A program made the position numbers and the translations under genes. Below, piece after piece: positions 1 through 64,000 of a stretch of 64,000 bases of DNA; the stretch's first letter is position 1, and every line of letters starts with the position of its first letter. The stretch comes from Ornithobacterium rhinotracheale. Lineage in GTDB: Bacteria > Bacteroidota > Bacteroidia > Flavobacteriales > Weeksellaceae. Location: contig NZ_CP035107.1 in NCBI RefSeq assembly GCF_004088395.1, positions 2,061,001 to 2,125,000 on the forward strand. Direction: 5' to 3'. The notes beneath the pieces were generated by a model that was given only the letters and a program-made list of their open reading frames with translations, made no database searches and was not told the DNA's origin.

Positions 1-48
1 TTGACTTATTTTCAAAGCCTTTTATTTTTTTAATGAAAATATATCAAA

Positions 49-873
49 TTATCCTTTTTGTAGTCTCACATCTTGTGTGATGATCAATTCTACTTTTTCG
101 CCGTTATTCATTTTGGCTGGCTCGATTAATTTATTCTTGCGGCGAAGATACTCTGCCACTCGTTCCAAGGCTCTTTTGGCTTCTGGCTTAAAGACCTCAT
201 CGCCATACTTAGGATCGACATGGGTGATGTAGCCGTTTTGATCGACATGGAATTGCAAACGCACTTGCACCACATCTTTGTTGGTATCTGGAAATTCGTT
301 ATTTAAATATTTTAGAATTTCTCCGCCCAATTTATCGCTAAAGCATGCGATCAATTTTCGCTTGTCGCCTCGATAGCTCTCGCAACCTGGGAACACTGCC
401 ATTTCGCTCACTCGCGTTACGCTCATGGGCTTCAAAACACGCTCTTCCTCTCTATTAGATTTGTTGATTTTTTCTTTTATTCCTGTTAAATCTACATGTT
501 TTGGAGCTGGGGCGTTACTTCTCACTAAATCAATTTTTGGCGGAGTGGGCTCGTCCACGGGTTTTAAATCTGGCGGGGTTTCTAGTTTCTCCACCATTTC
601 CAGCTTATCTGGCATCGATACTTCTGGCTCTGGCAATTCCTCTTGCACCGCAGGCTCTGGCAATTTTTGCTCTGGTTCTACTTCTACTACAAAATCGTTT
701 AAATTTGGATTAAAAACATCTGCCACCTCATCGGCTTGGCTCAATTCTACTGGCGAATTTGCCTTTACATTGAAAGAGAACCACACGGCGAGTAACACTA
801 CATTTAGCCCAATTAAAAAGAACAATTGGCTAAGTCTTGACGGGTTTGCGTCCTTGTTTTTCTTGGTTTCCAT
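49..873 (-). CDS. TonB-family energy-transducing protein
   Basis: Probable TonB-like periplasmic protein linking the inner membrane to outer-membrane transporters. I start it at METKKNKD (873) because the nine codons upstream look like leader. One membrane segment lies at about residues 15-33. A Pro/Glu-rich periplasmic linker follows (about 40-120), with repeated PEPE/PEPAV-type runs. The C-terminal domain has VRLQFHVDQNGYITHV and a VFPGCE motif that is common in Bacteroidota TonB-like proteins. The domain type is seen; the partner receptor cannot be told. It is the last gene of the ruvA-sprA-gcvH-vanZ-tonB run, separated from vanZ by about 230 bases that hold its likely promoter. Confidence 0.85.
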   Translation of the reverse strand: METKKNKDANPSRLSQLFFLIGLNVVLLAVWFSFNVKANSPVELSQADEVADVFNPNLNDFVVEVEPEQKLPEPAVQEELPEPEVSMPDKLEMVEKLETPPDLKPVDEPTPPKIDLVRSNAPAPKHVDLTGIKEKINKSNREEERVLKPMSVTRVSEMAVFPGCESYRGDKRKLIACFSDKLGGEILKYLNNEFPDTNKDVVQVRLQFHVDQNGYITHVDPKYGDEVFKPEAKRALERVAEYLRRKNKLIEPAKMNNGEKVELIITQDVRLQKG

Positions 874-990
874 AATTAATAAGGTTTTTAAATTAAACAA
901 AAATTTCTATTGTTTAAAAAACCGCAATAATTAACCCAAAAAAATGCCTAAAAATCGGGTTTATAGCCCATTTTTAATCATTTAGCAATA

Positions 991-1018
991 AAAATATAGA
1001 ATATTTGAATTTTTCCAA
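991..1018 (-). promoter_or_regulatory. possible promoter of the TonB-like gene
   Basis: On the minus strand a TTG (1018-1016) is followed after 17 bases by TATATTTT (998-991). This is close to the Bacteroidota TTG/TAnnTTTG pattern. It lies about 120 bases upstream of the start codon. The region is very AT-rich, so a chance match is possible. Confidence 0.35.
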
Positions 1019-1103
1019 TTTTAAGCAAAAACTTTAACACGCATTTTAAATAATTATGAATGTTAAAGCCTAAAAGCAACAAACTATAATTCAGTAAATT
1101 ACA

Positions 1104-1505
1104 TCAAATTCTATTTTTGGCACGGAGTGTTTGGTAGATTTTAATTAAAATTATTCCCACTACGCCTCCTAAAATATCGAACCACCAATCGTTCCACTCA
1201 AAGCTGCGCCCCGTGGGCAAAAGGTGTTGCAAAATCTCGATGAGTATGCCTACCGCAGCGACTAGCCCAAGATTGAGCCACTCATCTTTATCAAAAGCTA
1301 AATAAAATAATATGGAAAATGTGGTGAAAAGCCCTGCATGTACGACTTTATCTACCCCTGTAAAGAGATAAGTTTCTAAGAAAGAAGGTCGTATCTCGTC
1401 TACCGGAGAAAGTGTGAGGTAGAATACCCCCACGAGGTAGAGCACAAATACGACCTTGTTAATTACAGATGATTTACTCTGTGATTTCTTTGTAAGCTTC
1501 GGCAT
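1104..1505 (-). CDS. VanZ-like membrane protein
   Basis: Small integral membrane protein of the VanZ-like family, 133 residues, with about four hydrophobic segments. The family hallmark near the C-terminus is present ([15 protein letters not shown]). VanZ of enterococci gives low teicoplanin resistance, but in Flavobacteriia the protein is a conserved neighbour of gcvH and sprA with no proven role. The start overlaps the gcvH 3' end by 32 bases, so the two are probably translated from one message. Confidence 0.85.
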
Positions 1506-1848
1506 CGAGCAATTCGCTTGTATCTGCGTCTGTTACTTTTACTTTGATGATCCAGCCTTTTCCGTAAGGATCTTGGTTTACTAATTCTGGCTCATCGTCT
1601 AGGGCTTCGTTTAGTTCAATTACCTCTCCTGCTACTGGCATGAATAGGTCTGAAACTGTTTTTACCGCTTCGATAGATCCGAATATATCTCCAGCTGAGA
1701 GCTCATCTCCTTCTGAATCTACATCTACAAACACGATGTCTCCTAATTCGCTTTGTGCGTAATCGGTGATTCCGATGGTAGCTACATCGCCCTCGATTTT
1801 CACCCACTCGTGGTCTTTTGAGTACTTTAATTCGCTTGGTACATTCAT
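1474..1848 (-). CDS. gcvH: glycine cleavage system H protein
   Basis: Lipoyl carrier of the glycine cleavage complex. It shuttles the aminomethyl group between the P, T and L proteins. The 124-residue length is normal, and the lipoylated lysine is Lys63 in [10 protein letters not shown]. The N-terminal YSKDHEWVK and [12 protein letters not shown] motifs are typical. It follows sprA after 17 bases and overlaps vanZ, an order kept in many Flavobacteriia even though the functions appear unrelated. The P, T and L genes are not in this window. Confidence 0.97.
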
Positions 1849-1865
1849 AATAAATTTATTTTTAG

Positions 1866-4800
1866 TTAATTTCCAAAAGTAAAGGTTGCGTTGATACCTG
1901 CACGCAATGTGCTTAGTGGGTACGCAGTTGATATTTTGTATTTAGTAATCATTTGATCGTAGAACAAACTTACATTAAAATTTTTACTAAACATATATTG
2001 CGCGTTAAATTTTAACGAAAATAATTTCTGCCCGCCACTAACTTGCAAATCGTCTGTCAATATTCTTCGGATTGAAACTTCGTTATCCCTCATGGCTAAA
2101 TCTGCTCGCAAATTTAAATCTCCTTTAATGGTTTTGCGCTTGCCCATGTAGTACATTTTAAGCGATACATCTTTGATGATGTAGCCAAATCCTACAACTA
2201 TTTCGCTTCCGTAATCCTCAGTCAAGGTGTAGTTGCTCAAGCTTAAAGACACCAATCGATCACGATTGTACTGCATTCTAAGCTGCATATTGTTTCTGAG
2301 CCTAGCCTCTACTCCAAGGAGTGGGGAGAAGGATTCTACCACGCTCACGGCACCATACACATTACTTGAATATAGGTTTCCGTTTCCATCTACTCCCTGT
2401 GTTGGGTTTCCGTGTGCATCGACCGAAATGCCTCCGCCTGAAGTGAATTGTGTGGGTTCGGTAAATTTATTTAAATTAGACTGAACGCCTGAAACGGTTT
2501 TGATCGAAACATAATTATGTGATAATTCAAATTGCTCAAAATATTTAGCTATAATCGGCACATTGGTAAGCCCTGTGTAGGTAATGCTCCAGTTAGGGAG
2601 TGGGATACTTCGGTGCAAATCAAAGCTTTTGTGAGACAATGATTTTCCTTGATATGCACTTAAGAATGCCGGTACTAGCACATCGGCACTCGATAATCCT
2701 AAGCCTTGTGCATAGCCATCTCCGTCGGTATCTGTTAAGCCTAATTTAGCTCCTTCACGCATAGAGACTTCTTGTGCAAAACCTTTTAATTTCTGGTATA
2801 AATCATTTTTAGATTTAAAACTTGCACCTAAACTTATGGTTGAATTGGTAATGTTTTCTTGAATATTCTCATAAGCTCTTTCGTAGCCAAATACCTCTTT
2901 TCCATTTTCTTTAATCATCGTATTAAACCCACTTTGAAACATGTTTTTGTTGTAATTTCTTCGACTATTGAAATCTATCTTGAGAGATGGCGATGGTTCC
3001 ACTTGCAAGTTGGCAGTAAGCACCTCTGCTTTGACTGAGGCATATGGCTCCGTTAAAAACTCGCTGCGGGTGATCCAGCCATTTTCTACCGCTAGTTGCC
3101 TTACATCTGATTGAGAACCAAATAGGAATGAGGCATTTGGACCTACGCTATTTTTGCCTAAACCAAAGAAATTTGGTTCGGCTAATATACCTGGCAAAAT
3201 AATTCCGCTATTAGTGCTATAGTTGAATCTTCCTCGTTTTATGCTTTGCAATCCTAAGACTAAATAATCTTTAAATCCTAAATGGTTTTTAATCTTAATT
3301 TTTTGTTTTCTTAATCTTTTAAAACCATTTTTCTCCTCTGCCAATCGTTGATAGTTCTGTCTTAGAGAATCAAGCTCGGCTTGGCGCAATGTGCTTTTGT
3401 TATTTACTTTTTCTATAAAATCGAACTGGGAATATAGTTTAGAAAAGTCTAAATCTCCTACCCAATTGATGTTTTGAGAATTTTGCGATAAGTTTCCTAC
3501 ATCTTGAAGCTGATTATCTACCTCGGCATAGTTTGAAAGGCGAGCTTGCCAATCATAAGTTGCTGTATAGCCCACCTCTACATCTGCCCACTCTAGGTAT
3601 GGGAGCAGGCGTATTGGTGTTTTCCAGTTGGCTTGCAGTTGCTGATTGTAATTAATCGGTCTGCCTGCCTGCACTATGTCTTTGAATATTAAGTTCTGAT
3701 CTGGTGCATCAATCACCTTATCGGCTAGCGTGCGAGTAGATGCGTTGTAATCCACACGGAAAGAACGCGTTAAATCAAAACCTACATTGTATTGCCAACT
3801 GAACAAGAAATTGTTTCCATAAGTTGGTTTAAAGCTCAATGCACTAGAACCTGGCACCAAATAACTATTGATGTCACGGTATTGTTGCTCATTGTAGGTA
3901 CGCATAACATCGGTGCGGAATGCTAAACGAGCTGGCAATGGATTTACATTAAATTCCTTCACCCATTGCAAATATCTAGCTGATTGTGCCGTGTCGCTCA
4001 CCATATACCAATTCTTGAATGGCTCATAGCTTTTTCCTCTAAAGGCATAATTATAATTAGCACCTAAACGCAAATTTTGCTGAACATTATACACCGTGTA
4101 TATATCTCGATAGTAGTTTAAACTATAAACACCAGAAAGCGAAAAGTTTTCTATATCGTAAAAATGTTGTTTGGCTTTAGAGTTGGTTCTTTCTTTTCTG
4201 ATATTTGAAAAGCCGTATGAAACATTTTTAGAATAGGTGCGAACGATTTTTTGCAATTCGTTTTTGCGTGGATCTTCGCTAAACTTCACATCATTATCTA
4301 ACGGATTATATTCTGGATCTATGAATTCCTCTTGAATCGAATAATTGAATGGTAATCTCAAGCCCCATTTCTTGGGCAAGAATTTATCTAAATTCACCGA
4401 GGTATTGATGGCGTAAGATTTAACATCTTCTTGCTGTCTTTCCACTGGGCCACGATCAATAGGGCCAAAGCCTGCTGTGGACATGCTTCCAGTAGCACTC
4501 ACTTGTGCTAAATCTCCTAAATTAAAGTTTAAATTAGCTGCAGCGGCATATCCCCCTTCGTTTTTAATGCCAGAGAGTCTAAGCTCGTTTACCCAAACTA
4601 CGGCATCTTCTACATTGGTGTTTCCCGTATTGCGAACTCCAATCATGATGGTGCTGATGTTTCCTAAAGATGGTTTACCTTTAACATAAATGTATTTCCC
4701 CGCTTTAGCATCTACAGGATAAGCAAAACGCTCTGCAATATTGGCTTCGTAGGATTTCTTTTTAGCTTCTACAAAGAGGGAGGTTTCCACCTCTATTCTG

Positions 4801-7800
4801 TTCTGAGATGGCCAAATTTCTTCTGGAGAAATAGCGTTTATATTAGTATATTTCAACGGCAATTCATATTCATAATAATTTTCGACCAAATCACTACCCA
4901 ATCGCAAGAACAATTTTAATTCTCCCATAGGATTATTGGTAGGCGTGTGCAAATGCGTAAACATTTTTAATTCCTTAAATCTTCGCAAATCTAGATTGGT
5001 GTTTTTAAACACAGCTCTTGCGTCATTTGCCTTCAATTTAGAAATATTCAGCACCATAGAACTTTCATTGATGCTTTGCATTCCGCTGGTAGTTTGGATT
5101 TGTTCGCGTGCAATCCCTGGAGGAATTACATATGGAGGTCTTGCTGTTCCGTTTTCTTCAATATTTACGGTTCCTACGCTTAGATTATCCACATTTAGAC
5201 TTTGTCCGCCCTCTACCGAAACATTGTTTGGATAAAGATTTCTTTGGTAGCGAATCCAACTGCTTCGCACCATATCAAAGCTTCCGAAACGGAAACTTAT
5301 TTGCTCATTAAAGCCTTTAAAAATCATACGCATAAATCTGGCTGATGTGAGCACATTGTCTGAAGCGGCTCCTGCATTGAGGTCGTAATCGTCTATCGGG
5401 ATTCTGAAGAGATACCATTTAGAACTAACGGTTTGTCCATTTTCTAAAGATGCCTGCGTTTCTTTAACATCAACAATGAATTTGTTATTTATATTTAACT
5501 GGCTCTTAGTGATCGGAATTGTATATTGATTATAATTTTCGATTCTATCTAAATTATAGTCCATATTTACATCCTCTGCATCTGGAATTGCCGTAGCAAT
5601 TTCCATGGTTCCTGTTTTTGAGTTCCCTTGAGGATTTCTAAAATATTTATATCTATTTGGTAAATAGTTTCCACCTGTATAGTTTTTCCAAGCATTGTCC
5701 ATGTAGTATACAAAGTCATCTGCCGCTGGGTCGATCTTCTGCGTTAGAGGATTTATATCTGAGGCAAAGGCATCGTAACCAGGAGTTACAGCCTCTTGCT
5801 CATTGGTCAATCCATTGTATCCCACATCTTGCAACTCCCGAGCCGCTCCTTCTGTAAAGAATGTGTACAATATTGGTTTTTCCTTAGGTTGTTTTCCCCA
5901 TTCGCTGCGTTGTTCTGGATTATCTTTTTGGTTTAATCCATTTTCATAAAGCATTTTCCCGTCTCGCAACAAATCTTCTGACACGCTTCCTAGTTGTAGT
6001 AAAATTTTGGAATCCTTTGTATCACTTGCTCCGTCTAGGTACGGATCCATCATCCAGAATTCTACATACTCCACATTGGCTTGCTTTAAATTAGTAACAT
6101 TAAGTGTGCGTGTAATACCTCCCCACAAATTGGCTTGTTGCTCATTTTTCCAATTTAGATTTAAGTTATACGCCCCACGGGTTTGAGGGTAGTAGGTTAC
6201 ATCAAAAGTATTTAAATACGATGGCATGCCTGCAATCAAATCTCGCTCTGTGAATAGCTCTCTGGTTTGCACTCGGCGCGAAGCTTGATTAGACATTTCG
6301 GTCTTGGATAATGGTGATTTTCCGCCCGAACCGTAAAAACGCGGATCTATATTGTACCAAGAAATCATTCTTCGGTTATAGTTTAAGCTAAAATCATTTG
6401 GGTTAAATATGCTAGACGGAAAGTCTGGATTTGGCACCGTAGAACTTTCAATCGGCGTGGATGCTAGTCGCCAAGCGTTTACATCATCTAAATTAATTCG
6501 AGACAATGCATTTTCAAAATCATCGATATATGATTGATTATTTGTTGATTGATTAACTCCTGGTTGCAAGTATGCCCCTTCTGCCGTGAAACTAATGTTT
6601 GACGGAGCATCTGTGTTTACAAAAGGGATCTTATCTGTAAGGCGAGTTAATATATTAGCCTCATTGTTATACATCACATTTGCCCCAAAAATAGAGTTGC
6701 TTACAGGCTCTATGCTATATTGTGCTTTTTGCGTATTACCTGGCATACGCTCTTGGTAATTCATGTAAGTTGCTCCAATGGTTAATTTATCCGAGAATTT
6801 ATGCTCGACATTAACGCCTATCAATCGTCTGATTTGTGTATTAAATGTAGAACGATTCTCTAGGCTCACATTGATTGGTGCCCCCGAATCTTTCAATAAT
6901 TGATTTATAATTTTCACCCTACCTAATTGGTAATCTACGGTATAATCCACACCTTCGATTAATTCCTTGCCATTTGAGGTAACTTTTACAGAACCTTGTG
7001 GCACATTAAATGCGCCCAACGGAATCCCGTCCCCGCCATCACTTTTATATTGTCCCTCGATGAAATATCGATTTACGGCTGGATTTTGCTCAAATTCTAT
7101 TGGTAATTTTTGGTATAAATCATTTAATACAAATTTACTATCACTTCCACCTATTTGTTTTTCAATCGTTTTACCAAAAGGCTCTATGGTTGTAAATTTA
7201 ATTTTTGCATTTTGGACATCAACAGTGATTCCATTTACAAAATCAAACAATCCATCTCCGTACAGATTTCCCATTTTCTGCACTTGCCCGTTCATGTTTA
7301 ATCTATCCATGTTCAGCACTTGCAGGAGCGTCTTTTCCTCTACTCGGGTTCCTTGCAAATAGTTAATGGCACCGCTTCCTATTTCTGGATCTCGGTAAAA
7401 TATATTTAGCCTAAAATCTTCTTGCGAAAGCTGGTATGCATTAAGGGAATAAATGTTTTTCATCATTAAATCCCACAAAGGCGATTTTGTATTCACCGAA
7501 GAGTTAGATTTAATCAATTTAGTGATTAAAACATCTTTTTGCTGATCCGAAAACTCCCCTACCATAAACGATTTACCTGGCTGAGAGGTCAATGTATATT
7601 GATACGAAACGGCTAATAGTTCATTATCATTAAGTGGCTGATTTAAAGAAATGTACCCCAAATCAGGAAATAATTGAAATTCACTAGGCTCTAGTTTTCT
7701 CACATTTTCATGTACTAGATATTGCTCTCCCACCTCATACGGATTTCCTTGACTATCTTTAAGCGACAAAGCTTTTACCAATTCTTCTACATTCACTCCG

Positions 7801-8941
7801 CTTCTCACGCCTGCCGCGGTGGCAATTCTATTATAGATCCTCCCATTATTTGGATAGCTTGCATTATCCCCCAAATCACGCACTGCGACGATAGATCTTC
7901 TAGAATCCTGATTTGCATTCCCTCTATCCACTACCCAAACTTCGATTCTAGAAATATTGATTTGAGACGAAATGAAAGGATAATTTGCTAAAGCAGTATC
8001 GTATTTATTTCTAAAAAAATGAGAAAGGAAATAGTGCTGATTAATATCGTAATCTTTAGCATAAATTTTAAAGGTATTGACAACACCCCCTCCCTGAACC
8101 GTAATTGTTCTAGCTTCTGATTCCTGTTGAGAAAATACAGATGTAATGTAGGTGTTCCCAAACTTCAACTGCGTTTTTGCTCCAAACAAGGACTGAACAC
8201 CTGTGATTATAGAGGTACTTAGAGGCATGCTTACATTTCCAAATTCTATATTTTGAATAATATTATCCTCGTCCTTCTCTTGATTCGGTCTCCAAGCGAG
8301 GTTCATTCTATTTTCAAAACCAAATCCTGCTTGGGTATCATAATTTGCCCCCAATTGAAGGTTTTCCCCAACTTTACCTAAAATACTTAGCTGAATACGC
8401 TGTTGCAAATCTATTGCAAAAGATTTTCTATTTTGTGGCAAAAGTTGTGGATTTTCTAAGTTTTGATAATAAACCCCCAATCCCAAAGATGCGTATCCTT
8501 TAGGCACTAATTCTATTTTACTTCCGCCAAAAATAGTCTCAAACATCTTATTTCTCACCTGCAAACTTGGCAAGACTAGCCCTTTATCTTTTTCGGAAAT
8601 TTCTGTACCAAACTGGTGATTTCTCCTTTCCTTGTCCACGGCCTGAGACTTTTGCTTGTAATATTCTCCCATACTCTGGCTAAGGAGCATATTCAGATAC
8701 TGTTCTTGATTTAAGATGATTGGATCCCCATAAACCAAACTACCTATTTTCTGCCTTAATATGTAATTTCCCGTAGCAGGATCATATTGCGAATAATACC
8801 CCATAGGAGACTCTAAATACACCCCCCAGACTGGTACTTAAAAGGATATCGCAAAGTGTCTTTCTCTTGTGCCTTAACTTGCAGCGTTAGTAAAACAAAA
8901 GCTACTATAAAAAGTAGCATCTTATAATATATTGTATTCAC
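1866..8941 (-). pseudogene. sprA: SprA, type IX secretion translocon protein, 5' frameshift
   Basis: SprA is the giant outer-membrane channel of the type IX secretion system and is needed for gliding in flavobacteria. The main open frame (1866-8822) gives 2318 residues, close to the roughly 2400 of Flavobacterium SprA. It ends in a barrel-like C-terminus with F at the penultimate region. The frame opens only at a GTG and begins VYLESPMGYYSQYDP, without a signal peptide. One base off, from GTG 8941 or ATG 8920, lies a good signal peptide (MLLFIVAFVLLTLQVKAQ) followed by EKDTLRYPFKYQSGG, which would join VYLESP exactly if the G run at 8827-8822 had seven bases instead of six. The upstream frame stops at TAG just after the run. 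This is a true mutation, phase variation or a homopolymer sequencing error. The body shows no other damage. Confidence 0.9.
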
Positions 8942-8952
8942 TTTTTTCAAAA

Positions 8953-9537
8953 CTATTTTTTTTTCAAGGTTTGTTTGATTAAGTTTTCTAAGCTTAAAGT
9001 TGGATTTTCTTTCAAAAGCTGAACAATGATAGGTTCTGCCACTTTTTTAGGAATACCCAAGACTTCAAGGGCAGAAAGAGCTTCAATTTTAATTTTGCTT
9101 GTACCTTTATCTTCTATTTTTTTAGTTTCCAGCACTTGTTTTTTAATCTTATTTTTAAGATCTAAAATGATACGCTGTGCTGTTTTAGCCCCAATTCCCT
9201 TTACCGACTGCAGAATCTCAGGCCGATCGTTAGCAATTGCAGCATAAATATCCCCCACCGAAAGTGTAGACAACATTACAACAGCAGAGGCAGGCCCCAC
9301 TCCACTCACCGAAATTAAAAATTCAAATACTGAACGCTCTGATTTATTACTAAATCCATATAAATTCTGTGCATCTTCCCGCACTAAAAGGTGGGTATAC
9401 AATAATACATTCTCATCTGCTGGCAAATCATTGTAAGTTGCTTGACTAATGCTTACATAGTATCCCACACCATGGCAATCTATCACCACATAATTGGGTT
9501 CTTTCTCTACCAGTCTGCCTTTGAGTTGCGTAATCAT
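8953..9537 (-). CDS. ruvA: Holliday junction branch migration protein RuvA
   Basis: DNA-binding subunit of the RuvAB branch-migration complex. I choose the start at MITQLKGRLVEKEPN (9537), which matches the family; the longer open frame adds 22 unrelated residues. The result is 194 residues, the usual size. Visible are the N-terminal OB-fold, the helix-hairpin-helix motifs (VSGVGPASAVVML and VKGIGAKTAQRIILDLK) and the C-terminal domain III that contacts RuvB. It sits 11 bases upstream of the proper sprA start, so ruvA and sprA probably share a transcript. Confidence 0.96.
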   Translation of the reverse strand: MITQLKGRLVEKEPNYVVIDCHGVGYYVSISQATYNDLPADENVLLYTHLLVREDAQNLYGFSNKSERSVFEFLISVSGVGPASAVVMLSTLSVGDIYAAIANDRPEILQSVKGIGAKTAQRIILDLKNKIKKQVLETKKIEDKGTSKIKIEALSALEVLGIPKKVAEPIIVQLLKENPTLSLENLIKQTLKKK

Positions 9538-9733
9538 GTGTAGTATATGTCTGAAATTTTCGGCTAAGGTATGAAATTCTTGGCAAACTGCATTAAAATT
9601 CACAGAATTAGGTAATTTGAGTTAAAACTTTATGATTTATTAATCTTTATTCAGAAGCCTACTATTATAAATTTTACTTATAGTCAAAAAAGGATTTAAT
9701 ATGGATTTTTTATAACTAAAGCAACTTTTGCCT

Positions 9734-9741
9734 TATCTTTG
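9734..9741 (+). promoter_or_regulatory. -7 box of the peroxiredoxin promoter
   Basis: TATCTTTG matches the Bacteroidota -7 consensus TAnnTTTG and lies 45 bases before the start codon. No TTG stands at the expected distance upstream, so only half of the promoter is convincing. Confidence 0.45.
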
Positions 9742-9785
9742 CACTGTAAAAATTCGAGAATATTAATACTTAAAAACAAAAAATT

Positions 9786-10424
9786 ATGTCTTACGTAGGT
9801 AAAAAATTCCCAAATATCGCAGTAAACGCCATGAATGAAATGGGCGATACTTTTAAATTAAATGTTTTTGAAAAAGCTATTAGCGAGAAGAAGAAAGTTT
9901 TACTCTTCTGGTATCCAAAAGATTTTACTTTTGTGTGCCCTACTGAGCTTCACGCTTTCCAAGATGCCTTAACTGAGTTTGAAAAAAGAAACACCATCGT
10001 TATCGGGGCGTCTTGCGATACGCCTGAGGTGCACTTTGCTTGGCTTAACACGCCAAAAGATAACGGCGGAATTGAAGGTGTAACTTACGATATCCTTGCC
10101 GATAGCAACAGAAATCTTGCCAATGCATTAGATATCCTGGATTCTACCGAGCCTCAATATGATGAGGAAAATGACTTCTACCTCGTGGAGGGCGATAGCG
10201 TAACTTACCGTGCTACTTACCTAATTGATGAAGAAGGGCGCGTATTCCACGAATCAATCAATGATATGCCGCTTGGTAGAAATGTCGCTGAGTACCTTAG
10301 AATGATTGATGCCTTTACCCATGTGCAAAAATATGGCGAAGTGTGCCCTGCTAACTGGGAAGAAGGAAAAGAGGCGATGAATGCTAACCGCGATGGTGTA
10401 GCTAATTACCTAAAATCTCACTAA
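9786..10424 (+). CDS. 2-Cys peroxiredoxin, AhpC/TSA family
   Basis: Thiol peroxidase that reduces hydrogen peroxide and organic hydroperoxides in the cytoplasm. The peroxidatic cysteine is Cys51 in FTFVCPTELHAF and the resolving cysteine is about Cys187 in YGEVCPANW. The length of 212 residues is typical of the AhpC/Prx1 group. A thioredoxin gene follows 56 bases downstream and is a natural reductant candidate. Transcription from its own promoter is likely, given the AT-rich gap after the divergent ruvA. Confidence 0.95.
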   Translation: MSYVGKKFPNIAVNAMNEMGDTFKLNVFEKAISEKKKVLLFWYPKDFTFVCPTELHAFQDALTEFEKRNTIVIGASCDTPEVHFAWLNTPKDNGGIEGVTYDILADSNRNLANALDILDSTEPQYDEENDFYLVEGDSVTYRATYLIDEEGRVFHESINDMPLGRNVAEYLRMIDAFTHVQKYGEVCPANWEEGKEAMNANRDGVANYLKSH

Positions 10425-10480
10425 AAACAAAACCCCGAGAGAGGGCAACACCCCTCTCTCTTCTTTAAAAAATAATTACG

Positions 10481-10792
10481 ATGAAAGAATTAGAACAAGA
10501 TAATTTACAAGAAATTTTAGCTAATAACGAATTAGTATTCGTGCAATACGGCGCTGGGTGGTGCGGAAATTGCAAAATTATGAAACCTAAGTTCAAGAAA
10601 TTTGCAAGCGAGCATTCAGGCACTCCGTTCTACTATGTAGACGCTGAAAAATTCCCAGAATCTAGAAAATTGGCAAAAGTAGATAACTTACCTACTTTCG
10701 TTGCTTTCAAAAATGGGGAAGCGGTTCAACAAATCCAAACCAACAAAGGGGAGGTATTAAAACAAATGATTGATGAGGCTGCCGCTAATTAA
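10481..10792 (+). CDS. thioredoxin family protein
   Basis: Cytoplasmic thioredoxin-fold protein of 103 residues with redox centre WCGNC (Cys28 and Cys31) and the cis-proline region NLPTFVAFKNGE. There is no signal peptide. It stands between the peroxiredoxin and a small conserved protein whose start overlaps its 3' end, so the three probably form one redox operon. Reduction of the upstream peroxiredoxin is an inference from position. Confidence 0.92.
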   Translation: MKELEQDNLQEILANNELVFVQYGAGWCGNCKIMKPKFKKFASEHSGTPFYYVDAEKFPESRKLAKVDNLPTFVAFKNGEAVQQIQTNKGEVLKQMIDEAAAN

Positions 10793-11030
10793 ACACATTA
10801 ATGGTTTTATAGAAGAGAACGACCAAGATTTCGTGCTCGAAACTATTGAAACATTGGAAAACTTAATCGAATCTGATAATTTAAAAGACGAGGAGCTTGA
10901 TGTAATCGGCGAATTGCTTTCAAATTTCTATGGCGCCATCGAGGTGAATAAGATGATTAAGGACGGTAAATCTCAACGAGAAGCCCTAAACTCCTTTATG
11001 CAGCGCGTAACGGGCTCTATTGATAAATAA
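10773..11030 (+). CDS. small conserved protein, DUF6952-like
   Basis: Acidic 85-residue protein with no membrane segment. Internal sequence such as LETIETLENL and DEELDVIGELLSNFYGAIEV resembles a small conserved family found next to thioredoxin/peroxiredoxin genes in Flavobacteriia (DUF6952 by memory). The ATG at 10773 (MRLPLIKHI) overlaps the thioredoxin stop by 20 bases, which points to coupled translation. No function is known to me. A strong hairpin downstream ends the operon. Confidence 0.8.
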   Translation: MRLPLIKHINGFIEENDQDFVLETIETLENLIESDNLKDEELDVIGELLSNFYGAIEVNKMIKDGKSQREALNSFMQRVTGSIDK

Positions 11031-11068
11031 GATTAATAATTTTTCTTTTCATAATAAATAGTTAATTA

Positions 11069-11102
11069 AAAAAGAGCGGTACTTTAATGTATCGCTCTTT
11101 TT
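11069..11102 (+). terminator. rho-independent terminator
   Basis: A 14-bp stem (one G-T pair) begins AAAAAGAGCG and closes with CGCTCTTTTT around a 6-base loop. It lies between the thioredoxin operon and the convergent glnS and can serve both strands. Confidence 0.85.
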
Positions 11103-11127
11103 GTGTATAGATTAAACGCTATGATTT

Positions 11128-12807
11128 TTATTTAGCCTTTGCCCAAGTATCGCGCAGTGGCACAGTGCGGTTAAAAATATAACTCCCCTCACCAAAATCC
11201 TTCATATCTGCTACAAAATAGCCCAAGCGCTGGAATTGGAATCTATCTTCGGGCTTAGCCTCTTTTAAAGAAGGCTCGGCATAGGCTTGAATTACTTTTA
11301 ATGAATCAGGGTTTATGTACTCCAAGAAATCCACTTCCTTATCTGCATCGGGCGCCTCCACGGTGAAAAGCCTGTCATATAATCTCACCTCGATGGGTAG
11401 ATTTTGCTCCGCAGACACCCAGTGCAGAGTGCCTTTTACGCGGCGCATACTTGCTTCTGTTCCGCTTCCGCTCTTGCTTTCTTCATCATAGGTAGCATAA
11501 ATGGTGGTGATATTGCCCTCGACATCTTTCTCCACTCGGGTAGCCTTGATGATGTAGGCACCTTTTAGGCGCACCTCTTTACCTATGGAAAGTCTGAAAA
11601 ATTTCTTAGGCGCCTCTTCCATAAAGTCCTCCCGCTCAATGTATAGCTCTCGCGTGAATGGCACTTCTCGGAAGCCTGCCGCTTCATCTTCTGGATTATT
11701 TTCCACTTTTAAATTTTCCACTCGTCCCTCGGGATAGTTTTCTATGACTAATTTCACGGGGTCTAGCACGGCAAATACACGGGGGGTAGTGGCATTAAGC
11801 TCCTCGCGCACGGCGTGTTCTAGCAAAGAAACATCAATTACATTATCGCGTTTTGCAATCCCTGCTTTTTCCCAAAAAGTTTTAAGCGAATTGGGGGTAA
11901 AGCCGCGGCGTCTCAACCCAGAAATAGTGGGCATACGCGGGTCGTCCCAGCCAGAAACATGATTTTCTTCTACTAATTTTTTAAGCTTACGCTTACTGGT
12001 AATCATATAGCTCACATTACCACGAGCAAATTCTCTTTGTTTTGGTTTTAAAGTTCCTCCCTCGTGCACTTGCTCCACATACCAGTCATAGAGTGGGCGG
12101 TGGTTTTCAAATTCGAGTGAGCATAGGGAGTGAGAGATTCGCTCAATGTAATCGCTCTCGCCGTGAGCCCAATCATACATAGGGTAAATTTTCCACTTGT
12201 CGCCTGTACGGTGGTGAGGGCGGTTTAGCATACGATACATCACGGGGTCTCGCATATTCATATTTGGTGAGGCCATATCAATTTTTGCGCGCAATACGCG
12301 TGAGCCATCTGGCACTTCGCCGTTTTTCATTTCTTCAAATAAACGGAGATTTTCCTCCACGCTTCTGTTTCTGTATGGGCTTTCCTCGCCTGCCTCGAAT
12401 GGAGTTTTGCGCTGCGCTACGATTTGCTCCGAGCTTTGGTCATCTACATAGGCTTTGCCTTGTTTTATCATCTCAATTGCCCAGTCGTATAGTTGCTCAA
12501 AGTAATCGGAGGTGAAACAGATTTTATCCCATTTAAAGCCTAGCCACTCTACATCTTTTTGTATGGAATCCACAAATTCCTGCTCTTCGGCCTCGGGATT
12601 GGTATCATCAAATCTCAGATTCACAGGGGCGTTGTACTTCTCTCCCAGCCCAAAGTTTAGGCAAATTGCCTTGGCGTGCCCGATGTGTAGGTAGCCGTTT
12701 GGCTCGGGGGGGAAACGGAATCTTAATTCATTTTTTGGCAAACCTTTGGATAAATCTCCATTTATGATTTGCTCTATAAAATTCGCTGCATTGTGTTCTT
12801 TGCTCAT
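11128..12807 (-). CDS. glnS: glutamine-tRNA ligase
   Basis: Class I aminoacyl-tRNA synthetase that charges tRNA-Gln directly. The start is set at MSKEHNAANFIE (12807), giving 559 residues, the normal bacterial size; the longer frame adds 18 non-homologous residues. The HIGH motif is GYLHIGHAKAI, after RFPPEPN. The KMSKS-like loop is MITSKRKL. The C-terminal beta-barrel anticodon-binding domain is complete up to FNRTVPLRDTWAKAK. It is a single gene, convergent with the thioredoxin operon and divergent from ccoS. Confidence 0.97.
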   Translation of the reverse strand: MSKEHNAANFIEQIINGDLSKGLPKNELRFRFPPEPNGYLHIGHAKAICLNFGLGEKYNAPVNLRFDDTNPEAEEQEFVDSIQKDVEWLGFKWDKICFTSDYFEQLYDWAIEMIKQGKAYVDDQSSEQIVAQRKTPFEAGEESPYRNRSVEENLRLFEEMKNGEVPDGSRVLRAKIDMASPNMNMRDPVMYRMLNRPHHRTGDKWKIYPMYDWAHGESDYIERISHSLCSLEFENHRPLYDWYVEQVHEGGTLKPKQREFARGNVSYMITSKRKLKKLVEENHVSGWDDPRMPTISGLRRRGFTPNSLKTFWEKAGIAKRDNVIDVSLLEHAVREELNATTPRVFAVLDPVKLVIENYPEGRVENLKVENNPEDEAAGFREVPFTRELYIEREDFMEEAPKKFFRLSIGKEVRLKGAYIIKATRVEKDVEGNITTIYATYDEESKSGSGTEASMRRVKGTLHWVSAEQNLPIEVRLYDRLFTVEAPDADKEVDFLEYINPDSLKVIQAYAEPSLKEAKPEDRFQFQRLGYFVADMKDFGEGSYIFNRTVPLRDTWAKAK

Positions 12808-13099
12808 TTTATTGAAGTGATTTAAAGCTACAAATATACATTTTTCGCATTTAATTTTCACGATTTTTTGAGGCTTATAAAATTTTTAGAAAAGTATCTC
12901 TTTAAATTTTAAGTTATTATACTATTTTTAGGCAGAGTATTTTGAGCAAAAGTTAAAATCTCACAATCAGGTAATTTTAGCGGCAATCTATTTAGAATTC
13001 TTCTAAATTAAAGGGGAAATATTAAGATATATCATCTCAAAGGCTAGGAAAGTATATAAGATTTGTATTTTTGCTTTTAGGTACATTAGCCTACAAAGT

Positions 13100-13264
13100 A
13101 TGGGAATCGTATTTCTAATGGTTTTGGTGAGTGTTTCGCTCGCGTTTGTCTTCCTGATTGTGTTTATCATCGGGGTGAAGACTGGGCAATTCGACGAGGG
13201 GGAAACGCCAGCGATTAGAATTTTAAAAGAAGATAAAAAAGAAACAAATAAAGAGGATTTATAA
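13100..13264 (+). CDS. ccoS: cbb3 oxidase maturation protein CcoS
   Basis: A 54-residue gene starting MGIVFLMVLVSVSLAFVF. It has one N-terminal membrane segment (about residues 3-25), then GVKTGQFDEGETPAIRIL, which matches the CcoS pattern of a membrane helix followed by SGQ(Y/F)DD and a short acidic tail. CcoS is needed to insert cofactors, chiefly copper, into the cbb3 catalytic subunit. Its stop overlaps the ccoNO ATG by one base (TAATG), so the two are translationally coupled. No ccoI copper ATPase stands upstream; the roughly 290 bases before it hold no other gene. Confidence 0.88.
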   Translation: MGIVFLMVLVSVSLAFVFLIVFIIGVKTGQFDEGETPAIRILKEDKKETNKEDL

Positions 13265-15540
13265 TGCAAATGCAAACTTTTTACTACGACAACAAAATTG
13301 TGAAGTACTTCGTGTACGCAACAATATTTTGGGGAGTTCTTGCTTTCATCTTGGGGCTCACGGTAGCTACGCTATTGTTTTTCCCCACATTACCAGAATA
13401 CCTTTTTGGGACAGATGACCCAGAGATTAGCTTCACCCTCTTTGGGGAAACTATCTTTGACCTTTCTGGCACACAAGGGGTTTTAGGCTACGGGAGGTTA
13501 AGAATGCTCCACACTTCTGCTGCCATTTTTGCCTTCGTGGGTAATGGCTTTTTTGCGGGCGCTTATTACTCAATGCAGCGCTTACTTAAAACGCGAATGG
13601 CTAGCGATGTCCTTAGTTGGATTAATTTCTGGGGCTGGCAATTAGTTATTATAATTTGCGTAATCACCTTTTTCTTAGGATTTAACACCTCTAAGGAATA
13701 TGCTGAGCACGAGTGGCCTCTTGATATTTTAATCGCCTTTGTTTGGGTGTTATTTGGCGTGCATATGTTTATGACGATTGCTAAACGACGCGTAAAGCAT
13801 ATGTATGTAGCCATTTGGTTCTACATCGCAACTTGGATTGGTGTTGCTATGCTGCATATCTTCAATAATTTAGAAGTACCTATCAACTGGAATGTAATTG
13901 AACCAAAAAGTTATTCCCTATACGCAGGGGTGCAAGATGCGTTGGTACAGTGGTGGTATGGGCATAATGCAGTAGCATTTTTCCTTACAACGCCAGTACT
14001 TGGCTTAATGTATTATTTCTTGCCAAAGGCTGCAAATCGCCCTGTATTCTCTTATAAATTATCCATCATTCACTTTTGGTCATTAATCTTCGTATACCTT
14101 TGGGCGGGGCCTCACCACTTGATATACACAGCTCTACCTGGTTGGGCGCAAGCCTTAGGAACAGGCTTCTCGGTGATGCTCATTGCTCCATCTTGGGGTG
14201 GAATGCTGAACGGGCTTCTTACACTGAGAGGGGCTTGGGATAAGGTAAGAGAAGAGCCGATTTTAAAATTCTTTGTAGTGGCTGTAACTTGCTACGGTAT
14301 GGCCACTTTTGAGGGACCTATGCTTGCCACCAAGACATTAAACAGCATTGGACACTTTACCGACTGGGTGATTGCTCACGTACACGTGGGAACCTTAGGC
14401 TGGAACGGATTTATGATGTTCGGTATGATTTACTACATCATTCCTAAAATATTTAACACCAAACTCGCCTCTAAGAGCCTAGCAAATGCTCACTTCTGGC
14501 TCGGAACACTAGGAATCATTCTTTATGCAATTCCTATGTATATGGCTGGCTGGACTCAGGCCTTGATGTGGAAAGATTTCAACCCATCTGGCACCTTGGT
14601 TTATTCCAACTTTTTACAAACAGTTACCGAAATCTTCCCTTACTATATGCTCAGAGCCATTGGAGGAACCTTGTATCTAACGGGCTCAATCCTATTAGTA
14701 ATCAACATTGCTAAGACCGTGAGCGCTGGAAGATTTACGGCAAATGAAGAGGCACAAGCACCTGCACTTGCAAGACTTTCAGGAGACAGACAAAAAGGAG
14801 AGGCTATCCACCCTTGGCTAGAAAGAAAACCCTTGCTATTCTCTATCCTATCTTTTGTAGCAGTAGCAATCGGTGGTGCTGTGGAAATTATCCCAACAAT
14901 GGTGGTAAAATCAAATATTCCTACCCTCACTAGTGTGAAACCTTATACTCCGCTTGAAGTAGAAGGGCGCGACATCTATATTCGTGAAGGCTGTAACGCT
15001 TGCCACTCTCAGATGATTAGGCCATTTAGAGATGAAGTAAAACGCTATGGCGAATACTCTAAACCTGGCGAATTTGTATACGACCACCCATTCCTATGGG
15101 GCTCTAAAAGAACGGGACCAGACTTACAAAGAGAAGGCGGCAAGAGAACCGACTCTTGGCACTACAAACATATGTGGAACCCTAGACAGACTTCCGATGG
15201 CTCTATTATGCCACGCTACCCTTGGATTATTACCAACAAGCTGGATAGAAGCTTGACAATGGATAAGCTAAATGCGCTTGCTATTTTAGGCGTTCCTTAC
15301 GAGGAGGAATTGGCAAACTCAGATAAAGTTTTTGCACAGATGGATGAGCAGGCTTTGGCAATTCAAAACCGAATCTTTGAAGAGGCGCCAGATTTAAAAG
15401 AAGCCTTAAAAGAAGAACAAGAAAGCGAGGGCGAAAACTTCGTGCCACTAAAAGACCGCGAAATCACTGCGCTAATCGCTTACTTGCAAAGACTTGGTAC
15501 TGATATTAAAAATGAAGAAACTCAAGCCGCAAGCAACTAA
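13264..15540 (+). CDS. ccoNO: cbb3-type cytochrome c oxidase, fused subunits I and II
   Basis: One 758-residue polypeptide joins CcoN and CcoO. About residues 1-500 are the twelve-helix heme-copper catalytic subunit, with conserved histidines in GPHHLIYTALPGWAQ and THVGT-like IAHVHVGTLGWNG. After a membrane helix near residue 530, the CcoO part begins. It has one c-type heme site GCNACHSQ (Cys577, Cys580, His581) and the RTGPDL and WHYKHMWNPR motifs. The fusion is common in Bacteroidota. It reduces oxygen at high affinity and pumps protons in the inner membrane. ccoQ starts on its last base. Confidence 0.96.
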   Translation: MQMQTFYYDNKIVKYFVYATIFWGVLAFILGLTVATLLFFPTLPEYLFGTDDPEISFTLFGETIFDLSGTQGVLGYGRLRMLHTSAAIFAFVGNGFFAGAYYSMQRLLKTRMASDVLSWINFWGWQLVIIICVITFFLGFNTSKEYAEHEWPLDILIAFVWVLFGVHMFMTIAKRRVKHMYVAIWFYIATWIGVAMLHIFNNLEVPINWNVIEPKSYSLYAGVQDALVQWWYGHNAVAFFLTTPVLGLMYYFLPKAANRPVFSYKLSIIHFWSLIFVYLWAGPHHLIYTALPGWAQALGTGFSVMLIAPSWGGMLNGLLTLRGAWDKVREEPILKFFVVAVTCYGMATFEGPMLATKTLNSIGHFTDWVIAHVHVGTLGWNGFMMFGMIYYIIPKIFNTKLASKSLANAHFWLGTLGIILYAIPMYMAGWTQALMWKDFNPSGTLVYSNFLQTVTEIFPYYMLRAIGGTLYLTGSILLVINIAKTVSAGRFTANEEAQAPALARLSGDRQKGEAIHPWLERKPLLFSILSFVAVAIGGAVEIIPTMVVKSNIPTLTSVKPYTPLEVEGRDIYIREGCNACHSQMIRPFRDEVKRYGEYSKPGEFVYDHPFLWGSKRTGPDLQREGGKRTDSWHYKHMWNPRQTSDGSIMPRYPWIITNKLDRSLTMDKLNALAILGVPYEEELANSDKVFAQMDEQALAIQNRIFEEAPDLKEALKEEQESEGENFVPLKDREITALIAYLQRLGTDIKNEETQAASN

Positions 15541-15722
15541 TGATAAAGTATTTTAAAGAATATTTCAGCTACACGAATGACAATGTATTGCAAGTCATAA
15601 TCCTACTATGCTCCATTGCATTCTTTATAGCTTTGGTATATTCTGTATTAAAAAAACCAAAAAATTATTACAAAGAAGACGCTGAGATGCCTTTAGACGA
15701 GGATTCAGAAATACAAAATTAA
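15540..15722 (+). CDS. ccoQ: CcoQ-like small subunit of cbb3 oxidase
   Basis: A 60-residue protein with one membrane segment at about residues 17-38 and an acidic tail (DAEMPLDEDSEIQN). Size, single helix and position between ccoNO and ccoP fit CcoQ, which stabilises the oxidase. The start overlaps the ccoNO stop by one base. Sequence conservation of this family is low, so the name rests mostly on context. Confidence 0.82.
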   Translation: MIKYFKEYFSYTNDNVLQVIILLCSIAFFIALVYSVLKKPKNYYKEDAEMPLDEDSEIQN

Positions 15723-15733
15723 ATTTTAGCACT

Positions 15734-16669
15734 ATGAAACATCGTATTCCAGGTCGTATTACAATACCAATCGTATTATTATCGATTTTAGCCACATTTA
15801 TGATGATTATTCCTATGGACTTTATCCCTGAAGATGGGCTGGTAGGAATCTTCACCAATGCAATAAAACAGCTAAAAAATGTATTCAGCTATTGGATTGT
15901 TTGGGTAATTCTAGGAATTTCCTTGTTGATGCTACTCATCATCAATGAGATTAACCGCGTGATTGAACGCAAAAAATTAGCCAAGCTCTCCCCACAAGAG
16001 AGAGCCATCTTCCTTGAAGAAGCAAAAGAAGGATACCTTAAACGATTATTCAGAAGTAGTAGAGAAAAACAATCAGAGGAAGAAGAGCAAGCCATTCTCT
16101 TGGACCACGGTTTTGATGGCATTAAGGAGCTAGATAACTCCCTTCCTCAGTGGTGGCTCGCTATGTTTTACCTTGGCACCGCTTATATGATTATCTATGT
16201 CATCGCCTACTTCACCACCAGCTTCGCCCACCCAATCGAGGAATACAAAGCCCAAAATGCATTGATGGAGGAGCAAGCGCAATTATGGGTAAAACAAAAT
16301 GACATCACAATCGACAAGGCTGAAAACTTGTATAAAGATGAAGGCGCCCTGCAAAGAGGTGAAGCCATCTTTAATAGCATTTGTGCCACTTGCCATATGG
16401 CCGATGGTAGCGGCGCCGCTGGGCCAAACTTGACTGATGACTACTGGATTAATCACCAAGAAAGTGATTTGTTTAAAAACATCTATCAAATGGTGTACGA
16501 TGGCTCGCCCAACAACCCTGCAATGCAAGCCTTTGGGCAAACTAAGCAGCTCACTGGGCTAGATATTCAAGATGTGGCCTCCTATGTTTACTACCTAAAT
16601 CAGGTGAAACCACAGGCCGAAGGTCTTGCACCACAAGGTGATGAGATGCCACAGTGGAAAAGAAAATAA
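15734..16669 (+). CDS. ccoP: cbb3-type cytochrome c oxidase subunit III
   Basis: c-type cytochrome subunit of the cbb3 oxidase, 311 residues. The N-terminal part has two hydrophobic segments (about 9-28 and 47-70) and a charged cytoplasmic stretch. A further helix (about 143-165) follows the NSLPQWWLAMFYLGTAYM motif that marks CcoP. There is one heme c site, CATCH (Cys217, Cys220, His221), where proteobacterial CcoP has two; the single-heme form is usual in Bacteroidota. The strong terminator after it ends the ccoSNOQP unit. Confidence 0.95.
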   Translation: MKHRIPGRITIPIVLLSILATFMMIIPMDFIPEDGLVGIFTNAIKQLKNVFSYWIVWVILGISLLMLLIINEINRVIERKKLAKLSPQERAIFLEEAKEGYLKRLFRSSREKQSEEEEQAILLDHGFDGIKELDNSLPQWWLAMFYLGTAYMIIYVIAYFTTSFAHPIEEYKAQNALMEEQAQLWVKQNDITIDKAENLYKDEGALQRGEAIFNSICATCHMADGSGAAGPNLTDDYWINHQESDLFKNIYQMVYDGSPNNPAMQAFGQTKQLTGLDIQDVASYVYYLNQVKPQAEGLAPQGDEMPQWKRK

Positions 16670-16693
16670 AATTTAATTATGCATTTTTAAATA

Positions 16694-16733
16694 AAAAAAC
16701 CTCCTCCCATTTCATAAAAAGAGGAGGTTTTTT
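16694..16733 (+). terminator. rho-independent terminator after ccoP
   Basis: A 13-bp perfect stem (AAAAAACCTCCTC with GAGGAGGTTTTTT) around a 14-base loop, ending in a T run. It separates ccoSNOQP from ccoGH. Confidence 0.9.
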
Positions 16734-16801
16734 GTTTTCAGACAAAGCATTTTCTACTATTTTAACAAGCTTGTAATTTAAAACTTTTGTACTTTTGAAT
16801 C

Positions 16802-18250
16802 ATGGCAGAATTTAATCAAACTCCGGAAGAAGAACTCCAGTCGTTTAGAAATAGCATAGGCACCGCCGAAAAATCTGGAAAAAGAAAGTGGGTTTATGCC
16901 AAAAAAGTAGATGGGAAATTCTATAAATGGCGAAGCATTGTGAGCTATTTTTTGCTCGCATTCCTAATCATCACGCCATTTATTAAAATCAATGGCAACC
17001 CTTTATTTAAATTTGATATCATCAACAGGGAGTTTTACCTATTCAGCTACCCATTTTTCACCTCTGATTTCAAAATCTTCGCCATCGGAATGATTACAAG
17101 CATCGTATTCATCATTCTATTCACCGTGGTGTATGGGCGAATTTTCTGCGGGTGGATTTGCCCACAGACCATCTTCCTTGAAATGGTTTTTAGAAAAATA
17201 GAATTTGCCATCGATGGAGATAGAAATAAGCAAATGAAGCTAGAAAAACAGGAATGGGATGAGGAAAAAATTAAGAAAAGAGCCTTGAAATGGAGCATCT
17301 TTGCCCTAATCTCTTTCATTATAGCTAATATACTATTTGCGTGGGTTATCGGGATTGATGAGCTTCAAAAACTTATCACCGAAGGCCCTATACAAAATTT
17401 AAGCACATTCATCGGGCTATTAATTTTCACTGGTCTATTCTACTTTGTATTCACTTGGTTCCGAGAGCAAGCCTGCGTGCTAGTATGCCCATACGGAAGG
17501 CTTCAAGGTGTATTAATTGATAAAAAAACCATCATCGTAGCCTACGACTACAAGCGTGGAGAGCGCACCAAAGGCAGAGCTAAATTTAAGCGCGGAATAG
17601 ACCGCCAAGCGGAAGGAATAGGCGACTGTATTGACTGCGGAAACTGTGTAGCCGTATGCCCTACTGGTATCGACATCAGAAACGGAACTCAGCTTGAATG
17701 TGTAAACTGTACTGCGTGTATTGATGCCTGCGACGAGGTGATGAGCAAAATTAATTTACCAACGGGATTGATTCGCTATGCCTCCGAAGAAAACATTGCA
17801 GAAAACAAACCATTTAAATTCACTGCGAGAATGGCGGCATATACATTTGTACTGGTATTATTACTTTCTGTCTTAACGGCTTTGATTTTTACCCGATCAG
17901 ATGTAAACTCTAAATTCTTAAAAGAAGCAGGCACCGATTTTAAAATTGTGAACAACAATATTGTAACCAATAATTTTGAATACAATTTGCAAAACAAAAC
18001 TAAAGAAACTAAACAATTGCATTTAGAACTTGCTAATTATAAAGATGGAAAAATTGAACTCGTAAATCACGCACCTATATTAATCCTAGAACCAGGAAAA
18101 CAAGTTCAAGGAAAAATGATTATCTCAATTCCTAAACACGAATTGAAATCTTACAAGGCAAAAATTACGATCAATGTACTAGACGAAAACAACAAATTGA
18201 TCGATTCTTATCGTACAAGTTTCTCGGCTCCGTACAAATTCCAATACTAA
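16802..18250 (+). CDS. ccoG: cytochrome c oxidase accessory protein CcoG
   Basis: Membrane-bound ferredoxin-like protein of the CcoG/FixG/RdxA group, 482 residues. It is involved in copper handling for cbb3 assembly. Membrane segments are in the first half (for instance about 43-60 and 90-113), with FCGWICPQTIFLEM and ACVLVCPYGRLQGV. Two 4Fe-4S motifs follow, CIDCGNCVAVCP and CVNCTACIDACDE. A last helix (near residue 345) leads to a periplasmic domain. ccoH follows after 9 bases. Confidence 0.95.
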   Translation: MAEFNQTPEEELQSFRNSIGTAEKSGKRKWVYAKKVDGKFYKWRSIVSYFLLAFLIITPFIKINGNPLFKFDIINREFYLFSYPFFTSDFKIFAIGMITSIVFIILFTVVYGRIFCGWICPQTIFLEMVFRKIEFAIDGDRNKQMKLEKQEWDEEKIKKRALKWSIFALISFIIANILFAWVIGIDELQKLITEGPIQNLSTFIGLLIFTGLFYFVFTWFREQACVLVCPYGRLQGVLIDKKTIIVAYDYKRGERTKGRAKFKRGIDRQAEGIGDCIDCGNCVAVCPTGIDIRNGTQLECVNCTACIDACDEVMSKINLPTGLIRYASEENIAENKPFKFTARMAAYTFVLVLLLSVLTALIFTRSDVNSKFLKEAGTDFKIVNNNIVTNNFEYNLQNKTKETKQLHLELANYKDGKIELVNHAPILILEPGKQVQGKMIISIPKHELKSYKAKITINVLDENNKLIDSYRTSFSAPYKFQY

Positions 18251-18259
18251 AAGAAAAAT

Positions 18260-18706
18260 ATGGCAAAATTTAATTTTACTTGGGGACATGGCGTCATTTT
18301 AGCACTCGTGGGATTTATGGCATTTATTTTAAGTCTAATTTTTCTAGCCGACACACCAGGCGATTTAGTTTCAGAGAATTATTATGAACATTCTTTAAAT
18401 TACCAAAAAGAAACCATAGAAGCTGAAAAAAACACCAATACTCTTGTGCACAAACCAGAGGTGAGGCTACAAGCAAATGGAATAAACATCGTATTTCCAA
18501 AAGAAATAAAGCCTAGCGAAGGCTCTGTTTTGCTCATTCGTGGTGCCTATGCAAAAGATGATGTAAAAGACACTTTGCATTTAAGAAATCAACAGCAATT
18601 GATTCCCGCAGCAAAATTGCAAAAAGGAGAATACGACATGGAACTTCGCTGGAAAAACAACGGAGATTTCTATTTAATAAAAAAAAGAATTGAATGGGGG
18701 TATTAA
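18260..18706 (+). CDS. ccoH: FixH/CcoH-like oxidase assembly protein
   Basis: Membrane-anchored protein of 148 residues with one N-terminal helix (about 8-28) and the motif LVSENYYEHSLNYQKE. That Y-Y-x-x-G/S-x-x-Y-Q pattern after the helix is typical of FixH/CcoH. It helps assemble or stabilise the cbb3 oxidase. It sits between ccoG and a polytopic membrane protein whose start overlaps its 3' end. Confidence 0.87.
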   Translation: MAKFNFTWGHGVILALVGFMAFILSLIFLADTPGDLVSENYYEHSLNYQKETIEAEKNTNTLVHKPEVRLQANGINIVFPKEIKPSEGSVLLIRGAYAKDDVKDTLHLRNQQQLIPAAKLQKGEYDMELRWKNNGDFYLIKKRIEWGY

Positions 18707-19413
18707 TCATCTCTGCACTTGTTCTAGGCTTAGCCAATAGCTTGCATTGCGTGGGCATGTGTGGTCCTATTGCCTTTTCCCTGGGGCTTTCTCAAGAAAA
18801 AAATGTAGCCTTTTACATCAAAAACCTTTTATACCAATTGGGGAGAGTTACCACCTATACATCTCTGGGTGTGCTCGTTGGCTTAGTAGGGAAAGGAATT
18901 TCGTTGGCTGGATTTCATGGAAAAATCAGTATAGCCATGGGAATTTTAATGATCATTTATGCCCTTTTGCCCAAGAAAACCATTGCAAAAGTTGAAAGCT
19001 TTGGGAATACCTCAAGATTTTTAATACAAGTAAAATCTAAACTAGGCGAATTCATCAAAAAAAGAAGTTATTTCTCATTATACATTACAGGAATCCTAAA
19101 CGGCTTACTGCCTTGTGGCGCTGTGTACATTGCGCTCATTGCTGCCATTGCTACCCAGAGCATTGCAAAAAGCGCTATGTTTATGGCACTTTTTGGATTA
19201 GGGACTATTCCGTTGATGTTTTTGGCGGTGTTTCTAGGAGCAAGCCTAAATTTACCACTTAGAAATAAATTAAATAAAATATTGCCTTATTTAATTATTT
19301 TAATAGGAATATTATTCATCATCAGAGGACTAGAACTCGGTATTCCGTTTTTATCCCCACCCGCCTCGGCATTGGATGTAAGCGGGAATCCGCATTCTTG
19401 TCACTGTCATTAA
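18694..19413 (+). CDS. SafE/TauE- or DsbD-like membrane protein of the cbb3 locus
   Basis: Polytopic inner-membrane protein of 239 residues, about six helices, beginning with LANSLHCVGMCGPIAFSL. The CxxC-like MCGP and the second half LNGLLPCGAVYIAL mark the DsbD_2 / sulfite exporter TauE/SafE-like group. The C-terminus is His/Cys-rich (HSCHCH), which suggests metal binding. The start overlaps ccoH by 13 bases, so a role in copper supply or redox during oxidase assembly is inferred. Transport of sulfite is unlikely in this context. Confidence 0.83.
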   Translation: MGVLIISALVLGLANSLHCVGMCGPIAFSLGLSQEKNVAFYIKNLLYQLGRVTTYTSLGVLVGLVGKGISLAGFHGKISIAMGILMIIYALLPKKTIAKVESFGNTSRFLIQVKSKLGEFIKKRSYFSLYITGILNGLLPCGAVYIALIAAIATQSIAKSAMFMALFGLGTIPLMFLAVFLGASLNLPLRNKLNKILPYLIILIGILFIIRGLELGIPFLSPPASALDVSGNPHSCHCH

Positions 19414-19430
19414 TCAATTATTTAAGCCTT

Positions 19431-20174
19431 ATGGAAATAGAAAAATCTTATATACAAAAACGCTTATTCCTCTTGCAGGATAAAAATTACAAGGATTTTC
19501 AAGAACGGCTAATCCCCACGGTGGAAGCCGAGCGAATCATCGGTATCAGAACGCCTAGACTTAGAAAGTTTTCGCAAGATTTTTTCAAAGAAAAACCCGA
19601 GCTGCTAAACGAATTCTTGGCAGATTTGCCACATACTTATTATGAGGAAAATAATCTGCATTTATTCCTAGTTTCAGAGTTTAAGGATTTGGCGCACGCA
19701 ATCAGCGAGACCGAACGCATACTGCCCTATATAGACAACTGGGCTACTTGCGACATCACTCGACCAAAAGTTTTCGAAGAAAATCCTGAGCTTATTTATG
19801 CCAAGATAAAAGAATGGATTACGAGCGAACATGAATTTACGATTCGCTACGCCATTGGTATTTTGCTTGAACTGTATTTAGATGAAAATTTCTCAACCGA
19901 GCATTTAGACTTAGTCGCTTCGGTAACAGATGAACGCTACTATGTGCAAATGATGATGGCTTGGTATTTTAGCTATGCTTTGATTAAGCAATATGAGCAC
20001 GCGATTCCTTATCTTGAGCAACATAAATTACCACCTTTTGTTCATACTAAAACCATTCAAAAAGCCATTGAGAGTAGGCGCATTTCAGATAAGAAAAAAT
20101 CATATCTGAAATTTTTAAGACAAAAAGTTAAACTCAAGGCTTTATTCTTAAAAAGAAAAAAATTATATTTGTAG
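19431..20174 (+). CDS. DNA alkylation repair protein, AlkD-like
   Basis: HEAT-like repeat protein of the AlkC/AlkD superfamily, 247 residues from [10 protein letters not shown]. Homologues excise or bind alkylated bases. The motif [15 protein letters not shown] and the series of short helices ([32 protein letters not shown]) are typical. I use ATG 19431 because the 11 codons before it overlap the previous gene. Its actual enzymatic activity cannot be read from sequence. Confidence 0.87.
20164..20171 (+). promoter_or_regulatory. possible -7 box for sucD
   Basis: TATATTTG fits TAnnTTTG and lies 25 bases before the sucD start, within the last codons of the AlkD-like gene. No well-spaced TTG was seen, so this is weak. 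Confidence 0.35.
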
Positions 20175-20196
20175 CATATCCAAAAAAATAAAAAAA

Positions 20197-21066
20197 ATGT
20201 CAGTACTAGTAAATAAAGATTCAAAAATCATCGTTCAAGGTTTTACAGGAAGCGAAGGAACTTTCCATGCAGAACAAATGATTGCTTACGGAACCAATGT
20301 TGTAGGAGGTGTTACGCCTAAAAAAGGAGGACAAACTCATTTAGGAAAACCCGTTTTCAACACTGTACAAGATGCTGTAGATGCAACAGGAGCCGATGTA
20401 AGTATCATTTTCGTTCCACCAGCATTTGCTGCAGATGCCATTATGGAAGCTGCAGATTCTGGAATAAAAGTGATCGTTTGTATCACCGAGGGGATTCCTA
20501 CCGCAGATATGGTGCGCGTGAAATCCTATATCGACCAAAGAGACTGCACCCTCATCGGGCCCAACTGCCCTGGAATCATCACCTCTGGCGAGGCGAAAGT
20601 GGGCATTATGCCAGGTTTTGTATTTAAAAAAGGAAAAGTAGGAATCGTCTCTAAATCAGGCACCCTCACCTATGAAGCTGCCGACCAAGTAGTAAAAGCA
20701 GGCTATGGAATCTCTACCGCCATCGGTATCGGAGGCGACCCAATCATAGGCACCACTACAAAAGAGGCTGTGGAACTTTTTATGAACGACCCAGAGACCG
20801 AGTGCATTGTGATGATTGGCGAAATCGGAGGGCAATTGGAAGCCGAAGCCGCTAGATGGATTAAAGAAAATGGCACAAAACCCGTGGTGGGCTTCATTGC
20901 AGGACAGACTGCACCAAAGGGTAGAACCATGGGACACGCAGGCGCCATTGTAGGCGGAAAAGATGACACCGCACAAGCAAAAATGAAAATTATGCAAGAA
21001 TGTGGAATTCATGTTGTATCTTCGCCCGCGAAAATCGGTGCAAAGGTTGCCGAGGTTTTAAAATAA
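20197..21066 (+). CDS. sucD: succinate-CoA ligase (ADP-forming) alpha subunit
   Basis: Alpha subunit of succinyl-CoA synthetase in the citric acid cycle, 289 residues, the normal size. The N-terminal CoA-binding fold ([17 protein letters not shown]) and the phosphohistidine loop [13 protein letters not shown] are intact, as is [20 protein letters not shown]. The beta subunit gene sucC is not adjacent, which is usual in Flavobacteriia. An outer-membrane protein gene follows after 22 bases and may be co-transcribed. Confidence 0.97.
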
Positions 21067-21088
21067 AAAAATTAAAATTTAACTACTT

Positions 21089-21697
21089 ATGAAAAACAAA
21101 TTTATCTTAACAGCAGTTTTATGCTTAGCATTCAGCGTGAGTTTTGCGCAAATTGGAGGATTTTTACAAGACACTCGATTTGGTGTAAAGGCAGGGCTTA
21201 ACTATTCAAGAGTCAAAGACATTCATTCAGAATCTGGGTCTAGACTTGGGTTCAACGCTGGGGTGCAGGCTTTAATCCCTGTGTCTTATGGCAACGAATT
21301 TTTCATTCAGCCAGAGATTACCTATTCGCAAAAAGGGGAGTCTAACGAAATTTCAGGAGAAGGCAAGGAGGTGTATCGTATGGACTATATTGATGTTCCT
21401 GTGCTATTTAAAGCCTACTTCTCTGAAAGAGATACGGATTTCTTTGCTTTATTTGGCCCTAAGTTCTCATTTTTAATTGATGATAGCATTAAAAATCCCT
21501 TAGAAAAAGGTGAGCGCTACCACAGTGATGAGTATAATAAATTTGACTTTGGCTTGGTTGGCGGTGTAGGCTTCTCTTATTTAAGAAACTGGGAAGTAGA
21601 TGCCCGCATTGAATACGGCTTTATGGACACTAACAAGACTCAAAAGGACAGTAATAATAATGTCGTTACTAGTTTATCGCTATCTTATATTTTCTAA
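21089..21697 (+). CDS. outer-membrane beta-barrel protein, PorT-like
   Basis: Secreted 202-residue protein with signal peptide MKNKFILTAVLCLAFSVSFA ending before QIGG. The rest reads as alternating strands with the family motifs FGVKAGLNYS, FNAGVQALIPV and YIDVPVLFKAYF, and ends in an aromatic residue (SLSYIF), as expected for a small outer-membrane barrel. It belongs to the broad porin-family/PorT-like group; ligand unknown. A strong terminator follows. Confidence 0.85.
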   Translation: MKNKFILTAVLCLAFSVSFAQIGGFLQDTRFGVKAGLNYSRVKDIHSESGSRLGFNAGVQALIPVSYGNEFFIQPEITYSQKGESNEISGEGKEVYRMDYIDVPVLFKAYFSERDTDFFALFGPKFSFLIDDSIKNPLEKGERYHSDEYNKFDFGLVGGVGFSYLRNWEVDARIEYGFMDTNKTQKDSNNNVVTSLSLSYIF

Positions 21698-21718
21698 ATT
21701 AAAGACGATAAAATAAAG

Positions 21719-21752
21719 AAAAGGCTTTTCAATTATTTTTGAAAAGCCTTTT
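21719..21752. terminator. bidirectional terminator
   Basis: A perfect 14-bp stem (AAAAGGCTTTTCAA with TTGAAAAGCCTTTT) around a 6-base loop and followed by T8, between convergent genes (the barrel protein and tdk). Confidence 0.9.
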
Positions 21753-21761
21753 TTTTATAAC

Positions 21762-22352
21762 CTATTTTTCTTGTTCCTTCCTTAATTCATCCCAAAAAAC
21801 AGCGCGGCTCAGTGGTTCATACTCTGCTCGCTCACCTAGCTCCACGAGCTTATCACTTTTAATTTTTCGGTGAGAGTAATTGGCCAAATTCCCTGTTTTC
21901 ATACAAATGGCGTGCACCTTAGTTACATACTCTGCTACGGCCATCAGGTTAGGCATTGGGCCAAATGGTCGCCCTTTAAAATCCATATCTAGCCCTGCAA
22001 TGATTACCCTTTTCCCAGAGTTGGCCAAAAGGTTTGCCACTTCCACTATACCCTCATCAAAAAACTGCGCTTCATCAATCCCCACTACATCGCAATCGCT
22101 TGCTAAAATTGGCAAATTGGAGCTTGCCTCTATGGGGGTGGCTCGTTTTTTATTTTCATCGTGCGAAACCACATCTTGCTCATCATAGCGCGTATCTAGG
22201 GCAGGTTTAAAGATTTCCACCTTTTGCCCAGCCAGCTCGGCGCGTTTTATTCTACGGATTAATTCCTCTGTTTTGCCAGAGAACATAGAGCCACAGATTA
22301 CTTCAATCCAGCCAGTATTTTTTGCGTGATTTATGGTATTCTCTAAAAACAT
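21762..22352 (-). CDS. tdk: thymidine kinase
   Basis: Type II thymidine kinase of the nucleotide salvage pathway, 196 residues. The Walker A loop is [12 protein letters not shown]. The Walker B/lid region has [10 protein letters not shown]. The substrate loop is about [26 protein letters not shown]; in this form only part of the usual zinc cysteines remain. It is a single gene, with about 190 bases without coding between it and recA. Confidence 0.95.
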
Positions 22353-22497
22353 AGGGCAAATTTACAATCTAATTTTTTTATTTCACCACATATTTGATTT
22401 GGTTTTTTGCAGAGATATTTTATGTACAAATTTTAATTTTTATGAGCAAAAAATTTTTTCTGCACATTGTGATTTCTCTATTTTCTGACTAAAAAAA

Positions 22498-22516
22498 CCG
22501 CTCACTGCGTGAGCGG
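22498..22516 (-). terminator. recA terminator
   Basis: An 8-bp stem CCGCTCAC/GTGAGCGG with a 3-base loop. Read on the minus strand it is followed by seven T, 30 bases after the recA stop. Confidence 0.85.
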
Positions 22517-22545
22517 ATTTTCAAAACCGTGTAATATATGCTTTC

Positions 22546-23547
22546 TTATTTTTTCTCTAACTCTTCTTTAATCTTAGCTTCTAGCTCTTCGGCTAATTCT
22601 GGATTATCTTTAAGCACGGCACGCACGGCATCACGGCCTTGCCCCAGCTTAGTCTCGCCATAGGAGTACCACGAACCGCTCTTTTTAATGATACCTAAAT
22701 CAGTGGCGATATCTAGAATTTCGCCTGTTTTAGACACCCCTTCCCCGTACATAATATCAAACTCGGCACTGCGGAATGGTGGCGCTACTTTGTTTTTAAC
22801 TACCTTAACGCGTGTCAAGTTACCAATCACATCATTCCCGTCCTTAATTTGGGTGGAGCGGCGAATGTCTAAACGCACCGAGGCATAGAATTTAAGGGCA
22901 TTCCCTCCTGTGGTGGTTTCTGGGCTACCGAACATTACACCGATTTTCTCTCTCAGCTGGTTGATGAATATGGCGGTACACTTAGTTTTATTAATAGTAC
23001 CCGTGAGTTTCCTCAATGCTTGGGACATTAATCGTGCTTGCAAGCCCACTTTGGAATCTCCCATATCGCCATCAATTTCTGATTTTGGGGTAAGTGCCGC
23101 CACGGAGTCAATCACGATGATATCTATCGCGCCCGAGCGTATTAAGTTATCGGCAATTTCAAGGGCCTGCTCCCCGTTATCTGGCTGCGAGATGATTAAA
23201 TGCTCTACATCTACGCCTAGTTTTTCGGCATAATAGCGGTCAAAAGCGTGCTCCGCATCAATAAAAGCGGCGATGCCTCCTGCCTTTTGAGCCTCCGCAA
23301 TGGCGTGTATGGCGAGGGTTGTTTTCCCAGAAGACTCGGGCCCATAGATTTCCACAATCCGCCCGCGCGGATATCCGCCCACGCCCAAGGCTATATCTAG
23401 ACCTAGCGAGCCAGTGGGGATTACGGCAATATCTTCATCTATGGCCTTATCGCCCATCATCATCACGGCGCCTTTCCCATAGTTTTTATCCATTTTATCT
23501 AGCACCAATTGGAGTGCTTTTCGTTTTGCTTCGTCTATTTCGCTCAT
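22546..23547 (-). CDS. recA: recombinase RecA
   Basis: Strand-exchange ATPase of homologous recombination and SOS control, 333 residues. Walker A is [14 protein letters not shown] and Walker B is [12 protein letters not shown]. The DNA-binding loop motifs ([18 protein letters not shown] and [16 protein letters not shown]) are intact. The C-terminus is short and acidic-basic ([13 protein letters not shown]). bcp ends 5 bases upstream on the same strand, so both may share a message. Confidence 0.98.
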
Positions 23548-23552
23548 ATTTT

Positions 23553-24017
23553 TTATTTTTCTGAATTTAAAATTTGATTTGCGTGGTCTTTTGTTTTTAC
23601 TTTTTCAATTACGCGCTCCACCACGCCATTCTCGTTGATGATGAATGTTACGCGGTGAATTCCATCATAAGTTCTGCCCATAAACTTTTTCTCGCCCCAT
23701 ACGCCAAATGCATCTATAATTTGCCTATCCACATCAGCGATTATAGGGAATTTAAAGTCATATTTATCACTAAATTTTCGTTGTTTTTCCACCGAATCGG
23801 CACTCACACCTATCACCTGATAGCCCTGCGCGTGGAGCGCTTCGAGGTTATCATTAATATTGCAAGCTTCCGCGGTGCACCCTGGGGTGCTGGCCTTGGG
23901 GTAGAAAAAAACGACTAACTTTTGATTTTCAAACTCGGTGGAGTTATGCTCCTTTCCATACTGGTCTACACCACTAAAAGGCGGCATTTTATCACCTACT
24001 TGTAAGATTTTTTTCAT
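23553..24017 (-). CDS. bcp: thioredoxin-dependent thiol peroxidase (Bcp)
   Basis: Atypical peroxiredoxin of the Bcp/PrxQ group, 154 residues from [16 protein letters not shown]. Peroxidatic Cys47 and the nearby resolving Cys52 are in [11 protein letters not shown]. It removes lipid and organic hydroperoxides with thioredoxin as donor. It lies directly upstream of recA with a 5-base gap, which suggests co-transcription. The longer frame would add five residues and is less likely. Confidence 0.94.
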
Positions 24018-24073
24018 TTGGTAAAGGTACATTTTTTTTCTAGTTTTTTTATCATTTAAATAGATTTTAAGAT

Positions 24074-24106
24074 TTGCAAAAATATAGATTAAAATATTTA
24101 TCTTTG
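24074..24106 (+). promoter_or_regulatory. promoter of the split small membrane-protein gene
   Basis: TTG (24074-24076), 22 bases, then TATCTTTG (24099-24106): a good match to the Bacteroidota promoter pattern. The ATG follows 15 bases later. The promoter is intact although the gene behind it is interrupted. Confidence 0.55.
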
Positions 24107-24121
24107 GTAAAAATTAAAAAC

Positions 24122-24554
24122 ATGAATATTCGTCAAAAAATCCTTTTTACCACTCTAGTACTCGTTGAGCTAGCGAGCGTTGTGCTATGGTTTATGGAAA
24201 AAATTGATTTAAACCCGTAGTGCATTATAAAAAAGGTTGCTCATGTGACGGAAGAATAGTGAATTTTACTGGTTTTCAATTAAATAAAATTACAAGCCGC
24301 CTAGGGACAAGTTGCAATTTTATTTTTATCTAAAATTGAAAGGCTCGTTTGCAGCGAAGAAAACGAAAATTTTTCCTTTCTTTGGGAATATTGGCGAAAA
24401 TGATCTTCCTGATTATCATTCAATATCACAATAAATTAATCTCATTTGGATAATGCACTACGGGTTTGATTTAATTGTATTTGTATTAATCATGGCTATC
24501 GTGGGGCTAGGCATCGGATGGGGCGTAAATAAACTTTCGGATTCGGAAAAATAA
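24122..24554 (+). pseudogene. small two-helix membrane protein split by a miniature transposon
   Basis: The 5' part (24122-24212) encodes MNIRQKILFTTLVLVELAS and continues to LWFMEKIDL. After a 253-bp element and one copy of its 9-bp target duplication, the frame resumes as IVFVLIMAIVGLGIGWGVNK and stops at 24554. Removing the element plus one repeat restores one open frame of about 56 residues with two hydrophobic segments. As it stands, translation ends at TAG 24218-24220 inside the element after 32 residues. I do not recognise the family. Confidence 0.8.
24213..24465. mobile_element. MITE related to the IS at 48.9 kb
   Basis: A 253-bp non-coding element with 16-bp perfect terminal inverted repeats ACCCGTAGTGCATTAT. 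It is flanked by direct copies of TTGATTTAA (24204-24212 and 24466-24474). Its two ends also match the two different subterminal sequences of the IS at 48879-49855 (AAAAAAGGTTGC on one side, ATGAG and ATTAAT on the other), so that IS or a relative probably moves it. The interior holds an imperfect inverted repeat around 24280-24340 and no transposase remnant. Confidence 0.88.
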
Positions 24555-24635
24555 TCTACTTTTTTCATTAAAAGCAAGCACATAATGTTAATAAATTGCA
24601 ACTTTTCACAGAATATTTCTATATTTGGGGGAATT

Positions 24636-26780
24636 ATGAGTTTTTTAAACAAGAAAAATAGCTTTTTATACAGTTTTTTATGCGGGGCTTTTTGCATGAT
24701 TTATGCGCAAAATGTATCTCTAGAGGATGCCATTTATTTCAAATATTCGCCTAAATCCATTGAAGGCGGACAATCTCTGAACGATGACGAGCACTACACG
24801 CTACTCACGCCCGAAGGTATTTCTAAATTTAGCTATAAAAATACTGAAAAAGTGGCAGATTTATCCAAAGGACGCTATAGCGATTACAGCTTTAGCCCAG
24901 ATGAAAATCTACTTTTGCTTGAAAAAAGTCCAGAGAAAATTTATCGCCGCTCTAAAAGAGCAAAATATGCTGTGAAAAATTTAAAAACGGGACAAGTCGA
25001 ACCGATTTTTAAAGGAAATAAAATCCAAGAGCCTACTTTTTCGCCCGATGGAACAAAAGTTGCTTTTGTGTTTGAGAATAATTTATATTACCAAAATTTA
25101 GCTACTCAAAAAGTTACACAAGTTTCTGCAGATGGTAAGAAAAACGAAATCATCAATGGAGTAGCAGATTGGGTGTATGAGGAGGAGTTTTCGTTTGTGC
25201 GAGCATTTGACTGGAGTGCAGATGGGCAATATCTAGCTTATTTAAAGTTTGATGAAAGCCAAGTGCCTGTGATGAATATTGATGTGTATCGCAGAGGGAT
25301 TTATCCAGATGAATTAAGCTTTAAATATCCTAAAGCGGGCGAAAAAAATTCTGTGGTGAGTGCAGAGGTGTACAACCTCAACGACCAAAAAACTGCAACG
25401 GTGAATCTGGCTGAATACAAAGATTTCTATATTCCAAGAATTCAGTTTAATCCATATAATGATGATTTATATCTTTTGGTTTCAAACAGGCACCAGAACC
25501 AAGTAGATGTTTTGCAATACAATCCAGCAAATAATCAAGTAAAAAAGCTTTTTTCTGAAAAAGACAAGGCGTGGATAGATACCGATCATTTTATTTTTAA
25601 ATTCCTAGACAAAGATAGCTTCTTATGGGGAAGCGAGCGCGACGGGTTCCGCCATTTGTATCGTTACAATACGCATGGCAAACTGCTCGGGCAAGTAACT
25701 AAAGGCAACTGGGAGGTAACTGAGTTTTATGGCTACGATCCTAAGTCTAAAAAAATATTTTTCCAATCTACTGAGCCTGGCAGCATCAACCGCGGTGTCT
25801 ACTCCGTCAATCTAAACGGCAAGGATAAAAAAACTTTGGCTACACAAAAGGGAATTAATTCAGCTTTATTTAGCAAAAACTTTCGTTATTTTATTCTCAC
25901 GCACAGCCAAGCCAACAAAGTACCTGTCTACACACTCAACGACGGAAACTCGGGCAAAGTGATTCGTGTGCTTGAGGATAATAAGGAAACGGAACAGAGA
26001 ATTGCTCAAACCAATTTTTCGCCAAAGGAATTTAGTGTAATTCATGTAAATGGCCAAGAGTTAAACGCTTACATGATTAAGCCTAAAGACTTTAATCCAA
26101 AGAAAAAATATCCACTTTTAATGTATTTATACAACGGCCCTGGTAGCCAAGAAGTAAAAAATGCAAGTTTTGATTATTATTTTTGGTGGTTTCAATACTT
26201 GGCAAGCCATGGCTACATTGTCGCCGTGGTAGACGGTCGTGGAACAGGATATAAAGGAGCTGCTTTCAAAAAAGTGACTTACAAAAATCTTGGAAAATTA
26301 GAATTGGAAGACCAAATCGCTGCCGCGAAATATTTCGGATCATTACCTTATGTGGATAAAACTAGAATCGGTATGTTTGGCTGGAGTTTTGGGGGCTACA
26401 TGACGCTACTTGCGATGACCAAAGGAGCAGACACCTTCAAAACAGGGATTTCCGTGGCTCCTGTAACCAATTGGAGATTGTATGACACCGTATATACCGA
26501 GCGTTTCCTACAAACACCACAAGAAAACGAAGCGGGCTATGAGGACAACTCCCCTCTTAATTATGCTAATTTACTTAAAGGGAATTTGCTCCTGATTCAC
26601 GGCTCGGCAGACGACAATGTACATTTGCAAAATTCAATGTTGATGAACGAGGCTCTTGTGCAAAATAATAAGGATTTTGATTTTATGGTTTATCCCGACA
26701 AAAACCATGGAATCTATGGCGGAAACACTCGCTTACATTTATTCAGAAAAATCAGTAATTACATATTTAAAAACTTATAA
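24636..26780 (+). CDS. dipeptidyl peptidase IV family serine peptidase
   Basis: S9 family peptidase of 714 residues from MSFLNKKNSF. A signal peptide ends MIYAQ at about residue 25. A DPP IV beta-propeller domain fills about 50-480 and has the Glu motif VYEEEF. The alpha/beta-hydrolase domain follows. The nucleophile is Ser584 in GWSFGGY, with SADDNVH and DKNHGI supplying Asp and His. It removes Xaa-Pro or similar dipeptides in the periplasm. Three peptide transporters follow directly, so the block probably takes up the products. Confidence 0.93.
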   Translation: MSFLNKKNSFLYSFLCGAFCMIYAQNVSLEDAIYFKYSPKSIEGGQSLNDDEHYTLLTPEGISKFSYKNTEKVADLSKGRYSDYSFSPDENLLLLEKSPEKIYRRSKRAKYAVKNLKTGQVEPIFKGNKIQEPTFSPDGTKVAFVFENNLYYQNLATQKVTQVSADGKKNEIINGVADWVYEEEFSFVRAFDWSADGQYLAYLKFDESQVPVMNIDVYRRGIYPDELSFKYPKAGEKNSVVSAEVYNLNDQKTATVNLAEYKDFYIPRIQFNPYNDDLYLLVSNRHQNQVDVLQYNPANNQVKKLFSEKDKAWIDTDHFIFKFLDKDSFLWGSERDGFRHLYRYNTHGKLLGQVTKGNWEVTEFYGYDPKSKKIFFQSTEPGSINRGVYSVNLNGKDKKTLATQKGINSALFSKNFRYFILTHSQANKVPVYTLNDGNSGKVIRVLEDNKETEQRIAQTNFSPKEFSVIHVNGQELNAYMIKPKDFNPKKKYPLLMYLYNGPGSQEVKNASFDYYFWWFQYLASHGYIVAVVDGRGTGYKGAAFKKVTYKNLGKLELEDQIAAAKYFGSLPYVDKTRIGMFGWSFGGYMTLLAMTKGADTFKTGISVAPVTNWRLYDTVYTERFLQTPQENEAGYEDNSPLNYANLLKGNLLLIHGSADDNVHLQNSMLMNEALVQNNKDFDFMVYPDKNHGIYGGNTRLHLFRKISNYIFKNL

Positions 26781-26791
26781 ACTTTAAACCT

Positions 26792-28339
26792 ATGAGTATT
26801 TCATTAAACCAAAACAATTTACCGAACGGGATACCTCAGAAAGAGATTTTAGGTCATCCAGCGGGATTATTCGTGCTATTCTTTTCAGAAATGTGGGAGC
26901 GTTTCTGCTACTATGGCATGCGTACTTTGCTTACACTTTATGTGGTAAAAGCTTTATTGCAATCAGATGCTACGGCATTTTCCATCTACGGAGCCTACAC
27001 AGGTCTTGTATATGCAGCACCAGTATTGGGAGGCTGGGTTGCCGACCATGTTCTTGGATATAAATACTCCGTACTCTTCGGGGGAATCATGATGATGATT
27101 GGGGAAATGCTGATCCTCGGTCCTCACTTTCTGGGCACAAGCGTGCAAGAAACGGGGCTCACTTGGCTCTACATAGGTATGGCAATCATCATTGTAGGGA
27201 ATGGCTACTTCAAAGCAAATATTTCCTCTATTGTAGGAAAACTCTACAAGGATAACGATGTGAGACGAGATTCTGGTTTCACCATTTTCTATATCGGAAT
27301 TAATCTTGGAGCATTGCTTGCTACGCTTATCGCAGGATGGGTGGGAGAAGTTTATGGCTACGAATATGGTTTCGGATTGGCTGGTATCGGAATGCTTTGC
27401 GGTATCTTTATCTTCTATGCAGGTAGAAAATTATACGGACACGTTGCTGAACCTCCTGCAAATTTAAACAACAAAGTAGTAGGTCCGCTTACAAGATTCC
27501 ATGTTACTATTTTAGCTTCAATTGCAATTATTCCATTATTATATCTTTTAATTCAATACAACACGCTGGTAGGATACCTAATGGTTGTCGTTGCACTTTA
27601 TGTGCTTTACACACTGCTTTCTGCGGGAATTAAAGGTGGCAAAATCCTGAGAGATAGAATGATTATTTTTGTAATTCTATGTTTATTAAATATCATTTTC
27701 TGGGCATTTTTTGAACAAGCGGGGACATCGCTCACACTCTTTGCAGAGAGAAATGTAGACAGACAAAACTTCTTAGGCTTCTGGAACATCACAGCTGCTC
27801 AAACACAAGTATTTAACGCATTTTACATCATCGCAATGGGTTCAGTTTTCTCAATGCTTTGGATTAAATTAGATAAATTAAAACTTAACCCAAATATTCC
27901 TGCTAAATTCGGAATTGGTATTGTACTAGTAGGTATCGGTTTCTTGGTTCCTAAATTATTCCCAATTAGCCCACTATATACTGTATCTATTTGGGCATTG
28001 GTTCTATTATACTTTTGCCACACTATTGGAGAGTTATTTTTATCTCCTATTGGGCTTTCCATGGTAACTAAATTAGCCCCTAAAAACATGACAGGTACTC
28101 TGATGGGAGCATGGTTCTTATCTCTTGCGGGAGCAAATTATGTTGCGGGTAGTATTCTTGCGCCACTCACAGGAACTGGCGGAGAGGAAAATGCAGCAGA
28201 TGTTGTGATGACGCCAGCACAGAGCTTGGCTCAGTATCTAGAAGTATTTGGCAAGTTTGGCTACATCGCCGTGGGCTGTGGTCTTGTGGTACTTTTAGCT
28301 TCTCCATTCTTAAATAAATTAATGCACGGAATTAAATAA
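26792..28339 (+). CDS. POT family peptide transporter (first of three)
   Basis: Proton-coupled di/tripeptide symporter of the major facilitator superfamily, 515 residues, about 12-14 helices. The POT signatures are present: ExxERFxYYG as EMWERFCYYGMRTLL, and the PTR2 region FYIGINLGALLATLIAGWVGE. The start is 11 bases after the peptidase stop, so peptidase and transporter are one operon. A terminator follows. Confidence 0.94.
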   Translation: MSISLNQNNLPNGIPQKEILGHPAGLFVLFFSEMWERFCYYGMRTLLTLYVVKALLQSDATAFSIYGAYTGLVYAAPVLGGWVADHVLGYKYSVLFGGIMMMIGEMLILGPHFLGTSVQETGLTWLYIGMAIIIVGNGYFKANISSIVGKLYKDNDVRRDSGFTIFYIGINLGALLATLIAGWVGEVYGYEYGFGLAGIGMLCGIFIFYAGRKLYGHVAEPPANLNNKVVGPLTRFHVTILASIAIIPLLYLLIQYNTLVGYLMVVVALYVLYTLLSAGIKGGKILRDRMIIFVILCLLNIIFWAFFEQAGTSLTLFAERNVDRQNFLGFWNITAAQTQVFNAFYIIAMGSVFSMLWIKLDKLKLNPNIPAKFGIGIVLVGIGFLVPKLFPISPLYTVSIWALVLLYFCHTIGELFLSPIGLSMVTKLAPKNMTGTLMGAWFLSLAGANYVAGSILAPLTGTGGEENAADVVMTPAQSLAQYLEVFGKFGYIAVGCGLVVLLASPFLNKLMHGIK

Positions 28340-28358
28340 TTTTGATTCTAGTAGATAT

Positions 28359-28390
28359 AAAAAAGCTACTTCTTTGGGAGTAGCTTTTTT
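28359..28390 (+). terminator. rho-independent terminator
   Basis: A stem of 12-14 bp (AAAAAAGCTACT with AGTAGCTTTTTT) after the first POT gene, ending in six T. Confidence 0.85.
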
Positions 28391-28502
28391 CAAATATAAT
28401 TAATGGAAAAAACGACTTGAAAGAAAAAAATACCAAACTTTTAATTCTTTTCGAAAAAAAACACTACTTTTACCGCGTTTTAAAAATAAAACATTTTCGA
28501 CA

Positions 28503-29987
28503 ATGGAAGAAAACAAAAAAACTTTGATGGAAAACATTATGACCATAAAACCAGCTTTTTGGTTAGCGAGTTTTATGGAGCTTATGGAACGATGGGCTTG
28601 GTACGGGCTCTTTGGTGTATTCTCATTGTACTTGGTAGCAAGTACCGACGAAGGAGGGCTTGGCTTTGATCATATAAAAAAAGCCTCTATTATGTCCGAA
28701 ATCACAGCACTGCTCTACTTTTTACCCCTATTTCTTGGAGTAATCGCCGATAGAATTGGCTACAAATTATCATTAATCATAGCCTATGTAATCATGATTA
28801 TTGGCTACTATTTCTTGGGGCATGCCAGCAGCTACTGGAGCGTATATTTCTTATTTCTATTGGTAGCTTTAGGAGCTGCCATGTTTAAACCTGTGGCTTC
28901 TGGAATTGTTTCTAAATCAACGAATAAAGACAACGGAACCATAGGGTTCGGGATTTTCTACATGATGGTAAACATCGGTGGATTCGTAGGTCCAGCTTCA
29001 TCTTCCTACCTCAGAACTACTTTTGGATGGAAATTAATTTTTGTTCAAGCTGCAGTGGTAATTGCCATCAACCTGTTTTTAGTCGTTTTCTTCTTTAAAG
29101 AACCAGAAAGGCAAGTTTATAAAAAAGAAAGCATCGGTGTAGAGATTAAAAACTCGCTCAACAATATCTGGGAGGCACTTAAAGATACAAAACTCACCGT
29201 GCTTTTAATCCTCATGATTGGATTCTGGACTATGTTTAATCAGTTGTTCTATACTTTGCCAAACTTTATCACCGATTGGGTAGATTCGGCACCATTGAGC
29301 AATTGGATCAATCAAAACTTGCCAGCACTCTCTAATACTTTAACCGAAAACGGGCAAGTAAAAGCAGAATGGTTTACCAATATCGATGCTCTGATGATTG
29401 TATTCCTACAAATCTTCGTTTCGTATTTTGCGACTAAAATGCGACATGTAAGTGCCATGATTCGAGGTTTCATCATTGCCTCTATCGGGATTGGGCTTAC
29501 CTTCTACACGCACAATTTTATGTACACCATCATCGGTACCATGATTTTTGCCATTGGAGAAATGACGACCAACCCTACTTTCTCTTCATTTATCGCATTG
29601 ATTTCGCCTAAAGGTAAAGAAGCTTTGTACCAAGGTACTTATTTCTTACCAGTAGCTGTAGGTAATTACTTAACAGGCTTTATTTCAGGAAACTTATACG
29701 AAGCTTGGTCAGACAAATTAGGTCTTTGCCAAAGATACATGGCAGAAAAAGGAATCCCAATGCCAAAAGTAGGCGACGGCTTTACCAAAAGAGATTACTT
29801 TGCCCTAGCCGAACAAAAATTAGGCTTAACACATTGGCAACTCACCGATTTGCTTTGGGATACTTATTCGCCAAATAAAATCTGGTATGTGATTGTGGGC
29901 GTGGGGGCGATCACCATCGTTGCTCTTTCCATCTACGACCGAGTGGTGATAAGACCAAGAGAGAAAAAGCATTTGCTTGACGAATAA
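28503..29987 (+). CDS. POT/MFS family transporter (second of three)
   Basis: Membrane transporter of 494 residues related to the POT family but divergent. The first signature reads FMELMERWAWYGLFGVFSLY, keeping ExxER but not the FYYG. FYMMVNIGGFVGPASSSYLR replaces the usual PTR2 motif. Substrate may differ from that of its two neighbours; peptides are the best guess from position. It has its own upstream gap and downstream terminator. Confidence 0.88.
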   Translation: MEENKKTLMENIMTIKPAFWLASFMELMERWAWYGLFGVFSLYLVASTDEGGLGFDHIKKASIMSEITALLYFLPLFLGVIADRIGYKLSLIIAYVIMIIGYYFLGHASSYWSVYFLFLLVALGAAMFKPVASGIVSKSTNKDNGTIGFGIFYMMVNIGGFVGPASSSYLRTTFGWKLIFVQAAVVIAINLFLVVFFFKEPERQVYKKESIGVEIKNSLNNIWEALKDTKLTVLLILMIGFWTMFNQLFYTLPNFITDWVDSAPLSNWINQNLPALSNTLTENGQVKAEWFTNIDALMIVFLQIFVSYFATKMRHVSAMIRGFIIASIGIGLTFYTHNFMYTIIGTMIFAIGEMTTNPTFSSFIALISPKGKEALYQGTYFLPVAVGNYLTGFISGNLYEAWSDKLGLCQRYMAEKGIPMPKVGDGFTKRDYFALAEQKLGLTHWQLTDLLWDTYSPNKIWYVIVGVGAITIVALSIYDRVVIRPREKKHLLDE

Positions 29988-30017
29988 AAAATACCAAAAA
30001 ATCATTTTTTAACAATT

Positions 30018-30057
30018 AAAATAAAGGTTTCATTTAGAAAAATGAAACCTTTATTTT
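30018..30057 (+). terminator. rho-independent terminator
   Basis: A perfect 18-bp stem with a 4-base loop, beginning AAAATAAAGG and ending CCTTTATTTT, between the second and third POT genes. Confidence 0.85.
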
Positions 30058-30180
30058 TTAGCTTAAACCCTTAATTCATTGTTCTTTTTGGGCTAAATCA
30101 TTATTTTTTTAGCTATCGTAAAAAATTTTATTATTTTTACGGAATTAAAATTTTAAACAGAAAATAAAAAAATCAAATTA

Positions 30181-32121
30181 ATGAATAATTCTACAGCTGA
30201 TTTTTTCGATAAGAAAAACCAGGTTCTAGGACACCCTGCGGGGCTTTTTGTCCTATTTTTTACGGAAATGTGGGAGCGTTTTTCGTTCTACGGAATGCGT
30301 GCCTTGCTTGTTTTATTTTTAGTAAGTTCGGTAGGGATTGGTGGCTGGGATTGGCCGCGTGAAAACGCATTATCACTTTATGGAACTTACTTAGCACTGC
30401 TTTATCTTACGCCCATCATCGGCGGGCAGCTTGCCGATCGCTATCTTGGCTATCGCAAAGCAATTATCATAGGAGCTGTAATCATCACGCTGGGGCATGC
30501 CTCTATGGCAATTGAGCACATCAAAGCCTTTATGTACATTGGGCTTTTACTTTTGGTTATAGGCACAGGGTTCTTCAAGCCCAATATGACTTCCTTTATT
30601 TCCGTTTTATACCAAAATCACCCTGAAAAGAAAGACGGGGCTTACACCATTTTCTATATGGGTGTAAACTCTGGTTCGTTCTTGGGTATCATGCTTTGTG
30701 GGTACTTGGGCGAAACTTTTGGCTGGAGCTGGGGCTTCGGCTTGGCAGGAATTTTCATGCTTTTAGGTTTATTGCAATTCACTCTTTCACATAAAATCTT
30801 TGGCGATGTGGGCATGAAACCTACGGCTAACGATGACACCGTGGAAAGCGACACACACGAAAAAATCCAAGATAAACCTAATCCGTTTACATTGGTAGAC
30901 AAAATCATCATGTTTGTGGTTGCTACACTTGGTTTAATCTGGGTGATTAACGATCCAATCGCTAAAATTTCACACTACAATATTTTAGAAATCAGCGGAA
31001 CAGATATATCTAACAATGCCATAATTGTTGCCTTGATCATGTTTCTTTATTTACTTGTGAGCCGTACGCTTCGTTACAGCAAAATCACTCGCGACAGAAT
31101 GTTTGCCGTGATGATTATCGCATCGCTCATCATTTTCTTTTGGGCAAGTTTTGAGCAAGCGGGAGGGTCTATGAGTATTTTTGCTAAAGATTACACCAAT
31201 CGTGTACTTGCGGGAAATTATGCCTTAGCATTTAATATTGTAGACATCATCATTACTGTGGTGCCCGTAGCGATTATCTCTTATGTTTTATTCTTATTAA
31301 TTAAAAAAACATACAAGAAATTCTTATTAGCCAACACCATTTTGGGCGTGAGTTTCTTGATCATTTGGTCTTTGATTTTCTGGAAAATCTATTACGGATT
31401 TAATACTTATTCTTATCAAGTGTCTATTCCAGAAACCGAGGACACCGTGATTCTTACAGCAGATCAGCTTAAACCTGGAGACAATATCTATGTAGTAGAT
31501 GTTGATAAAAAAGGTAAAAACTTTAAACAAATCACTGCCGAAAAAGCTAAAGAAGTGAGCAACTCTCAAGTAGCGACTATCGTAGAGAAAAAAGAAAACC
31601 AAATCGAGATTCCAGCCACTTGGTTCGGGATTTTGAACTCGCTATTCATAATCATTTTTGCACCATTAATGTCTAAATGGTGGGAAAGCCGTTTCAACCC
31701 ATCACTGGCAGGAAAATACGCCATTGGTCTGTTTTTCTTGGCGGCAGGATTTGGGTTCTTGGCTTTCGGGGCGCGTGATATTCCAAACGGAGCTACGGCA
31801 GCCTCTGTGAGTTTTATTTGGCTCGTCTTGGCTTATTTCCTCCACACGCTGGGAGAACTCTGCGTACAACCAGTAGGGCTTTCATCGGTGAGTAAATTGG
31901 TGCCACCTCGCATGGTTGCCTTTATGTTTGGGGTTTGGTACTTGGCACTTGCCATTGGAAACAAAACTTCGGGTAAAATGGGAGAAATGATAGACCAGAT
32001 TTCTAAAGAACACGGGATTTCTAGTTTCTTCTTAATTTTCACCATAGTTCCAGCTATAATTGGTGTAATTGCATTACTTTTGCACCCACTATTGAAGCGA
32101 TTAATGCATGGCATTAAATAA
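30181..32121 (+). CDS. POT family peptide transporter (third of three)
   Basis: Proton-coupled oligopeptide transporter of 646 residues. It is longer than the first copy because of a hydrophilic insertion at about residues 410-475 (DTVILTADQLKPGDNIYV and following) between helices. Signatures are EMWERFSFYGMRALLVLF and FYMGVNSGSFLGIMLCG. The ends of copies one and three (LMHGIK) match, so they are the closer pair. The extra loop is predicted to face outside by its position, an inference. Confidence 0.93.
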   Translation: MNNSTADFFDKKNQVLGHPAGLFVLFFTEMWERFSFYGMRALLVLFLVSSVGIGGWDWPRENALSLYGTYLALLYLTPIIGGQLADRYLGYRKAIIIGAVIITLGHASMAIEHIKAFMYIGLLLLVIGTGFFKPNMTSFISVLYQNHPEKKDGAYTIFYMGVNSGSFLGIMLCGYLGETFGWSWGFGLAGIFMLLGLLQFTLSHKIFGDVGMKPTANDDTVESDTHEKIQDKPNPFTLVDKIIMFVVATLGLIWVINDPIAKISHYNILEISGTDISNNAIIVALIMFLYLLVSRTLRYSKITRDRMFAVMIIASLIIFFWASFEQAGGSMSIFAKDYTNRVLAGNYALAFNIVDIIITVVPVAIISYVLFLLIKKTYKKFLLANTILGVSFLIIWSLIFWKIYYGFNTYSYQVSIPETEDTVILTADQLKPGDNIYVVDVDKKGKNFKQITAEKAKEVSNSQVATIVEKKENQIEIPATWFGILNSLFIIIFAPLMSKWWESRFNPSLAGKYAIGLFFLAAGFGFLAFGARDIPNGATAASVSFIWLVLAYFLHTLGELCVQPVGLSSVSKLVPPRMVAFMFGVWYLALAIGNKTSGKMGEMIDQISKEHGISSFFLIFTIVPAIIGVIALLLHPLLKRLMHGIK

Positions 32122-32171
32122 TTTTAAAAAAAGGTGGAACAAAAATTGATTAAGCATTAAAAAATCAAACT

Positions 32172-32615
32172 ATGAAACAATTATTTTCGTTATTTATCAT
32201 TCTTGTAGCAAGTTTAAGTTTTGCTCAAGAAATCCAATGGAAAACCATTGAACAAGCTGAGAAGGAAATGCAGGCACATCCAGAAAAGCCTTTGTATATC
32301 GATGTATATACCGACTGGTGTGGCTATTGCCGAAAAATGGATGTATCAACCTACAAAAATGCTGCAGTAGTTGAAAAAATCAACAAAGATTATATCCCAG
32401 TGAAATTTAATGCAGAAGAAAAAAAGGACATTAAATTCATGGGGCATGAGTTTAAATTTGTGAGTGCAGGCCCTAGCGGTATAAACACTTTAGCTTACAA
32501 CTTACTGCAAGGACAAATGAGCTACCCTTCTGTCGTGATTCTTACTAAAGAAGGCAAAATCACCAATATCTTGCGTGGGTATTTAACGCCCGACGAAGTG
32601 CTCTCAGAGATTTAA
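32172..32615 (+). CDS. secreted thioredoxin-fold protein
   Basis: Periplasmic protein of 147 residues with signal peptide MKQLFSLFIILVASLSFAQ and a thioredoxin-like domain of the DUF255/thioredoxin_7 kind. The redox site is WCGYC in DVYTDWCGYCRKMD, and a PSVVIL cis-proline follows. It likely reduces or isomerises disulfides of exported proteins. It stands 50 bases after the third POT gene and before a strong terminator. Confidence 0.88.
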   Translation: MKQLFSLFIILVASLSFAQEIQWKTIEQAEKEMQAHPEKPLYIDVYTDWCGYCRKMDVSTYKNAAVVEKINKDYIPVKFNAEEKKDIKFMGHEFKFVSAGPSGINTLAYNLLQGQMSYPSVVILTKEGKITNILRGYLTPDEVLSEI

Positions 32616-32638
32616 TCATATTCAAAAAAATAAAACCA

Positions 32639-32670
32639 AAAAAGTCGTTTCATTTCTGAAACGACTTTTT
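32639..32670. terminator. bidirectional terminator
   Basis: A perfect 14-bp stem (AAAAAGTCGTTTCA with TGAAACGACTTTTT) and 4-base loop between convergent genes (thioredoxin-like and fbp). Confidence 0.9.
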
Positions 32671-32689
32671 ATTGTGCATTAAAAAATGT

Positions 32690-33712
32690 TTAAAAATCAC
32701 ATTTTCCATATTTTTTCATGAACTCTTCTGCCGTGCGCACCATATTTCTAGAGCCACAGAAAAACGGTACTCTTTCGTGTAAACTCTCGGGCTGAATTTC
32801 CAAAATCCTTTGATAACCATCACTTGCAAATCCGCCCGCTTGCTCAGTGAGCATCGCCATAGGATTACACTCATACAACAATCTTAATTTACCTTTTGGG
32901 TGATTGGTTCCTGAGGGATAAATGTAAATTCCGCCTTTCATCATATTTCTGTGAAAATCTGCCACAAGCGAACCGATATATCGCGAAGTATAAGGCCTAT
33001 CGCCTTCAGATTTCTGGCAATATTTAATGTAATCTTTCACGCCTTGCGGAAAATGCACATAATTTCCCTCGTTAATGGAATAAATATTCCCCGTTGGTGG
33101 AAATTTCATATTCGGGTGCGACAGATAAAATGTCCCAATGGCGGGATCAAGCGTAAACCCGTTCACACCATTCCCCGTCGTATAAACCAAAATCGTAGAA
33201 AGCCCATACAGCACATAGCCTGCCGCCACTTGATGGATTCCCTTTTGTAAAAAATCCTCCATCTGCACAGGGGTTCCCTCGGGAGTCACACGACGATACA
33301 CCGAGAATATCGTCCCCACCGTAACATTCACATCGGCATTGGAAGACCCATCGAGCGGATCTATGAGCACAACATATTTACTCAAGTGCGAATTTCCTCC
33401 GCCCTCGATTTGAATAAAATCCTCGTTCTCTTCCGAGGCTATTCCGCAAACCACCTCACGCTGTGTGAGTGCTTTGATAAATGTCTCATTGGCAAAAACA
33501 TCTAGCTTTTTCTGCTGTTCGCCCTGCACATTTTCGCTACCCACATCGCCCAAAATCTTCTCCACAAGCCCCGCCTTGTTCACTTCTTGATTCACCACTT
33601 TGGTTGCCAATTTTATACAGCTCAAAAGCCGCGAAAGCTCACCTGTGGAATACTTAAAATCGTTTTGATTCTGAATAATAAATTCGCCGAGCGTTTGATA
33701 ATTTTTAGCCAT
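32690..33712 (-). CDS. fbp: fructose-1,6-bisphosphatase class I
   Basis: Gluconeogenic phosphatase of 340 residues, the class I type. The metal-binding motif [10 protein letters not shown] and the substrate region [21 protein letters not shown] and [11 protein letters not shown] are intact. It is a monocistronic gene, divergent from aroQ with about 150 AT-rich bases between the starts. A gluconeogenic life on peptides would fit the peptidase and transporters nearby, as an inference. Confidence 0.96.
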
Positions 33713-33864
33713 GATAGAAATTTTATTGTTAAGGTTATCTCAAAGTTAGGAATTAATTTTCACAAATTCAATTATTTAAAAATAAAATTCTGAGCGGTTT
33801 TATACATTTTTTTTATTTAAAAATCTAAATGATTAAATTTGTAGAAAAGCCTTTATTTAGCATT

Positions 33865-34299
33865 ATGAAACCAAAATTTATCATCATTAATGGTCCTAAC
33901 TTAAACCTACTCGGCACACGCGAACCAGAAATCTACGGCAACAAAACTTTTGAAGATTTTTTGCCAGAAATCCGTGAAAAATTCTCGCATTGCGACATTG
34001 AATATTACCAAACCAATCACGAGGGCAGCATTATCGACAAATTGCACGAAGTGGGATTTTCCTACCAAGGTATCGTCCTAAACGCAGGTGCTTACACTCA
34101 CTATTCTTATGCCATTGCCGATGCACTTAAAGCCATCAAAACACCGTGTATCGAAATCCATATTTCGGACATTTATGCACGAGAAAACTTTAGAAGCCAG
34201 TCTGTTACAGGCACAAACTGCATCAGCATTGTGAGCGGAAAAGGCTTAGAGGGCTATAAAATTGCCTTGCAGGAATTGCTCGATTATTTAAAAATCTAA
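33865..34299 (+). CDS. aroQ: 3-dehydroquinate dehydratase type II
   Basis: Third enzyme of the shikimate pathway, 144 residues from MKPKFIIINGPNLN. The catalytic elements are visible: the NGPNLNLLGTREPEIYG loop with Arg and Tyr, NHEGSIIDKLHE, NAGAYTHYSYAI and HISDIYARENFR. The upstream 12 codons of the longer frame are non-homologous. sbcD begins 17 bases after it, so the three genes aroQ-sbcD-sbcC may be one transcript. Confidence 0.96.
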   Translation: MKPKFIIINGPNLNLLGTREPEIYGNKTFEDFLPEIREKFSHCDIEYYQTNHEGSIIDKLHEVGFSYQGIVLNAGAYTHYSYAIADALKAIKTPCIEIHISDIYARENFRSQSVTGTNCISIVSGKGLEGYKIALQELLDYLKI

Positions 34300-34316
34300 A
34301 TTTCGCTTATTTTTCG

Positions 34317-35537
34317 ATGAAAATTCTACACACCGCCGATTGGCACATTGGTAAAAAGCTGCACAATTACGATTTACACCAAGATTTTGATTTATTCATC
34401 GATTGGCTTTGCCAATTGGTAGAAGATCGTGAGATTGATTTAATTTTAGTTTCGGGCGATATTTTTGACACGGGCAATCCTTCTGCCGAAAGCCGAAAGC
34501 AGTTTTATCAAAGCTTAATTCGTTTGCAAAAATTAAATTGCCAAATCATTCTCACAGGTGGCAATCACGATTCGGCTTCTATGCTTAATGCACCAAAAGA
34601 TATTTTAAACGAAATTTCGGTGAAGATGATTGGCGGAATGCCCGAAAACATAGAGGATTGTGTGATCCCTTTCAAGAAAAATGACGAAGAAATCGTAATT
34701 TGCGCCATTCCGTTTTTGCGCGATGCAGATTTGCGCCGCGCCAACGATGGCTTGTCTTACGACGACCGCATTCAAGCCGTGCAAAAAGGGATTGAAAACA
34801 CTTATGCTCAGGCTGCAAAATACTGCGAATTGCAATTTCCAAATGTACCCGTCATCGCCATGGGGCATTTGTTCACGGCGGGTGTTTCCTCGACATCGGA
34901 TAGCGAGCGAGACATCCAAATCGGGAACGAGGCAAAATTTGATGCGCATCGTTTGAACGATCGTTTTGCCTATGTGGCACTTGGGCACATTCACAAACCA
35001 CAGAGAATCAACGCAAAACAGCCCACTTTTTATTCAGGCTCTCCGCTTCCGCTTTCGTTTAGCGAAAGAAAAGACGAAAAAAGAGTACTTTTAATCGATA
35101 CCGAAAAGGGCTTTGAGCCCGAAAGCATTTCCGTACCGAGTTTTAGAAAATTAATTCGTATTTCGGGAGATTTAGAAAACATTAAAACTAAACTTAATAC
35201 GCTAAACAGCGATTCTACACTGACTAATTTACTAGAAATAGAGCTTAAAGAGCCTAAATTTTCAATTCAGGTGGAAACGGATTTTTTGGATTTAATTTCC
35301 AATTTTAAAGAAGAAAATTTCAACATTATTAAAACTAAAATGTTTTTTGAAGACCGAGTTTTGGGCACCAATGAGCTTTTTCATCAAGATGTAAATATTT
35401 CGGATTTAAGCCCAAATGAAGTTTTTGATGAATTTTTGGAAACGCAAACTTTGGACGATGCATATGCAAAAGAATTAAGGGAAGCTTTTACGCTTTTGCT
35501 GCAAGAAGTGTATGACCAACAAACCGAAAACCTTTAG
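34317..35537 (+). CDS. sbcD: nuclease SbcCD subunit D
   Basis: Mre11-type metallophosphoesterase nuclease, 406 residues. The metal-ligand motifs are in order: HTADWHIGK, SGDIFDTGNPS, GGNHDS, MGHLFTAG and LGHIHKPQ. With SbcC it opens hairpins and removes proteins from DNA ends, protecting the chromosome from long palindromes. The sbcC start follows its stop after 2 bases, so the pair is translated together. Confidence 0.96.
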   Translation: MKILHTADWHIGKKLHNYDLHQDFDLFIDWLCQLVEDREIDLILVSGDIFDTGNPSAESRKQFYQSLIRLQKLNCQIILTGGNHDSASMLNAPKDILNEISVKMIGGMPENIEDCVIPFKKNDEEIVICAIPFLRDADLRRANDGLSYDDRIQAVQKGIENTYAQAAKYCELQFPNVPVIAMGHLFTAGVSSTSDSERDIQIGNEAKFDAHRLNDRFAYVALGHIHKPQRINAKQPTFYSGSPLPLSFSERKDEKRVLLIDTEKGFEPESISVPSFRKLIRISGDLENIKTKLNTLNSDSTLTNLLEIELKEPKFSIQVETDFLDLISNFKEENFNIIKTKMFFEDRVLGTNELFHQDVNISDLSPNEVFDEFLETQTLDDAYAKELREAFTLLLQEVYDQQTENL

Positions 35538-35539
35538 CC

Positions 35540-38500
35540 ATGAAAATCCTAAAAATCGAATTTAAAAACATCAACTCACTGGAAGGGGAACACTGCATAG
35601 ATTTTACCCAGAAACCTTTTGAAGACAACAGCCTTTTTGCCATTACAGGCCCCACGGGAAGCGGAAAATCCACGATTCTAGATGTAATTTCGCTTGCGTT
35701 GTACAATAAAATTCCTCGTCTCGACTCCATCAGCAAAAGCAATATCGAAAAAACGGGTTCTATCCTTACGAAAGGAAAAAAAGAAGCCATGGCAGCGGTG
35801 ACCTACGCTTGCACCCGAGCCACTATAAAATCCGTGTGGAGCATTCGCGTGAATAGAAACGGAAATTTGGCTGAATATGAAATGTTTGTGTACGACGAAA
35901 AGGGCACACCACTGAATCAAAAAAAGAGCGAAGCGCCTACACTTAACGAACAATTTATTGGGCTAAGTTATGAGCAATTCATCAAATCAGCATTGCTGGC
36001 TCAGGGCGAATTTGCTAAATTTTTAAAAGAGGATAAAAAATCAAGATTTCAGCTTTTAGAGAAAATCACAGGAGCAAGTATCTATCGTTTAATCGGGCAA
36101 AAAGCTTTCGTGAAAAATAAAAATTCAGGCGAGCAAATAAAACTTTGGGAAAGGGACAAAGCAGGCTACGAGGAAAAAATATTGCCCCAAGAATTAGAAG
36201 AAAAGTACCTTGCCGAGGCAAAAGAAAATACACAAACGCTAGATGCTGAAAACAAAAAAAGAGAGCTGCTCAATACACAAATTAAGCTAAAAAAGGATTT
36301 GGCTCAAAAGCAAATTGAATGGGAAAATACCCGAAAAAATATTCTAGCAATTGAAAATCAAATTGAGCAATTTAAAAATAATGAAGGTAAACTCCTAAGC
36401 AGGCACGAAGCAACGGAAAGCATTGCAGCGGAACTGACAAGCTGGCAAACATTGCAAACAAGTTTGGTTAAAATCAAGCAGAAATCTGAGCTTTTAGCCA
36501 CAGAAGAAAAAGAACTTTTAGCCCAAAAAGCTGAAAAATTTAGGCAGGCTAAAAATATGCTAAATTCAGATTTTTTGGAGGAAAACCTCAACGAATCTTT
36601 GGCTAAGCTTAAAAAAACAATCAAAAATTTAAACGAAAAACGAGCACAAAAAGCCAACGAATACAGTTCGTTAAAGAATGAGTTTAATCTCGTGGCTAAG
36701 CCTCTCGGAGCCACACTGGCAAAAAAAACCAATGAAGTACAAGCGCAACTTTCGGCCTTAAAAACCAAAGCTGAACACACGGAACATGCGATAAAAGAGA
36801 TTTCGGCAAATATTCATTTGGATAAAAATTTAAGCGTCCAAGAACAATTGCAACAGGCACGAAAAAATCTTGAAACCTATAACGAGATTGAGCTTTTGAT
36901 GCAATCGCTCAAGAATATCGACGAAACTTTAAGCGAAAAAAATAAAAAACTCAATGAAATCTCAGCTGAATTGTCTACTTTGCCTAGTAAAATCGATTTA
37001 GCCAAAAAAGACAAAAACCTTAAAAAAGAAAAACACGCACTGATTGAAGAAAAAATCGCGTTTGCCAATGAAAAAAAGAGCTTGGAGGAGTATCGCGTAC
37101 ATTTGACACAGGGCAAACCTTGTCCGTTATGTGGTGCCACCGAGCACCCTTTTGCCAGCGAGCACGCTTCGGAAGACGACTATTTAAAAATGGAGGAAAA
37201 GCAAGCCAAAGAAGCTTTACGCATTTCGACCGAAAATCTTTTAAAACTTGAAAATCAACAAGCGTCTTTAAGCAAAGAAAAATCAAATTTTGAGCTAGAA
37301 ATTCAGCAAAAAAATGAAGAGTTGAATCGCAAAAAAATTGCAATGCAAGAAAAATTCCCTGAAGTGGATTTTTCGACCCATTGGGCGGAAAAAATCGCAA
37401 CTACCAAAGCGGAAATCAAGCGACTGGAATCGCTGGAAAATCACCAAACGCTACACGAAGCGGCTACGACTGCAATTCCACTGGCGGAAAGCATTATCAA
37501 AGTGACTACAGAGGGCAAATCGCTTAAAAATCAAATTGAGGATCTTCAGGCACAAGGTGCTACCGAAGAGAGCATAGATCGCTTCCTGCTTGATTGGGAA
37601 CGCACTTTAAGCAAAATTGAAAACAAATCGCAGGAAATCAAGTCTTTAGAAAAAGAAAAAAATGAAGAAAATGATAAATTTTCATCACTAGAAAAAGATT
37701 TAAACCAAAAAATTATTCCGCTCGATTTTGTGGACATTACAAGTGCACTCAAGGCTAAATTACCACACAACCAAGTGCAATTATTTAAAGAAAAAATCAA
37801 TCGATTAAATTCTGATTTACAAAAAGTTGTAGGGCAAGAAGACATCTTAAAAAAGGATTGCGAGAGTTTAGCCCAAAATAGCCCAACTGAATCCTTGGAA
37901 GAATTAGAGAAAGCTCTCTCCAATAACGAGCAACTGCTCAACCTATTGAAAGACAAAGAAAAAGAATTAAATCATCTTTTAACAAATAATGATTCTTACA
38001 AACTTGAGCTGAAAAAACTCAGCGAAAAAATTGAAAAAGAAAATAAAGAAAACCGTATTTGGCGCGATTTAAATGATTTAATCGGCGATTCCAAAGGAGA
38101 TAAGTTTAACATTTTTGCACAAGGGCTGACTCTTAAACAATTAATCTTTTTGGCCAATCGTCGCCTCGTCAATCTGAGTCCTAGATACTTGATTGCACAG
38201 CCCGAAAAAGATGAGGATGAAAGCCTCTTTGTGATAGATAAAGATATGGGCAATCAGCGCCGTTCAGTAAAGACGCTTTCGGGTGGAGAGACTTTTATCC
38301 TAAGTTTGGCGCTGGCGCTGGCGCTCTCGGATTTGGCGTCTAAAAATGTCCAAATTGATAGCCTTTTTATTGATGAAGGTTTTGGCACGCTCGACCCTGA
38401 AACGCTTGATTTAACGCTGGATACGCTGGAGCGCTTGCAGCAAGAGAGTAAAAAAATGATTGGTGTGATAAGCCATGTGTCTTTGCTCAAAGAACGAATC

Positions 38501-38566
38501 GCTACACAGATTGTTTTAAAGCAAAATGGCTCGGGGATAAGTACGCTTGAAATTAAAAATGATTAG
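35540..38566 (+). CDS. sbcC: nuclease SbcCD subunit C
   Basis: Rad50-type ATPase of 1008 residues. Walker A is GPTGSGKSTILDVI near residue 35. Long coiled coils (about 180-480 and 560-880) flank a zinc hook CPLCG (Cys528, Cys531). The C-terminal half of the ATPase has the signature LSGGETFILSLALALALSDL and Walker B SLFIDEGFGTLDPE. It partners SbcD in double-strand break and hairpin processing. No damage is seen. Confidence 0.96.
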   Translation: MKILKIEFKNINSLEGEHCIDFTQKPFEDNSLFAITGPTGSGKSTILDVISLALYNKIPRLDSISKSNIEKTGSILTKGKKEAMAAVTYACTRATIKSVWSIRVNRNGNLAEYEMFVYDEKGTPLNQKKSEAPTLNEQFIGLSYEQFIKSALLAQGEFAKFLKEDKKSRFQLLEKITGASIYRLIGQKAFVKNKNSGEQIKLWERDKAGYEEKILPQELEEKYLAEAKENTQTLDAENKKRELLNTQIKLKKDLAQKQIEWENTRKNILAIENQIEQFKNNEGKLLSRHEATESIAAELTSWQTLQTSLVKIKQKSELLATEEKELLAQKAEKFRQAKNMLNSDFLEENLNESLAKLKKTIKNLNEKRAQKANEYSSLKNEFNLVAKPLGATLAKKTNEVQAQLSALKTKAEHTEHAIKEISANIHLDKNLSVQEQLQQARKNLETYNEIELLMQSLKNIDETLSEKNKKLNEISAELSTLPSKIDLAKKDKNLKKEKHALIEEKIAFANEKKSLEEYRVHLTQGKPCPLCGATEHPFASEHASEDDYLKMEEKQAKEALRISTENLLKLENQQASLSKEKSNFELEIQQKNEELNRKKIAMQEKFPEVDFSTHWAEKIATTKAEIKRLESLENHQTLHEAATTAIPLAESIIKVTTEGKSLKNQIEDLQAQGATEESIDRFLLDWERTLSKIENKSQEIKSLEKEKNEENDKFSSLEKDLNQKIIPLDFVDITSALKAKLPHNQVQLFKEKINRLNSDLQKVVGQEDILKKDCESLAQNSPTESLEELEKALSNNEQLLNLLKDKEKELNHLLTNNDSYKLELKKLSEKIEKENKENRIWRDLNDLIGDSKGDKFNIFAQGLTLKQLIFLANRRLVNLSPRYLIAQPEKDEDESLFVIDKDMGNQRRSVKTLSGGETFILSLALALALSDLASKNVQIDSLFIDEGFGTLDPETLDLTLDTLERLQQESKKMIGVISHVSLLKERIATQIVLKQNGSGISTLEIKND

Positions 38567-38605
38567 AAATTTTTCATTATATTTGCCCATAAAATTTTAA
38601 CATTT

Positions 38606-38839
38606 ATGCAAGATAATAAACGCATTGCCGCAGGACTTTTAGGAATTTTCTTTGAATACTTAGGGATTCATAAATTTTATTTAGGCTACAATAAGGAGGG
38701 GGTACTCCAAATTCTCCTTACGCTTTTCACTTGTGGCGCAGGTGGCACATTGGGGCTGATTGAGGGCATTATTTACCTCACGAAAAGTGATGAGGATTTT
38801 TACCAAATCTACCAAGTGAACAAGCGCCCTTGGTTGTAG
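38606..38839 (+). CDS. TM2 domain protein
   Basis: A 77-residue protein with the TM2 fold: two hydrophobic segments joined by a tight turn. The motif is AAGLLGIFFEYLGIHKFYLGY, then LTLFTCGAGGTLGLIEGIIYL. TM2 proteins are common small membrane proteins of unknown role. A TATATTTG box at 38578-38585 may be its -7 element. It is followed after 4 bases by the EpsG-like gene. Confidence 0.85.
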   Translation: MQDNKRIAAGLLGIFFEYLGIHKFYLGYNKEGVLQILLTLFTCGAGGTLGLIEGIIYLTKSDEDFYQIYQVNKRPWL

Positions 38840-38843
38840 AAAG

Positions 38844-39944
38844 ATGCTTTTTTACCTTCTTTGCTTTGCGCTCATTGCTCTGTTGCCCTTTATTCAGAAC
38901 AGGGGGTATCTGCTCGCTGCACTTTTTAGCCTAGCTTTTATTGCTGGCGTGAGGGATATGATTGGCAGCAGAGATGCCTATTATTATGCTTATTTTTTTG
39001 AGCAATTTTCGTTTAGAGATTTATGGCATTTCAATTTTTATGAGCCTGGTTTTAAGATTTATACGATTTTATTGAAAAGCATTTCCAGTCAGCGGGAATT
39101 TTTCTTTTTCATCACGGCCTTTGTATTAATTTTCTTGCAAAGTCTCTCCGTGAAAAACTTAAATCTCCCACCATTGAGCCACTGGATTTTGTTCATTATT
39201 TTATGCAAATTCTATTTGCTAGATTTTGTGTACCTGCGCCAGCTTATGGCCACGGGGCTCGCGTGGGTGGCATTTTCGCACTATTTTGGGCAAGGAAAAA
39301 GGTGGCAGAGTTTTGTGTTATTTATTCTAGCGGCATTTTTTCATCGTAGTGCCTTGATCTTATTGCCTCTTTTCTTTATTTTAAATCTAAAAAATAGCTT
39401 AAAAATTGTTTTTTGGATTTATGCGGCACTCACAACAGTTGTTATTTTTCAATGGATTACACCCATTTCTCAAAAATTCTTTAGAGGAATTGGGCAATAT
39501 TTTCCTTATTTAGATCGATTAAAATACTACGCCTTTGAAAACACAGAACTAAAATATCTTTATTTGTTAGAAATCCCTTTGGTTTTAGTTGTTTTATATT
39601 TTATTCCGAAGCTTAAAAACATTCATGCTCTGCAACAAAGAATCCTATTTAATGCCGTTTTTCTTTATGGATTTTTCTCAATTTTCAGTATGCAAAACAC
39701 AACTTTTATACGCTTTGCTTGGTTTTATTTCTTGGGATTGGCGAGTGCAATTGTACTGATTTTAAACCATTTTAATCGCTCTGAAATTAAAAATTACATC
39801 AAAATCGGAATTTTGGTATATTATTCAGCAATATTTTTTAGAATTTTGATTAGTTTTGATGGCGGAGATTTTATTCCATACAAATCTATTTTTAATGACT
39901 TTAAACGAAACGGACAATTTGAAATTTATGAATACAGGCAGTAA
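38844..39944 (+). CDS. EpsG family membrane protein
   Basis: Polytopic protein of 366 residues, about ten helices, related to EpsG/Wzy-like polymerases of exopolysaccharides. Supporting motifs are GVRDMIGSRDAYYYAYFF near the N-terminus, YLRQLMATGLAWVAFSHYF and AAFFHRSALILLPLFF in the middle. The last two match the EpsG signature of LRQ and FHxSAL. No glycosyltransferase genes are nearby, so its polysaccharide is unknown. Confidence 0.82.
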   Translation: MLFYLLCFALIALLPFIQNRGYLLAALFSLAFIAGVRDMIGSRDAYYYAYFFEQFSFRDLWHFNFYEPGFKIYTILLKSISSQREFFFFITAFVLIFLQSLSVKNLNLPPLSHWILFIILCKFYLLDFVYLRQLMATGLAWVAFSHYFGQGKRWQSFVLFILAAFFHRSALILLPLFFILNLKNSLKIVFWIYAALTTVVIFQWITPISQKFFRGIGQYFPYLDRLKYYAFENTELKYLYLLEIPLVLVVLYFIPKLKNIHALQQRILFNAVFLYGFFSIFSMQNTTFIRFAWFYFLGLASAIVLILNHFNRSEIKNYIKIGILVYYSAIFFRILISFDGGDFIPYKSIFNDFKRNGQFEIYEYRQ

Positions 39945-40347
39945 AAATATCGTTTTTGCACTATTTTTCCTCATCTTTAGCATGCTAGGATTTCAATCTT
40001 GCAAAACACAAAACACTACAGAAAATAGCGAAAAACTAGAATTAAACGCTACTGAATTTAATCAAAAAATCAGCCAAAAGCCAGGCTTAATCCTTGATGT
40101 GCGCACGCCAGAAGAGTATGCACAAGGACACCTAAATCAATCACAACTAATTGATTATAAAAGTGATGATTTCAGCCAAAAGGTAAAAGAATTACCGAAA
40201 AACAAGCCGATTTATGTGTATTGTCGCTCGGGCAGAAGAAGCCACGAAGCGGCTAAAATCTTGAGAGATCTAGGCTATCACCCAGTTTTTGAATTAGAAG
40301 GTGGCATCATCAGCTGGGAGCAAGCTAAGCTTCCCGTTTCGCATTAA
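39928..40347 (+). CDS. rhodanese-like lipoprotein
   Basis: Single-domain rhodanese of 139 residues from MNTGSKNIVF. The N-terminus has a hydrophobic stretch ending FQSCK, which looks like a lipoprotein signal. The domain starts LILDVRTPEEYAQGHL and the active loop is YCRSGRRSHEA, with the catalytic cysteine. It may carry sulfur or only bind in the periplasm. The start overlaps the EpsG-like gene by 17 bases and the stop overlaps the convergent RDD gene by 4. Confidence 0.88.
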   Translation: MNTGSKNIVFALFFLIFSMLGFQSCKTQNTTENSEKLELNATEFNQKISQKPGLILDVRTPEEYAQGHLNQSQLIDYKSDDFSQKVKELPKNKPIYVYCRSGRRSHEAAKILRDLGYHPVFELEGGIISWEQAKLPVSH

Positions 40348-41087
40348 TCTTTATTCATTTGGCTTGTGTAGAAATTATAGTCTTTGATGATTATTTCTAC
40401 AAATTCAAGATCGTGCATTTCGGTTTCCACCTGAGTTATTTCTTTGATTTTTTGCGAAAGTTTCCCGATTACTTTAAAATCTCGTTGGCTTTTTGCACTT
40501 TCAAATCGTGTTTTAATGATTTGCATATCGGCATCGCTAAACAATAAAACTTGCGGGAAAGATGCTTTGTACTCCTCGCCCACTTCTTCTAAGATTGTAT
40601 GATTGATGCTTGAATCATCTTTTAAATCAATGACAGCCGTGCCGCTCGCAATCCCGCCCAAACGCTGATTGTTTTTACTTACAACTATCGATGTAACACC
40701 CACCAGTGCAGAACTGAAATAAATATCTATCAAACAAAATACCCAGCGTATAAGATAATCGGCAAAATTGGCTTGATAGCCATCGATTTTAATAATCTGA
40801 ATTTTGCGTATTTTTTTTCCAATAGTCTGCCCCTCAAGCAACATATTGCACACTAGCGAATAAAAAACAAAGGGCAACATGCATATAATCACAATTGCGA
40901 CAACGCTCCATTGATCCTGCACATAACTATCAATTTCCACTACTTCAAATAGCACATAAAGAGCAATAAGCGCATATGCTGCTCTTATGACAAAATCAAT
41001 ACCATACGCCAAGGCTCTATCGGAGAAAGAAGCCAAAGGAAACTCAACTTTAACATTTTGACTGGTATTTATTGCAATATAATTCAT
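40344..41087 (-). CDS. RDD family membrane protein
   Basis: Membrane protein of 247 residues with the RDD domain: SFSDRALAYGIDFVIRAAY followed by three to four helices, and EGQTIGKKIRKIQII. The C-terminal 90 residues are soluble. It is divergent from the SpoIIM-like gene with only 27 bases between the starts, an arrangement I believe recurs in Bacteroidota, so it probably works with that operon. Roles of RDD proteins are mostly unknown. Confidence 0.88.
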   Translation of the reverse strand: MNYIAINTSQNVKVEFPLASFSDRALAYGIDFVIRAAYALIALYVLFEVVEIDSYVQDQWSVVAIVIICMLPFVFYSLVCNMLLEGQTIGKKIRKIQIIKIDGYQANFADYLIRWVFCLIDIYFSSALVGVTSIVVSKNNQRLGGIASGTAVIDLKDDSSINHTILEEVGEEYKASFPQVLLFSDADMQIIKTRFESAKSQRDFKVIGKLSQKIKEITQVETEMHDLEFVEIIIKDYNFYTSQMNKD

Positions 41088-41114
41088 AAAAATATATTAA
41101 TTTAGCCCTCGTCT

Positions 41115-42083
41115 ATGAGAGAGGTAGTATTTATCAAACAAAATAAAGAAAAGTGGCTCAATACAGAGCGTGTCTTATTGGGCAAAGTTAATAAAAATCC
41201 CGATGAGTTATCCTCCCTTTACATTGATTTAATCAACGACTTATCCTACGCACAAACCTATTACCCTAAGAGTAAAACTATCTCTTATCTTAATAAACTT
41301 TCAACAAAAATCTATCAAAAAATTTATAAAACCAAACGCATTGAAGAAAATCAAATAAAATATTTCTTCTTGACCGAAGTGCCACTTTTGGTGTACCAAT
41401 ATCGTAAATTTTTATGGACTTCGGTATTCTTTTTTGTGATTTTCACCACAATTGGGTGGTTTTCTGCGGCAAATGACGAAGAGTTTGTCCGTTTGATTCT
41501 AGGCGATGGCTATGTGGACATGACGATTAGCAACATACAAGAAGGAAATCCCATTGCAGTGTATGAAAGTGGCAGCAACTGGGGAAGTGCCATCGGGATT
41601 ATTTATAATAATTTAAAGGTAGGAGCTACCATGTTCTTATATGGTATTTTCTTGGGACTCGGGAGCATTCTAGCGTTGTTTTACAACTGCGTAATGTTGG
41701 GCTCGTTTCAATATTTCTTCTTGGAGTACGGAGAGCTAGCTCGTAGCATGCGTGGCATTTGGATTCATGGTGCATTTGAAATAAGTGCCATGATAATCGA
41801 GTGCATGGCGGGTCTCATACTCGGCGCATCGATTTTATTTCCAAGGACTTACTCTCGACTTAATTCTTTCAAATTAGGTTTTAGAGATGCGTTTAAAATC
41901 TTCATCAGCACAGTGCCATTTACCATAGTGGCGGGAATTTTTGAAGGTTTTGTAACAAGGCACGCCCTAGATATGCCTTTAATCCTTAACTTAATCATCA
42001 TTTTTGGATGTTTTGGGTTCATCTTATTTTATTATGTTTTTTATCCTAAAAAAGTGTTTAATCAAATAAATTCTAAGTTATGA
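41115..42083 (+). CDS. SpoIIM-like membrane protein
   Basis: Stage II sporulation protein M family protein of 322 residues. About 95 soluble N-terminal residues (REVVFIKQNKEKWLNTERVL) precede five or so helices. The family motifs NNLKVGATMFLYGIFLGLGS and WIHGAFEISAMIIECMAGLILG are present. In non-sporulating bacteria the family sits in the MoxR/DUF58 cluster and its role is unknown. The stop overlaps the next start by 4 bases (ATGA). Confidence 0.9.
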   Translation: MREVVFIKQNKEKWLNTERVLLGKVNKNPDELSSLYIDLINDLSYAQTYYPKSKTISYLNKLSTKIYQKIYKTKRIEENQIKYFFLTEVPLLVYQYRKFLWTSVFFFVIFTTIGWFSAANDEEFVRLILGDGYVDMTISNIQEGNPIAVYESGSNWGSAIGIIYNNLKVGATMFLYGIFLGLGSILALFYNCVMLGSFQYFFLEYGELARSMRGIWIHGAFEISAMIIECMAGLILGASILFPRTYSRLNSFKLGFRDAFKIFISTVPFTIVAGIFEGFVTRHALDMPLILNLIIIFGCFGFILFYYVFYPKKVFNQINSKL

Positions 42084-43063
42084 TTTTCTACAAAAAAAGA
42101 AACCTTGGCGAATTAATTTCAGATTCTCTCGGATTTTTCAAAGAATATGGAAAAAATTTCCTAAAAAATTACATCGCACTGTCTGGTGGCGTAATTATTT
42201 TAATTCTAGTAATTTTCTTTTTTATATTAAAGGACATTCCTTTGGGGCTTCTTATTAGTAGCGGAAGTAGTGATTTCTTCTACACCTATATAACTGAAAA
42301 TGTAGGCCTATTCATTATTGCAGGACTTTCGATCCTTGCCCTGCTCTTTATTTTAAGCTGTATCATCTACGCTCTCCCTATTTTGTATATGCAAACAGCA
42401 AGCGAGCAAAACCGTAAAGATTTTAGCGTTCAAGAGATTTTTGATGTCTTCAAAGGAAAACTAGGGCGTATAGCCACCTACTTTATCATTGCTTTTCTTT
42501 TAGCCATTCCTATTGGTTTTGTACTCATTCTAATCTTGGCATTACTCATGGCACCTGCAAGCTTATTTATGGGAGACAGCTTTATCCTCAATGCGATAGG
42601 CTTTCTTTTAGTTGTTGCGATTCTATTGCTTTTTGGAGTATCATTATTATTAATTTCCACATTGAGCTTTAATAATTATATATTAACCGATATGGGCTTT
42701 TTTCAATCCATAGGAAAAGCATTTTCTATTACATTTTCAAAAAACTTCAAAAAATATTTTTTAAGCGTTTTTCTTTCCTATTTAATCATATACACCATTC
42801 AACTAGCTGTTGGGATAATTGTTGGGATAATTGTAGGAGTTATAGCGATGGCAGGCATTAGCAACGAAACAGCCAACTCTACCTTAATGGCACCACTTGC
42901 AATAATAATTACAGTAATCACTTATGTGCTTTCGTTTATTTTAAGTCTTTTTTTATCCAACTTGTCATACATCAACATAGGGCTTATTTATTACGACTCA
43001 AGAGAGGATTTGCACCGCGAAGTTTTCTTCGATGAAATCGACACGATTGGCTCCAATGCATAA
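42080..43063 (+). CDS. polytopic membrane protein of the MoxR/DUF58 cluster
   Basis: Membrane protein of 327 residues with about six helices and no catalytic motif that I recognise. It starts MIFYKKRNLGELISDSLGFF; proteins starting this way recur next to SpoIIM-like genes in Bacteroidota. Gly/Ile-rich helices near residues 230-260 contain a short repeat (IIVGIIVG). Its tight overlap with both neighbours suggests a shared membrane complex, as an inference. Confidence 0.75.
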   Translation: MIFYKKRNLGELISDSLGFFKEYGKNFLKNYIALSGGVIILILVIFFFILKDIPLGLLISSGSSDFFYTYITENVGLFIIAGLSILALLFILSCIIYALPILYMQTASEQNRKDFSVQEIFDVFKGKLGRIATYFIIAFLLAIPIGFVLILILALLMAPASLFMGDSFILNAIGFLLVVAILLLFGVSLLLISTLSFNNYILTDMGFFQSIGKAFSITFSKNFKKYFLSVFLSYLIIYTIQLAVGIIVGIIVGVIAMAGISNETANSTLMAPLAIIITVITYVLSFILSLFLSNLSYINIGLIYYDSREDLHREVFFDEIDTIGSNA

Positions 43064-43829
43064 AAAATTATTTCAAATATTATTATTTTTATCGTTTTCC
43101 GTGAGCTGGGCTCAGCTCACGGAAAACGATTTATATTCCAAAGAAAGCGACAGCCTCGTTACTATTGATTCTTTGATTTCATACAATTCCGAAATCGTGA
43201 ATCAAACCTTGGCAGAACGAAATTTTTCTGAAAATCCAAAAGAAAAATACACAGACGCCGACTTTGAATACCACGACAACGCCAAAGGACTTTCGCTCTA
43301 TGAGCGTTTTAAAAGATGGCTCAATAGAATACTAAAATTACCTAAATTAGAAGCTAAATATGGGGCTTGGGTAACCTATGTTGCATACCTTATTTGCGCT
43401 ATAATTGTTTTTATAGCCCTCTATATCGGAGGAAAATTCTTGGCCAAAGAAAAAGGAAATTTATTTTTTGCTAAAAAGAATAAAACCTTTGAAATCGAAC
43501 CCGAAGAAATCATCGAAGATATCCACGAAATCGATTTCAGCAAGATTATTTCAGATTACGAGTTGCAAGGTAATTTCAAATCCGCATTGCGTTATCAATT
43601 TTTAAAGTTATTGAAGGAATATACCGATTTGGGCAAAATCAATTGGATGCAAGAAAAAACCAACACCGATTATTTGCATGAGCTTAAAAACCCTGCCGAT
43701 AAAAAGCATTTTGAGCGTGCCGTGTATATTTTCGACCATGTATGGTATGGAGACTTCAACATCAACGAAGCGGCTTACCGAGCTTTTACTCAAGAATTTA
43801 AACTAAAACCTGAAAGCCATGAACAATAA
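43056..43829 (+). CDS. DUF4129 domain protein
   Basis: Secreted or membrane protein of 257 residues from MHKKLFQILLF. It has a signal peptide ending SVSWAQ, a membrane helix near residues 105-125 and a C-terminal DUF4129 domain (SALRYQFLKLLKEYTDLGKI, then FDHVWYGDFNI). The start overlaps the previous stop. A perfect 18-bp inverted repeat lies across the codons at and just after the signal-peptide cleavage site. DUF4129 proteins accompany DUF4350/MoxR/DUF58 genes. Confidence 0.85.
   Translation: MHKKLFQILLFLSFSVSWAQLTENDLYSKESDSLVTIDSLISYNSEIVNQTLAERNFSENPKEKYTDADFEYHDNAKGLSLYERFKRWLNRILKLPKLEAKYGAWVTYVAYLICAIIVFIALYIGGKFLAKEKGNLFFAKKNKTFEIEPEEIIEDIHEIDFSKIISDYELQGNFKSALRYQFLKLLKEYTDLGKINWMQEKTNTDYLHELKNPADKKHFERAVYIFDHVWYGDFNINEAAYRAFTQEFKLKPESHEQ
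43091..43130. repeat. perfect 18-bp inverted repeat inside the DUF4129 gene
   Basis: Arms 43091-43108 and 43113-43130 are exact reverse complements (left arm begins ATCGTTTTCCGTGAGC) around the 4-base loop GGCT. The hairpin starts about 35 bases after the start codon. There is no T run after it, so it is not a normal terminator. Confidence 0.95.
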
Positions 43830-44994
43830 GTTATTTCGCACCTATGGTATTATTCTCGGCTTGGTCGTTTTGGTTATGATGTTTTTTGAGTTCACGAAAA
43901 CACCCGTTTCCAATTGGTCTAAAAGTTACAACGAAGACAGCAAAGACCCTTTTGGGCTTTATATTTTCGATCAAGAAGCGGATTCTCTGTTTCACGGAAA
44001 GCTCACGCGCACAAGCGAGAGCCCTTTTGAATATGAACCCGCAGATTCCACCCAAACGAGAAATTATTTAATTATCGGGAAACAAATCAGCGAAGAAGCG
44101 AAGGACAAACTACTGAGCGAAGTAGAAAAAGGCTGTAACCTTTTCTTGGCAAGCGATAACTATTATGGAAAAAGTATGATGAGTAGAATCCTCATCAATT
44201 CTTTTTATATGGAAAAAATCGACACGCTAAACCTAAATTTTATCAATAAACGAATCTCTCCTATTTCGCTATCCCATTTAAACGATGTTTTGCTCATCAC
44301 TCACGCAAAGCCAAATAGCTTAAATGTACTGGGCACCATAAAAAGTGATTCAGAAAATAAATTTAGCAGTTTCTTTATAGAAATTCCTCTCGGAAAGGGA
44401 AAAATTTACTTTTTAAGCACGCCCGAAATCTTTACCAATTATGGTATTTTAAACGGCGAAAACTACAAGGCTATTCCTAAAATTTTAGGCTATTTGCCAA
44501 ATCAAGAAACCATCTGGTTCCAGAACCGCTCAAATAAAGAATGGAAATATCAAAATTCCATTTTACGGGTAATTTTTGAAAATCCGCCACTCAAATGGGC
44601 GTGGAGACTTTTCCTTTTGGGCTTAATTATTTTTATGATTTTCACCGCAAAAAGAAAACAACGCATTATTCCCATCATTCCGCCTGTGAAAAACGAATCG
44701 GCAGAATTTGTAAAAAACATCAGCAATCTATATTTGCAAGAAGGCAACACCAAAGATATGGCACAGAAAAAAGCCCTGTATTTCTTGCAAAAAGTGCGCT
44801 CAGAACTTATGATCCCGACCGATGAATTAAACCAAAAATTCATTGAAAGACTACACATCAAAACCATGCAACCACACGAAACCGTACAAGAAGCCGTGCG
44901 ATTGCTCACCAAAGCAATTCACCCCAAGGCACCCGTGCACGAAGATGAATTAATTAAAATGAATAAAATTTTAGACCAAATATATAAATCATAG
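43819..44994 (+). CDS. DUF4350 domain protein
   Basis: Membrane protein of 391 residues with an N-terminal helix (about 8-24), a soluble DUF4350 domain with EEAKDKLLSEVEKGCNLFLA, and a second helix near residues 258-277 (WAWRLFLLGLIIFMIFT). The C-terminal cytoplasmic part includes NISNLYLQEGNTKDMAQKKA. It overlaps the DUF4129 gene by 11 bases and precedes moxR by 3. Biochemical role unknown. Confidence 0.85.
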   Translation: MNNKLFRTYGIILGLVVLVMMFFEFTKTPVSNWSKSYNEDSKDPFGLYIFDQEADSLFHGKLTRTSESPFEYEPADSTQTRNYLIIGKQISEEAKDKLLSEVEKGCNLFLASDNYYGKSMMSRILINSFYMEKIDTLNLNFINKRISPISLSHLNDVLLITHAKPNSLNVLGTIKSDSENKFSSFFIEIPLGKGKIYFLSTPEIFTNYGILNGENYKAIPKILGYLPNQETIWFQNRSNKEWKYQNSILRVIFENPPLKWAWRLFLLGLIIFMIFTAKRKQRIIPIIPPVKNESAEFVKNISNLYLQEGNTKDMAQKKALYFLQKVRSELMIPTDELNQKFIERLHIKTMQPHETVQEAVRLLTKAIHPKAPVHEDELIKMNKILDQIYKS

Positions 44995-44997
44995 CAA

Positions 44998-45987
44998 ATG
45001 GAAGAACTAAATAATCCCACAGAATTTAACAATCGAATTGATTTAGCACCGCTTAAAGAAGGCTTGGAGCGTGTAAAAAACGAGATAAAGAAAGTAATCG
45101 TAGGCCAAGACGAAATGGTGGAGCAGCTACTCGTAGCGTTGCTTTCCAATGGACATGTGCTCATCGAAGGCGTGCCAGGGGTGGCAAAAACGATTACAGC
45201 CAAACTTTTAGCCAAAACACTTTCGGTAGATTTTAGCCGAATTCAGTTTACGCCAGATTTAATGCCGTCTGATATTTTAGGAACTTCGGTATTTAATCTT
45301 AAAACCTCTGATTTTGAGTTTAAAGCCGGACCGATTTTCTCAAATTTCGTTTTGATCGACGAGATTAACCGTTCGCCTGCTAAAACACAATCTGCCCTCT
45401 TTGAAGTGATGGAGGAACGCCAAGTGAGTATCGATAGCCACACCTACCCAATGCAGCTGCCATTTCTAGTGATAGCCACGCAAAACCCCATTGAGCAAGA
45501 AGGTACCTACCGCTTGCCAGAGGCACAGCTTGATAGATTTTTATTTAAAATCAAAGTGGGCTATCCTAATTTAGCACAAGAGATTGATATTATTCAAAGG
45601 GAGCAGGCGCTTAAAAATCATAAGAAACTAGATGAAGTGCAGCAGGTGCTAAGTGGCGAAGATTTACTCCGATTCCAAGCGCAAGTCAAGGAAATTTTGG
45701 TAGAGCCGCACTTAATAGAATACATTGCCAAAATCGTGGTAAACACCCGTGAGAATCCGTTCCTTTACCTCGGAGCCTCACCGCGTGCCTCCTTAGCACT
45801 GCTCATTGCAGCCAAGGGCTTTGCCGGCATCAGGGGGCGCGATTTTGTAACACCGGAGGACATTAAACACGCTGCCACTGCCGTGCTGCGCCACCGCGTA
45901 ATCATTTCCCCAGAGCGCGAAATGGAGGGCCTCTCAACCGAGGAAATCATTCGCCAAATTTTAGAAAGTATAGAAATCCCGCGCTAA
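44998..45987 (+). CDS. MoxR family AAA+ ATPase
   Basis: Chaperone-like ATPase of 329 residues. Walker A is EGVPGVAKTITAKLLA, Walker B is FVLIDEINRSPAKTQSALFEVM, followed by sensor 1 FLVIATQNP and the C-terminal lid. MoxR proteins act with von Willebrand or DUF58 partners to mature or remodel proteins. Here the DUF58 gene follows after 19 bases, the standard pairing. Confidence 0.95.
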   Translation: MEELNNPTEFNNRIDLAPLKEGLERVKNEIKKVIVGQDEMVEQLLVALLSNGHVLIEGVPGVAKTITAKLLAKTLSVDFSRIQFTPDLMPSDILGTSVFNLKTSDFEFKAGPIFSNFVLIDEINRSPAKTQSALFEVMEERQVSIDSHTYPMQLPFLVIATQNPIEQEGTYRLPEAQLDRFLFKIKVGYPNLAQEIDIIQREQALKNHKKLDEVQQVLSGEDLLRFQAQVKEILVEPHLIEYIAKIVVNTRENPFLYLGASPRASLALLIAAKGFAGIRGRDFVTPEDIKHAATAVLRHRVIISPEREMEGLSTEEIIRQILESIEIPR

Positions 45988-46006
45988 TCTCTCGCCCTGA
46001 TTTGAT

Positions 46007-47344
46007 ATGAAAAAGTTATTGAAATCCCTCTACATTCAGCCGCTATGGTATTGGCTACTTTTTGGCATCGTTATAATTTTTGCACTCGGCTTTCTGTGGG
46101 GTGTTTTGTTTGAGTTTGCAAAGATTGTTTTAGCCCTTTTTGTCCTTATATCCTTGGCAGATGTCGCATTGCTTTACCATATCAAGCAGGGCGTGCAATC
46201 CAGCAGGGAATTGCCCGAAAAACTCTCCAATGGCGATGAAAACCCTGTGCGAATAGCCCTCAAAAATCTTTACCCTTTCGGAATTAAAATCAATATTATA
46301 GATGAAATTCCGTTTCAGTTTCAAAAAAGGGATTTTTTAATTAAACAAAAAATCAAAAAAAACGACAATACTTATTTTTCTTATAATCTAACACCCAAAC
46401 AGCGAGGCGAATATCATTTTGGAAATTTAAATATTTATGTGATTTCGCCGATTGGTTTGGTTTCGCGTCGCTATCAACAACAGAAAGCCAAAACGCTGGC
46501 GTGTTATCCTTCATTCATTCGCCTGCCTGAATATGAACTAATTGCCTTAAAAAATGAATTTTTATTAGGCGGGATTAAAAAAATTAGAAAAATCGGAACA
46601 ACACTCGAGTTTGAGCAAATCAAAGATTATGTGCAGGGCGATGACATCCGCACGATTAACTGGAAAGCAACAGGGAAAATGAATCGCTTGATGGTGAACC
46701 AGTATCAAGAGGAACGCTCGCAACGCATTTATATGCTAATAGACCAAGGGCGCACGATGAAAATGCCGTTTGACTGGCTAAGCCTGCTGGATTATTCCAT
46801 CAACGCATCGATGGCATTGTCGCATATTGTGCTCAAAAAGAAAGACCATGCAGGTGTTGCAGTGTTTTCTCGCAAGATTGAGCAAATCGTGAAAGCCGAT
46901 CAGAAATCCTTTCAGCTAAAACGAATTGCCAATGTGCTGTACAATGTTTCTACGGATTTCGTAGAATCGGATTTCAACCGATTATACACCGATTTGCGCT
47001 ATAAAATCACACGCAGAAGTCTGTTTTTTTTGTTTTCTAATTTTGAAACACTGGACGCACTCTATCGCCAATTGCCGTATTTGCGAGCGATTTCGAAAAA
47101 TCATATTTTGGTGGTAATTTTCTTTAAAAATAAGTTGCTAAAAGAAATGGTGGAAAAAACAGACCACGAAAATATGCAACAGGTTTATGACGAAATCATT
47201 GCCGAAAAATTTGAATACGAAAAAAAATTGATACGCCAAGAATTGTCCAAATACGGAATTCAGTCGATTTACACACTCCCCGAAGACTTGAGCGTAGGCG
47301 TTATCAATAAATATTTGGAAATCAAAGCACGAGGAATTTTGTAA
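46007..47344 (+). CDS. DUF58 domain protein
   Basis: Protein of 445 residues with two N-terminal helices (about 14-30 and 36-55) and a cytoplasmic or periplasmic DUF58 domain. Motifs are FEQIKDYVQGDDIRTINWKA and YMLIDQGRTMKM; the second resembles a vWA-type metal site DxGxxM. It is the usual partner of MoxR ATPases and ends the cluster that begins at 41115. Function unknown. Confidence 0.92.
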   Translation: MKKLLKSLYIQPLWYWLLFGIVIIFALGFLWGVLFEFAKIVLALFVLISLADVALLYHIKQGVQSSRELPEKLSNGDENPVRIALKNLYPFGIKINIIDEIPFQFQKRDFLIKQKIKKNDNTYFSYNLTPKQRGEYHFGNLNIYVISPIGLVSRRYQQQKAKTLACYPSFIRLPEYELIALKNEFLLGGIKKIRKIGTTLEFEQIKDYVQGDDIRTINWKATGKMNRLMVNQYQEERSQRIYMLIDQGRTMKMPFDWLSLLDYSINASMALSHIVLKKKDHAGVAVFSRKIEQIVKADQKSFQLKRIANVLYNVSTDFVESDFNRLYTDLRYKITRRSLFFLFSNFETLDALYRQLPYLRAISKNHILVVIFFKNKLLKEMVEKTDHENMQQVYDEIIAEKFEYEKKLIRQELSKYGIQSIYTLPEDLSVGVINKYLEIKARGIL

Positions 47345-47381
47345 AATGAAAATAACTTAGTCTTATAAAAATCCTCACATC

Positions 47382-47630
47382 ATGATAAAGAAAATTATTG
47401 TTTTAACAATTTTGTCTAGTTTCATTTCATGCATTTACATTGGTATTCCTAAAAATGAATTTGAACAATATCGTTATTCTAAAAAAAATCCGTTTCTTTT
47501 TCAACTTAAAATGAGAGATGGCGAAGAAAAAAAAATTGAGAGTATAATAGATTTGAATTCTATTTATGTGAATAATTATACTGTTCAAGGGAGAAACTAT
47601 AAAAACCTGAATTCGATTAATAAAACATAG
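47382..47630 (+). pseudogene. putative lipoprotein, 3' end cut by an IS
   Basis: The frame encodes MIKKIIVLTILSSFISCIYI, a lipoprotein-type signal with Cys17, and about 55 further residues. It then reads into the terminal repeat of the insertion sequence (from about 47605), stopping at 47630. The gene therefore probably lost its true end. The remainder is not found on the far side of the IS, which points to a rearrangement. I do not recognise the family. Confidence 0.6.
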
Positions 47631-48614
47631 CTAATTGATTAGTTTTCAGAGATTCATATTTTAATGATGGTTTTTTAGGAAGAAAGTGATAGGCAATAAT
47701 CCCTGCCACTAAGTTGGTCATAAAATTTCCTATTGAACGATGTCTGGAGTGCTCAATTTGGCAAATGTTTTTTAGCTCGTCATTCACTGTCTCTATGATG
47801 GAGCGCTTTCTAAGCAAAATCTTGTCAGACATAGTCATAAGAGAGTTTTTCATGTTGTTTCGGATGTTGGTAATCAGTTGAATACCATCCACAAAGAGTA
47901 ATTGATTCAACTTTTCAGAGATGTAACCTTTATCCCCAAATAGTTTACCGAAAATTTGCTTCAAAAAGCCTTCATTTTTCAGTGGTTCTCTATCGTCTAC
48001 ATTCGCCTGCGTTACGCAAAAACTCAATATCTCGCCTTTATCATTAATGACCAGATGGAGTTTAAATCCATGAAACCAACCCATAGTAGATTTCCCCGTT
48101 GTAGCTAGGTCTTTGAATACTTTGTTGCGTTTAATTCTTTTGTTTCCACATACTCTTATTGGCGTACTATCCACAAAAGAAATCCCTGTACAACTTCCTA
48201 AAGCACAGATTTTTGCAAACATGGTAAGAGCCATGATATTGGATTGCATAAGTTCTGTGAATCGGTTATAAGAGACCGTTTGAGGAAATTCCCGTTGCAT
48301 ATGCTTTTGAACATAGTAAATGTAAAAATGCTTAAAAGTTCTAAAGCCACTTAGATGAAAAAGAATCATTATGGTGATTACTTCAGCGTTACTCATTTTG
48401 GGCTTCTTTTTGGGAGACTTTCCGAGAGTAAAAGGTTGAGTGAATTTTTCAAAATCATTACAAAAGTCATCAACAATACAAAAAATATCCGTAATTTTGT
48501 GGTAATTAATCATGAGAAATAGTTGTTAAATAATTGAATTTTAAAAACTTAAAAATACAACTATTTCTCTTTTTATACAACTTATTTCCCTTAAAATATT
48601 AATCGAACTCAGGT
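47605..48614. mobile_element. IS982-family insertion sequence (IS-A)
   Basis: About 1.0 kb holding one intact transposase. The ends form an inverted repeat of 18 bases with one mismatch (ACCTGAATTCGATTAATA at 47605 and its complement ending at 48614). I set the boundaries by that repeat, so they may be off by a few bases. The flanks do not show a clear target duplication, and the genes on either side are unrelated fragments, as expected after recombination or deletion. Confidence 0.75.
47617..48513 (-). CDS. IS982-family transposase
   Basis: DDE transposase of 298 residues. The signature is SFVDSTPIRVCGNKRIKRNK followed by GKSTMGWFHGFKLHLVINDKG, then LFGDKGYIS and RSIIETVNDELKN, giving Asp, Asp and Glu of the catalytic triad. 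This pattern is typical of IS982. The gene is uninterrupted, so the element may still be active. Confidence 0.9.
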   Translation of the reverse strand: MINYHKITDIFCIVDDFCNDFEKFTQPFTLGKSPKKKPKMSNAEVITIMILFHLSGFRTFKHFYIYYVQKHMQREFPQTVSYNRFTELMQSNIMALTMFAKICALGSCTGISFVDSTPIRVCGNKRIKRNKVFKDLATTGKSTMGWFHGFKLHLVINDKGEILSFCVTQANVDDREPLKNEGFLKQIFGKLFGDKGYISEKLNQLLFVDGIQLITNIRNNMKNSLMTMSDKILLRKRSIIETVNDELKNICQIEHSRHRSIGNFMTNLVAGIIAYHFLPKKPSLKYESLKTNQLAMFY

Positions 48615-48878
48615 AAAGAAAGAATCAAAGTGGATATATTAAATGATACAAGTGAACATTTAAGTTTTATTCGAGCTACCCTGTATCCCCAAAATTCACG
48701 ACCAATCCGCATAGACATTATGCAAAACATACGGCTATACCACCCGATAGAAGAAAAAGCAGGAGTAAGATTAATAAATGATTTAGACATAGGCTCATTA
48801 AAACTATTATCCTTTGCCAATCGAGGGACAAAAAAAGATTTATATGATTTATACTTTCTCTCTCAAAAATACGGATTA
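48615..48878 (+). pseudogene. AbiEii-type nucleotidyltransferase toxin, fragment
   Basis: About 88 codons read in one frame from the IS-A border: KERIKVDILNDTSEHLSFI, later RLINDLDIGSLKLLSFANRG and KKDLYDLYFLSQKYGL. The last part is the conserved K-L-x-A-x-x-x-R-G-x-K-K-D-x-x-D-L region of AbiEii/AbiGii nucleotidyltransferases. The N-terminal catalytic part and the C-terminus are missing. The fragment is enclosed by two insertion sequences, and no AbiEi antitoxin gene is near. Confidence 0.75.
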
Positions 48879-49855
48879 ACCCGTAGCGCATTATCGAATG
48901 AGGTTAATTTTTAAATTGTTAATGTTACTATGAAAGACAAATTTATTGAGATATTGAATAGTAGTCAAGGAGGTAATTTTTGCCAATATTCTTGTTTTGA
49001 ATCCTTCAAAAGATTTGGCATAATTACGCCGTATCATAAATTGGTCACACAACTGCGAGAATAAAGTTTCTATACGTTTTCTACACTTTCTGAATGGATA
49101 GAACTGAGGTTTGTAATCTTTTTGATTTTTTCTTTTAGGGGTTTCTAACTGGATTTTCACCTCATTGAACAAGTCAAGCTGAACCGTTTGAGAAAGATAG
49201 CCCCTGTCTCCAAGTAACACGCAATCAGAAATTTGAAGTTTTATGTCTTTCAAATAATGAATGTCGTGAACGGAGGCGGGAGATAAGTCAAAACTTTGGA
49301 ACACACCAGCAATAGAACAGATCGCATGTAGCTTGTAACCATAAAAGTGTAGATTTTGAGAAGCACAAAAACCTTTATTTGGCATTGAAAAGCTATTTTC
49401 TTTACAGATTTTGCTTCTGGAAGAGCGGGATAATTTACACACTTCTAAAGGCATGCTGTCCACCAAGAAATAGTTTTCAAAATCATTGAACTTTTTCACC
49501 ATTTTGCACCTAATTTCTTCAAGAAAAGGGAAGAGTTTTCGTTTTCTTCTGTTGTAAACACTCCTTTCAATTTTAGATTCAATAGCCCAACCTTTTATCT
49601 CTCTAAAAAGCTGGTGCTCAGAATCGATAGATTTAAATTCTGCTAAAATAATTAAGCTTATCAGCTCTATATCAGATAATTTTGGTTTCACTGGTTTAAA
49701 ATAGAAATTTTCAGTTCCTGAAATTTCTATTAGTTTATTCAAAATAAAATTGTAACTTGCCTCTAGGTTGCTCATAATTGTATTTGATTGGTAACCAATG
49801 CAATTTACTTTTCTTTAGGCTCATGGGCAACCTTTTTTTATAATGCACTACGGGT
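48879..49855. mobile_element. insertion sequence IS-B, likely IS982 family
   Basis: An element of 977 bp with ends ACCCGTAGCGCATTAT and, on the other strand, ACCCGTAGTGCATTAT. It holds one intact transposase. The flanking 9 bases (left TACGGATTA, right TATTCCTAT) are not a duplication, so the original target is no longer paired. Its ends are shared with the MITE at 24213-24465 and with one end of the remnant at 60513. Confidence 0.88.
48891..49775 (-). CDS. DDE transposase of IS-B
   Basis: Transposase of 294 residues, intact. Motifs are PKLSDIELISLIILAEF, YFLVDSMPLEVCK, FYGYKLHAICS, LLGDRGYLS and FRKCRKRIETLFSQL, which place Asp, Asp and Glu in the order seen for DDE enzymes. It looks like the Riemerella/Ornithobacterium type usually filed under IS982; it differs strongly from the IS-A transposase. 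Truncated relatives stand at 58.7-59.1 and 60.5-60.9 kb. Confidence 0.85.
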   Translation of the reverse strand: MSNLEASYNFILNKLIEISGTENFYFKPVKPKLSDIELISLIILAEFKSIDSEHQLFREIKGWAIESKIERSVYNRRKRKLFPFLEEIRCKMVKKFNDFENYFLVDSMPLEVCKLSRSSRSKICKENSFSMPNKGFCASQNLHFYGYKLHAICSIAGVFQSFDLSPASVHDIHYLKDIKLQISDCVLLGDRGYLSQTVQLDLFNEVKIQLETPKRKNQKDYKPQFYPFRKCRKRIETLFSQLCDQFMIRRNYAKSFEGFKTRILAKITSLTTIQYLNKFVFHSNINNLKINLIR

Positions 49856-49884
49856 TATTCCTATAAAAAACCTTTATCAAAAAC

Positions 49885-49920
49885 AAAAAAGGAGAAAAAT
49901 TGTTTTTTTCTCCTTTTTTT
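49885..49920 (-). terminator. terminator after lepA
   Basis: An A/T-rich stem AAAAAAGGAGAAAAA with TTTTTCTCCTTTTTT lies 5 bases beyond the lepA stop. Long T runs on both strands allow action in both directions. Confidence 0.8.
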
Positions 49921-49924
49921 ATGT

Positions 49925-51721
49925 TTAGTCGTTAAGCTTAAGCACCGCCATAAAAGCACTCTGTGGCACCTCAACGCGTCCCACTTGGCGCATACGCTTT
50001 TTACCTTTTTTCTGTTTTTCCAAAAGTTTTCTCTTACGCGAAATATCCCCTCCGTAGCATTTTGCCGTTACATCTTTTCTTAGGGCTTTGATGGTTTCAC
50101 GCGCGATGATTTTAGCTCCAATTGCCGCTTGAATTGGGATATCAAACATTTGTCTTGGGATCAATTCACGCAGTTTAGAACACATTTTTTTACCAATCTC
50201 ATAAGCATTATCTCTGTGCACCAAGGCTGAAAGCGCATCCACAGATTCGCCGTTGATGAGCACATCTAAACGCACCAATTGCGACGGACGCATACCGATT
50301 GGTGAATAATCGAACGATGCATAACCTTTTGAAATGGTTTTTAATCGATCATAAAAATCAAACACTACCTCAGAAAGTGGCATATTAAAGGTAAGCTCCA
50401 CGCGGTCGGAGGTTAAGTAAGTTTGGTTTACGATTTCGCCCCGCTTGTCGATGCAGAGCGTCATTACAGGCCCCACAAAGTCGGCTTTGGTAATGATGGA
50501 GGCCTTAATGTAAGGTTCCTCGATGCGGTCTAGTCCGGAGGGGTCTGGCAAATCAGAGGGGTTATTCACCAGAATCATTTCATCGGGATTCTTCACGGTG
50601 TAGGCGTGGTAAGATACATTGGGTACGGTGGTGATGACCGTCATATCAAACTCGCGCTCTAATCTTTCTTGAATGATTTCTAAATGGAGCATTCCCAAGA
50701 ATCCGCAACGGAATCCGAAGCCTAAGGCAGCGGAACTTTCCTTCTGAAAGGTGAGGGAGGCATCGTTTAATTGTAATTTTTCAAGCGAATAGGTTAATTC
50801 CTCATAGTCCTCGGTGTCCACGGGGTAAATTCCCGCAAATACCATAGGTTTTACTTCCTCAAACCCGCCAATGGGCTTATCTGCGGGGCGTTTTACGGAG
50901 GTGATGGTGTCGCCCACCTTAACATCTACGGCGGTTTTAATGCCCGAGATAATGTAGCCCACATCGCCCGTTTTGATTACTTTTTTAGGCTCTTGTTTGA
51001 GCTTTAAAGTCCCAATTTCATCGGCTTCATACTCCTTGCCAGTCTGCATAAACTTCACAGCCTCGTGCTCGTGAATCTCGCCGTTTACTACTTTAAAGAA
51101 TGCCTCCACCCCACGGAATGGGTTGTACACGGAATCAAAAATCAGCGCTTGCAAGGGCGCATCGGGGTCGCCCTCGGGCGGCGGAATGCGCTCTATGATG
51201 GCGGCAAGGATTTCCTCCACCCCGATGCCTGTTTTGCCACTGGCGCGAATGATGTCTTCTTTCTCGCAGCCTAGGAGGTCTATAATATCATCGGACACCT
51301 CCTCGGGGTTGGCGCTGGGGAGGTCTATTTTATTTAAAATCGGAATGATTTCTAAATCATTTTCTAGGGCTAAATAAAGGTTTGAAATGGTTTGAGCCTG
51401 AATGCTCTGTGCGGCGTCTACAATGAGGAGAGCGCCCTCGCAGGCGGCAATGGAGCGCGATACCTCGTAGGAGAAATCCACATGGCCGGGGGTATCAATA
51501 AGGTTTAGTATGTATTTCTCGCCTTTATATTCATACTCCATTTGTATCGCATGGGATTTGATGGTGATTCCGCGCTCGCGTTCCAGCTCCATATCATCAA
51601 GTAGCTGGTCTTGCATTTCGCGCTCGGATACCGATTGGGTGTGAGATAAAAGCCTATCTGCCAAGGTGCTTTTCCCGTGGTCTATATGGGCTATGATACA
51701 AAAATTGCGTATGTTCTTCAT
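49925..51721 (-). CDS. lepA: elongation factor 4
   Basis: Ribosome-bound GTPase LepA/EF4, 598 residues from [17 protein letters not shown]. The G motifs are [20 protein letters not shown] and ILNKIDLP. The C-terminal LepA domain has [18 protein letters not shown]. It back-translocates or remodels stalled ribosomes. The longer frame adds seven residues and is unlikely. Single gene. Confidence 0.97.
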
Positions 51722-51897
51722 AAATCTATTGTAGGTTTGCAAAAATACTAAAAACTTTTGATTGTAAAATATTTATATCAGGATTTGCCATATTCCTTGC
51801 GGGGTGCGGGCATAGCGGGGATTTTTTGGAATGAAAATTGTCTTTCAGGCATCAATGTTTTTCTTTTAAATTCTAATACTTATCATTGGGTAACACT

Positions 51898-52224
51898 ATG
51901 CTTATCATCAGTACTAAATGGCTTGCAAAGAATGTAAGGGCTATGGCGGTATTTCCCTTTATTTTGGTGAGGGAAAGAGCGCTCCGAGGCAATGCGACAT
52001 TAATCAATCACGAGCGCATACACCTCAGGCAGCAGGCGGAGCTTTTGGTTATTTTCTTTTATCTCTGGTATTTTGTGGAATATCTGTACCACTATGCTAA
52101 GCTCAGGGATTCCTACCGAGCTTATCGGCGCATTAGTTTTGAGCGGGAAGCCTATGCCTGCGAGGCTGATTTTTCATACTTAAAGCGGCGCAAGCTCTGG
52201 CATTTTATCCATTATTTAAAATAG
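51898..52224 (+). CDS. small protein with a HERIH motif
   Basis: Protein of 108 residues from MLIISTKWLAKN. It has the sequence INHERIHLRQQAELLVIFFY, which contains H-E-x-x-H, and later FEREAYACEADF, whose Glu could be a third zinc ligand. This HExxH...E layout resembles a minimal gluzincin metalloprotease, and similar small proteins occur in Flavobacteriia as hypothetical proteins. A membrane-like stretch lies at about residues 49-65. Activity is not proven. It faces fumC. Confidence 0.75.
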   Translation: MLIISTKWLAKNVRAMAVFPFILVRERALRGNATLINHERIHLRQQAELLVIFFYLWYFVEYLYHYAKLRDSYRAYRRISFEREAYACEADFSYLKRRKLWHFIHYLK

Positions 52225-52252
52225 ATTGCCTCCAAAGCGGAGGGCTTAAATT

Positions 52253-52286
52253 AAGAATCGGCGCCAAATGCTTGGCGCCGATTCTT
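52253..52286. terminator. strong GC-rich hairpin between convergent genes
   Basis: A perfect 15-bp stem (AAGAATCGGCGCCAA with TTGGCGCCGATTCTT) and 4-base loop. It has no long T run on either strand, so it may end transcription only partly or protect 3' ends. Confidence 0.7.
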
Positions 52287-52318
52287 GCTGTTAATAATAA
52301 AAATGTTTATGAAAAATA

Positions 52319-53716
52319 TTATTTCATACTGCCGACCATATCTCTTGGGTTCACCCATTTGTCAAAATCCTCTGGGCTTACATAGCCTAAGCGCACGGCT
52401 TCCTCTTTGAGTGTGGTTCCGTTTTTGTGGGCGGTTTGTGCGATTTCTGCTGCCTTGTAGTAGCCTATGTGGGTGTTTAGGGCCGTTACAAGCATCAGGG
52501 AATTATCTACTAATTCTTTAATTCTCTTATCATTTGCCTCTATACCTACCACGCAATTATCTGTGAAAGATACGCAGGCATCACCGATGAGCTGGGCGCT
52601 TTGTAGTGCGTTGGCAGCCATTACGGGTTTAAACACATTTAGCTCATAATGACCTTGTGTGCCTCCTACTGAAATTGCCACATCATTACCCATTACCTGA
52701 GCGGCTACCATTGTTACGGCTTCGCACTGAGTAGGGTTCACTTTCCCTGGCATAATGGATGAGCCTGGCTCATTCGATGGAATGATGATTTCGCCAATTC
52801 CCGAGCGTGGTCCAGAGGCCATCATACGGATATCGTTAGCAATTTTATTTAAGGAAACGGCAATTTGCTTCAATGCGCCGTGTGTCTCCACGATGGCATC
52901 GTGGGCGGCAAGTGCTTCAAACTTGTTTGGCGCTGTTTTAAACGGAAGGCCTGTAAACTCCGCGATGTATTCCGCCACTTTTACATCATAGCCTTGTGGG
53001 GTGTTCAAGCCTGTACCCACGGCGGTGCCGCCTAGGGCTAGTTCCGAAAGGTGTTCAAGCGTATTGCGAAGTGCCTTTAAGCCGTGCTCCAATTGCGAAG
53101 CGTAGCCAGAAAACTCCTGCCCTAGCGTGAGTGGCGTAGCGTCCATTAGGTGCGTTCTACCGATTTTTACAATATCTTTAAACGCCTCTGCTTTTGCTTT
53201 AAGTGCATCTTTTAATTTTTCCACCCCAGGGATTGTAACCTCGGCAATTTTCTTGTACACTGCAATGTGCATTCCTGTGGGGAAGGTATCGTTTGAGGAC
53301 TGAGACTTGTTCACATCATCATTAGGCTGAAGCGTTTTCTCTCCCTCGCCAATCTTCTTGCCCGCTAATTCGTGCGCGCGATTAGCAATCACCTCGTTCA
53401 CATTCATATTTGATTGCGTGCCAGATCCAGTCTGCCAAATCACAAGCGGAAACTGGTCGTCCAGTTTTTTATCCAAAATCTCATCGCACACCTGTGCAAT
53501 AAGGTCTCTCTTTTCCACAGGCAGCACCCCAAGCGCAGCATTAGCATAGGCAGCGGCCTTCTTTAAATAGGCAAAGCCATAAATAATGTCCAGCGGCATA
53601 GAGGCAGCCGGCCCAATCTTAAAATTATTGCGTGAGCGCTCTGTTTGCGCGCCCCATTTTTTGTCTGCGGGTACTTTTACCTCGCCTAGTGTGTCTTTTT
53701 CTATTCTGTATTCCAT
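52319..53716 (-). CDS. fumC: fumarate hydratase class II
   Basis: Iron-independent fumarase of the citric acid cycle, 465 residues from [16 protein letters not shown]. The signature [15 protein letters not shown] and the substrate motifs [14 protein letters not shown] and [12 protein letters not shown] are intact. The length is normal for FumC. It is monocistronic, ending against a hairpin. The start at 53716 fits the family; the longer frame adds eight residues. Confidence 0.97.
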
Positions 53717-53860
53717 AATACTTAATTGATGTTTTTTCAAGGGTTAAAGTTACGATTTTTTTATCGCACTTGAGATATGATTTATATTGGCTTTTGCCAA
53801 ACACAAAAAAGAGAACTGATTTTCAAAAAAAACAATTCCCTTATTTTTAAACATTTACTC

Positions 53861-55264
53861 TTACGGATACATACGCTCCATGTCTCTGCCCACGGTACTC
53901 ATTCGGTGTTTAATGATGGTATTTTTTGGTCCGTAGTACCCTTCCCAGTTGGCTGGGGGCAATTGTTTTTCCCAGCGACTTAATTTCTTGAGCATTCTCT
54001 TTACTTTGCGCGGGTACTTTTCGGCTAGGTTGTGCTGCTCAGAAATGTCATCTTTTATATTAAATAAAAGCACGGGATTGGTATCCACTCGAATTACTTT
54101 CCAATCTCCACACTGAATAGCGGCAGCAGCACCACGCTTCCAATATAGGTTTTTGTGTGGCGTTCCGCTGTTTTTTTGAATATATGGCAACAAGTTCACC
54201 CCGTCGAGATGTTTATCTTTTCGGGTGTTTCCTGCTGCGACAAGGCTTGTGGGCAAAATATCGAGCGAAGATACAGCCTTGTCATACACCGCATTGGCAG
54301 GGATTTTCCCATTCCAGCGCATGATGTAGCCTACACGCACACCGCCTTCCCATACAGAGCCTTTCATTCCACGCAATTGCCCATTGTCGGAATAATTGGT
54401 GGTAGCGCCTCCGTTATCATTCAAGAATATTACTAAGGTATTGTCGTCAATGCCCTTGTTCTTCAATTCTTGCATCACACGCTCAATGTTGTAATCCATG
54501 TTAGAAAGCATGGCATCATAAGTTTGGCGACCTTCGCTGCCTACTTGGGTAAATTTATCCAAATCGTTCTTTTTAGCCTGCAGTGGTGTATGCACTGCAT
54601 TGTAAGCCAAATAAATGAAAAACGGCTGTTTTTTATCGGCATTTTCATCAATGAATTTTAACGCCTTATCGGTAAACATATCGGTAAGATAAGTGATTTC
54701 CTCTTCGGGGATAATCTTATCGTTGTCCCAAAGGGCGTATTTCTGTGCTCGTTTCTTTTTAAACGAAAAGAAATCTCTGTGCCCCTCTTGGAAACCATAA
54801 AATTCATCAAAACCACTTTTAAGCGGGAAGAATTTGGCTTCGTTTCCTAAGTGCCATTTTCCTACTGCCAAAGTGCGGTAGCCTTCTTCTTTCATGTGGT
54901 CTCCAATCGTTTTTTCGCTCAAGGCAAGCCCCACGTCTTCTTTTTTGAATCCTTCGCGTGGTTTTCCCGTAGGATTGTTTTCAAAGCCAAATCGCTGCTG
55001 ATAACGCCCCGTGAGTAAGCCTGCACGAGACGGGGCTCACACCGATGCCGAAACATATGCTTTAGAAAACAGTGTTCCTTCTTTTGCCAGACGATTGATG
55101 TTCGGCGTTGGGATTTCCTTGTTTCCGTAGCATTCAAAATCGGCATAACCTGCATCATCGCTTAAAATTACAATGATGTTTGGCTTGGTAGTAGTTTGTG
55201 CTTGTGTTGTGTAAATAAGCATCACGAGCAACAAAATGCTCAGCCATTTTTTTAAATAAGTCAT
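53861..55264 (-). pseudogene. secreted sulfatase with TGA at the catalytic cysteine codon
   Basis: Type I sulfatase frame of 468 codons. A signal peptide (MTYLKKWLSILLLVMLIYTT, cut near AQ) is followed by the metal motif NIIVILSDDAGYADFECYG. The sulfatase signature would be CAPSRAGLLTGR, but codon 76 (55039-55037) is TGA where Cys is expected: SASV-stop-APSRAGLLTGR. This Cys is normally oxidised to formylglycine, the catalytic residue. The rest (LAVGKWHLGNE, NDNGGATTNY) is intact without frameshift to the end. Without readthrough, only a 75-residue stub forms. Point mutation, assembly error or recoding are the options. Confidence 0.9.
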
Positions 55265-55505
55265 TACTAAAGTAACTTTTTGGGGTTGGCTAACAAATAT
55301 AGGCTATATTTAGTAAACAAAAGCTCTTTACAGAAAGATACATCTACTTTCCAGATTTTTTAATATCAATTTAGTTAATTCCTTTTTGAAAGAAATTAAA
55401 AACCATCAAAAACAAGATTTAAATCGTTAATTATTTATGATTTCATTTGTTTTCACGAAAAATATTCGTAAAATTGAATTGTTCAAGAACCAAAAACCTT
55501 AATTT

Positions 55506-55706
55506 ATGTATTTAAAAAGTAAAAAATTAATTTTTGCCCTATTTGTGATTTCTTTATTTTTAATCGGGCTAGGGCTTAACGACATTCGAGCTGATTACGC
55601 CGTGGGCAAGCCCATCACAAAATCTTTGATTTCACTCATCATTATTTGCGGAATCCCTGCGTGTACTTTCTTTTATAGGCTTTACATTGCAAAAGATGTG
55701 AAATAG
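55506..55706 (+). CDS. small membrane protein, unknown
   Basis: A 66-residue protein with two hydrophobic segments (about 8-24 and 41-57) and a basic start MYLKSKKLIF. It is not one I recognise. About 240 bases upstream separate it from the divergent sulfatase, and a strong terminator follows it, so it looks like a single-gene unit. Confidence 0.6.
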   Translation: MYLKSKKLIFALFVISLFLIGLGLNDIRADYAVGKPITKSLISLIIICGIPACTFFYRLYIAKDVK

Positions 55707-55713
55707 AAAACTT

Positions 55714-55743
55714 AATCGGCTACTTCGTTTGAAGTAGCCGATT
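55714..55743. terminator. bidirectional terminator
   Basis: A perfect 13-bp stem (AATCGGCTACTTC with GAAGTAGCCGATT) with 4-base loop, followed by a T run, between convergent genes. Confidence 0.88.
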
Positions 55744-55757
55744 ATTTTTTGCAGAGA

Positions 55758-57341
55758 TTACATACTCCTTCTGTGTGTAATGATGATATTTGAATGTTGG
55801 TTTTCAAACGCCTCCTCATAATTTGTTTTAAAGCCATGCAATAGCACTTCGATATTGTTTTCTTTGGCAAAAACATTGGCAAAATCTTGAACCAGCTCCA
55901 GCACATCGGTAGAAATGTATGATGACTTGCGTGCATCTATAATGAGCTTAGAATTTGGCTGAATGTTTTTTAAAGTCTTTTTGATGGCAGCTTTGTTTAA
56001 AAATGAAACCTCTTGTGCCAGCTCGATTTTCACCTCATCGGCATCGGTTAATTCCTTACGGCTGTAGTAATAAGCTCTTTTCATATTCCCCACCAAAATT
56101 GAAACAATCGCTACCGCCAGACCAAACATTACTCCTTTTAGCAAATCTGTCGCGACAACTCCTATCATTGTTACGATAAAAGGAACGAACTGATATTTTC
56201 CTTTATGCCAAAAATGCATTATTGTACTGGGTTTAGCCAATTTGTAGCCTACAAGAAGAAGCACTGCTGCAAGCGTAGCCTGAGGTATCATATTTAATAA
56301 CACAGGAATGCTTAAAACTGAGATTAAAAGTAAAAATCCGTGAATAATTGCCGACATTTTGCTCGTAGCCCCCGAATTTGCGTTGGCAGAACTCCTTACC
56401 ACTACCGAGGTCATAGGCAATCCTCCTAAAAACGAACTGATAATGTTCCCTATTCCCTGAGCTCTAAGCTCTTGATTGGTATCTGTAATGCGTCGATGCA
56501 CATCCATTCTATCAGCTGCCTCGATACACAAAAGTGTTTCTACCGAAGCTACCACGGCAATCGTTGCTCCAGCTACCCATACAGCAGGATTTAAAAAACC
56601 TTCAAAATTAGGCAACACGACTAATCCTTTGAAATCTTCAAAAGAGCTAGGTACTGGCAATTGCACTAAATTGCTGCTAGACAATGCCCACGCACTTCCC
56701 GAATACACAAAATATTGATTGATTAAAACGCCTAAGAGCACTACAATTAGTGCAGCGGGAAGCATTTTTATATTCTTTAAAAATGGAATTTTATCCCATA
56801 CAATGAGTATGATAAGGGAGAAAATCGTAATTACAACTGCTCCGTATTCTATATTATTGCTAAATTCTGTGATAAATTCGGGATTAAGGCTAAAAGAATC
56901 TAACAGCGATTCTGATGGCTTATACCCAAACACATTGGGCAATTGCTTCCATGCTATGATGACTCCTATACCTGCTAGCATTCCCTCGATCACAGACGAT
57001 GGAATGTATTCTGCTATGCTCCCCGCACGCACGAAACCTAAAATTAATTGAATGATGCCCGCCAACACACCTGCGCACAAAAATAGCTCAAATGCACCTA
57101 ATTCTTGAATATTTGCCCAAACAATGGCTGTGAGCCCTGCTGCGGGTCCCGAAACACTGATGTGCGATGTAGATAAATATCCGATGACGATCCCCCCTAC
57201 AATGCCTGCAATAACACCTGAAAGTGATGGTGCACCTGATGCCAAGGCTATGCCTAAACACAGTGGTAAGGCGACTAAAAACACCACTAAACCTGATGCA
57301 AAGTTTTTCTTGAAATCTTTTGCTAAATTATTTTTATTCAT
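55758..57341 (-). CDS. SulP family anion transporter
   Basis: Inner-membrane transporter of 527 residues, about 11-12 helices and a C-terminal STAS domain (about 430-527, with LIIDARKSSYISTDVLELV). The start MNKNNLAKDFKKNFASG and the repeat SGPAAGLTAIVWANI match SulP. A beta-carbonic anhydrase lies 450 bases upstream on the same strand, so bicarbonate uptake is more likely than sulfate. That assignment is an inference from context. Confidence 0.9.
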   Translation of the reverse strand: MNKNNLAKDFKKNFASGLVVFLVALPLCLGIALASGAPSLSGVIAGIVGGIVIGYLSTSHISVSGPAAGLTAIVWANIQELGAFELFLCAGVLAGIIQLILGFVRAGSIAEYIPSSVIEGMLAGIGVIIAWKQLPNVFGYKPSESLLDSFSLNPEFITEFSNNIEYGAVVITIFSLIILIVWDKIPFLKNIKMLPAALIVVLLGVLINQYFVYSGSAWALSSSNLVQLPVPSSFEDFKGLVVLPNFEGFLNPAVWVAGATIAVVASVETLLCIEAADRMDVHRRITDTNQELRAQGIGNIISSFLGGLPMTSVVVRSSANANSGATSKMSAIIHGFLLLISVLSIPVLLNMIPQATLAAVLLLVGYKLAKPSTIMHFWHKGKYQFVPFIVTMIGVVATDLLKGVMFGLAVAIVSILVGNMKRAYYYSRKELTDADEVKIELAQEVSFLNKAAIKKTLKNIQPNSKLIIDARKSSYISTDVLELVQDFANVFAKENNIEVLLHGFKTNYEEAFENQHSNIIITHRRSM

Positions 57342-57472
57342 TTCTTTCTATTCGTTTTAAATTTAAATCGGTTTGTTTTTCTTCATGTCTAAACAAGACA
57401 AAATCCTCTCTCTACACCTTTACTTCTTGATTTAAGGCATAGAAAGACAAAATATTTTGGTTACAAAAAAGT

Positions 57473-57778
57473 TTAAACGAATAGATCTGGAGGAGGATTC
57501 GGAATCGAAATATATGGCTCCTGATACAAGTGATTGCTGTAATCAAATGCTATTTTTAAAGCACTTGTATCGTTTGAAGATAAAGTGATAAATTGCTGAT
57601 ATAAGAAAATCAGCTTTTCTTCTTCAACAATTGAAGGTTTTGATTTGATAGGTTTTTCTTCCTCAACATTTGCCACAACGATATCTGTTCCCCACCCGCA
57701 CACTGTAGAAACACTCTGCAACAGCGTAAAGTTGAGAAAGATAGAAAGTAATAATATGGACAAATGTTTTACTGACAT
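57473..57778 (-). CDS. small secreted protein between SulP and carbonic anhydrase
   Basis: A 101-residue protein with a signal peptide (MSVKHLSILLLSIFLNFTLL and following) and a mature part rich in Glu and Lys (VANVEEEKPIKSKPSIVEEE), ending PNPPPDLFV. I do not recognise a domain. Small proteins with this layout are kept near SulP/carbonic anhydrase genes in some Flavobacteriia, by memory. It starts 10 bases after the carbonic anhydrase stop, so it is probably co-transcribed. Confidence 0.7.
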   Translation of the reverse strand: MSVKHLSILLLSIFLNFTLLQSVSTVCGWGTDIVVANVEEEKPIKSKPSIVEEEKLIFLYQQFITLSSNDTSALKIAFDYSNHLYQEPYISIPNPPPDLFV

Positions 57779-57788
57779 GGAATATAAC

Positions 57789-58469
57789 CTATTGTAAATT
57801 TTTGTTTTTAGTTTTACTCATCACCCAATCAGAATTGGTGAGGTTGTAAATCTTTTGAATGTCTGAAAGTGTCTGTTCAAAATCGATGTTTAAATCAATT
57901 AATTTCCCTGTTCCTATATCAAACACCCAGCCATGTACAATTGGGAAATGATCTAAAATATAGCGTTCTTGCACACACGCCATTTTGATCACATTCACAC
58001 ACTGCTCTTGCACATTCAATTCCACCAAACGATTGTATCTTTGTTGTTCATCTTCAATCGCGTCTAGCTCCTCACGGTGCAAACGATACACATCTCGAAT
58101 GTTTCTGAGCCAAGGGTTTAACAATCCATAATCTTGAGGCAACATAGCAGCCTTCACACCTCCACAGCCATAGTGCCCGCAGACGATGATGTGTTTCACC
58201 TTTAGGTGTTCTACTGCATACTGAATCACAGCCGTAGCACTCATATCTAGCGTGCTCACCACATTGGCGATGTTTCTGTGTACAAAAACCTCTCCAGGTT
58301 TCATTCCCATGAGTTCCTCAGTCGTTACTCGGCTATCGGAGCACCCGATGTAGAGAAATTCTGGCGACTGTCCCTCTGCCATTTTCTTGAAAAAATCGGC
58401 ATCTTTGCCCAATTTTTCCTTCACCCAATCTTCATTGTTCTTGAAGATCTTGTCATAAGTTTTTAACAT
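57789..58469 (-). CDS. beta-carbonic anhydrase
   Basis: Zinc enzyme that interconverts CO2 and bicarbonate, 226 residues from MLKTYDKIFKNNEDW. The zinc ligands are Cys43 and Asp45 in GCSDSR and His99 and Cys102 in GHYGCGG. It is of the cytoplasmic beta class. With the SulP transporter and the secreted protein it forms a likely bicarbonate-handling operon. The upstream 19 codons of the longer frame do not match the family. Confidence 0.95.
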   Translation of the reverse strand: MLKTYDKIFKNNEDWVKEKLGKDADFFKKMAEGQSPEFLYIGCSDSRVTTEELMGMKPGEVFVHRNIANVVSTLDMSATAVIQYAVEHLKVKHIIVCGHYGCGGVKAAMLPQDYGLLNPWLRNIRDVYRLHREELDAIEDEQQRYNRLVELNVQEQCVNVIKMACVQERYILDHFPIVHGWVFDIGTGKLIDLNIDFEQTLSDIQKIYNLTNSDWVMSKTKNKNLQ

Positions 58470-58667
58470 ATATAAATTTTCGTACCAAGAAACACTTTTC
58501 ACCCCTAAAAACAAAAAAAATATCATTTATTTAACTATCATCAGATACTTAAAATCCAGTTTTCACAGAAATTTGCAATTTTAGAATTAATTCCCTTTCT
58601 GGACTAAAAGGTACAAAATGTAAAAAATATTTGTGTTAAATTTATTTTTCCACTACGAAAAATTAAT

Positions 58668-58674
58668 AACAGTA
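58668..58674. repeat. left target duplication of the composite element
   Basis: AACAGTA stands directly before the left terminal repeat (58675) and again directly after the right terminal repeat (61022-61028). Confidence 0.65.
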
Positions 58675-59208
58675 ACCCGTTGTGCATTTAGCACAAATTC
58701 ACTTTAATTTTGTTCAAATCTCTCTTGAATACGAAAAAATTGAGATACTGAATCATGGTAAAAGAAGTGATTTTTGACAGTATTCTTGTAATGAATCCCT
58801 GAAAAGTTTTGGCTAAGTTGATGCCCATTAAAAACTGTCCGCACAGCTGGGAAAAATTCGTCTCAATACGTTTTCTAATTCTTGATTTGACTTTTGGAAA
58901 CGCTTCTTTCTATTTTGCTGTCTAATTCTGTTCCAGCGATGCATCTAAATAGCTGAAGTTCAGAGTTTATCGACATATATTCCGCGGTAATGTTCAGTGC
59001 CACTAATTCCATATCAGACAACTTCGGTTTTCGGATTTTCTTTTTAGTAGGAATATTTTTGCAAGTTTCTTTCAGTTCTTTCAAAATAATTTTGTAGTTT
59101 TGTATAAGATTGTTCATGTATTTAATCAATTGATAACTAATTAAATATACGACTTTTTAGTCGAATGAACAATCTTTTTTTATTTTTTTTCCTAAATGCA
59201 CAAGGGGT
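58675..59208. mobile_element. internally deleted IS element (left arm)
   Basis: A 534-bp remnant of an IS related to IS-B, with ends ACCCGTTGTGCATTTAG and ACCCCTTGTGCATTTAG. Roughly 400 bp of the middle of the transposase are gone. Confidence 0.8.
58688..59129 (-). pseudogene. transposase remnant with internal deletion
   Basis: The N-terminal part (MIKYMNNLIQNYKIILKELK to SKIERSV) is joined out of frame to the C-terminal part (RIRKRIETNFSQLCGQF to KVNLC). The central catalytic region is missing. The open part stops after 84 residues at 58875. Confidence 0.85.
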
Positions 59209-59390
59209 AAATAAATGATTAAAAGGATTTAGGTATAGCTACTGCTGGGGTGTTTTGTGAAATTTGTCAGTAAAAGGCATTAAATATTTATAAGCTATTG
59301 CAGAAGATATTATTTCAGTTCTTAAAACCGATGACGAGGTTTGAGGATACTCGATGCCAAAATCAATATAAATCTATCTGAAAAAAAACG

Positions 59391-59406
59391 AACAGAATTG
59401 TCTGTT
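59391..59406. promoter_or_regulatory. possible TetR operator
   Basis: The palindrome AACAGA-ATTG-TCTGTT lies between the -33-like TTG and the -7 box of the TetR gene. Its place suits autorepression by the encoded regulator; this is inferred from symmetry and position only. Confidence 0.45.
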
Positions 59407-59430
59407 TTTGTTTTTTTTTTATTATCTTTG
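59398..59430 (+). promoter_or_regulatory. promoter of the TetR-HPP operon
   Basis: TTG (59398-59400), 22 bases, TATCTTTG (59423-59430), then ATG after 4 bases, so the message would be almost leaderless. The -7 box is a full consensus match; the start codon being so close lowers confidence in this exact start. Confidence 0.45.
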
Positions 59431-59434
59431 CCTC

Positions 59435-59968
59435 ATGAAAAATAAAAAACCAAAAGAAAGGGTCTTAGAGACAGCTTCTGAACTCTTTAAAAAACAAGGG
59501 TTCAACAGTACAGGAATCAACCAGATTGTAAAAGAGGCGAAAGTGGCAAAGGCAAGTTTTTACGACCATTTTCCGTCCAAAGATGAGTTGGCTATCCATT
59601 ATTTGCAGCAGCGACACACCCAGTGGTTTGAGGGACTTCAAAACTTTGTAGATAAGGTAAATAGCAAAAAAGATAAGATCATACAAGCCTTTGAATACCT
59701 CAAATATATGAACGAGAAAGAGGACTTTAGTGGATGTGTCTTTCTCAATATGCTTTCCGAACTCAAATATGAGCAAAACGATGCTTACCTAATCATCAAA
59801 AATCACAAACAAGATGTACGCAATTTCTTTCATAACTTGATCGACTCCCCCATTCTTTCAATGGAAATCTACTTACTATTTGAGGCGTGTTTGGTAGAAA
59901 GTCAAGTATTCAGAACTCAGGAAATCATCCATAATGCAATAACCATCATTCAACAAAAAGAATTTTAA
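59435..59968 (+). CDS. TetR/AcrR family transcriptional regulator
   Basis: Regulator of 177 residues from MKNKKPKERVLETAS. The N-terminal helix-turn-helix is ELFKKQGFNSTGINQIV with VAKASFYDHFPSKDEL, typical of TetR. The C-terminal ligand domain is of the YxaF/QacR-like sort, unassigned. The HPP gene follows after 12 bases and is a likely target along with the regulator itself. It is carried inside the composite element. Confidence 0.9.
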   Translation: MKNKKPKERVLETASELFKKQGFNSTGINQIVKEAKVAKASFYDHFPSKDELAIHYLQQRHTQWFEGLQNFVDKVNSKKDKIIQAFEYLKYMNEKEDFSGCVFLNMLSELKYEQNDAYLIIKNHKQDVRNFFHNLIDSPILSMEIYLLFEACLVESQVFRTQEIIHNAITIIQQKEF

Positions 59969-59980
59969 AAAATCACATCT

Positions 59981-60490
59981 ATGAAACGCTATTTCTCAAA
60001 ATTCAAAACCCAAGGCAAAAGTCCCGCTCACTTAGGGGTAAACTTTTCTGTATATTCGGGCATCGGTGGTTTTATCGCCATTGCGGTGGTCGCCTTACTT
60101 TCTCAGCAAACTGACACCCCCTACCTAATGGCACCATTCGGAGCCACTTGCGTATTAGCCTTTGGCGTTCCCAACAGCCCATTGGCACAACCCCGAAACA
60201 TCATCGGCGGACACCTCATTTCTACACTTATCGGTTTGGCGTGTCTGTATCTATTGGGCGATCATTGGTATTCCTTAGCCTTAGGCGTGGGACTTACCAT
60301 CTGCCTAATGCAACTCACACGCACCACGCATCCACCCGCAGGTGCCGACCCTTTAGTCGTGATTTTAGGTGCCAAAACCTTAGGTTTTATACTCAATCCC
60401 GTACTTTCAGGTGCGGTAGTTATTACCCTTATCGCCCTGCTTTTTAACAATCTTAGCAGTAAACGAAAATATCCTATTTATTGGAAGTAA
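59981..60490 (+). CDS. HPP family membrane protein
   Basis: Protein of 169 residues with four to five membrane segments. It carries the family motif THPPAGADPLVVILG and the earlier MAPFGATCVLAFGVPNSPLAQPRN. HPP proteins have been linked to nitrite transport in cyanobacteria and plants; the substrate here is unknown. It is transcribed with the TetR gene as cargo of the mobile element. Confidence 0.88.
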   Translation: MKRYFSKFKTQGKSPAHLGVNFSVYSGIGGFIAIAVVALLSQQTDTPYLMAPFGATCVLAFGVPNSPLAQPRNIIGGHLISTLIGLACLYLLGDHWYSLALGVGLTICLMQLTRTTHPPAGADPLVVILGAKTLGFILNPVLSGAVVITLIALLFNNLSSKRKYPIYWK

Positions 60491-60512
60491 AAGTTTAAAT
60501 TTTTAAAGTATA

Positions 60513-61021
60513 ACCCGTAGTGCATTATCCAAATGAGGGGTGTATTTCATCAGTGGAACAGATGGCGGAACGATGGGCTCTACTCACTTTACAAATTTCA
60601 ATAGGGGTTGAATCTACGATAAAAACATCGGTAAAATCTGAGAATTTTTCACTTAGGGTCTTCCTTATTTTTTCGATGTATGAAAAAAGTTTTCGTTTTC
60701 TTTTGTTGTAAACGCTTCTTTCTATTTTGCTGTCTAATTCTGTTCCAGCGATGCATCTAAATAGCTGAAGTTCAGAGTTTATAGACATATATTCCGCGGT
60801 AATATTCAGTGCCACTAATTCCATATCAGACAACTTCGGTTTTCGGATTTTCTTTTTAGTAGGAATATTTTTGCAAGTTTCTTTCAGTTCTTTCAAAATA
60901 ATTTTGTAGTTTTGTATAAGATTGTTCATGTATTTAATCAATTGATAACTAATTAAATATACGACTTTTGAGTCGAATGAACAATCTTTTTTTATTTTTT
61001 TTTCCTAAATGCACAAGGGGT
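60513..61021. mobile_element. mosaic IS remnant (right arm)
   Basis: A 509-bp remnant. Its right end (61021) is almost identical to the right end of the left arm. Its left end (60513) instead matches the MITE and IS-B type, including a run identical to the right end of the MITE (CTCATTTGGATAATGCACTA and on). It joins two end types at a short shared sequence in the transposase gene. Confidence 0.78.
60525..60941 (-). pseudogene. transposase N-terminal half
   Basis: The same N-terminus as the left-arm remnant (MIKYMNNLIQNYKIILKELK), extended through DVFIVDSTPIEICKVSRAHR, which holds the first catalytic Asp. It then ends at STDEIHPSFG where it runs into the terminal repeat. The rest of the transposase, including the second Asp and the Glu, is missing. 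Confidence 0.85.
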
Positions 61022-61031
61022 AACAGTAACT

Positions 61032-61604
61032 AAATTTGAAGTGAAATTATAAAAAAACACACATATGAAAAATTTAATCAAACTTTTGTTTCTTGCGTTT
61101 TTCATTACTGGGTGCAACTTCACAGCAGATTCAAATACAGCTGCCAGAGTAATTATTCCACTATACAAAAATGGAGAAAAGGATTTTCAAAAAGATGATT
61201 TTTCCAACAACTTTTATTCAAATATTACTTTTAAAGTAGAACCTGAAAAAGGAAATAGCTTTACGCTAAAAAATAAAAAAGCTCTTTTTACAGATTTATG
61301 GCTTCCTTTATACTTAGAAGAAAGTTACAAATGCTCTAGTACAGATTGCAAAACCAAAGAAAATAATGTAGATGAAGTTTTTAGGCTTACAATCTCTTAC
61401 CAAGACCGAGAAATTTTTAATAAAAAATTAAAACTTAAATATGCAAGAATAGGGCAACCTTTTGAAAGTATTGAAACTGCAAGTTTCTTTGATGAAGAAG
61501 ACAAAACATGGAAACCTTACAAACCTGAAAAAACACCTTTACTCAACGAGCAAGGGCAACCTACAGGATACGAATTTGAAGTGGAATTATAAAAAAACAC
61601 ACAT
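61032..61604 (+). repeat. tandem duplication border of the lipoprotein genes
   Basis: The segment AATTTGAAGTG(A/G)AATTATAA followed by seven A's and CACACATATG occurs at 61032 and again 540 bases later at 61572. The first copy ends with a stop codon in the frame FEVKL, as if it were the tail of a further, lost paralogue. Confidence 0.7.
61065..61592 (+). CDS. lipoprotein, first tandem paralogue
   Basis: Lipoprotein of 175 residues. The signal MKNLIKLLFLAFFITGC has a clear lipobox with Cys17. The mature part is charged and has KVEPEKGNSFTLKNKKALF, ESYKCSSTDCKTKENNVDE (a pair of cysteines) and ASFFDEEDKTWKPYKPEK. I do not recognise the family. The next gene is its close paralogue, 12 bases on, so they arose by a 540-bp tandem duplication and probably share a message. 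Confidence 0.8.
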   Translation: MKNLIKLLFLAFFITGCNFTADSNTAARVIIPLYKNGEKDFQKDDFSNNFYSNITFKVEPEKGNSFTLKNKKALFTDLWLPLYLEESYKCSSTDCKTKENNVDEVFRLTISYQDREIFNKKLKLKYARIGQPFESIETASFFDEEDKTWKPYKPEKTPLLNEQGQPTGYEFEVEL

Positions 61605-62141
61605 ATGAAAAATTTAATCAAACTTTTGTTTCTTGCGTTTTTTATTACTGGTTGCAACACCACAGAAGACACAAACTCTCCTATAATATTAGAACTTCCT
61701 ATTTTTAAAGAAGGAAAAGCTTATTTTTCAACGGGTTCTGATAGTATTATAAAAGAAATAAAAGGTGAAATAATACCAGAAAAAGGAAATAGCTTTTCTT
61801 TCACACAGGAAAGAAGAATAACTAGTGGAGGAACAGATTGTTTATTCCCATTGTATTTAAACGATGAATATAAATGCTTTGGCGCCGACTGCAAGACCAG
61901 AGAAAATTTCTTGGATGAAGAAATTTTCACATTAAAAATAAATTATTTACAGCAAGAGATATTCAATAAGAAGATAAAATTAAAATATCGAAAAACTAAT
62001 TCTTTTGATGTTTTTGATTCTGCAAGTTTCTTTGATAAAGAAGACAATGTTTGGAAACCTTACAAGCCTGAGAAAATTTCTTTACTTAATGAAAAAGGGG
62101 AACCTACAAATTATGAAATAGAAGTTAAATTTGTTCCTTAA
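61605..62141 (+). CDS. lipoprotein, second tandem paralogue
   Basis: Lipoprotein of 178 residues with the same signal, MKNLIKLLFLAFFITGC. The leader is almost identical in DNA, but the mature part has diverged (EIIPEKGNSFSFTQERRI, then NDEYKCFGADCKTRENFLDE and ASFFDKEDNVWKPYKPEK). The two cysteines of the KCxxxDCKT motif are kept in both, so they probably form a disulfide. Function unknown. Confidence 0.8.
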   Translation: MKNLIKLLFLAFFITGCNTTEDTNSPIILELPIFKEGKAYFSTGSDSIIKEIKGEIIPEKGNSFSFTQERRITSGGTDCLFPLYLNDEYKCFGADCKTRENFLDEEIFTLKINYLQQEIFNKKIKLKYRKTNSFDVFDSASFFDKEDNVWKPYKPEKISLLNEKGEPTNYEIEVKFVP

Positions 62142-62263
62142 CAATTTCTCATAGTTTCAGCTGAAAATAAACAAAGCACCAAAAATCCTAAATTTGGCAC
62201 TTTTTTATGACCATATTTTTCCGAGCTAAAACCAAAATCAAGAATATTTAGTATTTTTGAAAA

Positions 62264-62968
62264 ATGATTGCACATTTAAACCCTAAAAATATACTTTTTT
62301 TAGATATTGAGACCGTTCCACAGCATCAAAAATGGAACGAGCTTTCGCCTTTGATGCAATCGCTCTTTGAACAGAAAACCAAATACCGCCGAGAAAAAGA
62401 AGACATTTCGCCCGAGGTGTTTTATGAATCCAACGCAGGGATTTGGGCAGAATTTGGTAAAATCATATGCATTTCGTGTGGCGTTATTTTCAACGAAAAT
62501 CAGTTTAAAACCAAAAGCTTTTTTGGCGATGACGAACGAAAAATATTACAAGATTTCTCCGAAATGCTCCACAAGCATTATCACCAGAAAAATGCAATTC
62601 TCTGCGCACACAACGGCAAAGAGTTCGATTTTCCCTACATTGGTCGGCGTCTGCTTGCCAATGGGCTCCCGCTCCCCGAGATTTTAAACACCATGGGCAA
62701 AAGACCATGGCAAAGCCAACACCTCGACACCATGGAGCTTTGGAAATTCGGGGATTATAAACATTACACATCGCTCAATTTGCTAGCAGCATTGCTCGGC
62801 GTTCCTACGCCTAAAGATGATATCGACGGCAGCGAAGTGGCTCGCGTGTATTACAAAGAAAAAAATATAGAAAGAATTAAAATTTATTGCGAAAAAGATG
62901 TACTCACCGTGGCACAAATTTTTAGAAAATTTAGAGGTGAATCTTTATTAGAATTTAATCATGATTGA
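62264..62968 (+). CDS. 3'-5' exonuclease of the PolB-like family
   Basis: Protein of 234 residues with the DEDD exonuclease pattern: ILFLDIETVPQ (first Asp and Glu), CAHNGKEFDFPYIGRRL (second Asp) and YCEKDVLTVAQIF (last Asp). It matches the predicted PolB-like 3'-5' exonuclease family of Bacteroidota. A possible TATTTTTG box lies just before the start. The next gene overlaps by 8 bases. Confidence 0.88.
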   Translation: MIAHLNPKNILFLDIETVPQHQKWNELSPLMQSLFEQKTKYRREKEDISPEVFYESNAGIWAEFGKIICISCGVIFNENQFKTKSFFGDDERKILQDFSEMLHKHYHQKNAILCAHNGKEFDFPYIGRRLLANGLPLPEILNTMGKRPWQSQHLDTMELWKFGDYKHYTSLNLLAALLGVPTPKDDIDGSEVARVYYKEKNIERIKIYCEKDVLTVAQIFRKFRGESLLEFNHD

Positions 62969-63452
62969 TATCCAAGCACATCAAGATTTAGCCCAAAGCA
63001 AGCGAAAGGAAAACGAGCAATTTTTAGCTCAATTAAAAAAAAGAAAACCAAAAGATCTGGACAAAGTAGCTAAGGATTTTCACGATGAAATTTTTGCCGA
63101 TTTCGACTGCTTAGAGTGCGGCAATTGTTGTCGCGGGACAGGTCCGCTTTTTATAGAAAAAGACATCGAGCGCATTGCTAAACAACTCAAAATGAAACCA
63201 CAACAATTCACCGATTCTTATTTAAGAAAAGATGAAGAAAACGATTGGGTATTTCAGCGTGTGCCGTGCCCCTTTCTAGGCGAAGACAATTTTTGTTTCA
63301 TCTACGATGCGCGCCCACGAGCCTGTCGAGAGTTTCCGCATACCGATCGCCGAAGACTCTACCAAATTAATCATTTAACGATTAAAAATCTTGAAATTTG
63401 CCCTGCTGCTTTTCAAATCATTGAAAAACTGAAAGAACATTACTCTTTTTAG
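62961..63452 (+). CDS. YkgJ family cysteine-cluster protein
   Basis: Protein of 163 residues with a zinc or iron-sulfur cysteine cluster. The motifs are DCLECGNCCRG (from Cys50) and CPFLGEDNFCFIYDARPRAC. The family is common and may bind Fe-S or zinc; the function is not known. The start overlaps the exonuclease stop, so they are co-translated. Confidence 0.87.
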   Translation: MIDIQAHQDLAQSKRKENEQFLAQLKKRKPKDLDKVAKDFHDEIFADFDCLECGNCCRGTGPLFIEKDIERIAKQLKMKPQQFTDSYLRKDEENDWVFQRVPCPFLGEDNFCFIYDARPRACREFPHTDRRRLYQINHLTIKNLEICPAAFQIIEKLKEHYSF

Positions 63453-63500
63453 CGAATTTGTATTAACTTTACCGCTCGTAAAAGCTCAATCCAAAATTTT

Positions 63501-64000
63501 ATGAACAAGCAATTACCTCAACTCAAAAACGAATTAGTACAAGAAATTAAAGATTTGGCTAAATCTCTACAAACTTGTGAAACTTTCAACGGTGTGTTGT
63601 CTTACGAAAATAAACTAAAAACACTTTACGAGAAATTTGTGCTTTTAAAGTTTTTAGACCAAAACAACCTTTCCCCAGATGTTTTACCACAAACAAAGAT
63701 ACCTGCATCTGAACCACAAAAGTCGCTAGAGCTTGAAAAAACCGAGGAAATGGCTTTGCCAGAAGCCGTCGAAACTCCAAAAGTGGCAGACGAGCCAATC
63801 AAAACACCTGAGCAAAATACTACCGAGGTAGAGGAAGAGGAGGAAAAGCCTGTTTTTTATGATTTTGACACGAGAAAAATTTCAAGAGAAGAACCTAAAA
63901 CGGTGATTGCTGATTTTTCTTTTGAGGAGGAGGAAGAATTAGAAGAAAAAGGCGAAGAGCTGATGAGAAAAAGACCTTCTGCAATAGATGAAATTGAAAG
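63501..64000 (+). CDS. acidic protein, runs off the window
   Basis: The frame opens at MNKQLPQLKNELVQEIKDL and is still open at the window end, giving at least 166 codons. About 65 residues look helical. Then comes a Glu/Pro-rich low-complexity linker, followed by a patch DFDTRKISREEPKTVIADFS. No domain is recognised in the visible part. It may be co-transcribed with the YkgJ-type gene 48 bases upstream. Confidence 0.75.
   Translation, partial: MNKQLPQLKNELVQEIKDLAKSLQTCETFNGVLSYENKLKTLYEKFVLLKFLDQNNLSPDVLPQTKIPASEPQKSLELEKTEEMALPEAVETPKVADEPIKTPEQNTTEVEEEEEKPVFYDFDTRKISREEPKTVIADFSFEEEEELEEKGEELMRKRPSAIDEIE

Follow-up and report, generated by a model that had tools for sequence, protein, structure and literature searches.

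A TGA stop at the catalytic cysteine codon of an S1-type sulfatase gene in Ornithobacterium rhinotracheale: very probably a nonsense mutation, not selenocysteine recoding

Introduction

In bacterial selenoproteins with a bSECIS element, a UGA at the position of a catalytic cysteine is accompanied by a hairpin, for which an apical loop of 3-9 nt, a G in the first two positions of this loop, an upper stem of 4-16 bp, a distance of 16-37 nt from the UGA and an MFE of ≤ −7.5 have been given as constraints (PMC13188914). A sulfatase gene of Ornithobacterium rhinotracheale resembles these systems in both features, as an in-frame TGA occupies the codon of the catalytic cysteine and an inverted repeat follows; unlike the bacterial selenoprotein genes, however, it resides in a genome without detectable selenocysteine machinery, and its hairpin departs from the strict consensus and has not been conserved among the congeners. 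The closest solved structures are those of S1_19-like S1 sulfatases (PDB 6prm, 6psm and 9hh3; 6prm and 6psm are of carrageenan type), of which 6prm matches the read-through protein over nearly its whole length (residues 23-439, E=1e-113). These structures share the signature C-x-P-S-R-A-G-L-x-T-G around the site, whereas the codon of the signature cysteine is a stop in the gene presented here. Among the papers examined from the full-text literature on selenocysteine, sulfatase and formylglycine, none describes a selenocysteine-containing sulfatase.

Results

The interrupted sulfatase frame

The gene is situated in a window of 64,000 nucleotides (contig NZ_CP035107.1, positions 2,061,001 to 2,125,000; see Table 1 for the features). 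The original prediction that the TGA is the sole stop within the 468-codon frame and coincides with the cysteine of the C-x-P-S-R motif was confirmed by translation with the TGA read as a residue: codon 76 is the only internal stop, and the signature at this site reads C-A-P-S-R with the TGA as its first residue. With the stop read through, the sulfatase domain PF00884 was matched by residues 27-344 (Pfam; E=1e-65). As a member of the S1 sulfatase family the gene is disrupted: it has the PF00884 domain but not the C/S-x-P-S-R formylglycine signature, the cysteine codon of which is a stop.

Table 1. Features of the disrupted sulfatase gene (positions in the window)
Feature	Position	Strand	Remarks
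Broken S1-family sulfatase gene	53861..55264	minus	ATG at 55264, TAA end at 53861; 468 codons including the terminal stop
In-frame TGA, codon 76 counting Met	55039..55037	minus	read from the sequence; formylglycine Cys position of C-x-P-S-R
Stretch translated from the native start, 75 codons	55040..55264	minus	signal-peptide-like N-terminus and beginning of the sulfatase domain
Longest ORF 3' of the stop, 357 aa, GTG start at 54934	53861..54934	minus	
5' arm of the 7-bp inverted repeat, GCCCCGT	55030..55036	minus	begins on the base next to the TGA
3' arm of the 7-bp inverted repeat, ACGGGGC	55006..55012	minus	retained by one congener, missing in the other two

A restart of translation 3' of the TGA was considered and rejected: the longest downstream ORF contains neither the metal-site aspartates of the N-terminal part nor the C-x-P-S-R motif, so that no active product is expected from it. 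The codons of the sulfatase gene that are a single base change away from a stop number 168, codon 76 among them, and the landing of the stop on the catalytic cysteine codon is most likely a coincidence.

Besides the broken gene, seven genes with a sulfatase domain and a single anaerobic sulfatase-maturating enzyme are encoded in the genome; as these have been kept, the loss does not extend to sulfatase maturation as such. The only gene found for the maturating enzyme is divergently adjoined by a sulfatase gene (genome positions 1750580-1752985).

Comparison with congeners

All three other genomes available for the genus were compared. Each contains an intact orthologue (protein identity 98, 97 and 72%) with a cysteine at codon 76, unlike the stop found here, and the gene order of the nearest congener is the same as in the window. 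In comparison with the two nearest copies, eight non-synonymous or stop changes and 17 synonymous changes are private to the present gene; the sister branches exhibit non-synonymous to synonymous ratios of 7:17 and 8:42, too few changes for statistical testing. The residues at codons 150 and 261 are identical in the three congeners and altered only here, which, small as the numbers are, hints at a relaxation of constraint. The dN/dS of the sulfatase versus the nearest congener is 0.096, a value pointing either to a young break or to a base-calling error.

Among approximately 46 aligned orthologous ORFs of the syntenic stretch (nearest congener versus window) a single internal stop was encountered, namely the sulfatase TGA; the locus is, in consequence, neither part of a decayed region nor of a visibly error-prone assembly. 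Across the window, dS versus the nearest congener lies between 0.007 and more than 2, with 0.13 for the sulfatase gene (53864-55264), approximately 2.3 for the neighboring fumarase-like gene (52322-53740) and 0.84 for the SulP-type transporter gene (55761-57329); such swings between adjacent genes suggest that extensive homologous exchange may have occurred between the species of the genus. The alignment of one congener ORF of 560 aa to positions 26656-28336 of the window falls into two pieces in different frames (residues 1-42 and 39-560), suggesting that the start differs or that a small frameshift is present near 26771-26781, where the ORF overlaps its neighbor.

Selenocysteine machinery and genetic code

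The genome consists of a single contig of 2,253,590 bases and is 99.89% complete. No match to SelA (TIGR00474) was obtained in it, while the E. coli positive control was detected, and among 148 genomes of the family not one contained a selA above the cut-off. SelB (TIGR00475) gave eight matches in the genome, all below the cut-off and best assigned (NCBIfam) to EF-Tu, CysN, IF-2, TypA, a Tet(Q)-like protein, LepA, RF3 and EF-G; the two matches to SelD (TIGR00476) were likewise sub-threshold and correspond to ThiL and PurM. A tRNA-Sec (selC, RF01852) above the cut-off was not found in the genome, the eight sub-cut-off matches examined being ordinary tRNAs for Ser, Gly, Leu and others (ARAGORN).

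With regard to the genetic code, the general tRNA search of the genome revealed 39 tRNAs, all of them standard and none with a UCA anticodon (ARAGORN); the sole tRNA-Trp has the anticodon CCA, which reads UGG. Release factor 2 is present (prfB, 499 bits versus a cut-off of 370), and UGA is therefore a normal stop. A reassignment of UGA or a suppressor tRNA was rejected on the grounds that a UCA-anticodon tRNA is missing and release factor 2 has been kept. As far as the genome shows, both selenocysteine insertion and UGA reassignment are excluded.

As a side observation, the N-terminal part of a translational GTPase (genome positions 969590-969985, in a 696-aa frame) scored best against Tet(Q)-type tetracycline ribosomal protection proteins, with 295 bits over 132 residues of the N-terminal stretch scanned.

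The inverted repeat after the TGA

The 31 bases 3' of the TGA (55036..55006, minus strand) read GCCCCGT-N17-ACGGGGC and thus contain the exact 7-bp stem that had been described in the original prediction. This stem is not significant: approximately 3.6% of 40-base stretches drawn at random from the window contain an exact stem of at least 7 bp. In its exact form the stem is absent from all three congeners. It is completed by one base of the 5' arm, a derived silent change found in this genome only. A templated (quasi-palindrome) mutation was considered on account of this private base and rejected, as judged by eye, because the base forming the stop mismatches a copy of the other arm.

The minimum-energy RNA fold is not the exact 7-bp stem but a shifted hairpin with G-U pairs, the main stem of which is retained by one congener that has the cysteine codon. 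With its 5-nt apical loop, a G in the first position, a distance of 16 nt from the UGA and an energy of −15.2 kcal/mol, this hairpin answers to the loose SECIS description; its upper stem, however, consists of 2 bp followed by a bulge. Under the strict bSECIS criteria the TGA site failed, no uninterrupted 4-bp upper stem passing. Under bulge-tolerant criteria it passed, yet the same holds for the sequence after approximately 6% of the codons in long ORFs, and by relaxed criteria a SECIS-like hairpin is present after 45 of the 453 codons of the sulfatase gene and after 8 of the 118 cysteine codons of the window. A function as a SECIS-like element was rejected in view of the lacking conservation, the failed strict test and the commonness of similar hairpins. 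The hairpin very probably arises as a by-product of the coding sequence and one private silent change, and it is no evidence of recoding.

Discussion

An ordinary gene for a secreted S1-type sulfatase, broken by a single nonsense mutation at the catalytic cysteine codon, is very probably what the locus represents. Translation from the native start meets a standard TGA after 75 codons, ahead of the catalytic residue; the product would be a short fragment, secreted or degraded, that lacks the active site, and this sulfatase would be missing from the strain. The mutation is isolated and probably recent, judging from the sequence comparison: apart from codon 76 the frame has stayed open, and its identity to the intact orthologues of the two nearest congeners is 97-98%, which argues for a young break. 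The original prediction had already favored a recent change from cysteine to stop, and this preference is supported by the missing selenocysteine machinery and by the cysteine in the three sister species. Against a nonsense mutation it may be held that the minimum-energy hairpin answers to a loose SECIS description, and further that the frame is otherwise open, that the dN/dS is low (0.096) and that no strong sign of decay is visible.

The latter properties would be expected if the stop were a sequencing or assembly error, the true codon being one for cysteine and the gene intact; indeed, with respect to frame openness and dN/dS, a very recent mutation and a base-calling error would look alike. 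Such an error, to which two private differences lying within four bases in GC-rich sequence (one in the stop codon, the other at the silent position that follows) also lend some weight, is nevertheless considered unlikely: the change is a substitution and not an indel, the syntenic ORFs compared contain no further internal stop, and hence no visible sign of an error-prone assembly at this locus, and private substitutions are present elsewhere in the gene, some of them at conserved residues. A programmed or leaky read-through of the UGA, in which tRNA-Trp or tRNA-Cys as a near-cognate would yield a little full-length enzyme, is still clearly less probable. Among bacterial stop codons, UGA is the one most prone to leak, and the frame continues intact after it; on the other hand, no UCA-anticodon tRNA was found, release factor 2 is present, a conserved read-through signal is lacking given that the stop is absent in the congeners, and by the chemistry of sulfatases a tryptophan inserted at the signature cysteine would not provide a formylglycine precursor.

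Least credible of all are the two readings in which the TGA is decoded as a precursor residue. The possibility that it is read as selenocysteine by means of the downstream bacterial SECIS hairpin, giving a selenocysteine sulfatase, had been put forward in the original prediction as one to be excluded, by way of a genome search for selA, selB, selD and tRNA-Sec and a look at the codon in relatives; both went against recoding, which is excluded at the genome level and retains a barely perceptible probability. The position of the TGA exactly at the catalytic cysteine, the hairpin after it, and the small apical loop, first-position G and spacing of 16 nt, all within the published ranges (PMC13188914), speak for this reading; they are opposed by the failure to find any of the four components in a 99.9% complete one-contig genome or a selA above the cut-off in 148 genomes of the family, by an upper stem interrupted after two pairs in a hairpin whose like is common after codons of long ORFs, and by its lacking conservation in congeners that have a cysteine. 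It is equally far-fetched that a formylglycine precursor residue might be inserted at the UGA by an unrecognised recoding mechanism operating without the known selenocysteine genes. We know of no formylglycine precursor derived from selenocysteine; if recoding were true, this would be the first one known.

A nonsense mutation in a sulfatase gene, as preferred here, matters little beyond annotation. More generally, a stop at a catalytic cysteine together with a hairpin is weak evidence for selenocysteine unless the genome has been checked for sel genes. In the genome of this strain, the gene should be annotated as a pseudogene.
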